NCBI GenBank assembly: GCA_002794785.1
Contig: NBBA01000004.1
Location: forward strand, 1,240,001-1,304,000
From: Coniferiporia sulphurascens
Taxonomy: Eukaryota; Basidiomycota; Agaricomycetes; Hymenochaetales; Hymenochaetaceae
DNA length: 64,000 nucleotides
Reading direction: 5' to 3'
The notes beneath the pieces are model-generated. The model saw nothing but the letters and a program-made list of their open reading frames with translations, was not told where the DNA came from and did no database searches. The translations under genes and the position numbers were made by a program. Of the stretch, positions 1-64,000 are shown piece by piece (positions within the stretch are counted from its first letter, which is position 1; every line of letters starts with the position of its first letter).

Positions 1-582
1 GCCGTGACCTTCACTAGGTCGACCTACTGAGGTTCTCGTTTCCCCAGCTAGACGTGCGCTTCTATATACCGACCGATTAGGTCTGCTCAAGCTCCGTCTC
101 TCGACGCTCAAATCGAAACGCTGCAAGAGTGGAACGAGCAACGGCGTATTGTGTCCAGAAGCATTTTTGGACGTTGTTGCGGAGAAGCTGGCGTATACAT
201 CGGCGATGTTCATTCAAATCGAACTCCTTGAGCATTTCTTTTACCAGGTAAGCCCGGCGCCCACATACGATGAGTGAAGATCTAAGTATTATTTACTTCT
301 GTCCCCAGTTCCCTCGGGAGGTAGGCTCAAGACTTAGTCCCGACACTGACCATAAGGAAATGGTTGCATTCGCGAGGGAAAACCCCGTTGTTAGGAAGCA
401 TCTCGATTTACAAGAACGCAAAGACAACCTCGAGGAGGTAAGCTCGTCACTTCTTTACCCCCGTTCACTAACTAAGAAAATCGCATCAGATCATGAAACA
501 GCTCAACAGCCTCACAATCCTACGCAAAGGCACTCAACCCCCGCCCCGACAACCCAGAGGTCTTTTCCGGGGCGTTTTCTAG
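1..582 (+). CDS. MGM1: Mgm1/OPA1-type mitochondrial dynamin GTPase, C-terminal part only
   Basis: This is the 3' end of a gene entering from the left edge. Three exons can be read: about 18-247, 309-437 and 490-582, with introns at 248-308 and 438-489. The product contains the segments [37 protein letters not shown] and [13 protein letters not shown], which match the stalk and GTPase-effector end of Mgm1/OPA1, the inner-membrane dynamin that drives mitochondrial inner-membrane fusion and cristae maintenance. The GTPase domain lies outside the window. The first exon probably begins after an acceptor AG at 16-17, because an in-frame stop lies just upstream. The family call rests on recognised sequence; the last 30 residues are weakly conserved. 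The next gene is convergent. Confidence 0.85.
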
Positions 583-1571
583 TGATATGTTTATTTGCAT
601 CGGCCCGCGTAGTCTATCCCCTCTTCACCTTTGATCTTGTACTTTCACCACCCACTCTCTACTCAGCGCTCCCGCTAGCATACACTCGTAATTTGGTTAG
701 AGCCGTCTGATAACACGGAATGTACAGTATGTTTATCTGCTTAATTCAGACCCTTACTTTCTTCTTCTATGAGCCTTCCCATGCTGCAATTGCTGTGCTC
801 CGTAGTCCGGACATCCATGCGCATTAATATTCCTCGGAGTCTGTCGCGGTCGGAACACGCTGCAAGGCGCAAAACACGATGTGATTATACCGAAGTAATT
901 GCCTTTCTTGGAGAACACGTGGGCGTCAACTTCACGTATAGTGTTCCATATTTGGCAGTCCCCTCGCGTCCCTGGCTTCTCACCGCCTCCTTTGTCTTTG
1001 ACTAAGTTTAGGCGTTATTTTACTGACTTCAGCCCTACCCGAGGAAACGCACATCACGCACCATGAAGTGCTCTAACACATTACTACCTCCAGGCTAATT
1101 GCTGTTATGCGCGATTTTATTCTGCTACCTGCCGATACAGTTTGGCCACAATGACTGGGGCATAATCAGCTGAGAAAAAAATCATTGACCGTGCATTCTT
1201 GCTGGAAGCTATTTTAAGGAACCTTGGCTGGTCTTATATGTGGCGCCTTTTCCCTTTGTTTCTTAAACTCGGCCTATGATGCACATGTTATCCTGCGCGC
1301 GCTTTTATCTGTCTTTCAACATGCATCCAACAGGTTATTTAATCTCTAATCTAAACTGCCAAGCCTGTTCTGAGACGATTGACTCGTCAATAGACCGGGT
1401 TCCCTTTGTAAGTCATTAACAAAGCGAATGTGCAGTGGTTTCGCACGTTAACATTTAAGATTTTTCTTTCTTTACCTAGAATACAAAAAAACAATGGAAA
1501 CGTATTTGATCGCACCCGAATTGATGAGCGTGGGCCGCCATTATGGAAGATCGAAGCTGTATCTGCGCTTG
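583..1571. other. intergenic, between convergent genes
   Basis: This stretch separates the 3' ends of MGM1 and the first phosphate transporter. It should hold both 3' untranslated regions. I see no conserved open frame, RNA gene or repeat in it. Confidence 0.6.
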
Positions 1572-3646
1572 CTAGTCGTCTTCACTCTTCTGCCCTGCGA
1601 TACCCACGATGAAGACCTCCTGGTCCTCGTTCGAAATATCTTCGAGGGTGCGTCCCATTGTCTCTGGTAAGAGCATCGTGGAAAAGACACCCGACAGCAT
1701 GAAAAGGGCGAAGATCTCAAGGCTGTATGCAGAAATCAGTGTTAGTTTACCTATCGAAAAAAGGAGATGCCATACATGTGTTTGACGAAGTTGTTTGTGC
1801 CTCCAATGTCCTTGAGACGCGCGAATCCGACCTGCGCTATAACAGCGCCGACTTTACCGGACGCAGCGGAGATGCCGCACGCTGTGCTCCTATAGCGCGT
1901 CGGGAACGCCTCTCCAGGGAAGACCCCCACCGTTGAGTTCGGACCAAAGTCGGAGAAGAAATTCGAGAGGCAATACAGGAACACAAACACCTTTGTTCCG
2001 GAGACGGTTTCGTTCAGCTTTTCGTACGCCAAGCCCATAATTGCGAAAAGGATCGTGAGCATGACGAACCCCATGAGCTGGATCGGCTTGCGCCCCCAGA
2101 CTTCGATGAGCCAGACGGTCATATACGCTCCTGGAATTTGGCCGGCCACGGTGAGGACGAGGTTCCCGATACAGATGTTGCGCAGGTTCTGATACACCTT
2201 GTTCGTGCCTGTAAAGCCCGCCGACGGTGTCCCGAAGCCGATTGCAGTGAGGATAATCGACGTGTTCAGACCGAGACCATAAAATGCGATCTGCACACAT
2301 ACTTAGCGAACTTTAAACCGGGGGAGAAAACCAAGGGGGAAGGATCACATCAATAGCGAACCAGCTCCAACATGTGCCAATGAGGATTTTCTTATTCTCC
2401 CACTTGGAGAAGTACGCGATGAAATCACGCCTGGAGGCCTTGGGCGCGGCGACGTGCTGTACGGTTGCGTCGGGGTCGATTACGAACGTACCTTTTGCAA
2501 GGAAATTCTCAATGTCGCTGGAGGCTTGCTGTACGTTTCTTTCGATGTCCATGGTAAAGCGTGGTGTCTCTGGGATGGTGAGACGATAGTAGACCGCGAC
2601 GCATCCGGGCAAACTTCCGAGGCCGATTAGCAGGCGCCACATGTAATCAATGTGCTTCAGATTGTCTGGGTCATCGTTTAGAAGGGCGGACTTGAAAGCG
2701 GAAACGATGACGAGAGCGACGAGAGCAGCAACTTAGGGCCATTAAATAAGCCTAGCCGTTCAAAATCAAGAGAGCTCATAGAACGTGCCGAAGGTTCCCC
2801 AGCCTTGCGCCGCGCCGACCGCCGTTATCAAACGTCCGCGAACTTTTGTCGAAGCGAACTCGGAAGGGATCACTGTAGATAAAGGGTAGTCCCCCCCAAT
2901 TCCTATCCCCATCTGAATGCAGAATCAATAGTTACTCTCAAATGTTCAGTGTTGGATTACTCACAAAAAATCTCCAGACAATAATGACCGCGAAAATATT
3001 CACAGACTGAGCCTGGCCGGCAAGGGCCTGGCCGAAGCAGCCGATGATAATGATGATCATTTCAACGCCATCTACGTTGATTGAAATCATCATCCATGTT
3101 TTAGTTGAAGCGACTCATTGGAAGAGGTACTCACACATGCGTTTCCTGCCGAGAATATCCGCGAGCCAGCCGAAGAGGAGTTGTCCAAACACGGTGCCGA
3201 CTGGGGTCGCGACTTTGACGCCCAGATCTTGGTTTGTCGAAAGGACTTGGCCTTTTCCGTACACATAGCCAAGCATGGTCGAGGCGATGTTAATCTGCTG
3301 GGCTTCAAGTCCGGCTCATTTTTGCGTGCGGAGGAGAGAGCTCACGGCGAAGATGTCATAACTGGGTAAACGCATTATCACACCGAGGTTGAGTGCGCAT
3401 AGTACAGACAGCAGGAACGACGAAACTCACGCGTCCGTGAAGAATCCAACGCCAGTGATAACGATAATCTTGAAATGGAACCGTCTACACCATCATCAAT
3501 TCTGGAATTAATAGCGGAATACAAAACACACACGAGAAGCGGGCATTGTCCACCTCAGCGAGAGCAGCTCGGCGGCGCTCATTGAGGTTGTGAGTCAGTA
3601 GCTCAGCGTGTCCAGATTTCTTCTCCGAGACATATTCCAGGTCCAT
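1572..3646 (-). CDS. PHO84: PHO84-type high-affinity inorganic phosphate transporter (MFS), copy 1
   Basis: Multi-exon minus-strand gene for a 12-helix major facilitator phosphate:H+ symporter of the plasma membrane. The start at 3644-3646 opens MDLEYVSEKKSGH, followed by the family's ALAEVDNARFS element and ITGVGFFTDAYDIFA. Later exons give VATPVGTVFGQLLFGWLAD, LGRKRM, the signature GIGIGGDYPLS, then YMWRLLIGLGSLPG, IPETPRFTMDIE, FPGEAFPTRYRSTACGIS and a C-terminus ending PETMGRTLEDISNEDQ and a short acidic tail. No frame break was found. The intron at 2732-2788 needs a GC donor; its position matches a GT-AG intron in the second copy at 34.6-36.7 kb. The family assignment is strong; affinity and regulation cannot be read from sequence. 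Confidence 0.93.
2732..2788 (-). other. probable GC-AG intron in PHO84 copy 1
   Basis: After the codons for GWGTF plus one base, the intron starts GCACGT and ends CTAAG; the next exon restores VAALVALVIVSAFK. The paralogue has GTACGC at the same codon phase and place. The nearest GT donor would put the next exon out of frame. Confidence 0.7.
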
Positions 3647-5203
3647 TTTTGCTCCACCCTACGGAGGGGGGGGATGAAGGGGGTGAGGGGAGGAGGAGGG
3701 AGCGAATAGTGGCAGTCTGACAGTAATTTATATAAAGACACCACATATTTGGCATAGAGCCCCATTCTGTGCACTCTGTCCACGGGGGAAACTCAGACTC
3801 TTCCCAGCTTTCTTCCTTTGGTCGAATCCATCCAGAGTACCTTGAGCGTGCGTCGATACGCGTCCTGATTGGACGGGACGCTGTGGATTTGTGGCTCTTC
3901 GACTTACGTAAGAAATTGATCGTCCCGCCATTGCCGCCAATCTCCAAAAGGGTTTTGTTTCCGAGTCCGACGACCTTGTGCTGTGTTTTTTTTTTCCATC
4001 TCCGCGAACCATGGGTACATGCTTTGAAGTCGCGCAGTAGCCGCTCATGCACCCCGGTGCTGCCAGTGTCGGCCCAAGCTGCGTTCGGAGAATCTGCCAG
4101 GGCCTGGACATCATCTAGTACGTGTAACAGGATCGTCTGCGATTAAAATTAGGAGCTTAAGAGGAGGCTTCATCGTGAGCACTGGCACCAATCTGTCACA
4201 TACGGATCATTAATCGCAATTACAGTATGTATCTACAGACCCGGCACAGGCACCACGATATACAGAAGCGCGTACGGGGTAATCCTGGGCCAACCATTCT
4301 TCCACGCACAGTTCCTGAGCTCTGAGCTCAGTACCTTTGCCACTGGCAGGGAGCTCGGTACTTTCTCGTCGACTTTTCTGCACACACGCCTACTGCAGTG
4401 CCAGTACGTGGACTTTCCTCGTGGGCTGCTGTGATGAACTCAACAGCTTATACCTAAGCCTCTTCCTTCCTCGCCAGTTGCTGACTACGTCTCCGTGATT
4501 ACAGGCATAAATTTTGTCCCCCATCGCGAACTATATCCCGGTTGACAGCCACGGGAATCTCGCTAATTTAAGATACACCAAATATCACTTCTTCCCTCAG
4601 GAGACATATTTTCTGGTTCTCGTGATCAGATATGCTAATGGGGTACACTCGGGCCACGACCGCGAATAGTCCGGGGAAATGGCCAATTAAGCATTCACGA
4701 AACGCTCTTCCGAGTCTCGGAATCGTATGTATGTAAATCGTCCATGGTGGATCTACAGCCTATTGTGCACATGCTACTCCGAGTCGTCGATCCTCCTTAT
4801 GATCGACACACATCCTTGGATGCCATTGCGCGCATAAAATTCGGAGCCCAAATCGCCAAGAACGCACGAAGAGTTGTGGAACATTGCAGAGACGCGATGA
4901 TTCAAATAGGTGTGGTAAAAGGGAGTATTATCCGAAAAGTGTAAAGTACAGACACGATGGATTCCAAGGAGACGAGACGCGGAAGATATGTGAAGCTACA
5001 TGAAGCAGGGCGCGGAACAGGAGGGGTTACATAACAGTATTTGGCGAGAATGAACACAAATGAAGGAGCTTGAGAAAAATGGCAGCCAGAGGGAACAACA
5101 GGTGCGACGAGAAGTTAAAGTAAACAGTCAGTATAAAGTAAAAGTACGTCTCGTATGAATATACAAGTTCGTTGGTATAACAGCTTTGTCAAAGATATTG
5201 ACA
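3647..5203. other. intergenic, upstream of PHO84 copy 1 and downstream of SLM1
   Basis: About 1.55 kb. Overlapping open frames on both strands between 3600 and 4150 have no recognisable homology and show no splice pattern, so they are not called. The stretch should contain the PHO84 promoter and the SLM1 3' region. ACGTG cores (for example near 4116 and 4404) are present, but I see no full CACGTG Pho4-type site. Confidence 0.5.
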
Positions 5204-7186
5204 CTACTCCATAACTTCCGTGAAACGGCTTTCCGCGGGCGCAGGGCCTTCGCCGGTGCCGGTGCCGGTGCCAGTTCCAGAGGGACCGTCATCGACACCA
5301 TCTTGTGCAACACGCGGGGATTGCCCCTCTGGCGCTTTCTCTTGCTGGCGCTTACTCGGGCGACGTGCCACGCCGTTAGCTCCTTCTCCATCTACGTTGC
5401 CATTCGTACGGGGAGAAGTTTTCTTTTCATCCTATAAAACCAGATAAGTGTTAGTTATTGTACAAGGTTAAGATGGATGATGCCACTCACGAGGTAACCA
5501 CTTGACCCAAATTGGTAATTGACACCCTTTTGAGGTTGAGAATACGATGGCGGTACTTGCTCATCGTTTTGATCCATTCCGTCCTGAGCAGGAAGGTACA
5601 AGTCACCGTCTTCGTCCTCGACCTCTTCCTCAACACTTGACCCCTCCTCATCTTCTTCTTCCTCGCTGACGTAGCCTGCAGCGCGCACGGCGGCTTCCAC
5701 CGGTCCGCTCCGTTCCATTTGCTCACTAGCAACGAGATAGCGTGCACAAAGCATACGGATATCGTTCCACCATTCCATCATGTCATCGTGGCTACGCGAA
5801 CGGAAGGTGTAGGCGTGGGATGAGCGGCCAGGAAAGCGCAAACCGCCCGCGGAGGCACCGGTACCGTCCTTACGAGCCTCAATATGGAATTTGTGCGACA
5901 AATTTTTGCCGTGCGAAGACGAAGGGGGACCGAGTGTACAAGCAGGAAGGAACACGGAGAAGATGGGCATGGGCTTTGATGTCGGGTCCGATGAAGCATA
6001 CTCATGCAGGTAACCAGCGGGGGAGAGTACATAGTACGCCTCGCGATAAGTACGTGTAAAGCGCTTCTTGCGTTCAAGGAAACCGCTGTGCACTGGGATG
6101 ACAGACGGATCTTCTTTGCTCGGGTATTGAATAGTCTCGGGGTTTCGAAGAGGAGTCTCTGGGTCAATGAGGTGATCGGAGCGGGCAGAAAATGCAATCC
6201 ATTCGCGATCAGGCGCAAGCGAAGCCATCTGGGTGGCAACTCCTCGCCAGACATCCTGCACAGAGCCGTTCATGCGCGATTGCCATTCGTCGTACGTTTG
6301 CCAGGCGGACTGAATGGCACGCACAATGCCTTCTTCGAAGTGCGCAGAGTTCTGTTGCATAATAATGACAGATTTCTGCAGAGCATTTTCTTCATGAACT
6401 TGCTTTTGCAATTGACGAGCGACAGCATTGTTTGCCACAAAACTGGACGCGTTGCATAAGTAATTGGATAAAGGGGAAATATATTCGAAAACTTACGGGT
6501 CGTCTTTGGAAGAAACGGTCATGGGCGAGTTCTTGAAAACTGCAATGTTCTTCGCCAGTTCTCCGACGAGCTTTGTCGACAGTTCGCGTTCCTTGGCAAC
6601 ATTTGTGGCCAGCTTTCCGGTGTCATTCTGGACATTCTATAATAAAAGTTCCTTAGTCGGGCAAAGTCAACGCGTATTAACTGTTGACGTACCTTGATGT
6701 GTGCTTTTATCTCCGTACGTAGCTTTTGAAGGTGCTGGACTATGGAGCTGTCGATCGTTTTGCCCAAGTTGGCGTGCTGGTCCGCGATGGCTCGGGTCTT
6801 GTCGCGAACACCGTAATAAATGTCCTGCGAGAAGGATGCGACGTCAGAAAGTAAAGAGAAACTTAAGACGCAGAACATACCTGCATACCACCCTCCCCGA
6901 GGAACTGATTTCCGGTGCGGAAGGGAACCTGGATGACGGCCCCAAGCTTGGTGAGCTCCCGCGCAATATTGTTCTCAATGTCTGCGATGCCCTCGAAATA
7001 GGCTATGAGCTGCTTGACGATAGCCTTCCATGCAACGAAGCGATCGATGAGGACGTCAGAAGGACGGAGGTCACTTGGAGCAATATTCTTCTTTATAAGA
7101 GACTGGCTCCTGCTTATGTTGGACCCATGTTTGCTGTTTCGAGAGAGTGAAGTCGCGCGCGACACGGTCGCGCCTTCGTTGTGCAT
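5204..7186 (-). CDS. SLM1: SLM1/SLM2-like phosphoinositide-binding PH and BAR-like protein
   Basis: Minus-strand gene, at least five exons, first ATG at 7184-7186 (MHNEGATVSRATSLSRN). A long helical region (ADIENNIARELTKL, QHANLGKTIDSSIVQHLQKL, VAKERELSTKLVGELAKN) fits the F-BAR-like half. It is followed by a PH domain starting near SVIPVHSGFLERKKRFTRTY and ending near SRSHDDMMEWWNDIRML. The tail is acidic (EEEEDEEGSSVEEEVEDEDG) and ends in Gly-Thr repeats before FTEVME. In yeast, Slm1 and Slm2 bind PI(4,5)P2 at eisosomes and recruit TORC2 to its targets; the same role is inferred here. Introns at 5432-5490 and 6443-6496 have canonical borders. It is divergent from PHO88. Confidence 0.88.
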
Positions 7187-7841
7187 GGCGATGGGGGGGG
7201 TGGAAGGAGGAAGTCGAGGGGTGGAGTAGAGAAAGGTGAGGCTGCGTCTGGTGGAAGGGAAGGCGCGGTTGAGCGATGCTATAAGAAGCAAGCGCGAAGC
7301 TGACGTCACTCGGCGAAGCGACTAGGCTAAGAGTAGCATCGGAGGAGCTGCTGTCATTATTTATTATTAATATATTCCGCGCACGGCACTATCTGAGACT
7401 CTCCAATATCCTTGTCCTTTTCTTGTCTTTTAGGTTATAGGCCTGATTATGTTAGTGCAAATCTTATCATCGAAAGTGGGGCGGGGAAGTTAGACTGCAG
7501 TAAAAACGTCATCTACTTGCACTTGCATACGGCTTGGTAGTTCATCTCAGTATTAGCTCATTAAATTGTTAGCGAAATAAATGTTAGGCATAATAATCAT
7601 GCCCGGATTTAATTTTAATTTCCCGCAAACACACTCGAGATCTCAGTAAGACCCCTTCAGGGACTTTCGTCGAACGAGGCCGAGAACGCACAGGTGACGT
7701 GACGGGAATCCAGTCACGTTCTGATGGGCCCTCCAAGACGTGTCCATACGCGTGTCCTCGACCAGACTCTCTTTTCAGCCAGTTCTCGTCTCAACTCCAA
7801 ATTCACCATCCGGTCCTCGGTTTTTTCATTCAACGGTCAAG
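7187..7841. promoter_or_regulatory. divergent intergenic region between SLM1 and PHO88
   Basis: The two start codons face away from each other across 655 bases, so this stretch must hold both promoters. It includes an AT-rich part around 7355-7620 and a pyrimidine-rich stretch shortly before the PHO88 start. No specific factor site is claimed. Confidence 0.5.
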
Positions 7842-8824
7842 ATGAGCGCACAAGTGCAGAACCTCATTATCTCGCTCGCCGCCATGCAGCGTATGTGTTT
7901 TCTTCTGGTTTCTTAAATTCGGGACTTGGTCACAAGCAAAATTGGTCGTCTGTCCAGTCGCGCGCAAAATCCCTTTTGACGACCCTCAGACGCTCAACTA
8001 CGTCCGTGTGGGCTATGTCTCCGTCCAGTTGCTTGTACTCGCCACGTACTACTACATCTCTATGAAGGTACGTTTGTCTCGCTTGCGATTGTGCATACGT
8101 GTCATATGTCCAGGACAACTGATGTTCTACCTAACTTTCACGCGATAGATTAAGCAAAAGAACGACCAGACTGTACTCAAATATGGTGTGCACTCTTTTT
8201 TCTACTCGAATGTGCCCTGAAAAGCTGATTTGAATTGCGTACTCGCGTAGTCGAGCCTGCAAGTCCAATGGTAAGCCCCCTCTCCCTTCTCAACTTGCCT
8301 CGGTTGTTTTACTCATTTTCGTCAAGGCGGGAGGCTCTGGCTCTCTGGTGACTACGACCGTGCGCGACTACGACCTCGGAGAGGTCTCCAAGTTGGTGCG
8401 TTTTCCTTATCTTGACCGTCAGCACACACAAAACTTACGTGTTCACCTGTCATTTCTATCTTTACGCACTGCAGGTCCGCAGCGTGTACATCGGCTTGGC
8501 CATGATGGGTTTCCTTCACGTATACATGAAGTTCACGCAGCCGCTCTTTATTCAGGGTCTCATGGGCCTCAAGGGCCTGTATGACGCGAAACCCGTCGCA
8601 ATTTACATCCTTGGCAAGCCGGCAGAGGGCGACCTCAAGCGTCCCTTCAAGTCCGGTGGCGGCATGTTTGGTGGTACGTTCATCTTGCCCTTCTGGTCTA
8701 CCCATTTGGCCATATGGCTCATCGCAATATTTTATTGTTACCAGGCGCTGGCGCAGAGCCTCAGACGGACAAGGCTGCGATCGACGAGGCAGAAAAGAAG
8801 GTCGGCTCAAAGAAGGATGACTGA
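7842..8824 (+). CDS. PHO88: Pho88/SND3 ER membrane protein
   Basis: Small spliced gene of about 185 residues, the usual length for the family. It starts MSAQVQNLIISLAAMQ and continues LARKIPFDDPQTLNYVRVG, ASPMAGGSGSLVTTTVRDYD, RSVYIGLAMMGFLHVYMKFT, GKPAEGDLKRPFKSGGGMFG and a lysine-rich end KKVGSKKDD. Two hydrophobic segments are visible. Pho88 was named for a phosphate phenotype; in yeast it is now known as Snd3, part of the SRP-independent pathway delivering proteins to the ER membrane. The first intron starts at 7891. Its closeness to PHO84 is notable, but the modern function does not require a link. Confidence 0.92.
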
Positions 8825-9272
8825 GCTATTGTTCTATGATATACTACGTGCCATGTATACAGACTGCTCGACTGCTTCTTTCGCACTTTATATATATAGA
8901 GGGCATGGATGCTTAAATCTGGAATGCTGGGTGGCGTACGGAGCTTTCGTTATACCAGATAGCTGTGATTGAGGGAATATTAATGTCGGAGGAAGATTGC
9001 TCTGGTAAGAATATGGACCGGCGTGAGTTAAATTACTGTGGGTCATGATTCTCCTCTTATCACGCTACAAATTGCAAACATTCGAATAGTAGCGAGAACT
9101 TGAAAAATCCCAATCTGAGGATTTGGAATTATACGAGTGTGCACGGGTAATCCCGGGAGTCGCCTTCCCACGCTCGCTGGCCGACGGTTGCAGAGCACAC
9201 CGCACACGACGATTTCTCCGCACCCTCATCCCTACCTAGAAAATCCATTAAAAAAAGGCAGCACTAGTGAGG
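8825..9272. other. intergenic between PHO88 and ATP20
   Basis: About 450 bases: the 3' region of PHO88, then the ATP20 promoter. Nothing else recognised. Confidence 0.5.
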
Positions 9273-10031
9273 ATGTCCCGAGCCTTCCTCACCAGCCTGC
9301 GCAGCTCGCGCCCGTCGTCCTCGTCCGTCTTCACGCGCGCGGCAAGAGCGCCGCGCCGGTTCAACTCGACCAACTCGACGCAGCAGAAGGCTCAGGAGGG
9401 CGCACAGAAGGCGCAGGAGAAGGCGCAGGAGGTGCTTGCGGCCGCGCAGAAGGTGCTTGCGAAGACGTTGGAGGCGGCGAAGAAGGCGAGTGGAGGCGTT
9501 GGAGAGCGCGTTGGGAACTTGTTTGGATGTACGTTGTTATTTTTCTTCCTCTCTGCTTTTGGGCGAAGTGCTGACGTTGCTGTCTTTTTGTTTTTGTTTT
9601 GTCTACCGCTACAACTGTTATGGGATGTTGTCTTGGTTGTGTGTTGGGGAATGTTCGCTGTCAATTACGCAGCGTACCGCGAACCGTTACTCTATAACCT
9701 TTCCGTCGGGCGCGAGTTGCTCAAGCAGGTGTACCTTGCCGAGCGACTGCAGCCGCCGACGTCTGTCGGAGCCGTCACGAGCGCATACCAGTCTCTCTGG
9801 CAGCGCGCGAGCAGTCCTGCATACTGGCGCGAGATCCTGCGCACGGGCGAGTACAAGCGCGTCGGCGTTTACGCGCTGGAGGCGTACGGGATCTTCAAGG
9901 TACGTTTCTTTTTTGTGTGTACAAGAAAGGGGAAAGTTTAATTAATCTTTGTGTCCTTCTTCCTCCTTCTGTCTCTATAGATTGGCGAGATTGTGGGGCG
10001 CAGGCACCTTGTTGGCTACGAGTTGGACTGA
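9273..10031 (+). CDS. ATP20: mitochondrial F1Fo-ATP synthase subunit g
   Basis: Three exons: 9273-9528, 9673-9899 and 9981-10031. The N-terminus (MSRAFLTSLRSSRPSSSS..) is rich in Arg and Ser with no acidic residues, as expected for a mitochondrial presequence. An Ala/Lys/Gln heptad-like stretch follows (AQKAQEKAQEVLAAAQKVL). The conserved part is YREPLLYNLSVGRELLKQVY, ALEAYGIFKIGEIVGRR and HLVGYELD, matching the Mito_ATP-synt_G family. Subunit g sits in the membrane part of complex V and is needed for its dimerisation and cristae shape. The ATG at 9273 is preferred because it begins the presequence. MGM1, a second cristae-shaping gene, lies about 9 kb away; no functional linkage is implied. 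Confidence 0.9.
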
Positions 10032-11250
10032 TAGAATTCCATCCTCTTAAGAGGAGTAATCACTTTTTCTTTTGGCTTTCGCTTCTGCAAATAGACGAGC
10101 GTACCCTCGATTGAGTGTTCGTGCAGGATCTCTGATGCCTACAGGCAAAACATGGAAGAAGAACAGTGATAGGAACCAACCTTGTGAAGTTCACCGTGGG
10201 GTGACGGTAGTTCGCACGTCTGACTTTAAACCGAGGAGGAACCTCCTATCTATCGAGTCCGATTATACCACGGATTGATCAAAACTACATACTTCAAAGC
10301 GCAGCCCCCGGCTTCTGAGAGCACGCATCTTCTGATGTTGGTCGACCCGACTCAATGAATAGTCGGTTCTTTTGACCGGCGCTCGCCTCTTGTTGAGCGA
10401 AGCTTTTTTTTCTCATTCAGCCCCTGCTCGCCGACAGCGAGGCCTTTAGGCTGTCGCTCCCATCATCAGCAGACTACTCTCGCTTCCGATCGCTAGCCCT
10501 GCAGGCGCGGAACGGAAGAGGATCGGTATTTCGTTTTACGAATCTCTGAGTAATTAGACGGAGGTTCGCATGAGTACTCCTGTAGGCACGTGGTTGCACG
10601 TGATGTGCTTGTGTGGCTTTCCGTGAGGACGGCCGTGAAAAGGAGAAAGAAAAAAAACGGCGAAGGAAATTTTATGTAGGTGATTGGAAGCGTACAGTGC
10701 ATGTGCTGGATTAGACGTACAAACGTGGTCCTGATTTAGACCGGAGCTAAGATAAGGCTTTAATGAACATCAAGTCTTGATGGTCCCTTTAATTTTCAAT
10801 GTACGGGGGTATCTACCGGGAACCGCATCTGCATACAGTGAAAGCTGAGACCTTCCGCCCGAGCCATGTCGCCAAGCGGACGCGCCCGAACGCCCGACGA
10901 CGGGCGTCCGTGTCTCCGTATGCTGCCATGACGGACCCCGTCCCCGAGTCGGGTGAGCCGGATCTGCGCTGCCTTGCCCGCGTGCGCAGCCGGCGCGGGG
11001 AATATAATTAAGTATAAGACAGAAGCAGATCAAGACCCGGCTTTTCCGTGAGGGTACTGTCTGTACCTTACTTGCTCCGCCTTTTTCTCTTGCACCACTG
11101 CCTTCATCTATCTTCCTCCTGTTCACCGCCTCCCGCATCACACATCCCGCATCACACACATACACACACATACACATCCTTCATCTTCATCGCTCCACTT
11201 TCATCTACCTCCGATCAACGGGATAATCATTATCGGATAAGGAAAGAAGG
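10032..11250. other. intergenic between ATP20 and uricase, with hairpins
   Basis: About 1.2 kb. It holds three short inverted repeats at 10347-10455 (listed separately), a GC-rich block near 10850-10995, and the uricase promoter. A TATA-like AATATAATTA at 11001-11010 is followed by pyrimidine- and CA-rich leader sequence up to the ATG at 11251. No coding frame is convincing. Confidence 0.5.
10347..10455. repeat. three consecutive short hairpins plus a T-run
   Basis: Perfect stems: CCGACT/AGTCGG at 10347-10366; CGCTC/GAGCG at 10380-10399, followed by AAGC and eight Ts; and CGACAGC/GCTGTCG at 10432-10456. The T-run after the second stem resembles a Pol III stop, but no A/B boxes or tRNA fold could be recognised. 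Confidence 0.35.
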
Positions 11251-12847
11251 ATGTCTGCTACATCTGCCTCTGCCACTGCTGCCTCTGCAGCCTCGGTCTC
11301 GGCCTCATCCGGAGTGGGCCTCGTGGCATCGCGCTACGGGAAGGACAAAGTACGCGTGCTGCGCGTCGTGCGCGGTAACGACTGGCACGAGGTCGTCGAG
11401 TATAACGTGTGCACGCTCGTTGAAGGCGAGATAGATACGAGGTGCGGCGCACCTAACCCCCTTTTTTCTCTTTCCTTTCGATCCCTACTCGTACTCCCTG
11501 ATCCTCGCCGCCCACTTGGGCTCTATCTCTGGCCTGGGCTGTGCTGAAATTGTGATTTGTGATTGTGATTGTGCCCCGCAGAGGCGTGGTGTGCAGAAGG
11601 GGGTTGGGATGACCCGTTGATTGGATATGCGCATTTAGAAAGGAATGCTAATTGGTGGCTTTTTTCTTCCCTTTCGTTTCCACACAGCTTCACGCACGCA
11701 GACAACTCCGTCGTTGTCGCCACGGATTCCAGTACGCATACAGCCATCTATTTTCTAACTATAGAACGAAAACGCTAACGATGGGCAAATCTAATAGTCA
11801 AGAACATCACCTATTGTGCGTAAATTCTCCCTCCCCTGTCCGGCTGGGTATATGCGCCGTGCCGTCCCAACTTAACTTCCAAATTTTTTGATGCGGCGCA
11901 GACATCGCGAAGACGTCACCATTTGTGCTCGTGCCGGAGCTATTCGCGCTGCACCTGGGTGCATTCATACTCGGCAAGTACGCGCATCTGCACAAGGCGA
12001 GCGTGACGATCGAGCAGCTGCGGTGGCAGCGTATCGCGGCGGGCGCGACGTCGGGCGGGGAGGCGGTCCCGCACCCGCACGCGTTCTGGCGAGACGGCGA
12101 CGACAAGCGCACGACGAGCGTCGAGATCGACGCGTCGGCGGGCAAGGACGCGATGACGGCGAAAGTAGTGTCGGGGATCAATGATTTGCTTGGTGAGTCT
12201 AGGCGTGGATCCGGCGGCTTGGGAAAGACACGCTTAATTTACGAAAATACGCAGTGCTTAAGACGTCTGGGTCGTCGTTCGAGAACTTTTACCGAGACGA
12301 GTTCACAACGCTGGTGGAGGTGGACGACCGCGTGTTCTCGACGTCCGTGGACATGCAGTACACGTTTGCACCGGTGACATTCGGAGCTCGGACCGATTTG
12401 GAAGGGAACCTGGCGAGCCTGAATGAGAAGTACGAGTTTGACTCGGTGGCAGCGCGAACGCGGGCGGTGACGCTGGACGTGTTCACGACGGACGCGAGTG
12501 CGAGCGTGCAAGCGACGCTGTACAAAATGGCGGTGCAGCTGGTAGAAGAGCACTCGCAGCTGGGGCAGGTAGGATACACGCTGCCGAACAAGCACTACGT
12601 GCCCGTGGACATGAAGTACCTGGGCATCGACAACACCACCCCGTAAGTACAGGTTCTAGGCGGAAGATCGCGAGACTGACGATTGGCGCCGGTTGCTATG
12701 TGAACGTTACAGGTCTAAAGTAGACGTGTTCTGCCCGCTTGCGGCGCCCAGGTAAGTCCGCGCTCATGCGTGCAGGTGGGGTAAGAATGCTAATACTGGA
12801 GTTCTGTCTACAGTGGGCTGATCAGCGCGACGGTGGCTCGCAAGTAA
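11251..12847 (+). CDS. urate oxidase (uricase)
   Basis: Spliced gene. The protein reads SRYGKDKVRVLRVVRG, SFTHADNSVVVATDS, KTSPFVLVPELFALHLG, then FENFYRDEFTTLVEVDDR, STSVDMQYTF, QVGYTLPNKHYVPVDMKYL and SGLISATVARK. These match both T-fold halves of cofactor-free uricase, which oxidises urate to 5-hydroxyisourate in purine breakdown, normally in peroxisomes. Intron 1 (11442-11687) is unusually long for this region at 246 bases; later introns are short. The N-terminus is a Ser/Ala-rich extension. The predicted C-terminus ARK is not a canonical PTS1 tripeptide such as SKL, and no PTS2 motif is visible near the N-terminus, so peroxisomal import is unexplained. Confidence 0.92.
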
Positions 12848-13150
12848 AATGAATGGAGCGTAGATAGTGTTTGTACCTAGTGGGATGATTATCTAAAGAA
12901 GATATTACAAAAAAGCTTATGTGTGTGTGTGGAGCGCATCAGGGGTTACCTAATATGACGTAGGGAGATGCGGGTAAGGAAAGTAAAAGCGACAGTGACC
13001 TCTCAGCGACAATCGACCAAGACCTCCTCCGTTCCGACGTTCACCCAAGGCTCCGCACCACCACTCCAGCTCCAGCTCCAGTTGAACATCTCTTTCCCGC
13101 CCCTGCCCCCGCCCCCCGCCCCGCCCCAACAACCCGACCGCATACACGCA
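12848..13150. other. short intergenic region
   Basis: About 300 bases between the uricase stop and the transcription factor start. It contains a short GT run (12920-12931) and a CT/C-rich leader just before the ATG at 13151. Nothing else seen. Confidence 0.5.
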
Positions 13151-15707
13151 ATGGCCGGCGACCACAAATGCCCCGTCTGCCAGGCAACTTTCACCCGCCC
13201 CCAGCATGTCGCCCGACACATGCGCTCCCGTAAGCACTCCATCCTCCAGTCTAGCCTCTTCCACTGTGGGGCCTGCTCCCTGCTCCCTGCTTCCGCCTCC
13301 CATCCCTCCTCCCCTCTTCTTGGCTCTGACTCCTGCCCTCCCCAGACACTGGCGACCGCCCATACAAGTGCCAACACTGCGGAGATCAGTTCGCCCGCAG
13401 GTCAGTCTTTGTGTGCGCGGCTTGGTCTGTATGCGCTGGCCGCTGACTTTTTCCTTCTGCCCAACTGCACTTTCTAGCGATCTGCTATCTCGCCATGTCA
13501 ACAAATGCCATGCGGGCGACAAGCCCCCGACGACCACCGCGCCTACTCGCCGCAAGGGCCAGCACGGCGCGTCGTCTACCCGCGCGACGACTTCAAAACA
13601 GGCCTGCGATCAGTGTGTGATCGCGACTCTTCCCTGTGATGGCGCTAATCCCTGTTGTGAGTCCCCCGCCTGCTTCCATGTCCCACGCCGTCATTCTGTT
13701 GCTCATCCCCGTCGCTTTCCAGCCAAATGCGTTCAGCACAAATGCCCGTGCACATATGTCAAGTTCCAGCGGCAGACGGCGCCGTCGGGCCCCGGTCACA
13801 AGAACAGTCACTCCCTCGACTCGACCTCGTCCGTCTCGAACCTTTCGTCTGCCATGCCGCGCGCGGACGACCTTTTTCTTGGTCCCCCGCCGATGACCGT
13901 CCCGTCGATGGTCCCCGTGGGCGAGCTCTTCTATCCGAGCGCGCACCCGCAGTTTGCCTTCAATGCACCACCGGGACCACACAACTGGGACAGCGACTCG
14001 CCCAACCCGCCCTCGCTCACCCTGTCCACCACGACAGACTCGGGTCCCGATGGGTCATCCACTGACGTCGCCTCGCACTTCTGCAATCCCGATCCCACTC
14101 TAGTGCCACCCGGCTATCCCGCACCGGCCACTGCCGAATCTGGCCTTATCCCGAACTCACATGCTTACTACGCCCACCAACACCATCCGCCGCCCGGTGC
14201 GACAAGCGTCTCGTGGCAGATGCCGGCGGATTACCATATGCAGCGCAAAATAGAAGATGGCTTCGCTCAGTACTTGCCTCCGGGCCCGTCAACCCAGATT
14301 GGCAGCCCGTCCTCACTCATTCATCCGGCGAATCTCGACTACCACCACAACGGGGGTCTGTACAGCTTACATGCTCGTCGAGGCTCTATTGATGGTTTCA
14401 GTGATGGGAGCGGCGCATCAGCGCCGAACTCTGCTGCGTCATCAAGCGTGCACCTCCCGCTCGATTTCGGGGCGTCTGAGCAGGAACATCAACAACAGCA
14501 GCAGCAGCAGCAGTTGAATGATATAATGTCTTATGCACAATACACCGATGGCCACCCACCGCCTTCTCGGGATGGTAGAATCGCGTCGTCGTTCGGCTCC
14601 CTCTCTATTAATGACGCCGGTGCACCCTTTAACTATAATAATAATGTCCATGGTCCGGAAGGCAATGCACCTTTCTTCACCCAACATGCCATGAAGCTTC
14701 CCCCGCAGGACTCGACGCCACGTCCATTCCGGACCGATGAAGACCCTTCTCAATTACAAAGCCCGCGCGATCGCGAAGCCGAGATGCGCGAACTACGTGA
14801 TTTCTGGAAGCAGTATTTGCGGACACCGCTCACCGGGCCAATGCTCGGGCAGACACCGAAGGCAGAGCTCATTAATAACCAACTTGGTGCGCTCGGTGAC
14901 GCGACGCGTCCGACGCCGAAACGTGGTCTCTCACGTGTTGCGTCGCTGCCCTCCGTGCGAACACCGCCTGACGAGAAGTTGTCTGCGGCGATGGCACGTG
15001 CAAACAACGCGCAGATCCCGTCGGTGCAAACCACGGATGACCTCAAGAAGTACGAGGAGGCCGTGCTTGCGCGTAAACCGCTCAATCTCACATTCATCCC
15101 ACGCAAGGGTCGGCTTTCTGTTCCCTCGTCAGTTAGCCCGCAGCCGAACCCAGAACAGCAGATGTTGCATCAAAACCTAGCATCGCAGCTGTTCATGGAG
15201 TCTGGTTCTCCTGCGAACTTTTCGCACAGCAACGACAACTCGGGCGATGATAATCCACCTATGAGCGCTGGTGGCTGCCGTCCGAGCTTTAAACGTCTGC
15301 CATCCCAGACACTTGAGAACACTGTTCAGAAGCGAGCACTGTTCCGCTGGGGTGGTGAGGATCCGCTGGACGACACTGATTCGGAGACGGACGGACCAGG
15401 TGCTATGGCGCATGCGGGTGCGGGCGGGTACCATCATCCACACAATAGTGTGCCCATGGGTGCCGAACACTATCGCACGATGCAATTCGCTCACACGGAG
15501 TCGCTACTCGATCGCTATCGACGTCAAAGTGCGCCGACTGCTGTGCGTCCCAATCTCGATCCAGGAGGGGTACCACATGAGCACAGTCCAAGCCCTGGTG
15601 GGTACGTTGGTGGTGCGATGCACGCAGGTCATATGGCTGGAGACGTGGGAATGAGCACATCTCCTCAGCCTCCGGGACAGCCCGGCGGCGCACTCGTGCA
15701 GTCATGA
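13151..15707 (+). CDS. transcription factor with two C2H2 fingers and a Zn(II)2Cys6 cluster
   Basis: Start ATG at 13151 (MAGDHKCPVCQATFTR). Finger 1 is CPVCQATFTRPQHVARHM, joined across an intron by the linker HTGDRPYK to finger 2 CQHCGDQFARSDLLSRH. About 45 residues later comes a Gal4-type cluster split by an intron: ACDQCVIATLPCDGANPC then SKCVQHKCPCTYVKF, giving the six cysteines with normal spacing. The rest is a long, mostly disordered region rich in Pro, Ser, His and Gln, with a poly-Gln run coded at about 14491-14513. DNA binding in the nucleus is expected; target genes cannot be inferred. Having both zinc-motif classes in one protein is established in some fungi but unusual. Three introns lie in the N-terminal third. 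Confidence 0.88.
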
Positions 15708-17467
15708 CCGTGCGTGCAGGATTCGCATCGTCTCGCTTTTTGACCGGTTCGGTATCATCACTTTCCGGGCGTACTTCTATTTGTCTCACGTTTTGCTGTT
15801 GTTGTTTTTGTCCCGCATGCTTTGCCTGTTGACCGCTGATGACGACGGACATACTATATCATACATATATCGATATGTTGGGATTGAGGGTTGAGTGCGT
15901 CGCGCATTTTCTTGTTACAAGACCGAGAGACTTTCTTTTCTTTTCCCCCTCCCTTTGTCCAGTGTACTAAATATATTTGACCCATCCTCGATTGTATTCT
16001 CCCCCCTCCTTCGATCTCTACTCCGCACCTCCCTATGCTCGTCCTCGCCCGTTGCAAGTCGAGAACTGGGTCGATAATTATTTCCCTTTCGGGCTTTCTT
16101 TAGCGCGCATACGCGCAGAACCTGACGAGACGATCCTCTCTAAATATGTAAATTAATTATTCCCGACACACACGAACTCTCGGGACTTTCTGAGATGGGG
16201 TTTTTCCGATCAAACCTTCCAAGACCTTTGGTATACCTCCCCTCACATCGTGACCAATATTGTGCTGTAGGCTGTAGCCGTGTAACTCTTTTTTTTCACC
16301 TACTTCTCTCTTCCATCTTCCATTTTCTCTCTTTTTTTCTGAAGATCATAAAGACCGCAGGGCTGAAAACGTGTATTTCGTAACTTGGAATCGTACGATA
16401 CATATGATATTTGACGATCGGTACTACATGTATGTACAGTATGTACGTACGTACAGATGCGGATAATAATATAAAAAGTTTGCATTACGATATATTGCGA
16501 AAGGCTTTGGATGGACACGCGAGTCGGTATAATTGTTGAAGCAGTGGGGGTGGGCCGCGGAGTAGGGCTACACTGCATGTTTGGATCATGCATGATGCAT
16601 GAGTTCATTTTTTAGAAATTAGTATTGTGGGGATTAGTGGCACTTATGTACTGTATTGGACTTGGAGCCTAGCCTGAGGCCTGAGGGAGCTTTCTTGAGT
16701 AGTGATAGCGTGCTGCGTGCTGCGTGTTGCGTGTTGCGTGATGATTAATATGTTACTACTTTCCTGTGCCGTATGTACGTGTGTGTATCGGTATATCGGA
16801 GCGTCGGGATGGGATGGGATCGTCGGTGCCTCGGCTGTAATCCGGACTTTACGGGGGAGGGCTTTACGGAGGAGTTATACAGTTAGTTGTACACTGATCT
16901 GCGTGAACTTCGAGTTGAGGTGCCAGTGCAACGATGGAATGATTGCATGTGGATCTGTTTGCTATAAAAAAAAGAGAAGCGCTTTAATAATGCTGATCAG
17001 TGCAATGGAATTGCGGAATGTGTAGTGATCCATGTGCATACTGTACGTATGTGTGGCTGCAAGGCATGATGGTGCACTGCATGTGGTTGCCATTAATATT
17101 GGGTATAACTAGGAAAATGTTTGTAGTCGCTCTAGCCTCTTCGTGGTCACCCTCGGACATGGGTGGTACCAAACTTGGTTATACATAGCTGACTTCCGAA
17201 TCGTAGTGTTACCGAAATTGAAAAATCTGTCGTGGGCCTTCTCTCGACATTAATTTTGGTTAGACTCAGACTCAGCGTGGCTGAGTACATACAAATTCTT
17301 TTCAAATTAAAATTCTAAAACACTTTTTTTCTTCTTTCCGTATATGGAAATTTGGGGATCGGTATAGACGGAAGGTTGTACCTGCAGTGACAAAAGTTGA
17401 CACAGACTATGTAAATGTAAATACGTATTGTTTGTGCGTTTCTGACAAGAGAATGTATAAGAAAGGG
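15708..17467. other. intergenic, AT-rich with simple sequence
   Basis: About 1.75 kb after the transcription factor. It contains poly-T/CT tracts near 16290-16340, a short minisatellite-like run of TGCTGCG/TGTTGCG units at about 16710-16740, and repeated TACGTACG. Small open frames lack conservation signals. No gene is supported. Confidence 0.5.
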
Positions 17468-18535
17468 CGTACGATTAATTACAGTATATACGAGGTTGTT
17501 TTCCTCGCAGCGGTTTTCACATAATATGGCTTAATCAAAGTACACGTCTGTTAAGAGGGACACACGAGCGAGATAATTGCCGAGGTCGGTTTTCTCCCGT
17601 CACGGGACGATCCCCACGTTGATATAGCATACGACTGTTCTTCGTGTATCGCTTCGATAATTAGTGATCGTTTTGTAGTGCTTGCGAACCTGACTCACCT
17701 TCGAAGGTGTGTTATCCAAGCACCCTTATGTAAAGACTATCGCCCAGTGTAATATACAGACAAATGCAACGACCTAGTAATGTTGACGTGAAGTACGTCG
17801 TGCAGGGTTATCTTGCTGACGGAGTATGAGGGAGAGAGAGAGGGGGGGACAGACACCTCCATCTTTCTGAATCACACCGTCAGTGTATTGTAGTTCGACG
17901 CGCGTTTACGACGCCTGAAAAGAAACCTTGCTCGATATATGTATATGTATACTAACTTGAAAGGATCTTCTAATATTGCTTCCCTGCTTCCGACCCGATA
18001 AATAGAAGAATAAAATTAGAGAGGACGTACAAGTATATGCGGGGTTGATTTTTCATTTGGGGCGGTAATCACGCTAATATGCATAGCATAACTTTAGTGC
18101 GCCTGTTAGGGGGGACACATAAACGAGCAAAGTAATTACGAGGTTGTTTTCCTCGCGTGGGACAATTTTCCGTTAATTTCGCATAAGCATACGCCCTGTT
18201 CTTCGTGCACCGCTTCGTTAATTCGTTATTGTTTGTAGTGCTTTATGAGCCTGACTCACCGTCGAAAGCGCTTTTATACAGAGATTTCGTCCGGCCTAAT
18301 GCGCAGTCAAGTGCGAAAATAGGAATGTTGATGCAAAATACTACGTGCAGAGGTATTTTGCTGGTGAGGTATAAAATGGCTTTTTCTTTACAGTCCGAAA
18401 GGGATGAAACGGGAACGGACACTTTTCCGACGCATTTGTATGAGTGTTGACTTATTATAGTTGGGAGCGGGGTTACGTCGCCTGGAAAAGAAACTTCGCA
18501 TGATACGTAGTCCTATCTCCTAAGGATCTTCTAAT
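17468..18535. repeat. diverged tandem duplication, two units of about 0.5 kb
   Basis: Unit A is about 17468-17974 and unit B about 18023-18535. Matching landmarks occur in the same order at an offset of 555-561 bases: CTGTTAAGAGGGACAC versus CTGTTAGGGGGGACAC; GAGGTTGTTTTCCTCG-type blocks; CTGTTCTTCGTG followed by TCGCTTCG or CCGCTTCG; TTTGTAGTGCTT; CCTGACTCACC; CCTGAAAAGAAAC versus CCTGGAAAAGAAAC; and AAGGATCTTCTAAT at both ends. Neither unit is coding. It may be a remnant non-autonomous element or local satellite; no terminal inverted repeats or target duplication are clear. Confidence 0.65.
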
Positions 18536-21500
18536 TCCTGAATCCGGCGGTATCTCTGAGCTGTACATTACGGGAGAGTCAATATACAATTTAAGGAAGA
18601 AGAGTTACGAGAGCGCTTGGCTCATTCCATACCTTGTAATCGCGCACTCCGATAGCCGCCCCGTGCGACACAGCGCGGGGGTTTCCTGCATGTGCCTGCG
18701 GCGAGATTGCGGAAAATGTTGTTAAATTTTCCAATTGCGTTTTGTGTGCATGGGCAGACCGGCGTTGGAGGAAGGTCATGCTGTGGGCTTCGGTGAATGG
18801 CCGCGGTCATAGATCTGTCCTTTCATTTCGTAGCAAACGGCCGGTGTAGTTACGTGTGCGAAGCGATCCGGGCGTTTGCGGACAGAAATTGGCAACTCGC
18901 TTTCCTTATGTCGTGTGCTGGGGTTGAGCCGCTGGGCTGCATGAGAACGAGAAAATACGCAAGGCTGAAAAGCAACGCATGGCGCATTGCGGCTTTCCAC
19001 GCCTAAGGATCAACGAGGCTCCGTCCTTCCGTTCTGATAAGCCGCCGGCTGCGTTCCAGCATGGTACTGCTCTCACCAAAAGCCAAAACCGCGTTGCGGC
19101 ATTGTGGGTGGGTACGCTTTTAGGTCACGTTTGAGGGAAGTATGGGAGCACCTGGTGCGGATGCGAGGAAGGGCCACACGGGTTAAGTATAGCTTGCGCT
19201 GGGGCTGAGGGCGCTGTGATCTTGAAGTTGACGAGGGAAGCCTAGGCCATTGTGCACGGGAGAAGAGCTATGGCGTGCGGTGGGAACTGATCATCGCTTC
19301 TGTGAATCGCAAGTCGCGATGCAAGAGAATGGGTACGGAGGGATCGAACGACACACCCTGCCCGCCGGCGTCGCTCCGAGCCTTGCAACGGGTGGGTCAA
19401 CGCTCGCCGTAATCGGATCCGCGTCCGCGTGCTCATGAGCCCAAGTGCACACGTCGCGAACGTCTTGCGAACGAGCCGTGCACGTAATCAGTCCGGGAAG
19501 GACGTGCAGCGCGCGAGGGTGAGGGAAAAGAAAAAAAAGGGGGATATGCCCCCCGCCGGGATCTGTTCGAGCTGCTGTATGCACTTCCACCCCTCCCGGA
19601 GAGGCCTGGCGGGAGCTCGTTGCGGAAGCCGGGAAAAGAGCCGTGGCCTGATCTCAAAGCGCCCGGTGTAAGAATGGAGGAAATAAGCCCCCTCTTTTGC
19701 GCCGAAAAAACGCACACTTGGCCTCCAGTCGTGTCGGTAGCGGGTCCCCTCGTGACCCTGTAGATTGTAGGGATGTAATGTTGAGCAGCGCGGCAGCTCA
19801 AAGGACTCGGTTTCATTAGATGAGCGCCCAATTGCGTTGTTGCAAGCTGGAGTCCGATAGCCTCCATTCATTAGAAGGTATAAGCTCTAGTATGCTTGCT
19901 TGCACCGGTCTCGGTTCGGCGAGATTTGTTCGATACTACAGCGAGCGCGGAGTGCATCCGATTAAGTCCCAGGCTACGTTATCCTCCCAGGCCCTCAACG
20001 GGTTGGAGTCCACGACCTTGGGTTTGCTTATCGCCAGTTGCGTTGTGTTCGTATCTGGAAGAAATGCATGATCAGCAACAGGGGTTGTCCGGAAGATTTT
20101 TAGGCGTCCGGGTGCAAATTTGCGCACATCTAGCGAACGAGGGCCCCGGGGGAAGGGGCATTTTGAAATTCAACGGCCCTGCTGGTTGCCACTGCATAAC
20201 TTGAGAACTGCAAGTCACGCCGCGGCGAAATCGAACAAGCTTTAGGTAAACGTGCAGCTCCGATTATAATCCGGTATTAGAGAAGACATTGCCTATTCCA
20301 GCGTTGGTATTGGTGGGAATTTTAACTACCAAAGTGTATGTGCGGAAGTATATATTTAGCTGCACAGCTGCACTCGGGGAGAAACCGAATCGATATTTGA
20401 TATTTGCGCCATTTCAAATTCCTTGAAATATTTCCGTATCTTTGTTTGTCGTCTTTGTCCTGTCTTATTGGCCCCCATCTTCGCAGCATATTCATACGCT
20501 TGTCTTCTGATTCCAACTCATTTGTCGATAGTACATTCGATACTTCCCTCCCTTCGGCTCCAACAGCATCGATATAAGGCATACCGTGGGTTGATACAAA
20601 AATACGGAGAAATAGAGATAAAAATAGAAACAGAGACCCTGATCATTCTTCCCTTCGCCGTCAGCATGGAATGACCTCCCCGATCATGCCCACCGTCGTC
20701 CTTAATAAATGTTTTGTGTCCAAGCGGGAAAATGCGAGTCATATCTTTGATATAATGTAAAGACGCTTCCGACAATCCGCACAGCAAGTTTACCCGAGAA
20801 ATGTAAGACGTGCAGCAACGCATCCCCGGGGCATCTAGATTCTAGACTGCATTGGATGTATTGTACCGATTGAATGGCCGCTGTATTTCTCCAGGAGATT
20901 CCTATCAGCAATGGAGAAAGGCGCGGGTATAGGCGGCATCGGACTAGCGTTTGCTTTAACGGTAGCTCAGATTCGGGTTGAATACGGACGGAAAATGTAG
21001 GATCGATGCTGTTAGTGGGCGCGATCGTATTGTATCAGCTGGCGAACTCGAGGTGTGCAAGGCGAAGATGGTGCACTAGTACATCAGCGCCGGACCCCGG
21101 TGTGGCTTGACTCGCGTACATACTATTGCGTCGAACGAGTCTGATTCGACAAGGCCTGCAGAACGGAGATACATTTTTGGCCCAGGAAATTCGTGCCGTA
21201 GAACAGCTCGTCTTCAGCCAACCTTTGCATATTTCTTTTCTTTTCTTTTCGCTCTTCTCTTCGTTAGGTGTTTCGTAAGGAGTAAAATTCAAATTCGTAC
21301 TACCGGGGTAGCGTGGGAAATAAAACGGGACTCCGCAGGACAACGGCGCGCCCCCGCAGCGGCCGACAGTAATACTCGTTCCTTGCCAACCGAAGACTAA
21401 AGCTACGGTTTGACTGCATTAATCTCTAGTATCTTGTATCTGGCACGAAAATACATCGTCTGAAAATAAGATGGTGGAGGCTTTAAATCGTAAAACTCCG

Positions 21501-24342
21501 GCAGTGGCTGGAGCAATCATAGACGCAGACGGCAGCACTCACTACATCCTCAAACGGTATCATGCCCCGGTCCTAAAAAAAAACCTGACGCAGGCAGTCT
21601 ACTGATATCCTGCAGCATTTTTGCTGCCAGCGGTCAAGATTTCAGTTTCAGACGCTACCAGAGCGATAAAATAAGAGCCATCTTCGACACTAGACGCATA
21701 ACTTCTATTGCCTGATGCTTAACCCGCCCTGACGCACGAGATCACATCGTATTCGCTGCAAATCGCCTCGAACAGTGTCTATGAATATGGTCCGAGGGGG
21801 GACGTGCTGCTCGAGGATGCGGTCGGTCTTCGAAGAAGGGCTTGGCACAGTCTTGGACATGGTATATCTTGTCAAACCCCAGGGAGAGCGCGGGCGCGGC
21901 TCCTTTCGTTGAATACCCCCATCGCAACCCCATTGCAACACTCAAAAGTCCCCTCAGTGACGAACACGAGCTATGAACCCATCGGTTTCGTTGGTCCCGT
22001 AAATGTCAGCATTCTATATCATGAAGTGCGCGCGGACGACTCACGGTTTTATCGCCTTCGCACGGTTAGAAGCAAATCTACCAGGTCAGAACACGCATGG
22101 ATTTAATCTTTAGATATTCGGGCTGGGACGGTTTGAGACGACAAACGAAGACGATCTTGTCGTCAATAGTCAACGTGATGAAATGGTCGGCACTGCCTGA
22201 AGAACCTGCGATCGTCGTTCATCTAAGATGGGTTTGGGCAGCATATGCTCGTACGTGCCCCAGTTCAGGCGTATCACTGTGAGGCGCTGATTTCGGGGGA
22301 TAGATGGGGTGGCTTACCCTTGAGGCGGCCGCCCCTTGCTCCCCTAATGTCGTATACGTATACACATCCCATGCCCCCAATAGCCGGTGCTTTCTTCCGA
22401 TGAACCGCCCTTCTTCGGCATTCGAAAGAATTCCCTTCTTTGCCACAACGGTCGGAAGATGGAAGCCTAGATCGTCTATTTATGGTACCTTCCGTGATGT
22501 CGCATTTCGCAGGTGCGCCGCGAAGTTTATTTCGGACATTTCTACTGATGCTCTCCGCTGATAGAATCTAGACACAAAGTTCGTTTTGAATGTGGTGTCC
22601 CTTGCGCCGTCCTGACGACGTAAGGTGCGTGCGCAGCCTTTTCTTTCGGAGAACGTGGCTGAAACGATATTTTTGCTATCTGATGTACGATCGGGTTAAC
22701 TTGGCGTAGCGTGGCGAAGAAGGATTGTCGTCGCCTCCGTCACTTTACTCTCATCGACAAAACTTTTGTCGATATTTACCCTTGAAAGAACCAATAGGAG
22801 TACCCGCCTCTGTCAGCGTCCATTTGGTCGCTTTATTCGCAACGCACAAGTCGACTCACTTTCCTTGTTCCGGTCGGCATTTAGCGCAAGTGACAGCTCT
22901 TCCCACTTGGGTGTCTGTGTGAGCAAACAAGGCGTACCTTTCTCATCGTGTACTTTCTCTACCGAAGAACTCGTGACCGAAGGTTTGGAACTCTCGCTTT
23001 CTCAACCTAAATTCCGCCAGAGCGTCAAGTGTGCATTCGAAGGGACGCCAAAGCCCGGGAGTTATTTCCCAAAGCTCTTGTTCCTTACAACATCAAAATG
23101 GCGATATTTCCGTACCCTCCGTCGACCCAGTAAATCAAGCCTCTGCTGTTGGACGCTAAATTTGTAGAGAACTCGGATTTTTACAGCACTGCAACGAAAC
23201 TTGGATAAGTCAAGCACACGGCCGCCGTCGGGCTGGTCGGACACGTCATGGACAAGTCGAACCGGTAACAACGGAACCGCTGCGAGCCTGTCCTTCCTCA
23301 TTCAAGTGGGGTCGACCCAGAACATGTGGAACATACACAAAAAGGCATGCTCCCCTACCAAACAGCAATTAAATGCGATAACGCACGAGAAGACTGTCTC
23401 TACATGTAAGCGATATATTTTTATCTCAGTTTGACTATTAATATGACAAAAATTTCGGACTGATCGAAGTCTCGATTATAGAACCCGTGAACTATTTGGA
23501 GCTACGCTTTGGTGCCGGTGCCGATTTTATAACGTATTTCCTGCGGCACAAAATGTCAGCTTTCGGTACAAGCTGTCACATCGGATATGGGCGTGCCTTC
23601 AGCTTGTGGGTAACTCCCCATTCCCGTTCTCTGGTGGTTGAATTTCTGCGCATTAATTCCATGAAGTTAATGCCATTCATCATCCCTGGTGGCATGTATC
23701 TCGCGGGCGGAAGTTCAGTCACCGCGCACGACGGAAGCGAGCCCGAGCACCCTGGCTGCACCCTGCCAAATTATGCAGCCGGATGGGCAACTGTCGCACC
23801 ATGACGGAGTACAGCGGTGCTCCGCTCCCTCACGATTTACGAGAAGTATCTCGTATACGGAAGGCTGTCTATTATTGCCGTGACCTACACTAGTGCTCTC
23901 CGTCCTTCGTCCCGTTCCGGTCTTGTCGCCTATTTGTGCTACGCAACGGTTTGCCAAGCGCGAGGTTCTCAACACCGTGGAAGAATCTGTCGACGTTAAT
24001 GTGGAAGGCGGAAGCAAGCCTCTGCGTTCTCTTCGACGATATACTAGAAACAGATGCTCATGTCGCATCACAATCACCCAGGGTGGCTTAGGGATTTGTC
24101 CGATGGTACGCACGCATTGAGTGGTTCCTGGTCATTTGACCATCGCTAACTTAGCGCTCCTTGAACAGATTTGACAACATTTGGCTTGGCCCTCGCACGA
24201 AATGCCGGGGATGAATATGGACCATCCGGGAATGCACGCCTGAGGCCGAATAAGCGGGGCATGCGTATTTAAGGCGACGTGAACTCCACGATAAAGTGTC
24301 AGTAGACAAGTCCAGTCCACTCTCCCATCCTCGGGCCCAGTC
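18536..24342. other. gene-poor stretch of about 5.8 kb
   Basis: Many short open frames occur on both strands, several overlapping in 19.2-20.2 kb and 22.7-24.1 kb, but none shows a recognisable domain, splice pattern or family motif. Composition varies, with AT-rich parts near 20.3-20.7 kb and more even parts elsewhere. Decayed coding or transposon sequence is possible but cannot be shown by eye. The last 150 bases hold the promoter of the oxalate decarboxylase gene. Confidence 0.45.
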
Positions 24343-26610
24343 ATGTCCAGAGCTCGCCTTTTTTACTGTCTTGCTTTCGCTTCGGCGACATTGGCGGCGC
24401 CTGCTGCAAGCAACTCGACCCTGTCCGTTTCCATCGCAGCTTCGTCCGCTGTGTCCAGTGCAATCCCCGCTGTGTCTTCTGCCATATCTTCTGCGGTCGT
24501 CGCCAGCGCTGCTTCCTCCGCTGCATCTGCATTTGTAACCGCTGGGGCGGCCAGTGATAGTCCGAATGACCAAGTTTTCCCGCAAGACACGACCGAGACA
24601 CCCGAAGCAATCAATGGACAGCTTGGCGCCACCATTATTGCGCCAGATAACACCGTTCTTGATCAACAAAATCCTGATATTCTAGCGCCCCCATCGACTG
24701 ATGCCGGCACTGTGTAGGTTCCCTCATTTTCTGCTTCACTGATGGCCTCGTGACATCTCCTTCAGGGGCCAGGCAATGTGGCCTTTCGCTTTAAGCCACA
24801 ATAGGCTCCAAACTGGTGGTTGGGCCCGACAACAAAATTGTTAGTAGATTCAGCCCTGTCACAATCATTCTTCGTTGATAGAATGTTGGTTACAGTGGCT
24901 GTAATGCCGTTTGCGACCAACATGTATGATGTGTGTCCATTTCGCTATTTAGGACCGTTGACCAAATGGGTGCTTTAGGGCGTCTGTTAACATGCGACTG
25001 CAAGCGGGCGCTATTCGGTATGAACTCTAGACAAGAAGTATCAAATTCGCACTGATTTCGCAATTAGTGAACTGCATTGGCATTCAACTGCGGAGGTAAG
25101 GATATTACAATCAACGCCCGTTCTCTACTTACTATCTCCGTTCCATCCCTTGTGCAGTGGGCGTTCGTCCTGAAGGTTAACATTCGTGCATCCTGATATA
25201 AGTGATTACACTAACATTAGAATTCTATAATCTGTTTTCGCCCATTAGGGTAGCACTGTTGTCACTGCCGTTAATAGCGACGGCCAAGTCTTTGCCGACA
25301 CTGTGGTAAGTTATCACCCTGTTCCGCTTTGGGATTGCTTTTAAACCGGACTCCTATAACAGGAAGCAGGAGATCTCTGGTACTTTCCTCCCGGTATTCC
25401 CCATTCGCTCCAGGCGACGGACGAGGATCCAGATGGCTCGGAGTTCCTCCTGGTAGGCCGAGGTCTTACTATATTCTCCGTTCAGGAATTCAGTAGTATC
25501 ATTTTTTTCCTGAAGGTGTTCGATGATGGCTCTTTCAGCGAAGACGACACCTTCCTTTTGACTGATTGGACAGCACACATTCCGAAAGAAGTGTTGGCGA
25601 AGAACTTCCAAACGGACATCTCTGCATTCGATCACATCCCGGCACATGAATTATACATATTCCCGTCTAGTATGGTTTTGTCCTTTGAATTCTCCAAATT
25701 CCTATGCTGAAATAATGTCGAAGCCCCACCCCCGCAGAATGAACAACCGCCATCCAGTCCTGCCGGGACTGTCCCAAGTCCCTTCACGTTCAAGCTCTCA
25801 CAGGCAGCCGCGACCCCGTTATCTGGTGGCTCAATCAAAGTTTTCGACACTAGTGTATTCCCAGTTGCAACAACCATTGTCGGTGCTTTGGTTACTGTGG
25901 AGCCTGGAGGAATGAGGTACGTGATCGACCTTTTATGAAGTGTGTTTTGAATGCTAACATTTTGACCCGAAAAGGGAGCTTCATGTAAGTCAAGATAGAA
26001 AGGCCTTAGAATTGGCCCCACACTCATGAACTTGCAGTGGCACCCAACGCAGCCCGAATGGAGCTATTTCCTGTATGTTCCATTTTTGCTAGCACTGTTG
26101 TCCGGCCATCTCATGCTCGTCCTCAACGCAGTACCGGCCAAGCACGAATGACCTTGTATGCAGCTTCACAAAACGCAAGAACATTCGACTTTCAGGTCAG
26201 TGTTATCTGTATAAATGCATGGTTCGAAAGGTCTAAGACAACATTCACAGACTGGTGCCATTGGTTCGCACATCCAAGTTATTCCCGAGATTTACTTCTC
26301 TGACCCGGGCGTTACTTTATAATCAGGTTACGTGCCTCCTTCATTTGGTCACTTCGTCGAGAATACAGGCAATACCACCCTACAATTCTTGGAACTCTTC
26401 AACTCGGGTGAGGCTGTCCTTAATAGAATCCGCCCTTTCACCTGTTTCTAAAACCATATACATGCAGACGCTGTCGAAGATATCAGCATGGCGCAATGGC
26501 TCGCGCTCACTCCCCCAGCCCTTGTCAAGGCGCATCTCGGCCTCGACGACGCAACAATAGCATCATTAAACAAGACCAAGCAAATCGTCGTCGGTCCGAA
26601 ATCATCTTGA
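24343..26610 (+). CDS. secreted oxalate decarboxylase (two-cupin, Mn-dependent)
   Basis: Start MSRARLFYCLAFASATLAAP is a signal peptide. An Ala/Ser-rich spacer follows, then the bicupin enzyme assembled from about 16 exons. Cupin 1 has GAIRELHWHSTAEW with a later PPGIPHSL; cupin 2 has GGMRELHWHPTQPEW with PPSFGHFVEN. These supply the His, His, Glu, His metal ligands twice. The lid region reads FSEDDTFLLTDW and keeps the glutamate associated with decarboxylase rather than oxidase activity. The C-terminus ends KQIVVGPKSS. The enzyme converts oxalate to formate and CO2 outside the cell, which wood-decay fungi use to manage secreted oxalate. All junctions restore frame, so the gene looks intact. 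One junction (after ARQQN) has a weak GTTAGT donor. Confidence 0.9.
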
Positions 26611-29390
26611 TCAGTGTTGAAGTAGACGATTGTAATCAATGTAATTATCTATTATGTGAACGCTTCTGTGGAGATAAGATTCTTTCTTTTACGACGGCTG
26701 GTGATTTCCAATATTATTGTCTGCTGTTCTCAAAGTGTTAGAATTCAGTTATTATAGGCCATACCAATCTCCGTCTAAGTCGGGTTGAATGAACTCCTGG
26801 GCGGCCCTACCCGCCGGAAAAAAAAAATCACGCCATTCTAAATTAAGAAATTAGTAACTCTGGCGCAGTGTACATACAAAGTTTACAAGGATACTATTCC
26901 GAGAGCCTAAGCTCAAGACAGGTCACGGGTCTTTTTGCCGGCATACCCAGATTTAGTTCTGTGAAGACTTATTTTCCCGGATGAAATCAGAAGCGGCCAC
27001 TGTGAAAAATCCAGACGAGTTGAAACGGGGGACGTTGGGCGTTTCGCGGCTAACGGGTCGGTAATTTCTCTTCTCCATCGGACTCATTAGGACCAGAAAT
27101 AATGTTTGTAGTACTTTGTACCAGGCACTGCCATTTTGGGGAACCGCATTCCTGATTCATTTCACGGCTCTTTACTGCCCCCTTAGGTATCTTCTGAATG
27201 CCCCTAGCATTCTGTGAGCTGTTCCGAACTCGCCCTTCCGAGAATGGCTATACATAAGGAGATCGCAAATAACGTGGCCATCGCGATTCTATAAAAAAAC
27301 ATTGGTAAGTTTTCGTCACAAAATTTGGAAGTGTTAATTTGATTACCGAAAGAATACGGGAAGGAAGTGGTCATCCGATTGGGCGCTCACAACAATAGAA
27401 ACAGAAGCTTGTCTCTAGACGAGTATTCTTGGACAAGGTGGCTGAGTAATCCGGAATGCATCCCGCTTTTCGCAACAAACACGACCGTGACGCGCAGGGG
27501 ATAGCATAGATATATCGAGGACGATGCGGTGGAGAAAATGAGAGCGAAGGCGTAGCCGGATACCACAACCGCCACGTATAATGCGCGCATTTGCCGTTGA
27601 AAGACGCTTCCGACATACAGAACCCGACACTCCAATATAGCGGGAAGTAAGTGCACATGCATCGACGTCCTTGTTGCTGGTCCAAACCTAGCTGAAAACG
27701 GTCGGACGGAGCAAGGCATCAGTAAGTTCTTTGCTGCCGAGTCAAGTCAGCTGCTTCCTTTCTGACCATGGAAAACACATTGACGGCCAGCTATCATGAA
27801 GCAGCTCGGCACGGCCGCAGCAGTGTGAGACGCACACACACGTCAATGACGGACATATACGGGTTCTCATACGGCCGGCTTCGGAATCATGTTACGGTCT
27901 TTCCGAGCGCATCTTAGCGTCAAGAAGGTTGCTAAATCGAATGCGCAGTCCGCCTTCGCGCCATGATCCTGTAACAATTCCTTCACGAAGGCGACAGAAT
28001 GTATTCATGAGCTCTGGGGCATGAGGGAGCGCGAGCTTACAGACGATCCTGAGCATACCTTTGCACCAAAATAACTCCGAGTCCCGACCGAGGAAATCTC
28101 CTTGCCAAAACCAGGTCGGTTGAACCCATGCATCGAAAGAGATAGCCTGTTATCCAGATGTCTGCTGAAGCAAGTCGATAGAGTTTGGGCTTGATACTTT
28201 ATGCATTTTTTCGACAGGCCAAGGGTAGCACAGTGGAGGTTTGATGGGAAAGTCCCATGAAAAGGGTGCTTGTAGATTTACTCGAGCAGCCAAATTTATG
28301 GGGGAGCAAATCGGCGTTTGTGCGGCCCTATGGAACATGTAAATTTGAGCAAACCAGTCCTATATATGGCAAGAGGACGCATTAATATCGTATTGGTGGC
28401 AGCGAAAATTACCGCATGAGCTAAAAGCAGATCTGGGAGCGGGTATCCGTCGCGGCAAAGCCTTTCGAGAAAAACACTACCCACGACCACGAACATCTAG
28501 AACGTGCCGTGGAAGAGGTCCGGCACTGAATACCTGGAAAGAGAGCGACGTCACCTTCATCCCCGATAGGAGCGATTGCTCGCGAAGGAGTTCTTTAGCG
28601 GGGGAACAGAAGGCATAAACGATATGTTGGTGGAGCCCAAGTTGTTTCGCTCATTAGACGATATGCCGGAGTATGTCCACATACTAGTCATGTGCACGGA
28701 TATTTTTCTTCGTATTGAGTCGTAGTTTGGTGCCTTGTCCCAAAAAAAAACTAAGATATTATCGTCGACGGCACACTCAACTTCTGCGGACCCACCGCGA
28801 GGTCGCAGAAGAGCCGCTAATTGCTAGAAGGACCATCCAATTTGCAATGCAGGACGATGAAGTAGCGAATCAGCGCCAGACAGCACTTTTGCGATGGACG
28901 CCTACGAGCAGGAAATTAAGCCGGCAAGTATATGTCGTAATAAGCGGCGTGGAGTCCGCTCGAGCCTCGTGAATCATCCCAGGACTATCGTCGAATGGTA
29001 GGAAGTGCCTTACAGGAACACCGTACTCAAGCTGGACAGACAAAATCGCGTAACTTAGTTCATTCAAGTTGCACGGTTCAAGTTACTCTGAAGGTAGGGA
29101 GAAAAGATGCACGCACTATCTTAGGATCTGTATGGAGATAAGACAGTCCATTTTTGCCGCCATCGCACCACGACCGAGCATCCGTTTATAAAACGGTATA
29201 ACTCAAAGAAAAAATCGAGGTAGTGGTGGCAAAGGACGGCAGGTTGAAAAAAATACAGATGGACGCGGAAGCCACATGTGTTACGTAAAAACAACCTGGT
29301 GGCGTCACGGTACTGGGGGTGGTAGACTCCGATTTGCAGCTGGCAGTTGGCTGAACTTGGCTCGATTGCTTGATTGTTTTTGTTTGAGTT
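26611..29390. other. intergenic, no supported gene
   Basis: About 2.8 kb. On the minus strand, 27.37-27.72 kb and 28.15-28.50 kb have open frames with hydrophobic segments that might be remains of a membrane protein gene, but no family motif or splice chain could be established. The end of the stretch includes the GET4 promoter. Confidence 0.4.
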
Positions 29391-30756
29391 ATGCCGCCGC
29401 CATCTTCTGCATCCTCCTCAAAGGCACTAGCAGCGATTCTCCCCCAGATCGCAACGGGACACGCATATGAAGCGCACCAGAAAGCGCGTACTTTTGCGTC
29501 GCGATATGTCAAGTCCGCGCAATACGACACTGCCATTGATGTCTTGTTCCAAAGTGCACGCGAACTCTTGAAGGCGGGACAGCCAGGAAGCGGGACGGAC
29601 TTGGCATCATTTTTGATCGACGTATTTGAGAGCAAGGGGGAAGGGGTCACCGATGAGTCGAGAGGCAAGCTGAGCACCGCGATCTTGAAAAGTCTGGCTT
29701 TGTCTGAGCGGGCCAAACTACAGGGAAACTGACGCAGCTCATCGCACTAACGGGCACCGCTGGGACTTGGCGCAAAGTGCTCATTGACAAGTCCATCGCG
29801 TAAGTAGGATCTCGAGATAATGTGCATATGCCTGACGGAATCGCAAGCTGGACGGCAAAGGCAGGAAGTTGCCCGGCCGGAGACCAAGACCTGCATCATT
29901 ATGTCGGGGAGCTTTTATATAAAGGTACGTGCAATGATTTCTTGTGCGTGTAGGGAAGTACTTCGTGTTAATCTATGCATCTCTTGACAATGTAGAGGGC
30001 AGTTTTGATCTTGCGGAGCCACATCTGTTGTCTGCGGGTAAGCGCGACAGCGCGCGTCTACTCGCCCAAATGATGTCCGAGTGGTGGCAAGCTACTTCTA
30101 AATCTGCCTCTCCTGGGCCCTTTGCACTACGGGGCATTCTCCCGTCAGCCTTTAGCTTATGTACTTTTAAGTCTACGAGGTTTTACTTACATACTCGCCC
30201 GCCGCCATCTTAGATACCTATTGGACGGTAACATCCTCGCTGCGCGCACCTTCATCACGCATCTAGTCTCCCTCACTACATCTGCGCAGCCATCGCTTCG
30301 TTCGGCTCTCGCTCCCAACCCCTTGCCCGTCTCCGGAGCCAATTCCAGCATCGACGAGATCATATTCACGACCGACCAAATACTCAACTTCTCGCAACTT
30401 GCCGTGCGTACGTGTCAACGTGCACAGGGCGCGGGGAGCAAAAAAGCACAGGAAGCGTGGGTCCGTTTATGCGGGACATATCTCAGCAAGGGCGGCGTGC
30501 TCGCGAAGCCTGACGCACGAAGAGTACGTACATGCGCATATTCCAATATTTCGTGATAACAGGGATTTTTACTTATTTCTTAACTAACCAGTACCTCAAC
30601 GAAATAGCCATCCTCTTCTTTGCCATCCCACAGCCACGCAATCAGGCAGCAAACCCTCTAGGGGACATGATGTCTTCTCTCTTTGGCGGTGCACCTACCG
30701 GTGGCACGGCTCCTCGAGTACTCATGCCTGGACCTTCCGCGGCCGGTCTGGACTAG
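29391..30756 (+). CDS. GET4: GET4-like protein of the tail-anchored protein insertion pathway
   Basis: ATG at 29391. The protein reads ATGHAYEAHQKARTFASRYV, DTAIDVLFQSARELLKAGQ, LIALTGTAGTWRKVLIDKS, HHYVGELLYKEGSFDLAEPH, AGKRDSARLLAQMMSEWW, PYLLDGNILAARTFITH and ANPLGDMMSSLFGG. This is the alpha-helical repeat protein Get4, which with Get5 bridges Sgt2 and Get3 in the cytosol to hand tail-anchored proteins to the ER. Five introns are needed. The first, 29665-29723, has a GCAAGC donor: reading straight through gives a stop at about 29730, while splicing restores SRGKLTQLIALTG. PHO88/SND3, from a different ER-targeting route, lies in the same window. Confidence 0.9.
29665..29723 (+). other. probable GC-AG intron in GET4
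   Basis: Donor G|GCAAGC, acceptor CTACAG, 59 bases. Without removal the frame stops within 70 bases; with removal the conserved KLTQLIALTG segment follows directly. No GT donor nearby gives the right phase and a workable length. Confidence 0.75.
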
Positions 30757-30910
30757 TATTGGTTATCTAAGCCTAATTGACACAATTGTTGTATCCATGG
30801 TCTACTTCCCTTGCGGGTGCTTTTCTTTTCGCTAGTCATTGTGGAGAATAAAATGGAATGTATTTTAAGTTTGCGTCAACTCGTACTAGTGTCCCCATGC
30901 CAGCAGCTAC

Positions 30911-32279
30911 TCAAAGGATAAAAGGGATCATGGCCTTTCTTCCCTTTGGATACTCATTACCGAATTCCTTTTTGTAACCCTTGTGCTTCTTAATCGCCCA
31001 CAAGATCATCTGGCCCGTACCTACAACAAAGAATAGCCAAGCTATAATCGCGTGGTGCGCGAAGCAAGGATGTCAGATATACTCTAAAATCCCAACTGGA
31101 AATGGGAGTAGACTAACCTGCACGGCTGCCGGTCATTTTGCATATCGCGAACCACGCGACGCTTTCGAAGAAGTAGTTCGGGAACGAGACAAGGTTGAAG
31201 CCGTAGCCGTATGGAATGGCGCGTTTACGCGAGCCCTCCGGACGTAAGGCGCCCAATGTCAGGTGTGTTTTGAGGTTTGATAGCTCGGCAAACTAACCCC
31301 ATTACAAAGTAAAATTAGATATTAATCAGGGTATTTATCATATTTCAAAGGATACGCACGATAAAGACGGCAGTCCACAACCACAAGAACGGAAGCGAAT
31401 TGCGTTGGGATCCACGGATGACAGACGAGAAGGCCGAATACTTGGGCCGGTAAAGCGCAAACGCCAAGAAGACTCCACTCAAGATATGGTAATGGGCGGA
31501 ACTGGCAGGTAACGCAGATATTTATAGGTCAACTCTAGTGCACGGTCAAACTCATGCAAAATTGACTCACTTCTTGAACAAGTTAAAGAACGGCATAGTG
31601 GCCTTTGAGAAACGGTGGACGCTGCACGAGAATTCACTAAGTACCATGCAAATTAAGTATCGCGGGATTAGACAAACAAGATCGTCTCATATTCGCGTTT
31701 CAGGAAGTGCAGCATGATCAATGCGAATGCGTATCTGGAAAGCCATAAGCGGGGGTTATGCTATTGATATGGTGCGATATACTTTTGCATGAGACTATGC
31801 TGGATATTGCCTCCATATATGACCCTGGGTAGGAAATAGAATAGTGGGTGAATGATGAGTGGCCCTGCCTAGAAAACAAGCTGGAGACTGAGTTTCGAGA
31901 TGGAACCACGGTATCGCACGCACATATTCCACAATATAAACAGCTCGCCAGCCGACCTGACGTCCTAAGTCCTTCACATTGAGCTCGTCTCCGTCCGTGA
32001 TGCCGACCTTTGCAAGCGTGTCCTCGTCAGCCAGTCCCTTCTTGTCGCCCTTTAATGAAAGTTTCTGGCGCGATGTGTAAAACTGTGGGGTGCCAGTGAG
32101 TAAACAGGTTATAGAAGAAGATAATTTGAACAAACTTTGGGAAACTGCGCAGCGACTGCGTTCTTGACGTCCCCGACCGTCGCATTTTCAAGTGTCTTTC
32201 CCGCGAGCTCGATGGTGATGGGCAGCTTTTTCGCAATTGCTGGCGGCCTTCCCGCTGCTGCGACTGTTACGGAGACCAT
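30911..32279 (-). CDS. TSC13: very-long-chain enoyl-CoA reductase (TSC13)
   Basis: Minus-strand gene starting MVSVTVAAAGRPPAIAKKLP. A ubiquitin-like N-terminal part (LAGKTLENATVGDVKNAV; QKLSLKGDKKGL; TLAKVGITDGDELNVKDLG) is followed by the steroid-5-alpha-reductase-type membrane domain: VGWRAVYIVEY, GGNIQHSLMQK, MLHFLKREYET, VHRFSKATMPFFNLFKN, RAIPYGYGFNLVSFPNYFFE and a final HKGYKKEFGKEYP..KAMIPFIL. The last step of fatty-acid elongation, reducing trans-2-enoyl-CoA in the ER membrane, is the known role. The stop is at 30911-30913. It is head-to-head with the hydrolase gene, with only 141 bases between start codons. Confidence 0.9.
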
Positions 32280-32420
32280 TACGCGTTTTTCGGGGAGAAC
32301 CTAGACCTGAAGAACGGTGGACTCGCCAGACGCGTCGAGGACGTGTCACGGCTCCGCTTCATTTCGCACGGTTTTGATCATTTGGTCGAGCGTCGATCCT
32401 TCCGGTTAGGCTCGACCTCC
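32280..32420. promoter_or_regulatory. short shared divergent promoter (TSC13 / ABHD11-like)
   Basis: Both start codons flank this 141-base gap, so transcription of the two genes must start from a very small shared region, or the leaders overlap. Confidence 0.5.
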
Positions 32421-33794
32421 ATGACCATATCCTTTCACTTGCGTCCCCTGACGCGCTCCTTGCCTCTATCCAGCTTCAGCAAACGTTAGATTTCGTCTAA
32501 TTAATGCAACAGAAACTCTAATGCAGTTTTCACATAGGTCTCCTCTCAAGCACTGCAGCACCCCCTGTGGACCTCAAATTCGACGTTTACAATGGTCCAG
32601 TTGACCCCCAGGCAGACAAAGGACCTCTGATCATTTGTCATGGACTTTTGTACGCGCACTCTTTCTGAGAATCTGCGGGGAAAATGGCTGAGGTCAGCTT
32701 GTAGCGGGTCAAAGCGAAACTGGCAATCGCTAGCGAGGGTCTTTGCAAAGCAGCTAAATAGGCCAGTTATCCCGCTTGTGAGTTTTTATATTGTATAAAT
32801 AGCTTCAAAGAGAGCTAAATTGCGAAGGATCTCCGTAACTTCGGGGAATCTCCACAAAGGGAACAAATGGACTACACGACCATGGCAGCTGATATCATCC
32901 ATTTCTGTGATAAACACTCGTTGAAGAACGTTTCTCTGCTCGGTCACTCAATGTACGCCCGGAGTCCCCACCTCTCTTCAGCTATTTGAAAATGTTCACG
33001 CCTTATACCTAGGGGCGGTAAGGTGGCGATGACAGTTGCGCTCCGTCCAGATTTGCCGAAAGGGATGCTCTCCCATCTCATCATAGCGGACATATCCCCC
33101 ATCCGCGCAAATCTGTCCTCCGAATTCCCGAGGTACGTTGAAGGAATGCTAAAAATTGAAGGCTCAGGCTCCGTAAAGTCGAAAAAAGAGGCTTTCAATA
33201 AATTACACGAATATGAAGAAGTCTGATCGGTTTTACTTAGCTTCCTGTCCTGATCCTGACTGTCCTACATTTACTATGCAGGACCCCCTGATCCGCCACT
33301 TCCTTCTTACAAACCTCGAGCACACCCCAGAAGGGGCGCCTATTAAATTTCGTGTTCCTTTGCGGACGGTCAAAAATTCCCTGCCGGACATTGGATGGTT
33401 CCCGTATGAAGCGGGTGAGACAGCCTGGGATGGACCCACGCTATTTATCAAAGGATCAAAGAGCAAGTAAGTTCGAGTTTCGTGCCCAGTATCTATAATT
33501 GAATCTGCTATCCTCACAATAACTAAATTTAGCTACATAAAGCTAAAGCACCTAGATACTATGAGGCAATTTTTTCCTAAGATGAGGTTAGAAACTCTAG
33601 AAGCCGGGCATTGGGGTAAGCTTAATACCATATCGATCAAAAACTCAGGCTAGACATTAACCGACTGCAAATGCCCAGTCCATCACGAAAGGCGAGCATT
33701 CGTGCTTGCGACGATTATCCGGCGATGCTAACCAAGAGATTTTAGATCGACGGAGTTCGTTGAAATAATCAGCGAATTTATTAAAGGACATTAG
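32421..33794 (+). CDS. alpha/beta hydrolase, ABHD11/IMO32-like
   Basis: ATG at 32421 (MTISFHLRPLTRSLPLSSF), an Arg/Ser-rich start without acidic residues that fits a mitochondrial presequence. The domain reads LKFDVYNGPV, LIICHGLFGSKRNWQSLA, DLRNFGESP, the nucleophile elbow LLGHSMGGKVAM, IADISPIRA, TLFIKGSKSNYI (acid region) and EAGHWVHHE (histidine region), closing EFVEIISEFIKGH. Serine, acid and histidine are therefore all present. The family includes ABHD11 and yeast Imo32; the substrate here is unknown. Seven or so introns are needed. The last part requires a 13-base exon (33679-33691) and a GC-donor intron (33692-33745). Confidence 0.83.
33692..33745 (+). other. probable GC-AG intron in the ABHD11-like gene
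   Basis: Donor AG|GCGAGC, acceptor TTTTAG, 54 bases. Splicing joins HWVHHER to STEFVEIISEF, the conserved C-terminal helix. A nearby GT donor (GTGCTT) would instead give a short unrelated tail and stop. Confidence 0.6.
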
Positions 33795-34592
33795 ACTGTT
33801 TTTTAATCTCCTAGTTCTGTTGCGACGACGACTCGAATGGATGAAAGGGCCATCTGCTGCATCAGGTGTTTCATTCTATGGCGGCAGATAGTAGCGAGGG
33901 ACCTGCAACAGAGCGTGATTGAAAGTTTGTCCCGAAGAATGCGGCGCCGAACGATCCTAGCTCAGGTATTGCCGGCGGCGAGAGCGGCAGCGTGGTTGCG
34001 AATCTTACTGTGCCCCGGTAGATTGAATTTGGAAGGGCCCACGAGGACCGCCCTTGGGAATACACAGGTTCGTTTAAACCTGTTCACTTGGTGGTTCAAG
34101 GCGCGGTGCCCCTCAAGACATCTCACATCGACGATGTTGGCTTTTCTTTATGACTGCCTCAAGCTGTTGTTCTGCGCCTTGCGCCCGTAGGCTGACAGTC
34201 CGCCTAAATGCGGTGTGCGGAGGCCTCCGGCGGGAACCTTGAGCCAATGGACGCCCTTCTGCCGCGAACGTGCACCATATTGCCGAACTTCCCACCCAAA
34301 CTTCGATGTCGATGCTGTCCTCCCATCAAGGAACTCTGCTTCCCGTTATTAAATCACAGCTCCTCCAGCGCCGAGAGTTCCCAGAGAGCTGGAACTAGCA
34401 CCGCCCGTCGTAACTTGAAGATTGATAGTATTAAAAAGTATTGTCTACCGGACTATGTATTTGGTTTTGTGGTACAAGGATAAAAGGGAGTAATCGCACT
34501 CGGATTGATCATTTTTTTTTCGTTCCTCTACCTCCCTAAGCTCGCCACACAAGCGCGCAAGCCTCTTCTCCCAGCCCAAGAGGTTTCGCTAG
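33795..34592. other. intergenic between hydrolase and PHO84 copy 2
   Basis: About 800 bases. An open frame at 33837-34190 has no recognisable features and is not called. Contains the upstream region of the second phosphate transporter. Confidence 0.45.
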
Positions 34593-36725
34593 ATGTCTAC
34601 GAAGGAAACGTGTGTTTCTAGGCAGTACCCTTCCCTCTGTTAGCCATATTATGATCAAGCATACACCCTGGCTCAGTGGAGGACTGCAGCTCTCTCCGAG
34701 GTCGACAAAGCGGCGTTTTCGTGAGTCATTTCGTGGATCCCAGCTCTACTTGCCCTGACAACAAAACTTCTTAGCTGGTTCCACGTCAAAGTATTCCTGG
34801 TTGCTGGGGCGGGATTTTTTACCGACGCGTTAGTACAATAATGTTTTTCCAATCGGTTATGTATATGCACCCTCATTATCAAATTAAGCTATGATATATT
34901 TGCAGTTAGTACGAGACATACAGAATGTGATGAATATTCATTCGTTGAACTAGATCACGATCGCTGCGACGACGCTCGGTTTTTTATACGGCGTGCCGAG
35001 AGAAATTGACGGCCTCAAAGCTCTCAGTCCACGGGAAGATCTTCTTTTAAAGATTGCCACGCCATTGGGAAGTATTGTCGGACAAGTTCTCTTTGGTTGG
35101 CTCGCCGATAAGTTCGGTCGAAAACGAATGTGTAAGTTCGAGTCGGGTTCTTGCAACTTCTTGTTCATGAGCCGTTGACATGTTTTTACTGAACTACAGA
35201 CGGGTTTGAGCTAATGATCATTCTCACCGGTACATTCTCGCAAGCCATAGCTGGTCAGGGACCTGCAGTCAACATCATATATGTTCTCTTTGTCTGGCGT
35301 CTCATAGTAAGCCATGGCGCCGTGCGTTTCTCTTGGGTCACTAATTTGTTTTGAAGGTTGGGGTCGGCATCGGAGGAGACTATACTTTGAGTGCTGTTAT
35401 ATCCTCCGAGTTTGCTGCAAGGACGATCCGTGGCCGATTGATGACGGCCGTGTTTGCGTCGCGGGGTTGGGGGAACCTTAGTACGCAAATGACCTATTCG
35501 ATGACGTGGGACAGCATATTGACTAATATCTCAGCCGCCTCGCTTGTTTCACTCGCGGTGGTCAGTTCTTTCAAGGGCGCTGTTCTGAAAGACGGCCTAG
35601 ATGAGCGGCATATCGACTACATGTGGCGTCTGCTTATTGGACTCGGCTGCGTCCCTGGAGCCATCGCACTTTACTTCCGTTTTACAATCCCGGAAACACC
35701 ACGCTACACGATGGACATCGAGCGCAGCGTGAAGAAGGCTGCCGAAGACGTGCAGAGATATGTAATGGGAGGGCCGCATCCCGAGATTGACCCTGACTCT
35801 GTTTATCCTCGCGTTGATGTGCCGAAGGCTTCTCGTAGTGATTTCCGCACATATTTCGGCGAATGGGAGAACTCCAAAGTACTCCTGGGAACCTGCGCAG
35901 CTTGGTTCTGCCAAGATGTAAGCAATTGCGGTCTTTTTCCGTGTTGGAACTCATGGAAGCATGATAGATTGCCTTCTATGGTCTTGGATTGAATTCCCCC
36001 GTGATATTCAACGCACTCAACGTCCTTAACGCAACGGAATTGTGCAACCCGAATGACTCATCCCAAGTCCTTAACCCGACAGACCCAGCCACCATTATCA
36101 GCGTGCTTCACAGCACCTCCATCTTAACTCTTATAATATCCGTCGCTGGACTTATTCCCGGATACTATACAACTTTCCTCCTTATTGACAAATGGGGGCG
36201 CAAGCGCATTCAATATATGGGCTTTGCCGTTCTCACACTTCTGTTTATTCTCCTGGGCGCCTTATACAACGCATTCTACAGGTCGGGCCAAAGAAGCGTT
36301 GTTAATGCTCTCTTCTTCCTTTATTGCTTGGCCAACTTCTTCCAGAATTTTGGCCCAAATACGACAACGTTTATCATCCCGGGGGGGGGCGTTTCCAACT
36401 CGATACCGCTCTACTGCGCACGGTCTGTCAGCAGCTTCAGGGAGACTTGGGGCAATTATAGCCCAGGTCGGGCTGTATGCGCTTGAGAGGCACGCAGGCT
36501 ACCAATGTAACCCGTCATTTATCACGGGAGTGTGAGTACTAGTGATTCTCCAGGAGGAATCTGTGCTTAAGGGTTTCTTCCCGCAGATGGCTCTTTTTTG
36601 CGGCGTTCATGTTTTTGGGTTTTCTAGCGACTACACTCGTTCCGGAAACCATGGGGCGTTCCCTTGAAGACATATCTAACGAAGAGCAGAAAGGTTTTGT
36701 GCGAGGTCCGCATCGGACTGTTTGA
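34593..36725 (+). pseudogene. PHO84-type phosphate transporter, copy 2, frameshifted
   Basis: A second MFS phosphate transporter with the same domain order as copy 1: ALSEVDKAAFS, GAGFFTDAYDIFA, GQVLFGWLADKFGRKRM, VGVGIGGDYTLSAVISSE, DYMWRLLIGLGCVPG, IPETPRYTMDIE, AFPTRYRSTAHGLSAASG and a final TLVPETMGRSLEDISNEEQ. Introns mostly match copy 1 in position. Between FIIPG and AFPTRYRS the frame shifts at a run of nine Gs (36371-36379); eight Gs would keep it open, and the rest reads cleanly to TGA at 36723. The 5' end is also unclear: the ATG at 34593 cannot be joined in phase to the exon containing YTLAQWRTAAL with a normal-length intron. It is either a young pseudogene, a gene with another start, or an assembly error in a homopolymer. 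Confidence 0.75.
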
Positions 36726-38281
36726 CTTGTCAATAGCGTATACTAATTTGAATCGATAGTTGACACTCAGGAGCGAGTCGATTGAACAGGGGAGATGTAA
36801 TATTATGCGATCAATGTCTCCTGTATTTTGTTGTACAATTGTACAATGGCTTTTAGTCAGGACTCAAGTATACCACAGTCTCGTAGATGCATATTTATAT
36901 GTTCTCTGCTTCCTATATTCCCGATACCTTTAGGTAGAGTGTTAGCTAGTCAATAATCCGGGAACGGCACAGAAAGTGACAGAATTGTCGGGCCCTGCGG
37001 TATCTCCTTTTTAGTTAATGCCGGACCGCGGCAATTCCTAACTTGCCCTTTCTGTGCGTGTTCTGTCATCCTTTTACGTCCATCTATTTTCCTCGTTATC
37101 CTGTTTGTCGAGATCGAGTTTGGTGCAAACCAGCTGCAGAAGCTCATGAAAGTGGGAGTTACATATGTGTATGCGCGACGAAGACGGTCAGTCAGTTTTC
37201 TCCCGCATACTACAACTCCTACAGGCGGTTGTCCGGCATGATTCCTAGATATGCGGGCAGTGCAATGGTTCGCTATTTTATGAACTATTACCGTTCTAGC
37301 CCGTTTCTTTCCGTCTTGCATAAGTTATAATAGTCGCTGTATAAACAATGACCGGGATCCGGTAAAAGAGAATTACTGCAGGTGCACTGCACCTGGACCG
37401 GCAGGGGCCGAGCGGGTGGGACGCCCCCTTTGCGGCATGATATTTGGTGCTGGCCAGTTCCTCCACTATTTATCTTCTCTTCTGGGACTTACCTCGTTAG
37501 CCTCTGGCCGTCTCACCCCGGGGAGGAGGGCGCCCTGTCCCTTCTCCCTCCTCCCTTCTCCTTTCCTTCTGTCTAGATGTTATGTTAATGCACATGGAGA
37601 GTAACTTACTACATGTATAAATATCATAGTAACCAAAACACTTCAAATATGGAAGCAGTTTGAGTTACTTAGTGCAATAGCCTGAGACATTTCCAAGTTG
37701 TCATGTTGATACAGTTGGATGTGTAGCACATTACATTACCATTGCCAACGTCGCATATACATGTATGCTGGCAAGGACGGGACAATATTGGGATTTAATA
37801 ACATTTATACCTACGGGTGCATATGGATATAAGAATCCACTGTTAAGACAATCTTGGAAAGGTATTAGGCCCTGCCAGCGCAGCCGGCCCTAACATTATC
37901 GTACTTTATCTAACTTATTCTCTTACCTCATGTACCTTGATTTACCTCAGAAGCAGAGTCTGTCCCGTTTCAGCCTGCCGAAGTGGTCTCCCACTCACGT
38001 GTGCATTTGTTAGTTTATGGTAGTATCCTATCAACCTACTAGGAGACTCTCCCTTCAAAGATATTACTACTAGTGTCATATAAAATGAGGCCATGAATTA
38101 CAACATGTGTCGTAGGGTTGCAAAAACAGAGTACTAGCCTTCAATGCGATCATACAAACATACATACACAGTATACGATGAATCTCAGTCTTCCCATAAC
38201 CGCCATGTCCACCAGCCACAATAGTTACATTCGTCGATCGAGTAAAATCGGGCACCACACGCATAAGCGCGATGCTCACGC
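36726..38281. other. intergenic between convergent genes
   Basis: About 1.55 kb between the 3' ends of PHO84 copy 2 and the F-box gene. AT-rich in 37.58-38.2 kb. No conserved frame, RNA gene or repeat was recognised. Confidence 0.5.
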
Positions 38282-39670
38282 TCACCTCTTCCATACAAGC
38301 CCGTTCTTCGTACAGTTCACGATGTCCGTTCGCTCCAGCAGTCTATCGTGCTGGAACTGCGAGCCGTCGAACCTGATCTCCCTCAGCGGCTCCGGTTCGC
38401 TATTACGGTCAGCCAATCCGTGCGCGCGTCTCGGCCCCCGAGAAGCAATCATGTCCCCGACCACGCTGGGTAGTAAGAGCTGACATTCAGATCTTAAAAG
38501 CCACAGGTTCTGCAGGCGAGGGCAGATATTCGTATTTCCTCCGAGGAACCATGTCAAACGCTGGATGCAGCGGTTATCAAACCCGTGTGAGTCCACAAGA
38601 TGCAAATTTTTCAGGAGGGGCACACGTTTGAGATACTCGAAGACCTCAGAGTCACAGGTAGATATGTTAAGGAGTGTGAGGCTCTGCAATCCACCATCCG
38701 TATGATCTAGTAGCCGTACGAGATGCAGGTGCCGTGCGGATCTCAGACCGTTGATCGTAAGAGACCGCACCGCGGGCAGACACAAGTGGTCGAGAAACTT
38801 GGCCATTTCTTTCGAGTTGTGGTAGTGCAGGCTTATAACAAGTGTTCGCAAGCGTGGAAATGTCCAAAGTCCCGGCGCGCAGAAGCGGACCTCGCTCTTG
38901 AACGATATGTTCAGGTCCTCGAGCTGCGGACATCCATTAAAAAGCACAGTGACCTGATGCAAGGAGAACGCGTCGAAATGGATAGAGGTGATCGGATGGG
39001 CGTCGCTAGGGGTGATGCGCAAGGGCTGCTTCAGGATGAATTGACGGAGCGCGGGCGCGGCCGACAGCCTGAAAACGTGTTCCCATGGGCGCGTCGCTGC
39101 GTCGCCTCCCGAGTCCACCAGCGGATCCCTAAGGATGAGTTTCTGCAAGATGGGGGCCTCGTTAGCGAGGAGCTTCTCCATGTAATTTCCAGGAACGGAT
39201 ATGTCTGCTATCAGCCATCGATGGCTCTGCAGCGATATGTTGTGCATGAAGTCGGTCAGTGGGCGAAGATGCTTTGTCCACCGCGGGTCCGAGGGACATA
39301 CGAGGACGACCACCTTTAATAGCATTGGACAGCTGCCGGACCGCGATATCCATTTCTCGTATGCTTGTGAGGCGATCGCATAGGGACGGAGGAGGAAAAG
39401 ACTGATCGATGACCACAGCTCGGGCGTTCTCTCTGCCAAGTCGCGCCATTGCTTGCATACGCGACAAAGAAGAATGGGGGCCGCATGTACTGAAGGCTCT
39501 ACGAATTCTGATCTGCGAGGAATAGCGTGCCAAAAGATCATGCTGAGGAGTTCCGGGGGAAGACGTTGGATAGGACACTGTGCGAGTGGACGCGCTGGCA
39601 AGTTGCGCATTGGTTTTCCCAAACTTGAGGGTGAAGAAAGCAGTAAAACATCACGCTGCAATGCCTCCAT
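38282..39670 (-). CDS. F-box protein with leucine-rich repeat-like region
   Basis: Single-exon gene of 462 residues starting MEALQRDVLLLSSPSSLGK. An F-box is visible at about residues 31-75 (CPIQRLPPELLSMIFWHAIP, then RVCKQWRDLAERTPELWSSI). Downstream are irregular leucine-rich repeats such as CPQLEDLNISF, FPRLRTLVISLHY, LPAVRSLTINGL, LQSLTLLNIS and VPLLKNLHLVDSHG. Such proteins are greatly expanded in Agaricomycetes and recruit targets to SCF ubiquitin ligases through Skp1; the target is unknown. The gene is head-to-head with ARV1, 218 bases apart. No intron is needed, unlike nearly all neighbours. Confidence 0.85.
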   Translation of the reverse strand: MEALQRDVLLLSSPSSLGKPMRNLPARPLAQCPIQRLPPELLSMIFWHAIPRRSEFVEPSVHAAPILLCRVCKQWRDLAERTPELWSSISLFLLRPYAIASQAYEKWISRSGSCPMLLKVVVLVCPSDPRWTKHLRPLTDFMHNISLQSHRWLIADISVPGNYMEKLLANEAPILQKLILRDPLVDSGGDAATRPWEHVFRLSAAPALRQFILKQPLRITPSDAHPITSIHFDAFSLHQVTVLFNGCPQLEDLNISFKSEVRFCAPGLWTFPRLRTLVISLHYHNSKEMAKFLDHLCLPAVRSLTINGLRSARHLHLVRLLDHTDGGLQSLTLLNISTCDSEVFEYLKRVPLLKNLHLVDSHGFDNRCIQRLTWFLGGNTNICPRLQNLWLLRSECQLLLPSVVGDMIASRGPRRAHGLADRNSEPEPLREIRFDGSQFQHDRLLERTDIVNCTKNGLVWKR

Positions 39671-39888
39671 GTTTGCAGGCGAACGATGGTGCGCAGAGAA
39701 AAGTCAAGTTTCCGGTGGTAGAAGGCTTAGTCTGAGGCAAGTTTACTCAAGTTGCGGGGGCGGATGTGAGGGATGCCGATCAGTCGCCGATCAATTTCTT
39801 TTCTGGACCAACTGCGTCACAACAGGTTCTCTCGCTTAAGCAGCTTCACTTTGTACTTCATCCCCAGATATTGGCGCACATTCGGACT

Positions 39889-41162
39889 ATGCCAATCTGC
39901 ACGACTTGCACCCAAAAAGTCTTTTATCTGTACACCGTATACCAGTCAGCCAATAACACTCGTCTGGAGCAATGTGTTCGTGCGCAAATGATAACCAAGT
40001 TTACATAAAAGTTCATACTAATCGCAGTGTTCTGCCAAAATTTGTATTTAGCCGAAATGCTCGAATTTTGCAGACCCTTATGTCGAGCATGACACCTTGA
40101 CACTGCTTTTGGATTTAATCCTTCTTAAAAGGGGAGTATTCAGACATCTTCTATTCAACAGGGGCTACGAACCACGTCGCGCCTCCGGATCTTCGAGTCC
40201 AGAGGAAAGCGAAGATGAGAAGCAGCGGTTGCAAATACTAAGGGCCCGAAGAGAAAGAGCAAGTGACCGAATAGTCTGGCGTAAAAAAACCTCACAGTAA
40301 TTTTATTTTTCCCTCAGGCACGCTGGAGGACTATTTTTCGACTGGGACTTGTTCTTGTCTTTATCGATGCGTGTAAGACCAGTCTAAGCGACGCGCTGAC
40401 TTCCATTTATTAAATTGTTCATATTGCAGTCATTAGATGGTCATATCTCAGCAAGTATCATATAACATCAATATTGATGTCCGCTATGTTGTAATAGCTT
40501 ACATAAACATACGTGCTTCAGGACCTTCAAGCAGCGTCATAGATGGTTCCCCGACTATTTGGACACAAGCACACATTGAACCCCTTTTACGTATATTTGC
40601 GGGATGCCTTATAGGTTTGATTTTCCTTCTTTGGTAAAAGATAAAACGCGAATGTAACGGAGGGAACGCAGAAACATTCGCATTTCATACCGGCATTACG
40701 GTCACGTCTGCCGTGGCCCTGAAACTCATCGGCCCATGCGGTTCTGGCCAACGAAAGCCGTCTCCATCGGCGTCGCCAAAATCGGGCGTACTGGAAGAAC
40801 TTCGGTATGAACAGGCTTCTTGCTCTATGTTTCCTTATTTGAACCCGCTATTCGTTTTCTCCAGGATATCACACATCCCGCTGACCATCCTATACTCATC
40901 GCTGACAAAGCTTTTCTTGTTACTGCTTCTGGCGCTTTGGAAGCCATCTTCCGTGCCTTCTGGGAGAACTCTCCCTGCGAGTTCAAGTGAGGGTGATTTG
41001 TTGGAGGATCTTTTCGAGCATGAGGTTACTCGGAAGGCACTTGAGATCCTTGACGATGACAAACTCGATCGCGAGTGGGTTGTGAGAAATGTACTCGGGG
41101 GCATGGCAGCTGGGTTTGGACTCAGAGGTGGGACTCAGAAACTTGATGACTATTCTTTTTAG
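39889..41162 (+). CDS. ARV1: ARV1-like ER lipid homeostasis protein
   Basis: Starts MPICTTCTQKVFYLY. The intron 39976-40051 joins RLEQC to PKCSNFADPYVEHD, forming the family's C-x2-C ... C-x2-C zinc-ribbon homology domain. Next come LTLLLDLILLKRGVFRHLLF, a charged linker, RWRTIFRLGLVLVFIDAFIR, ..LLRIFAGCLIETFAFHTGIT and a further hydrophobic stretch LTKLFLLLLLALWKP. Arv1 acts at the ER in sterol trafficking and GPI-anchor assembly. The intron 40451-40521 requires a GC donor; the alternative GT donor four bases downstream leads to an early stop. The C-terminal acidic/basic extension ends DDYSF. Confidence 0.87.
40451..40521 (+). other. probable GC-AG intron in ARV1
   Basis: Donor A|GCAAGTAT is a perfect GC-type donor; acceptor GCTTCAG, 71 bases. 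Splicing joins IRWSYL to RPSSSVIDGSP and on to LLRIFAGCLI. Using GTATCA instead yields an early stop after about 20 codons. Confidence 0.72.
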
Positions 41163-41493
41163 TCGTATAGTCGTATAGAATATGACTTGACTGACTATCG
41201 GTGCTTAAACAGTCGTACTAGACATACATCCGTGGTTCACTACTATGATTATTTTGATCGGGTGGGTTTCTTTGTGTCTTAAATTGTCTGAGGCTTGCTC
41301 ATAAAAACTTTGCTTTAAAGCTGGGCTGTTAAGACCTTTGTTGCTGGGTTGGTTTCTTCGTGGGTGAATAAGGGCGGTTCAGCGGGGGACGTCTTCTTAG
41401 CATATAGTATACCGTAGAAAGATGATATAAATTAAAAGGGAGAGCATGAACAAGGTTGCTACTCTACAACAAGTCGCCTCAAATGCTAACGGC
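41163..41493. other. intergenic between convergent ARV1 and terpene synthase 1
   Basis: About 330 bases of 3' flank for both genes. Nothing recognised. Confidence 0.5.
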
Positions 41494-42603
41494 CTACTTC
41501 GAAAGTCTAACGACCCGCGTACGCTTGACTTCCTCGTGCTCCGCACCAAAGTATCGCTGTGTGTCAAAGCTCCACATGATGTTCCCAATTACCCACTGCT
41601 CCATGCCGAATACGTAGGACCGTACGGCCGCGTCGACCTCTGGGCCATAGGAGCGGATTTCTGCCTTGCTGGAGATGAACGTATCCATGAATTCTTTGAA
41701 CTGCACTTCGACGTAGTCCATTGCCTCATTGAGCGAAAGGCCTTTCGTGCGCATGAGGATAGTGAGAGCGTTGTTTCCCTCCAGGCCGTGAGCAAGTTCT
41801 GCAGCGTAAGAATAAGCGTCCTATATCAAATAACATGTCAGTATTTTCAAAGGAAAACGATGTATGGGTTGAATATTACGAACGTTGGACCAGCCTATCA
41901 TGTCCACCGCGGCGAAATACGCTCGCATGAAGGCGGGGTCTTCGAACACTTCGTCGGGGAGCGCGGTATTGAAAGCGTATTCAAAGAGGTCGAAGCACGG
42001 GCGAACACCGCCGTTCTCGCGCCTATGGTGTATATATTCTTCCAGTGATAAAACCTTATCCTGGGCGCGCAGGTCGGCTTCCGGGAGGACGGTATCAATG
42101 TAGTCGGTGCAATGCTTGATGAAGCGTCTCCTGAACTCCGGACTGCCATTCGACAGGCGGTTCATAAAGCTAGGTAGTGCGGTAAGTTTAACAGATGATC
42201 AGAATTTTGGGGGAGTAAAATCGTATAATTGGACTGACTCTCTTGTGAAGCGTGAGACGACAGAACTCTCGTCGTATTTGCCGTTCAAAGCGTTAACAAA
42301 AGCGTCGCGAGTTTCTTGAACGCCCTTTACGTCCTGGTCATCGCTGATTTCGTCGAGTGTAAAGAGGAGGTTGAGGAAGTCGCTGCATGTTCGGAGCACC
42401 TCCGCGTTTGCGTAGGTGTAGGTGTGGGCTCCCAGCAGCGCGCCGTTCGTCGTAATGAAATGCGCGCGTTTGGTGTTGGCGAATATGCCATAGCTAAGGA
42501 CCCAATCGGTGGACTCGCTGTTTGCCTGGGAGAAATGCTTGTTGGATTTCCAGGGGAAAGGGCAAACGGAAAGGAGGTCAGGGAGTACGAGGGTAGACTG
42601 CAT
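41494..42603 (-). CDS. sesquiterpene synthase 1 (Cop-type class I terpene cyclase)
   Basis: Three exons; introns 42170-42238 and 41821-41883; 325 residues. The Mg-binding aspartate motif is LDEISDD at residues 84-90. The second metal motif is ND..S...E in NDAYSYAAELAHG, split between N and D by intron 2. The conserved arginine-tyrosine pair near the C-terminus reads FDTQRYFG. This class I fold ionises farnesyl diphosphate and cyclises it; the product cannot be predicted from sequence alone. Compared with the other two synthases here, the region after the second motif is unusual (LAHGLEGNN rather than QAREGH). It lies 6 kb from the mevalonate kinase fusion gene. Confidence 0.9.
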
Positions 42604-43761
42604 CTTGTCAAGTTGAGTTGGCGAGGTAGTGTTCTTGTGGTAGTGTTCTTGTGGTTGTGTTCTGGATGAGTTTGCAGAGTTATGGCCACCTTTTATACCA
42701 AACATACTCGGGAGCGGGGGAGGGTTGAGTACCCGCCATATTGGTCTACGGCGGCTTTGCGCAGGTCCCTGGGATGTTAATGCCCAGCTACGGGTTTTAG
42801 TGGCGGAGAGATAAATTGACGAGGATGTCGGAAGGGCTGTCCTCGCCGACAAATCCGTGTTTGGGCGAGCCACAATTCTAAATGAACCGTCAGCGGTCAA
42901 GCCGCCAGGGTGCAAATTCAAATGAAGACGTGTCGGAGCAGCACAGGGTGCACGACCTGTATATTAACGGTGATATGTGAGAGCACATTCTACATACTTA
43001 GACAATATAAGGATCAAACACACTTGGTGATGGAAAGGGCGAACAGTTATATAATATGTTTTTGCGGGTTATGGTGAAGTTTGGAATAGACACAGGCCTT
43101 AGTCCTCGGCCGGTACAATGTATAGGTAATGAGTTTGATCCTTTTTGCAAGGACAACGATAGCCATTGCTGGTATATGGCGAAATTAGGCATTGATTTAC
43201 AGAATGCTCCGTCACTATGCACTACGCAGTGCGAATTGAAGCCCGCTGCTTGGTAACGGTGGTAGTTGCCCGTTAGAAAGCCGTTCCAAGGTACCCGATG
43301 CGTCAGCCGAAAAAGTAAAATAAATAGGTCATATAGTAGCCCGAAAGCCATTCGCAAGTTCTTAAGAACAAACAGACGCCAGTCACAGCATGAACTTGAA
43401 ATAGCATGAATCCCAAAGTCGTAGTCTCCCTACTGAAAAGCATAGAATGATAGAGCACCCTGCAGAATGATACGGCCACTGTGAGTTGTTTGTCTTGAGG
43501 ACCGTTGTTGATCTGAGACGGACTCGGAGGCGTACTCGGCAACTAGAGGTTTCATAACTCGGTATAGTATTGCCTCAAAATGAGCTCGGAGCAGTTTAAG
43601 CCCCGAACCCGGCGAAACAGAAAGTGACCAGATTCGGAATTCCGTTCCGAGTAGAACGCGCTTAGCTAAACGATAGCGTAATCATCCTTTTATGGAGGGC
43701 ATGCTGATCTCACGCTGATCATTTCCCACCGACTCCGACTGCTCCCGTACCACCTGCACTC
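42604..43761. other. divergent intergenic between terpene synthase 1 and ThuA-like gene
   Basis: About 1.16 kb containing the promoters of both genes. No specific regulatory site is called. Confidence 0.5.
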
Positions 43762-45252
43762 ATGTCCACATCCACTTCCGCTCCAAGGCGGCTCAGATAT
43801 TTCAACGCCGTAGCCGCGTTTCTCCTGGCACATGCGGGCCCGTGTTATTCTCAGCAGCGAAACACCGCGTCTATACTGCTGTATACTGCTACAGCCGACT
43901 TTCGACACGATTCCATTCCGACGGCCATCGAGGCTCTTCATAACCAGAGCTCATCCGGTACTTACAATGTCCGATTTGACTCGACGGAGGACAAGTCACT
44001 GTTTACAAACGACAACCTCGCAAATTACGATGCGATCATGTTTGTGAGCACCACCGGCGAAAGTATGTAATTCCCTCATGCATCTTTCAATATGTTCTCG
44101 CTACCATAGTCATACGATTTTTCGACAGTTCTCGATGACTCAGGAAAAACGGCTTTCCAATCTTTCTTAGATAAGGGCGGAAACTTTATCGCGGTGCACA
44201 GTGCGTCAGACAGCCTCAGGAATACATCCTGGTATGGCGAAGAAGTCGGTAAGCACACCCAACATAGTACAGACCACCCTCAGTTGCGATACATTGCATC
44301 AAAACAGGTGCTTTCTTTGACTACCACCCTTCCCTTCAAAATGCGACGGTTGATGTTATAGACTCGTCGCACCCGAGTACGAGCATGCTTCCCGCTCAGT
44401 GGCATGTTCAGGATGAAATGTAAGCCCGCGAACCTCGGTTGCGGGATTTTCGTGTCTTATGTCATCTCATTCTAAAGGTACAACTTCAAATCGGATCCTC
44501 GGAGCGTAGGGGCCGTAGTCATCCTCTCCGCCAACGAGTCAAGCTATATTGGTACGTACCACTGATCCCATCATCATTCGATGAGAATCCTAATGATGTT
44601 ATACAACTTAAGACGATGGGACCAGAAATTTCAACCAAGGGACGCCCCATCCTACAGGTATGGATTATGGACCTGCATCATCGGAAGGAATGTACGATAT
44701 CCATCTTTCTGATTTTTTTTTGCGTATCTTTGTGTCGTGTAGCCTGGTATCAGGAACGCGGTGCGGGCGTTGATGTTGGTGGCACAGCCGGGCGGAGCTT
44801 CTACACAAGTCTGGGCCATCTGAACGAGACGTGGCGGGTGAGTCCAGTGGCACGACTTTGGACTTAGTCACGGGCACGAAGGCTGAAGCGCACCAGGACG
44901 ATCTTTTCCTAGCCCACGTGATGGGTGGCGTAATGTGGTCCCTCCAGGCGAACACAACAAGGGCCTTCAACGAAAGCGGACTTGTCGGTAACTCTGCCTC
45001 TGCCGTTGGAACACCATCTGGCTCCGAGTCATCCGGTCCGGGTTCAGCCACTAGTGCTGCCAGTGGCAGGTGAGACGGACATGTTTGACCGAGTCGACCG
45101 CCACTAACGCGTGTACTTGCAGTGCGACTGCATCGCAAACTGTAACCACTACTAGCGGCGACTTTTCCTCCAGCCGTATAATACCGGTTACGATGCTCGC
45201 TCTGACCATCTTTAGTGGCGCATTTCTCGCCCGTATCGGATTTGTCGTCTAA
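43762..45252 (+). CDS. secreted ThuA-like domain protein, probably GPI-anchored
   Basis: Begins MSTSTSAPRRLRYFNAVAAF with a hydrophobic signal segment. The domain reads ASILLYTATADFRHDSIPTA, NYDAIMFVSTTGE, FQSFLDKGGNFIAVHSASDS, GAFFDYHPSLQNATVDV, QWHVQDEMYNF, RGAGVDVGGTAGRSFYTSLGH and LAHVMGGVMWSL, matching the ThuA-like (trehalose utilisation, glutamine-amidotransferase-like) fold. A Ser/Gly/Thr-rich stretch and a C-terminal hydrophobic segment ending FSGAFLARIGFVV follow, the pattern of a GPI-anchor signal. Eight or so short introns all restore frame. The biochemical role of ThuA domains in fungi is poorly known; a cell-surface location is inferred. There is no evident tie to terpene synthesis. 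Confidence 0.8.
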
Positions 45253-45376
45253 TCTTAGGGGATTAATCTCCGCTACCCCACCGGACTTCCGACTGACAGT
45301 AGTCTTCGGAATATATTAACTAGCATAATATTAATAATCAAGTGGCAATCCAATAGGTAGCAGGTATGTTTACATG

Positions 45377-45408
45377 TGTGCGTGTGCGTGTGTGTGTGTG
45401 TGTGTGTA
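45377..45408. repeat. GT microsatellite
   Basis: A run of GTGTGCGTGTGCG followed by pure GT units in the 226-base gap between the ThuA-like gene and SPC25. Confidence 0.9.
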
Positions 45409-45478
45409 TTGCATAGATACATAATCAAACTGACAATGAACGCGGAGTCCGGCGTTTGCATTAACCAAGGCCGCTTGC

Positions 45479-46487
45479 TTATGCCTGACCCGGACCAGCG
45501 GCCATCTCAACGAATTGAGAGCGCACGCTCTTTATGAAGGAGAAGAGGTCGCGTGTTTTATTCAATTGGTCAACGAGTAGGGGTATTGTCGGGATTGGCG
45601 GTGTCGTTAGAGGGACTAGGGAGAAAAGGGTAAGTGTGAGATACAAGGACAATGATGCGCACGGGGAATACGCGAACTCACCTTTATAAAGACGTGTCGA
45701 CGCGTCGACGACGATGCTAAATTCGCGTTGGAGCTCGGCGGGGTCGATGTTCATAAAGCGGAAGAGAAGTTTGTCCTCTTTGAGTTTATTAGTCAGTGAT
45801 AATAATTACAGTGTATTTCCAATAAGGCTGGGATATAGTACTCACGTCCAACACCCTCCATCACGAACTGCAGTCGATTTTCACAATCTCGCAGTTCCGG
45901 AGACACTCGTGACGCATGTTTGTCGAGGGTGGTCATATCCTTGTGCTTGTCTGCGGACTTCACGTTTAGCTAAGGACTTTCTGAGGGACGAATGGCCAAC
46001 TCGCCTTTACGAAGGGTATTAACCTCGACGGTGTACTGGTCGATCTCGACGTCAACGGACGCGCACTTCTCCTTAATGGACGCGAATTGGCGCTTGAGCT
46101 CTGCGACGGCCGTCTCTGCCTCTCTCCTCTCGTTTTGTTCACGCTCCAGCACTGTATCCGCCTACGCTCAGACCTCATCCACATGTTGCCTAGAAACTAC
46201 CAGAAGCCATACGCACCCTCCATAAGCTCGATCTCCTTCAGCTTACATGCAGTGATCTCCGTCTCTGTCTGCGTCTTCTTCTCCGCAATGCGCTTGAGCT
46301 CCGTAGCATGGCGTACGCGGCGCTGGCCAATCTCATCGAGTGCGCGCGAGGAGTAGGCAGCAACGGCCTTAAGGAAACGGCGTGTGGTCTGCTCGAACTC
46401 CTTTATGCGCAAGTCGACGACGGGCTGCTGCGACTCGAGGATCGCGCTGAGGTCTATGGGACGCGGGTTCACAGCGCTGACCGACAT
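45479..46487 (-). CDS. SPC25: kinetochore protein Spc25
   Basis: Minus-strand gene starting MSVSAVNPRPIDLSAILESQ. A long coiled coil follows (VRHATELKRIAEKKTQTETE; NERREAETAVAELKRQFASI; EIDQYTVEVNTLRKGE). The C-terminal globular part has LLFRFMNIDPAELQREFSIV, VDASTRLYK and DQLNKTRDLFSFIKSVRSQF, matching Spc25 of the Ndc80 complex, which links spindle microtubules to kinetochores. Several introns are required, including one within the coiled coil near 46150-46200. Length is about 240 residues, usual for the family. It is a housekeeping gene inside the otherwise metabolic 41-57 kb stretch. Confidence 0.85.
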
Positions 46488-47141
46488 ACTTAGTCAGTAT
46501 GAGTGTGCTGAGAATGATGAGGAGAGTCCGACTCGGAAAAGGCGTGGCTCGAACGTTGAACCGAGTCCGTGTTGCGACCGCCGGGACGCGCTGAACCTGG
46601 CGTCATGTGACAGAGTATTGACGTTACGTAATATCAAGCACCAATAGCAACTTGTTTGTGAGGTGCGTATCTTTCTTTCACCGAATCACATTAAATTCGT
46701 GGTCTTAGACTCGTCGTATAGACCAGCCGCAACCAATACTCACACTCACCGTCTTGGCAGACAAAGGGAATATTCTACCATTTCGCATTCAGATTCGGCT
46801 GGGGAAAAGGCTATGACCCTGTGAACCCGCAATGCATGTCCGTGTCTCAGCCGTTCCTTTTTTTTTCTTTAAAAAAAATACAAGACCAGGGGACTCATAT
46901 GGTGATGTTGTCAATACTGGTTAGGCTGGGCGCTAGTGAATGATGCGCGCAGCTCTGGATAGCCATCGAGTACAGTAGCAGCGCACACGGCGACTCGCGG
47001 ATCCTGCCGCTTAAGCTTGTATTGAGTAACTATAAAGTCCGTGCTGATTTTCCCAAGGCCAATCACTGTCTACACAACATTACCCTACTTTTCTCATCAA
47101 CTCGTCCGCTACGTTGGTCACTCGAAGTATCCTGGTTGGAA
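46488..47141. other. divergent intergenic between SPC25 and dioxygenase
   Basis: About 650 bases with both promoters. A T-run and A-run sit at about 46858-46880. No gene or RNA seen. Confidence 0.5.
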
Positions 47142-48126
47142 ATGGAACTCGCCCCATCTTACCCCGTTTCATATCTGACTCTCTTCAAGACTGGGATCAG
47201 ACTACTCGCAGTGGTTTCCACCTATGAGAATCCCCTTCTGTGGAGCATGTGGCTGGGCAAGCGCAACAAACAAGCCGATATGGAGGGTATGCACCGAGCC
47301 GTATTTTCCAGTGTTTGTAATTTTTTTCTTAGAATATGCTATGTTTCAGGGCCGTTTTATGTCATTGGTGCGCCTGATAGACAGATCGAGAAAGGAAAGG
47401 CGGTCATCGCTTCTCCCGACCTCCTGAAAAGTAAGACAAAGGACAGCTTTTCATTATGGACAAGGCGAATTAACATTCTCATAGAATTCGTTCCATTTCT
47501 CGCTACTGTGCGCATTCTTTCTCCGGATGGAAGCCCCATTCCAGGCGCTTCGATAGACTGGTGGCAGGCCGACACCGAGGGAAATTATTATTTCTCGTCT
47601 TATACACTGCGTGGCCGTGTCACAACCGATGAAAACGGATGCGCGGAGGTGCTTTCCATACCCCCAGGTGCTTATGGCCCCGAGATCGCCAAGCGCGCGG
47701 GTCATTTTCACTTGTGCGTGCGACCCCCACCGGGAGGGGAGGGAGGGGCCAATTACGACGAGCTAACGACGCAGCTGTATGTGTGCGAGGCAAATGACGC
47801 TAGCGCGATGTCGTTGGACCTGTGCGTGTATATCGCACCTCTGGATTGCGGAAGCCTCGCTGCTGATGACAACCTACTTTAGCGTCAACTACATGCGCAA
47901 GGTGCGTGAGACCAACATGGTCCATGCGTGGAGCGTATCGTCCGAAACGACAGCCGACGGGGGGTCGTATATGGACCTGCCCGAGCTTGCGCCCGATGAT
48001 TTACTTACAAGAGAGCGAGTCGAGTGGTGGAATGCAAAGATCGCACAGGCAGGTGAAGATGATTTAAAGATTGCTGCTGGTGCGAATGTGGAGATCCGGT
48101 TGAACGCAAAGACTACATGGTTTTGA
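47142..48126 (+). CDS. intradiol ring-cleavage dioxygenase (catechol-type)
   Basis: Four exons; ATG chosen at 47142 (MELAPSYPVSYLTLFKTG). The core reads EGPFYVIGAPDRQIEKG, LSPDGSPIPGASIDWWQADT, GNYYFSSYTLRGRVTTDENG, PPGAYGPEIAKRAGHFHLCV and YDELTTQLYV. Comparison with catechol 1,2-dioxygenases places two tyrosine ligands in GNYYF and GAYG and two histidines in GHFHL, so the Fe(III) site appears complete. The reaction cleaves catechols between the two hydroxyls. There is no obvious signal peptide, so it is probably cytosolic. The frame is open upstream of the ATG, so an earlier exon is possible. It sits between terpene synthases and next to the fusion gene, but a role in terpene tailoring is only a guess. 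Confidence 0.85.
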
Positions 48127-48617
48127 GTCTTCACTTTGCCTCATGTCTGCCTAAGTATATGCGGATTTCGCGTCGATGTATCATTGGTTTTCAGGTTGTA
48201 ACGTAATCGGTAATGATATATACTTATTTATTTATGTTCCAAAAGGGAAGCAGTGCTCGTTACTTCAAACTCCCCTCACTCCGGCAGTATTGCCTAAACG
48301 GTACATTCCAAGTCGTATATATTGAGTCACTGAGACCTTTAAGCAAAATAAGACATAATCGAGGGACAGAGAGGTATTTACGTCTTAGAATCGCAATCAC
48401 CTTTCCTTTCAACATACCTCGTAATAATCCGAAGGGAGAATCTACTTTTCTTGGGTTTTCAAGTGGTTGTACCCGAAAGTGTAATTGTCGGCTATATCGG
48501 TTCAGATGAGCACGCAATCTGAGTCGCGCGACTATTTCCTTACTTGCGGAAGATGGTTGAGCTGCGCCGAGGAAACCCGCTACTTTTCATTCCTTCCTCA
48601 TTACCGTCAGCAGCACC
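48127..48617. other. intergenic between dioxygenase and fusion gene
   Basis: About 490 bases with the promoter of the cystathionine beta-lyase/mevalonate kinase gene. Small open frames are not supported. Confidence 0.5.
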
Positions 48618-51600
48618 ATGGCATTCCAGGCTGATCTCCCTACACCAGGGCCCGAGTCGCCGCGAGCGGAGCGCAAGCCATACCGCTTTGCGACACTGTG
48701 CGCAACGGTCGAGAACCCCGACATGAAGGATCAGTATGGCGCGAGTTCAGTGCCCATCTATCAGACCGCAACTTTCAAAGGGATTGCAGGAGAGTACGAC
48801 TACACTCGAAGCGGGAACCCGACAAGGAGCCACCTCGGTGAGCAGCACTGAATAGCGGCGTAAGGCATGCACTCATACAGGAGATCAATTGTCTTGTTGT
48901 GCCGGATGACTCGACTACCGACAGAGCACCACCTGGCAAAGATATCGTCTGCGGAACACGCATTCGCCGTGTCATCTGGCATGGCAGCGATGGACGTCAT
49001 TACACGTCTGCTCAAGCCCGGCGATGAAGTTATCGCGGGAGACGACCTCTATGGCGGAACTAACCGCCTCCTTGGTTACCTCAAGTCGCACGGCGGTGTG
49101 ATCGTGCACCATGTAGACACCACCAAAGCAGAAAGTATTCACCCGCATGCTAAGGCTGGAAAGACTGCTATGGTCCTACTTGAGAGTCCAACAAACCCCT
49201 TGCTCAAGATCGCGGACCTTGCAAAGATTGCGGCAGACGTGAAGGAGCGTGCCCCGGGGGCAATCATTGTTGTCGACAACACTATGATGAGCCCTTACCT
49301 ACAAAGGCCACTCGAGCACGGCGCAGATATTGTGTATGATAGCGCAACCAAATATCTCAGTGGACACCACGACCTCATGGCAGGCATCATTACTTGCAAC
49401 CGGGACGATATTGGAAAGGTAGTGCAATTGACATTCTTATTACGTCCTTACTAATCTACTAATTTAAAATTAGCAATTGGCATTCACCATTAACACTATC
49501 GGCAACGGACTTTCACCGTTCGATTCCTTCCTGCTATTGCGCGGAACCAAGACCCTAGCCGTGCGCATGGACCGCCAACAAACGACGGCGATGGCTGTCG
49601 CGACGATGCTCGAGCGCTTAGGATTCACTGTACATTATCCGGGACTTAAAAACCATCCTGGACGTGAGATCCACGAGAGAATTGCAAGTGGTGCGGGTGC
49701 CGTGCTAAGCTTTACAACTGGGGACAAGGCCCTTAGTGAGCGCATCGTTGGTGCGACACGTTTATGGGGCATTAGCGTGAGTTTTGGTTGCGTGAACTCA
49801 CTTATCAGCATGCCCTGCGTCATGTCGTAAGCATTTTCCAGGTCCGCTTGTTCAAATTCACACTTGGCTCACGTTTTGATATCCATGAAGGCATGCATCT
49901 ATCGATGCCGCTACGCGTGCTGAGCGTGGCCTTCCTGAAGACCTCATCCGTCTTTGTGTGGGAATTGAGGATTCCGTGGATCTTCTCGATGACCTTGAAC
50001 GTGCCCTTCTCGATGCGGGTGCTATATCCCTTGAACAGGGTATTGATGGACATCACTACGTCCGTGCCTCTTTGAAACGCGAGGGGCATGCAATCAGTCG
50101 GGCAGTTGAGAAACTTGCGTTTAACGAGACTGGGGAGCGGTCTAAGAATGGGAGGGAATGGCTTGTAAGCGCGCCAGGCAAGGTCATTTTGTTTGGTGAG
50201 CACGCCGTTGTGCACGGAGTCGTAAGTCCAATTTAGCACATTCGGCCTACCTTGTTTAGTGATAACTGGATTTTTCAACAGACCGCTTTAGCAGCTTCTG
50301 TTGATCTGCGTTGCTACGGTTTGACCTCGCCACGATACGACAAAAAGGTATCGGTCCGGTTCGCCGACCTCGGGGATTATCATCATGAATGGAATATCGA
50401 AAGTTTGCCATGGGACGCCGCCTCGCCTATTCCACCGGGCGCTCGCCACGCTGAAACGCTCGATACGAAGCTCATCGAAGCCCTCTCTGCGCGCAGCATC
50501 CCGATTTCAACGCATGATGCTCCCGCTGCTCGTAATGCCGCGCTTACTTTCCTCTACCTCTACATGACTCTTGCGCACGACGAAGGTACACGTCCAGCGC
50601 TTCATTTCAGCGCTCGCAGTATGCTCCCGGTTGGCGCGGGTTTGGGTTCTTCCGCATCATTTTCCTCATGCGCTGCGAGCGCCTTGTTGCTTGTTCTGCG
50701 ACGAGTCTCGGTACCCCCACTCCCTGCGCCCAGCTCCGAACCGACATCTTCAGGAGAGCCTGGCCATGTGCATGTCAGTCATCAGGGTCGCCGCGCGCTC
50801 CCTTCGGATCTAGCGGAGGAGATCAACCGGTGGGCATTTGTCGCGGAGAAGGTACTTCATGGGAACCCGAGCGGCGTGGATAATTGTGTGTCGGTGTTTG
50901 GAGGCGGTCTTGCGTATACCCGCCCAGGCTTTGGAAAGAAGGATGGTATGGAGCCAATTCATGGGTACGTGTTTGATGAGGTTATCATTTGCGCGCCTTT
51001 TTTTAATTATGAATTAGGTTCAAGTCTCTTCGCTTCCTACTCGTCGACACAAAGGTACCAAGAGATACAAAGGCCCTCGTGGCGGGTGTGGCGCTTAAGA
51101 AGCAAAATGTCCGCGTCTTCCATTTTAAATCAAGATTTTGAGGCTTACATTCTTAATGCACAGGAACCCGAGCACGTTGGAAATTTGCTTACGCTGATCC
51201 AGAACATCAGTGACGAGGCCCGTCGCATTCTTGCTGATCAGGAACTGTCACGGGAGACACAGCTAGACGGAGTCGGCGTACGTTTATTCCCGAATTTCCG
51301 GACAGATGCCATTCTGACAAGAAATGAACAGAAATTGATTCTTGAAAATCACGCTTACCTGCGTGAGCTGGGAGTATCACACCCTGCGCTTGAAGCTATC
51401 AAGTTAAAGACCTCGACGTATGATTTGAACACGAAGTTGACCGGCGCCGGAGGAGGCGGATGCGCAGTCACTTTGGTCCCTGACGGTGCGTGGTCTCCTC
51501 GTGTTTCATTTTGCATCACGCCACATTCGGTTTGACTCGTGCTAATCGGTGGTCCTCAGGCTTTCCGGAGAGCAAATTGAAACAACTGATGGCTGATTTA

Positions 51601-51855
51601 CGTGGAGATGGCTATGAGCCGTACTTCACATCCGTCGGGGGGTCCGGGATTGGAATTTTATCCCCGTATGGTACGGCCAACAAGCCTAGCGCGTACGATG
51701 TCCTTGCCACGCCGCCGGAAACCCCCAACGACTCGGGGGAACTAGCCGAAAGCTCCCCATCTTATTCAACGCCGCTGCAACATACTTTCCAAAACATCTC
51801 TGCCGGTGAATTTGTGGCCTGGGCGGAGGAATGCGGCAGATGGCTCTACGTTTGA
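48618..51855 (+). CDS. cystathionine beta-lyase fused in frame to mevalonate kinase
   Basis: Eight exons (48618-48837, 48925-49418, 49474-49826, 49891-50221, 50282-50964, 51018-51108, 51164-51485, 51560-51855) give 929 residues. Residues 1 to about 425 are a PLP trans-sulfuration enzyme: YDYTRSGNPTRSHLE, SSGMAAMDVI, DDLYGGTNRLL and DSATKYLSGHHD with the PLP lysine near residue 216. Residues from about 445 are a GHMP kinase: SAPGKVILFGEHAVVHGV, LPVGAGLGSSASFSSCAAS, HGNPSGVDN and KLTGAGGGGCAVTL, as in mevalonate kinase. The join lies inside exon 4, which runs from the end of the lyase to HAVVHGV with no stop and no in-frame methionine, so the kinase has no start of its own. Lyase: cystathionine to homocysteine. 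Kinase: mevalonate to 5-phosphomevalonate. Only a short segment, VGVRLFPNFRT, is atypical. Confidence 0.88.
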
Positions 51856-52714
51856 GATATGCACTGAATCAGTAAATTAATTCTGATCCAGCGCAATGTA
51901 AAGCAGTGGTGATCCGTAATTTTTTTCGTTCAATCTTTTTTTTGAAATTTGTAATTCCTCAATTGTTCAGATGTACTGTATTGGATATTCGCCGCGGCCA
52001 TTGCCACGTGAATGAAACCCGCCGCCGCCGGGTAAATTGTCCTCCCTGAAGCCCCGAGAAATGCTTGATCCATGATTTCGTACAAACCTGAGGTATGCTC
52101 CTAAAAGTTCGCAAGTGCGATCTCCTGTCTCCCGCGAGCCAGCACCTTTCTGCAGGATATGTCACGCGAACTGCCCCTTCCCGAAGAATTCGAAAGAGAA
52201 GCATCAAACGGCTATCGTCTATTTGCTTGACGATCGATGATCGACGATGATCGACACAATCATCAAAGGGTTTCTTGAATCTGCACTTGAATGACTCAAT
52301 TTGCAATTCCTGCGCCCGTAGATTTCTATCAATAAAATCTGCACAGAACCGGTGCTTTCATATGAAGGGGGGGCTGTCCTAGCTCCCCGCAGGGGTGTGT
52401 CCGACATCACCGCCCGCCACCGTGACTCGGGCATACGGGCAGGCAATGACAAAGCACTCCGAGAATACGGCACAAGATGCGGAATGAACACACTGCCCAA
52501 CGTAAGTTGGAAAAATTATAATTAAAGTAATGGCTACATGGGGTGCTGAAACAGCGGTAAATAACAAGGGCGACTGGAAGTCCATCCGAGGGGATTACAA
52601 ATAAGTCGGTTCAAGAGGCGAGTCTGGGAAATAATTTTACATGGAAACAATAATAAAGTTTTTGCACTAGCGATGTCCGAAAAACGCCTTCACTCCAGTC
52701 ACGTAGTAGAGTTT
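51856..52714. other. intergenic between convergent fusion gene and terpene synthase 2
   Basis: About 860 bases of 3' flank. It contains short GATCGA repeats at about 52228-52253. No gene recognised. Confidence 0.5.
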
Positions 52715-53852
52715 TTAGGCATGCACCTGTTCGGCGAGTTCGACGACGAGGGTCTGTCTGACTTTCTCGTGATCTTTCCCGAAGTAACGTTTCGTGGAAA
52801 AACTCCAATGGATGTTCCCAACGATCCACGTCTCCAAAGCCGAGATAAAGAGATACACACTCTCATCGACCTTCTCTCCGAAGGAGGGTAGAATTTCCTT
52901 GTCGGCGGCAAAATCTGAAATCAGCGATCTGAATTCCTCTCCGATGAAATCTATTGTCTCCTGCAGCGAGAGGCCCTTCTCCTTCATGATGACAGTGACA
53001 ATGTTCGAACAGGAGTGCCCTTCCCTCGCTTGTTCCATGTTATATGAGTATACGTCCTAATTTCATATTAAGTTAGCTGGTGCTTGCGGGTTCTGCGACG
53101 GAAAAGCTTACGTTTGCTAGAGCAATCATGTCCACAGCTCCATAGAACATCTGCGTGAAGGTTGGATCGGCGAAGACTTCGTTGGGAAGGTCGAAGCCGA
53201 AGCAATATTCGAAAAGACTAAAGCAGAGGCGCAAGGCGATGTTCTCCCTGCGAAGCAGTCTGTACTCTTCAAGGCCCAAGACCTCGCCCCGTTCGCGGAG
53301 TTCGGCTTCGCGGCAGACAGCGTCAATGTACGCCCTACAGCTGTCCACCAAGCGCACCATGGACCGGGGTCCGATTTTAAGAAGCAGACGTGCGCGGAAG
53401 CTTAATTACAGCGAAGTATGAGCTTCGTTACACGAGAAGAAATATCCGGAAAGGACGTACTCTGCAGTCATGCGCGATATAATCGAGCCATCGCAAGGCT
53501 TACCAGCCAAGGTCTGCAGGAACGACGCCATAGTTTCCCGTGCGTCGGCCCCAGTTTGATCGTCAGTGATCTCATCCAATGCGAAGAGGAGGCTGATGAA
53601 GTCCAGGCAGGTCCTGAACTCGTCGTAGCCAGCATAGGGGTATGTGTATCCCACAAGCAGATTGGCGTTGGAGTGAATAAACATTGTACGCTTGCGCGGC
53701 GTGAGGACCTGGAAGCTGTCGAACCAGGCAAGAGACTCTGCACCCGCCTCCTTGTAACAAGGATTAAGGGACGGAGGGTATTGGCACATGGAGAGAAAGT
53801 CGGGAATCCTGAATGTAACAGGAGAGGATGAGGATGAGGATGAGGATGACAT
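52715..53852 (-). CDS. sesquiterpene synthase 2 (Cop-type)
   Basis: Three exons with introns 53401-53460 and 53057-53111; 340 residues. It starts with a poly-Ser run, then FRIPDFLSMCQYPPSLNP. The aspartate motif is LDEITDD and the second metal motif is NDVYSYNMEQAREGH, again split between N and D by an intron. The C-terminal pair is FSTKRYFG. All catalytic signatures are intact, so it should cyclise farnesyl diphosphate; the product is unknown. It is closer to synthase 3 than to synthase 1 around the second motif. It is convergent with the mevalonate kinase fusion gene. Confidence 0.92.
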
Positions 53853-55422
53853 CTTGAGTGCGGAGGGAGTTCGGTGTGGTGAATGATGGATCTACAAGTG
53901 AATAGCCAACGGCTTTATACTCGGATTTCGAATACGACAGTACCGATGAAAGATGACATCGGGTAATTACGCGGACTTGACCGGGAGGCTCTAAACGGCT
54001 TGTTCAGAGAGTGTCTGAGAAGCTTGATGTAAGTATGTGACAAATCTTCCGTTCCTGAGACCACAGACGAAATGTGGATGGCAGTGCGTGCCACTACGAT
54101 GATGATTGTCTCGAAAAAGCCGGTTGGTTAAGGATCCCGGCACCATACGCCGTCATCTCCGGAACCCGGCGTTTAAGCATGGCCAATTACCTTGAGTCGT
54201 CCCCGCCGACCCAAGAATCCTCGCGCAGCCAAAGCGCCAGTGTTGGCCGGGAAGTAGACCAGACATCTAGTTGATTTAACCGAAATGTAATTATTGGAAT
54301 CCACGCCGAGATAATGGAATGCAAATTGATGATCAAACTGCGCAGGTTTGTTTCTTCCGATCGCATCTGAAATACCTATATCCGTCGGATGTCATGTAGT
54401 CTGTGAAGCCTGCCGAAAGCGAGGTGTTATAATTAATTTTAATTTAAAAATGACGGGACGGGGAAGAACACGCAGATCCTGCCGGATTGCCGATCGCGCG
54501 GGTGGTGGTAGGGCAGACGTACAGTCATATCCCGACATTTTTCAATTGTCCGCCCTGCAACCCCCGCCGGGGTCGGTGTGGCGAAGGTTGCTGTGCATAG
54601 GAAACTGAAGGGCCCGAGTCAGGCGTCGGCGATCGAGTCAGGGGAGCACGTAAGCATGGGCGGGCATTGTCTTCTCCGAGCATGCACGCGTAAGCGCTGT
54701 CGGGATTCCCGGAAACTTGATAATCGACATTCTTGGAATCTAGGGAATTGGGCTGCCAGCCGGCGTGCGCCTTGAACAAGTACAAGGTGGCCATAGGCGG
54801 TGTTTGATGAGGCACGCGTTCACTTTTGATTTGTCAATCTATCTGTATTTGGTATTTGCTTACGGCGTGTGCATGGCTCAGGCACTTGCTGTCTGAACCG
54901 TCTGGTGGGTAAAGTAAAATGGAAAAAAAAAAAGATCCTGGTCCCGACTCCGGGACACAATACGTTATGGTCGTCTCATCAACAACACCGTACGTATTAA
55001 CTGGACGTCTCCGCATGCTCAGGCGACCGCCACCTGGAAAGTCAGATCGGAGCTCGCCGGTATTAATTTTATCACGTGACTTGCGGGGGCCACCGGCATC
55101 GTAAGCACTGAAGTGTTATAGAGCTGCGGCGGGAACGGGCGGCGGGAACGGCGTTTTCAGGCCTTCAGATAAATCTAGCTTAGACCAACATTATATTGCC
55201 CATGTTTGATCAGACGCTTCGTCAGAGAACCACAACGTATTTGAAGTCAGAATAATTGAGTATCATGAGTTACACAACCCGGGTTACATATATCAGACGG
55301 TCATGGGAGACATCAATAAAGATTGAGAATACAAGACCATCTACATTCGAGGACAGCGTGTTTATCAGTGGCGCTGGATCGCCTTTCCGCTATGCCCGGC
55401 AATCCCAGGCATTTCCCGCGAA
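53853..55422. other. intergenic between terpene synthases 2 and 3
   Basis: About 1.57 kb between tandem minus-strand synthases: the synthase 2 promoter and the synthase 3 3' flank. I see no cytochrome P450 or other tailoring gene here and no repeat shared with the flanks. Confidence 0.5.
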
Positions 55423-56587
55423 TCAGAATGTTTCGCCGCGCCCCAACAACCTCACGGTATGTGTCTTTTCGACCTCTTTCCTGTCCGGCCCGAAGTATCT
55501 CTGTGTCTCAAGGGAGAACTGCAAATATCCCGCAATCCAGTCCTCCATGCCGGAGACATAGTCCCTTACATAAGCGTCCACGGTCGCCCCAAACGACGGA
55601 AGAGCCGCTTTGTCCGCGATAAACTGTGCAAGAAACGCCTGGAACTCGGCCCCGACGTAGTCGATAGCTTCCTGGAGGGCAATTCCCTTCTCCCTCATCA
55701 CCACGGTGATAATGTTCGAGAGCGAATGGCCCTCCCTAGCTTGTTCCATGTTGTAAGAGTGGAGATCCTATTTGGCAAACGTAAGGGTAGGTACTATATC
55801 AGCCTATAAATATATAAAGTCAGCACTTACATTCGCCCACAGTATTATGTCCAAGCCGGTGTTGTACAATCGCTTGAAGGTAGGGTCCTCGATGACTTCG
55901 TCAGACAGCTCAATGCCAAGACAACACTCAATCATATCGAAGGCAGGCTTAACGGCGCCATTCTCCCTGCGGAATATCCGGTATTCTTCCGAAGACAGTA
56001 TCGTTTGGCTTTCTCGGTGTTCGGCCTCTATGACAACGGCGTCCATGTAGTTCTTGTAATTTGTCAGCAGACGATTGAGGCTCCTTTTATGTGGACCGAA
56101 TTGCTCGATTAGTCGCGCTCGAAACCTAGTAGAAAATAGTTATAATCAGCGGTATCACGACTTGCGACACTTTAAAAAAAAGGGTTCAACACCGAAAACA
56201 CCAAATAGACACGTACGCGGCAGTCATCCGGGATACAGTTGAGTTGTCGCATTGTTCGCCGAGCAGCGTGCGAACGTAGTGGCCCATGGCCAGACGGGCA
56301 TCTGCGCCGCTCTGTGTATCACTGATTTCGTCCATGCCGAAAAGAATACCCAGAAGGTCAGATCCTAGCCTGTACTTCCCATATGTGGCAAATGGAAATA
56401 TATAGGCCGCCATGAGAGGTACGTTTGTTTTTACGAAAAACGCATGAGTCCTGTCACCGAGAATATTGTAGCTGCTGATCCAAGCAGTAGATTCGTCTCC
56501 CACTTGGTTGTATAAGGGATTTTGAGAACACGAAAATGGACACAGAGAGCACATGTCGGGGAGCTTTATTTCGACGGGGGAGTTCAT
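55423..56587 (-). CDS. sesquiterpene synthase 3 (Cop-type)
   Basis: Three exons with introns 56126-56216 and 55768-55830; 336 residues. It starts MNSPVEIKLPDMCSLCPFSC. The aspartate motif is MDEISDTQ and the second is NDLHSYNMEQAREGH, split between N and D. The C-terminal pair is LETQRYFG. Intron positions equal those of synthases 1 and 2, showing common ancestry. The third aspartate position after DEISD is Thr instead of Asp, which is outside the strict D(D/E)xxD requirement. It should be an active farnesyl diphosphate cyclase, product unknown. Confidence 0.92.
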
Positions 56588-57581
56588 CTTGGTGGCTGTC
56601 TGAGGATTGGATGGTGCGCGATCTAGTTTGGAGATGGACCCCAGCAGCTTGTGGACGCAGATTAAATACCCAGTCGTACAGACAGCTTACATGAAATATC
56701 AGAGTATCTCCATAGGTTTGAGGCCGGAGTATCATATGTGCCGGTAGTGGTTCACTTTATACCCCAATGGGTGAGCAATTCCTCCTCCCTGGACCGCAGA
56801 ATGTCGCGTGTTCTGCTCTTAGACTGAAAATTGGGAGTAAGCATTACTGTTGTAGAAAACATGTACCACTGGCGCCAATCCAATGTCGACACCATCCCAG
56901 ATGAAACAAGGTCATTCCGTTTCAGACGGAAAAGGTCAACTGCAATATATGTCCATTTCACACGATAGTGAGGATTAAGGCAGGTCGATTGCTGAGAATA
57001 TTAGAACGATCAAAGTAAAATGGGACCATACACGCCACATGAATTTCTCGTCGGAAATTCGAATATTTGTCATAACAGATGCGATAGCGCAGCCGCTGTA
57101 CTGCACATGCGATCAGCACACAGCATGTGACCAGCAGCCAGCGGATTTAACACACCAGCAAGTCGACCGGAAGAGTACTGCCTCGGGGTTCACAGCCTTC
57201 CTAAAATAAAATAGGCTGCGGCCCGAGCGGAACGTTTGTGAGCATTTAGCAAGACGGCTTCACGCAGGCGGATATTGGTATGTACGGACTTCCGTTCATT
57301 CGGCGGATAAATCGCATTGGTCCGAAGACAAAGGATCGGGTGGGAACTCTGGCCATATTTCCTGGATCCCGCTTTGATGCCTGGAAGCAAAAAAAAAAAT
57401 CAGGACACAAGATATACGCACATTTTTCGATGTTGTCCCCGCAGCACCAGGGAAGTCCCGCCTCGGCGCTATGCAGCTTCCTGCAACGAGCAAAAAAGAA
57501 ACAATTATTATAACCATACAATAAACAACAACAAGGAGTGCGATTCAATGCACATAAATGGTGCCCCATTGACCTATGATA
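56588..57581. other. intergenic between terpene synthase 3 and dolichol kinase
   Basis: About 1 kb holding the promoter of synthase 3 and the 3' flank of SEC59. Short open frames are not supported. Confidence 0.5.
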
Positions 57582-60500
57582 CTAAATATCCATAAGCACT
57601 TGTATACTCCACATGTACCACGGTAATGTCAAGTTGTCGTTCTGCACGGAAAGGGCTTCAAGAACGGCCGCAATGGAAACCGTCATCGCATATCGACTTG
57701 TGCTGAAAGAATCAACAATGCCACAAAGTCGAAGCAGCCATGCGCAGATGACTATAGATACGGTGAAAGCGGCGCTACCTTCAATGGTCTTAAAGGAGCT
57801 TGCTGACCAACGATTTCGGCCTATGCGCCTCCCGATAATTGAAGCCTGCAGACTCATTAGTCTTCCATTCTAGCAGAAAATGATATAACGAGAACAGACC
57901 ATCGCATCTCCAACCCCCAAAGCAAGAACACCAGTAAACCCCAATAACTTCGAGTATCTGTTGGAGTTTATTTTAACGACCTCGTAGATATGTGAGGAAT
58001 AAATCTAACCCACCCTTCAAGCCAAACGGTACTCGCACAACCGGTAAGCAGATAAAAGTGACTTAAAATTGCAGTTCCACCATCCTTGTCATCGATAAAC
58101 TCCGTCAGAAAGACATGCAGCGCCGCGCCAAACGGGTAGAGAGCAAAATAACGCAAATATTCCGCGAACGTGAAGACCGCGAAGGCGACGCTGAACGAAA
58201 GGTGTGTGAAGGCGGGCTGTTGACGAAAGCAGATCTAATTAAAAGAGGTCATTCGGGAGAGGAAGGTCCAAACTCACGTCAACGGCTATTCCTGGCACGA
58301 ACATAACAACGGCTAGTGCATGAAAAAATTTCCTCCTTGCGTTAAGGCTTAACGTAGGCATGCGCTTGTCGGCGGCATCCAATAGGTCCGTTGCAACCGC
58401 TGAAACGGAGACATTGGAACCATTAGGCAGGATAGGCAAAGTAGGTAGATTCAATTGAATCCCGAGAGCGTTCTGCGCGGTACTTATGGTGGACGAGAGC
58501 TGGTTGATTGTAGAGGAGGAATCTACATGCGATGAATTCTGGTTCAAAATGACCCCAGCGGGAGATTGGCTAGACGCTGTTGGTGCAGAGTAAGGTGGAG
58601 TTTCCGTACCCAAACCGACGGTCATGGGGGGCGGCAGTGTCTTCTGCCTGTATTTTCTTGAACGAGACAATTGTCTTCCCCAGGCCGCGACACTTATGCA
58701 CGCGAGCGCACCCCAATATGCAAGCAGGAGGGGTCGAGTCCACTTCTCCTTGCCCTCAACGATCCAGAAGATGGTCCAAAGCCACGGATCACGTCCACCG
58801 AGACACCAGCGTGTCCACATGCCGATGAGACCACCCGTTATTAGGGCAGCTCCGAAATAAAAGCCAAGGGCGAGAAGGCGGCGGTGTCGCTGCTTTTCCT
58901 CAGGAAAGCGAAGTTTGCGAAGTGGCTGTTGTGCAATGTGCCTCGAAAGGTACAACAACGGAGCGAGGAGAGCGCCAATAAGAATCGAACCTGAGATAAG
59001 TGCCAATTGGAATACGAGAAGTGGGGTAGGAAGCCGAAATGTCTTTATGTATAACGTGGTAACAGGCCAGATCTGTGATCGATGAAAAATTAACATAATG
59101 AATAGGATGGAGCAGATATGACGAACACTTACCCTAGCGATAGTTACTTGTAGCGTTTCCATGAACATGATACTAGCACCAAACGTGAAGAGACCAAGTT
59201 CACCCAAAGTAAAACTATGATGAGCCAAGCGAATGGACGTATACAGCGTCAATTGATAAAAACTAGCCACGGAAGCCACATCAAGGTACGAAAGATCTGT
59301 GATAAAAGTACATCAGAGTTTATTCCCAAAAACCTTGCAGTAATCGACTACACACCCTTCCATATTCCAACTCCCGCATACACAAAGCCAAACTTAGTGA
59401 CAAGTGCAGCTAAAGCAGTAGAAACCGTGAACATGATATATAGCCGTGACCGCAACCATTCGCGCCGGGGGACGCTCGCACGCTCCGACTCGGGCACGGT
59501 TTTGCGAGAGCGGTGGTATCCCTCGTAAATACGCGACGCGAAGAGATGCACAAGTAGCAGAGATGACGTAAGGCTTGACACCTGAACAAGTCCATGACGA
59601 GATTGATTAAGCGACTGCAGAGCGCTCCAAGCATCCGGACGTTGTAGTATGACTGGCGCTTCGACGAGCCAAGAAGACGGAAGAGGGTTTACCGAAGATG
59701 GAATTGCTGCCAGTCGCTGTCTTGAAGCATACAAACATGCTGTTGAAATCAGTGGACCTAAGAGTAGTGCCGTGAGGACGCCATCGTCTGTGCTATCTCT
59801 GAAGTGCGAGATAAGATGCCAGTTTATGGGCGAGGCAGCAACACAAACCTATAATTTTTTGGAACTGTCATCCAAACATAGCCAAAGTCATCTTTTCGAA
59901 CCGGAAAAGCGTTAAATATTGTGGTAGATCTTCTATTCACTTGAGGCGATGACGAACGGTACCGATGACGCGACTGAGATGAAGATCGTTTTGCAAGTAT
60001 TGCTTTAGGAAGGGAGAAATACGAAAGATGCGTCCAAGTGAGATAAATTATTGAAAGAAAAATAATCCCTCCGAGCTCTAAAGGAGGCTAGGTTATATCT
60101 CGCAAAATAAAGAGGCGAGCCAATAACTCACCAAATGCAATCCAATTATCCCCATCGTCTGACCTATCCCATATCTTATCGATCCCAAAAAGTAGAGAGC
60201 CTAACAATGTTATATTTTCCCCGGCCTTCCGAAGGTCCCCGGACACCTTTCTGGTCCGCTTTCCCCAGGGTAGTGGCAAGGAGACGCAGAAGGTAGCTGG
60301 CAAAAGGTATCGAGACGACAACGGGTGAACATGAGTTTTATTCCGCAACGGAGCACTCGAGGGCAGGGTATGTCGTATGGATAAAGGGGGATTTCCGGAA
60401 AGGGCTTTCACAATTGGTGACCGTGAACGACGCGTACCAGACAAATTCGAGGGAGCCGGGACCGGAGAGCTACTTCTGCTCGAACTCGCCGAGTCGGCCT

Positions 60501-60886
60501 GAGGTTGCAAATGTGGCGAAGCTTTATCGTTTGATGCGGCGCCTTTGGGGCTGCCATTAGTGTTACTTTGAGGCTGGGGATGCTGTAAGCCATCTTCACT
60601 GTCGGAACTTGAACTCTCGCCGGACTGAGAACTGTGGAAGAGGGAGTTGTATGAACGATGTCGACGGAACTGAGAAGCAAAATAGCTATGAAAATATCTA
60701 CCTTGACGACCCAGCCTGATAGCTTGTGCTCCAGTCTAACACCGGCTTAACTTGAGGCCTGGCAGCATTGAGGGGCGGCAGGGGACGACGCCGGGGGACT
60801 CGACCAGCCCTCCCTGTGGCGCTAGCAGCGCCGCCTCTTGGGGGGGACGGCGACGAGCGCGAGCGACCCAGCTTGACACGACGAGC
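57582..60886 (-). CDS. SEC59: dolichol kinase (SEC59), 5' end uncertain
   Basis: Large multi-exon minus-strand gene. The C-terminal third carries the CTP-dependent polyprenol kinase signature: LNARRKFFHALAVVMFVPG, AVFTFAEYLRYFALYPFGAA, HFYLLTGCASTVWLEG, GVLALGVGDAMASIIGRRIG and FKTIEGSAAF. Upstream are many hydrophobic helices (such as TLGELGLFTFGASIMF and LISGSILIGALLAPLLYL) and a disordered Ser/Pro-rich N-terminus. The enzyme phosphorylates dolichol in the ER membrane for N-glycosylation and GPI and mannosylation donors. I could not find an in-frame ATG: the frame is open up to about 60886, where a stop lies, so a further 5' exon is needed. It is divergent from UNG1. It uses a polyisoprenoid made downstream of mevalonate kinase. 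Confidence 0.85.
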
Positions 60887-61260
60887 TCAACGGCGACGAA
60901 CGATGGTCAAACGTTGACAGCAGAGCACTGGCAGCGTAAGCAAGTTCTTGAGGTCGAGCCAGAGCTGAGTCGGTTCACTCGGGACTGCACACGTCCACAT
61001 TACATAATCATTGCTTACACTCGACGCGCCCGGACGCCCATCTCCTTTCCTGGAGCGCGTCCTATATAATTGTCGCGTGTCTACGCGGTATCCAGAGTCT
61101 ACTCGCCATTCTGCCTGCTTTCATTGTCCATCTCGCGCTTTCGACGCGTTTTACCTCTCAGCGTCTTGCTTGCGTCGACAGGACCTGGTTCTGTCACTCT
61201 TTGGCAAGATATTCAATCCCTTGGATTCCACAGAGTCGACGCGTCTTGTCCAGTACTAGG
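60887..61260. promoter_or_regulatory. divergent region between SEC59 and UNG1
   Basis: Contains the UNG1 promoter and leader, and probably the undetected first exon and promoter of SEC59. No specific site is called. Confidence 0.45.
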
Positions 61261-63077
61261 ATGGCTGCCGGTAATGTCTCGGAGGAGGTCGTGTATCTTG
61301 AGGATTTGGAGGAGAAGAAGACGGTGGTAACAGAGGGCGTGGATAGGACGTCAGCGTCCGCATCTGCGACAAAGACAGTGACGACGACGACGACGACAAC
61401 AACAACGACAGTGACTGGAAAGAGGCAGCGGTCAATCATGGACATGATGTTCGGAGATGCCAAGGCGAAAGACTCCGGGCAGGCTACTAAAAAAACTAAG
61501 CTGATTAGTACCGGCGATGCGGAGGTGCCGAGTTCAAGCCTGCAAAAACCGACGACGATTGGCTTGCAGCCCCTCAACTCGATACCCTTCTCTATACAGG
61601 CCTTCAAGGATTCTTTGACAGAAGAACAAAAGGGACTTTTAGAATTGGAATATGTGACGATGAATAAGAGCTGGTTAGACGTCTTGGCGTGCTTTATCGA
61701 ATGAATACTGATAAATGCGCTAGGCTGAAAGTCTTAAAAGATGAAATTAAAAAGACGTATTTCACTAATTTAAAGAAATTTCTCTGGTCAGAAGGCGTCA
61801 AAGGACCAGATGTCGAGACAAACAAGGTTTTTCCCGCTCGTACGTTGGTCATCGCTATTCACGTCTCATCGGCTCAACTCTGACGTCCCTATTTCTCTAC
61901 ATTCTCACTCGTAAAATTGGCGCCTTTGGTAGCTCAAAATATATACGCCTGGTCCAACACGCCCCTTGGTCGTGTCAGAGTTGTCATAATCGGACAGGAC
62001 CCTTATCACGGGCCAGGGCAGGCGCACGGTAAGTACACAAACTTCGGACACCCGGGATGCAGGCGCATTTCGGATCAAGAAAAGTGGGGGCACATGAAGA
62101 GCGCTATTTCTGACCATGTTACTATAAAGGCCTTTGCTTTTCCGTACCCCGCGGCATTCGCATTCCCCCTTCACTAAAGAACGTAAGTAAGGCGGCTGGC
62201 AGAAAATCCATTCCCTTCATTCACATCTCTATTTTTCAGATCTACGCGGAAATCAAAGCAGAGTACCCAGACTTCAATATACCGAAGCACGGGTACGTTC
62301 CAAGTAACCAGAAAATCGGCGCCCGCTATGTCCGCTTCCACCCCGCTTCACATACTCATCCTGCTTGCTTGTTGTACCATCTAATTTCGCTGAATGCTCC
62401 GCCTATTTCTCTCCACCTTGTTCCCTTATTACCTGTCCGTTTTTTTTTCGATGCTAAGACGTGAACATGCAGGAACCTAACCGCTTGGGCGAACTCTGGT
62501 GTCTTACTCCTAAACACCGCACTGACCGTGCGAAACGGGAATGCAGGCTCGCACTCCAAGAAAGGGTGGGAAACCTTTACAGACAAGGTGATCGACGTCG
62601 TCGACAAATACGGCGGAGCGAATCTTGGCGGGACGAATGGTGTCGGGCGCGGAATTGTGTTCATGGCCTGGGGCGCTTGGGCGGCGAAGCGAGTCGAGAA
62701 GCTCGACAATGTGCGCCTTTTTCTTCTTCACAGGAAAATCAGAATACACCCTGAAATTTCTGTTCGCTCTTTCAATTCCCCCGACTTGATCAATTCTAGA
62801 GGAAACACCTGATCCTGAAAAGCGCCGTAAGTCTTCCGCTCCTGTTTCCTCGCGTACGTCATTTGCTGTCGCTGATATCCCATGTATACGCCGCGTCGGT
62901 CTACCTTTCCTCCGCTCGGACGCCGCACAGCATCCCTCCCCTCTGAGCGCATCACGCGGGTTCCTTGGGAACGGACACTTCAAGAAGGCTAACGACTGGC
63001 TAGAGGAACGCTACGGGAAAGACGGGCTTATCGACTGGTGCAAGCTGGACGTTGATGAGCCACAGCAGTCCCAGTGA
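61261..63077 (+). CDS. UNG1: uracil-DNA glycosylase
   Basis: Starts [18 protein letters not shown]. The N-terminal region has a run of ten threonines coded by ACG/ACA repeats, then [12 protein letters not shown], which lies where yeast Ung1 has its PCNA-interaction-like KRKQTTIEDFFG. The catalytic domain has [37 protein letters not shown] (water-activating Asp), [50 protein letters not shown] and [13 protein letters not shown] (DNA-intercalation loop and catalytic His). It removes uracil from DNA in nucleus and mitochondria. Several introns, all GT-AG, restore frame. The end is DVDEPQQSQ. Confidence 0.93.
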
Positions 63078-63816
63078 TTTATTAATTCGGGACGGGGAAT
63101 GCGGAAAATCACCCGACTCGGCCGCCAATTCATTCACATAATCTTAGTCATAATACGTTTGCATACCCGCCACTGTTGTACATACCTCTGACCTCGTTTC
63201 TTGCTCGGACTATCGGTCACATTGCTTTACTTCTATTGAAGAAGTCTGGTATTCTGGTCATGACGCCTGGATGTTGAAACAATTCACACTAACGCACCGA
63301 AGCCAGCAGCCTGGGCACACGATGCTGCCAGCACGAACATCAAGCTTGCAGGCGCATAGCAGCTATTAGTACGTCAAGCCAATCGTGAGCTTGCTTCTGA
63401 TATCGGTAAACTTGGGTGTGGCGTTGAAACAGGAGCGATAGCGGGGGGAGAAAGGTTGGGTTAGCGCGGGGCGGGGCGGGCTGGAAATTCCAGACTCGCC
63501 GTTGTCGCGTGTAGGTTCCCCCCGGGTAGGCCAAGGCGGCGAGCTATGATGACTGCTGCGGGGAAGGGCAATGGGGTTCGAAGTCTGCTGTAGCTCTTGG
63601 CCAGTGCATGTTTTAGTGCTTCTGCAGTGATCAAAAAATACTCCAAATTTGGGCCCAAACAAAAGCCATCAAATCAAAGGGTATCTACGCCATTATTGGG
63701 CACCTTATCATTTGTGTATTCCTTAGTACTGCGGCACATCAAAAGATGGCCTTCGCACTGGAGTGAGGGCTGCAAACACCAGGCACTGGCAGCCGCGTGA
63801 GAACGTCGACTTCCAC
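63078..63816. other. intergenic between UNG1 and the edge gene
   Basis: About 740 bases between convergent 3' ends. Overlapping open frames on the minus strand at 63.3-63.66 kb are not supported by any motif. Confidence 0.45.
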
Positions 63817-64000
63817 TTAGGGCGGTGAAGTCGGTCCACCAAGGCGATCATTTTCCTTATAAGGCAAGACAATCATCTCCGCATGCGGCATTTGCAAACA
63901 AACTGGGAACATCGGCGGAGTAAAGGTAAAACTGTAAATCTTAGGGACGAAAACCAGTGGCCAATAGACCGGGTCAACCACCGAGGCAGTCCCTCCGCTA
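63817..64000 (-). CDS. C-terminal fragment of an unidentified protein, cut by the window edge
   Basis: On the minus strand the frame is open from the right edge to a TAA at 63817-63819, giving about 60 residues with normal amino-acid composition, including VDPVYWPLVFVPKIYSFTF, PPMFPVCLQMPHAEMIVLPY and a tail GGPTSPP. The length without a stop and the balanced composition suggest a real C-terminal exon. I do not recognise the family. It has no start inside the window. Confidence 0.4.
   Translation of the reverse strand, partial: SGGTASVVDPVYWPLVFVPKIYSFTFTPPMFPVCLQMPHAEMIVLPYKENDRLGGPTSPP

Follow-up and report, generated by a model that had tools for sequence, protein, structure and literature searches.

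Introduction

The fusion of cystathionine beta-lyase (CBL) with mevalonate kinase (MVK) has been known as a trait of basidiomycetes since 2012. In the available text of PMC3342255 (2012), where it is named metC-MVK, the fusion was found in 12 basidiomycetes, with Laccaria bicolor as the exception, and was absent elsewhere; it was the sole MVK homologue and the sole best CBL hit in the basidiomycetes studied there, its origin was placed in the basidiomycete ancestor, and a 16-residue insertion was described. According to the accessible part of PMC3468542 (2012), every member of the Basidiomycota examined there other than Postia placenta has STR3 fused to MVK, and no standalone MVK was found among them. 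The text available of both papers treats the reason for which Basidiomycota retain the fusion as an open matter. The original prediction for the locus studied here, made from sequence, held that no described enzyme links the mevalonate pathway with sulfur amino-acid metabolism, which these two papers contradict.

Later mentions are scattered. The same fusion was reported again for Lignosus (PMC4129116), and a 2025 review refers to a gene fusion that came up in research on Ganoderma triterpenes (PMC12194055), each according to the portion available; the corresponding portion of PMC4393869 lists ERG12 in Xanthophyllomyces and does not state its fusion state, and the accessible portions of PMC8420053 and PMC13412983 hold no mention of cystathionine. 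We found no enzyme assay or split-gene test of the fusion in our searches of open-access papers.

Results

Gene structure and corrected protein length

We analyzed a stretch of 64,000 nucleotides from Coniferiporia sulphurascens (the window). At 48618-51855 of its forward strand, one continuous frame encodes a eukaryotic CBL, a linker of about 46 residues and then an MVK (Table 1). Joining the exons from the window sequence gave a corrected model of 9 exons and 911 codons, with GT...AG introns, exon phases that agree, an ATG at 48618 and a single stop ending at 51855. That CBL and MVK are encoded as one polypeptide, as originally predicted, is borne out by this spliced continuous frame with its one stop and both domains. 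The exon that spans the junction indeed runs stop-free from the lyase end into the first MVK motif, and the predicted lack of a methionine between lyase end and kinase start was confirmed by scanning the translation: methionines occur at 351 and 355, within the lyase, and next at 561, within the kinase, with no in-frame methionine at residues 356-560. A separate in-frame start for MVK in the window was rejected on this ground.

Table 1. Features of the fusion gene, and other open frames observed in the window.
Feature	Position	Strand	Description
Exon 1	48618..48837	+	ATG; CBL start
Exon 2	48925..49418	+	CBL; PLP lysine K216 in SATKY
Exon 3	49474..49826	+	CBL
Exon 4	49891..50221	+	331 bases; CBL C-terminal end, entire linker, first MVK motif SAPGKVILFGEHAVV
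Linker	50021..50158	+	Residues 400-445; without methionine; mostly low-confidence in the C. weirii protein model
Exon 5	50282..50964	+	MVK; GLGSSA, E655, D666; residues preceding SHQGRRALP absent from rat MVK
Exon 6	51018..51108	+	MVK
Exon 7	51164..51277	+	MVK
In-frame intron (best reading)	51278..51331	+	54 bases, GTACGT...ACAG; 10 of 10 aligned relatives without those 18 residues
Exon 8	51332..51485	+	MVK; GAGGGGC motif
Exon 9	51560..51855	+	MVK C terminus; tail ends GRWLYV; stop
Open frame	46944..47882	+	Dioxygenase domain PF00775; immediately 5' of the fusion gene; could extend past introns
Open frame	13086..15707	+	873 residues; no Pfam match; cysteine-containing stretch CDQCVIATLPCDGANPC, by eye resembling fungal Zn-cluster regulators
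Open frame	5455..6492	-	PH and BAR-like domain protein (PF20399, PF20400)
Open frame	35345..35992	+	Sugar transporter piece, PF00083
Open frame	38282..39703	-	F-box-like protein, PF12937

One segment of the gene had previously been taken as coding. It is in frame and stop-free, so that a frame-only reading passes through it, and it came to light by comparison with ten relatives ranging from Hymenochaetales to Malassezia and Sporobolomyces; judging from this alignment, it is best read as an intron (Table 1). The earlier model of eight exons and 929 codons with agreeing phases is therefore right in its phases and wrong in its counts, the 54-base intron having been read through. Compared with the Coniferiporia weirii protein (P0001), itself a database prediction, the 911-aa protein is identical at 878 of 910 aligned residues, with one gap. 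A further 66-base intron, suggested as possible within the linker, found no support because this closest relative, 96% identical (and likewise a predicted protein), retains the same 46-residue linker.

Both halves retain the active-site residues checked

Pfam placed Cys_Met_Meta_PP at residues 33-395 and the N and C domains of GHMP kinases at 567-602 and 781-831 (929-aa numbering). On the lyase side, TIGR01329, the NCBIfam equivalog for eukaryotic CBL, scored 535.4 bits against a curated cut-off of 487.5 over residues 35-399, and the best solved-structure match was Arabidopsis CBL (1IBJ). Of the kinase profiles, PF00288 reached 31.7 bits (threshold 22.3), PF08544 stood barely above its threshold (21.6 vs 21), and PF10509 fell below its cut-off (22.6 vs 23.1). 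The MVK half aligned to the solved MVKs 1KVK and 2R3V across residues 2-421 or 422 of 484, the 1KVK match having an E value of 3.6e-62 over residues 2-421. In this alignment K453, E655 and D666 correspond to K13, E193 and D204 of 1KVK, and the GLGSSA loop is present; we take these residues and the loop to have the catalytic roles familiar from MVKs.

To these comparisons we added an Agaricomycete-rich alignment of 135 fusions (134 relatives and the window protein). K216, presumably the PLP-binding lysine as in the lyase family, is present in all 135, as are K453, S589 and E655; D666 is found in 134, the remaining sequence having a gap there. As judged from the alignment, both halves keep the active-site residues that were checked. 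Relative to the window protein, the lyase half has a mean identity of 0.81 and the kinase half one of 0.60. The N-terminal half would be the cell's CBL, converting cystathionine into homocysteine, pyruvate and ammonia in a PLP-dependent reaction, and the C-terminal half is predicted to be the cell's MVK, forming 5-phosphomevalonate from mevalonate and ATP. A C-terminal tryptophan tail was also considered as a fusion-specific element; its pattern matched 153 of 228 fusions, with many of the 25 misses displayed being close variants, and it was dropped as the ascomycete standalone MVKs displayed also end in an aromatic tail.

Linker and domain arrangement

The linker is the least conserved part of the protein, with a mean identity to the window of 0.42 and a length of 29-56 residues across the 135 fusions. 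It contains conserved patches in this Agaricomycete-rich set (A427 in 127, V428 in 120 and L431 in 127 of the 135). A structure model of the C. weirii protein, computed with an alignment of 45 fusions, had a mean pLDDT of 76.9 and a pTM of 0.52, a low value meaning that no fixed arrangement is predicted and not that the domains lack contact. In the PDB, its lyase half matches CBL 1IBJ and its kinase half MVK 1KVK. Confidence dropped under 50 at residues 418-439, in the linker, and also in several parts of the lyase half (1-15, 26-34, 36-58, 217-220 and 338-342). The protein is most likely a bifunctional enzyme consisting of two intact enzymes that form independent domains on a flexible tether; the CBL and MVK domains would fold and work independently.

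A linker of low model confidence might be a place where the single chain is cut, or MVK might also be started internally, with separate working enzymes as the outcome. The stretch with pLDDT under 50 is compatible with cleavage, and 33 of the 135 aligned fusions have a methionine inside the linker, so internal initiation is possible in those; against it, the window linker has none, and a 2A-type NPGP is absent from all 228 fusion-size proteins, the window protein included, on which basis ribosomal skipping was rejected. We regard separation of the halves by either route as quite improbable.

The two halves would be carried on a single mRNA. Among relatives, we chose sixteen records for their short contigs (2.7-3.4 kb) and found that one fused frame fills 82-97% of the contig in each, which fits spliced transcripts; some may be intron-poor genomic contigs. 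The text available of PMC3720577 reports a fused unigene from Pleurocybella mycelium.

Copy number in the assembly

The gene sits on a 2.48-Mb contig (C4) of an assembly of 39.3 Mb in 31 contigs, which we searched exon by exon, scoring the best candidates only. The kinase half matched nothing but its own exons (4 places). The GHMP_kinases_N profile hit four places, one being this gene, one scoring as a homoserine kinase and two unnamed. With the lyase half we obtained 12 places, four in this gene and eight on contigs C1, C6, C9 and C24 at 30-49% identity; the CBL family model hit 18, of which the two highest-scoring lie in this gene and the third-ranked on C9. For the main C9 piece the best model was cystathionine gamma-synthase, at 261 bits against a cut-off of 513, with the CBL model lower at 208 bits. 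This search of the 39.3-Mb assembly thus turned up a single MVK and a single close CBL, both of them in the fusion.

Distribution and origin of the fusion

A protein search restricted to candidates of 0.55-1.75 times the fusion length returned 799 matches. Each of the best 120 of these combines the lyase domain with one or more GHMP kinase domains, so that the domain architecture noticed in the original prediction is not due to chance or an assembly error; the organisms named among them are, as we recognise them, Agaricomycetes. Querying with a Malassezia fusion gave 851 matches, and the best 120, some shared with the first search, again all have both domains. They include Malassezia, Ustilago, Tilletia, Exobasidium, Sporobolomyces, Rhodotorula, Microbotryum, Mixia, Atractiella, Puccinia, Calocera and Bartheletia. 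Taxonomy look-ups place Malassezia in Ustilaginomycotina, Sporobolomyces and Mixia in Pucciniomycotina, and Calocera, Bartheletia and Coniferiporia in Agaricomycotina, with C. weirii in Hymenochaetales; the remaining genera we assigned to the subphyla presumed for them. On these records the fusion occurs in Agaricomycotina, Ustilaginomycotina and Pucciniomycotina. Tremellomycetes and Wallemiomycetes were not recognised among the best 120 of 799, of 851 or of 6322 (the kinase-only search below). The matches listed include P0032, a 909-aa fusion from Postia placenta; the exception made for this species in the accessible part of PMC3468542 does not hold for the assembly searched here.

Among the matches listed, many records of relatives are named only 'cystathionine beta-lyase', though a few JGI records bear both names. 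The records of Malassezia psittaci and M. yamatoensis (P0234 and P0235; 1249 and 1210 aa) have an extra domain, PF00266, and differing C termini; their sequences may reflect either an additional fusion or gene models that were merged.

Merging of two adjacent genes by assembly or gene prediction could in principle imitate a fusion: such errors occur, and these two Malassezia records may result from an additional merger with an adjacent gene. For the fusion itself, we consider this explanation highly improbable. Both domains are present in every record of the two partly overlapping sets of 120, which comprise many separate records, and the 96%-identical C. weirii protein is also fused; relatives have fused frames on transcript-sized contigs, and one exon spans the lyase-kinase junction in the window.

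The kinase-only search (6322 matches, best 120 considered) recovered standalone MVKs of ascomycetes, including Lipomyces, Colletotrichum and Hypoxylon, and of the Mucoromycota Umbelopsis and Bifiguratus, beside fusions and fragments. Two short basidiomycete records called 'mevalonate kinase' also appeared there, from Inonotus obliquus (P0129) and Lentinula detonsa (P0158). Neither was accepted as a standalone basidiomycete MVK: P0129 has no SAPGK motif, P0158 retains the end of the CBL half, and judging by their N termini both have the appearance of truncated models. Three further candidates of 503-528 aa, P0121-P0123, start within the end of the lyase or within the linker and were likewise rejected, their sequences looking like fragments of fusions.

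We then built a tree on 41 kinase domains, in which a branch with support of 99/98, present in 98% of 200 bootstrap trees, separates 31 fusion rows from 10 standalone rows. Since the fusion MVKs group on one side of this branch, the simplest history suggested by the tree is a single fusion that predates the split of the basidiomycete subphyla and the crown of Basidiomycota. The fusion would have been kept since then because the standalone copies were lost.

Discussion

Our observations indicate that the metC-MVK (STR3-ERG12) gene very probably gives rise to one mRNA and one bifunctional protein of 911 aa, in which independent domains are tethered, and that it probably descends from one ancient fusion. 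No substrate channel is expected, as the two activities share no substrate. The main consequence of such an arrangement would be fixed 1:1 production under one promoter, together with joint assembly. Tetramers are the usual form of CBL-type enzymes, and dimers that of MVKs.

Alternatively, selection might maintain the fusion for a mutual regulation of its two activities, with sulfur/SAM supply and isoprenoid flux coupled through domain contacts or feedback, for example through an effect of prenyl diphosphates or SAM on the opposite half. A coupling of methionine/SAM supply with sterol supply was one suggestion of the original prediction. Sterols consume SAM for C-24 methylation. The presence of the fusion in all three subphyla sampled and the conserved patches in the linker (A427, V428 and L431, in the Agaricomycete-rich set) are in keeping with this explanation. 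According to the text available of PMC9810662, the sterol regulator SREBP of Ganoderma lingzhi binds and raises 'mevalonate kinase'; if this target is the fusion, CBL would be carried along. On the other side, the linker is less conserved than either half and varies in length, the model shows no confident domain arrangement, and there is no common substrate. Moreover, loss of the separate genes makes a fusion difficult to undo, and retention by itself therefore does not demonstrate a benefit. We consider such mutual regulation rather unlikely. A regulatory device under selection, in which one promoter and cross-talk between the domains keep MVK flux in step with homocysteine/methionine production, also appears unlikely to us; under it, the effect of isoprenoid products or sulfur metabolites on one half may alter the other. 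Were the coupling true, it would tie methionine supply to the output of sterols and triterpenes in mushrooms, rusts and smuts alike.

In any of these fungi with no copy besides the fusion, deletion or overexpression of 'MVK' or 'STR3' would alter both pathways at once. With relatives often named as lyase only, the fusion may also explain why MVK is missing from automatic annotation. In Ustilago maydis, MVK is the one mevalonate-pathway enzyme without a KEGG prediction, and its NCBI name in a table there is mevalonate-5-kinase (PMC7396576, accessible part); we infer that the fusion may be the cause of this miss.

Among the described systems, metC-MVK of PMC3342255 is like the gene reported here in having CBL as the N half and MVK as the C half, with an average of about 886 aa there and 911 aa here; on the text available we see no essential difference, and the present gene is another copy, close to that of C. 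weirii. The fusion in the accessible part of PMC3468542 has the same architecture. In ascomycetes, by contrast, STR3 and ERG12 belong to the same two enzyme families but are two separate, unclustered genes, as the same part of that paper describes.
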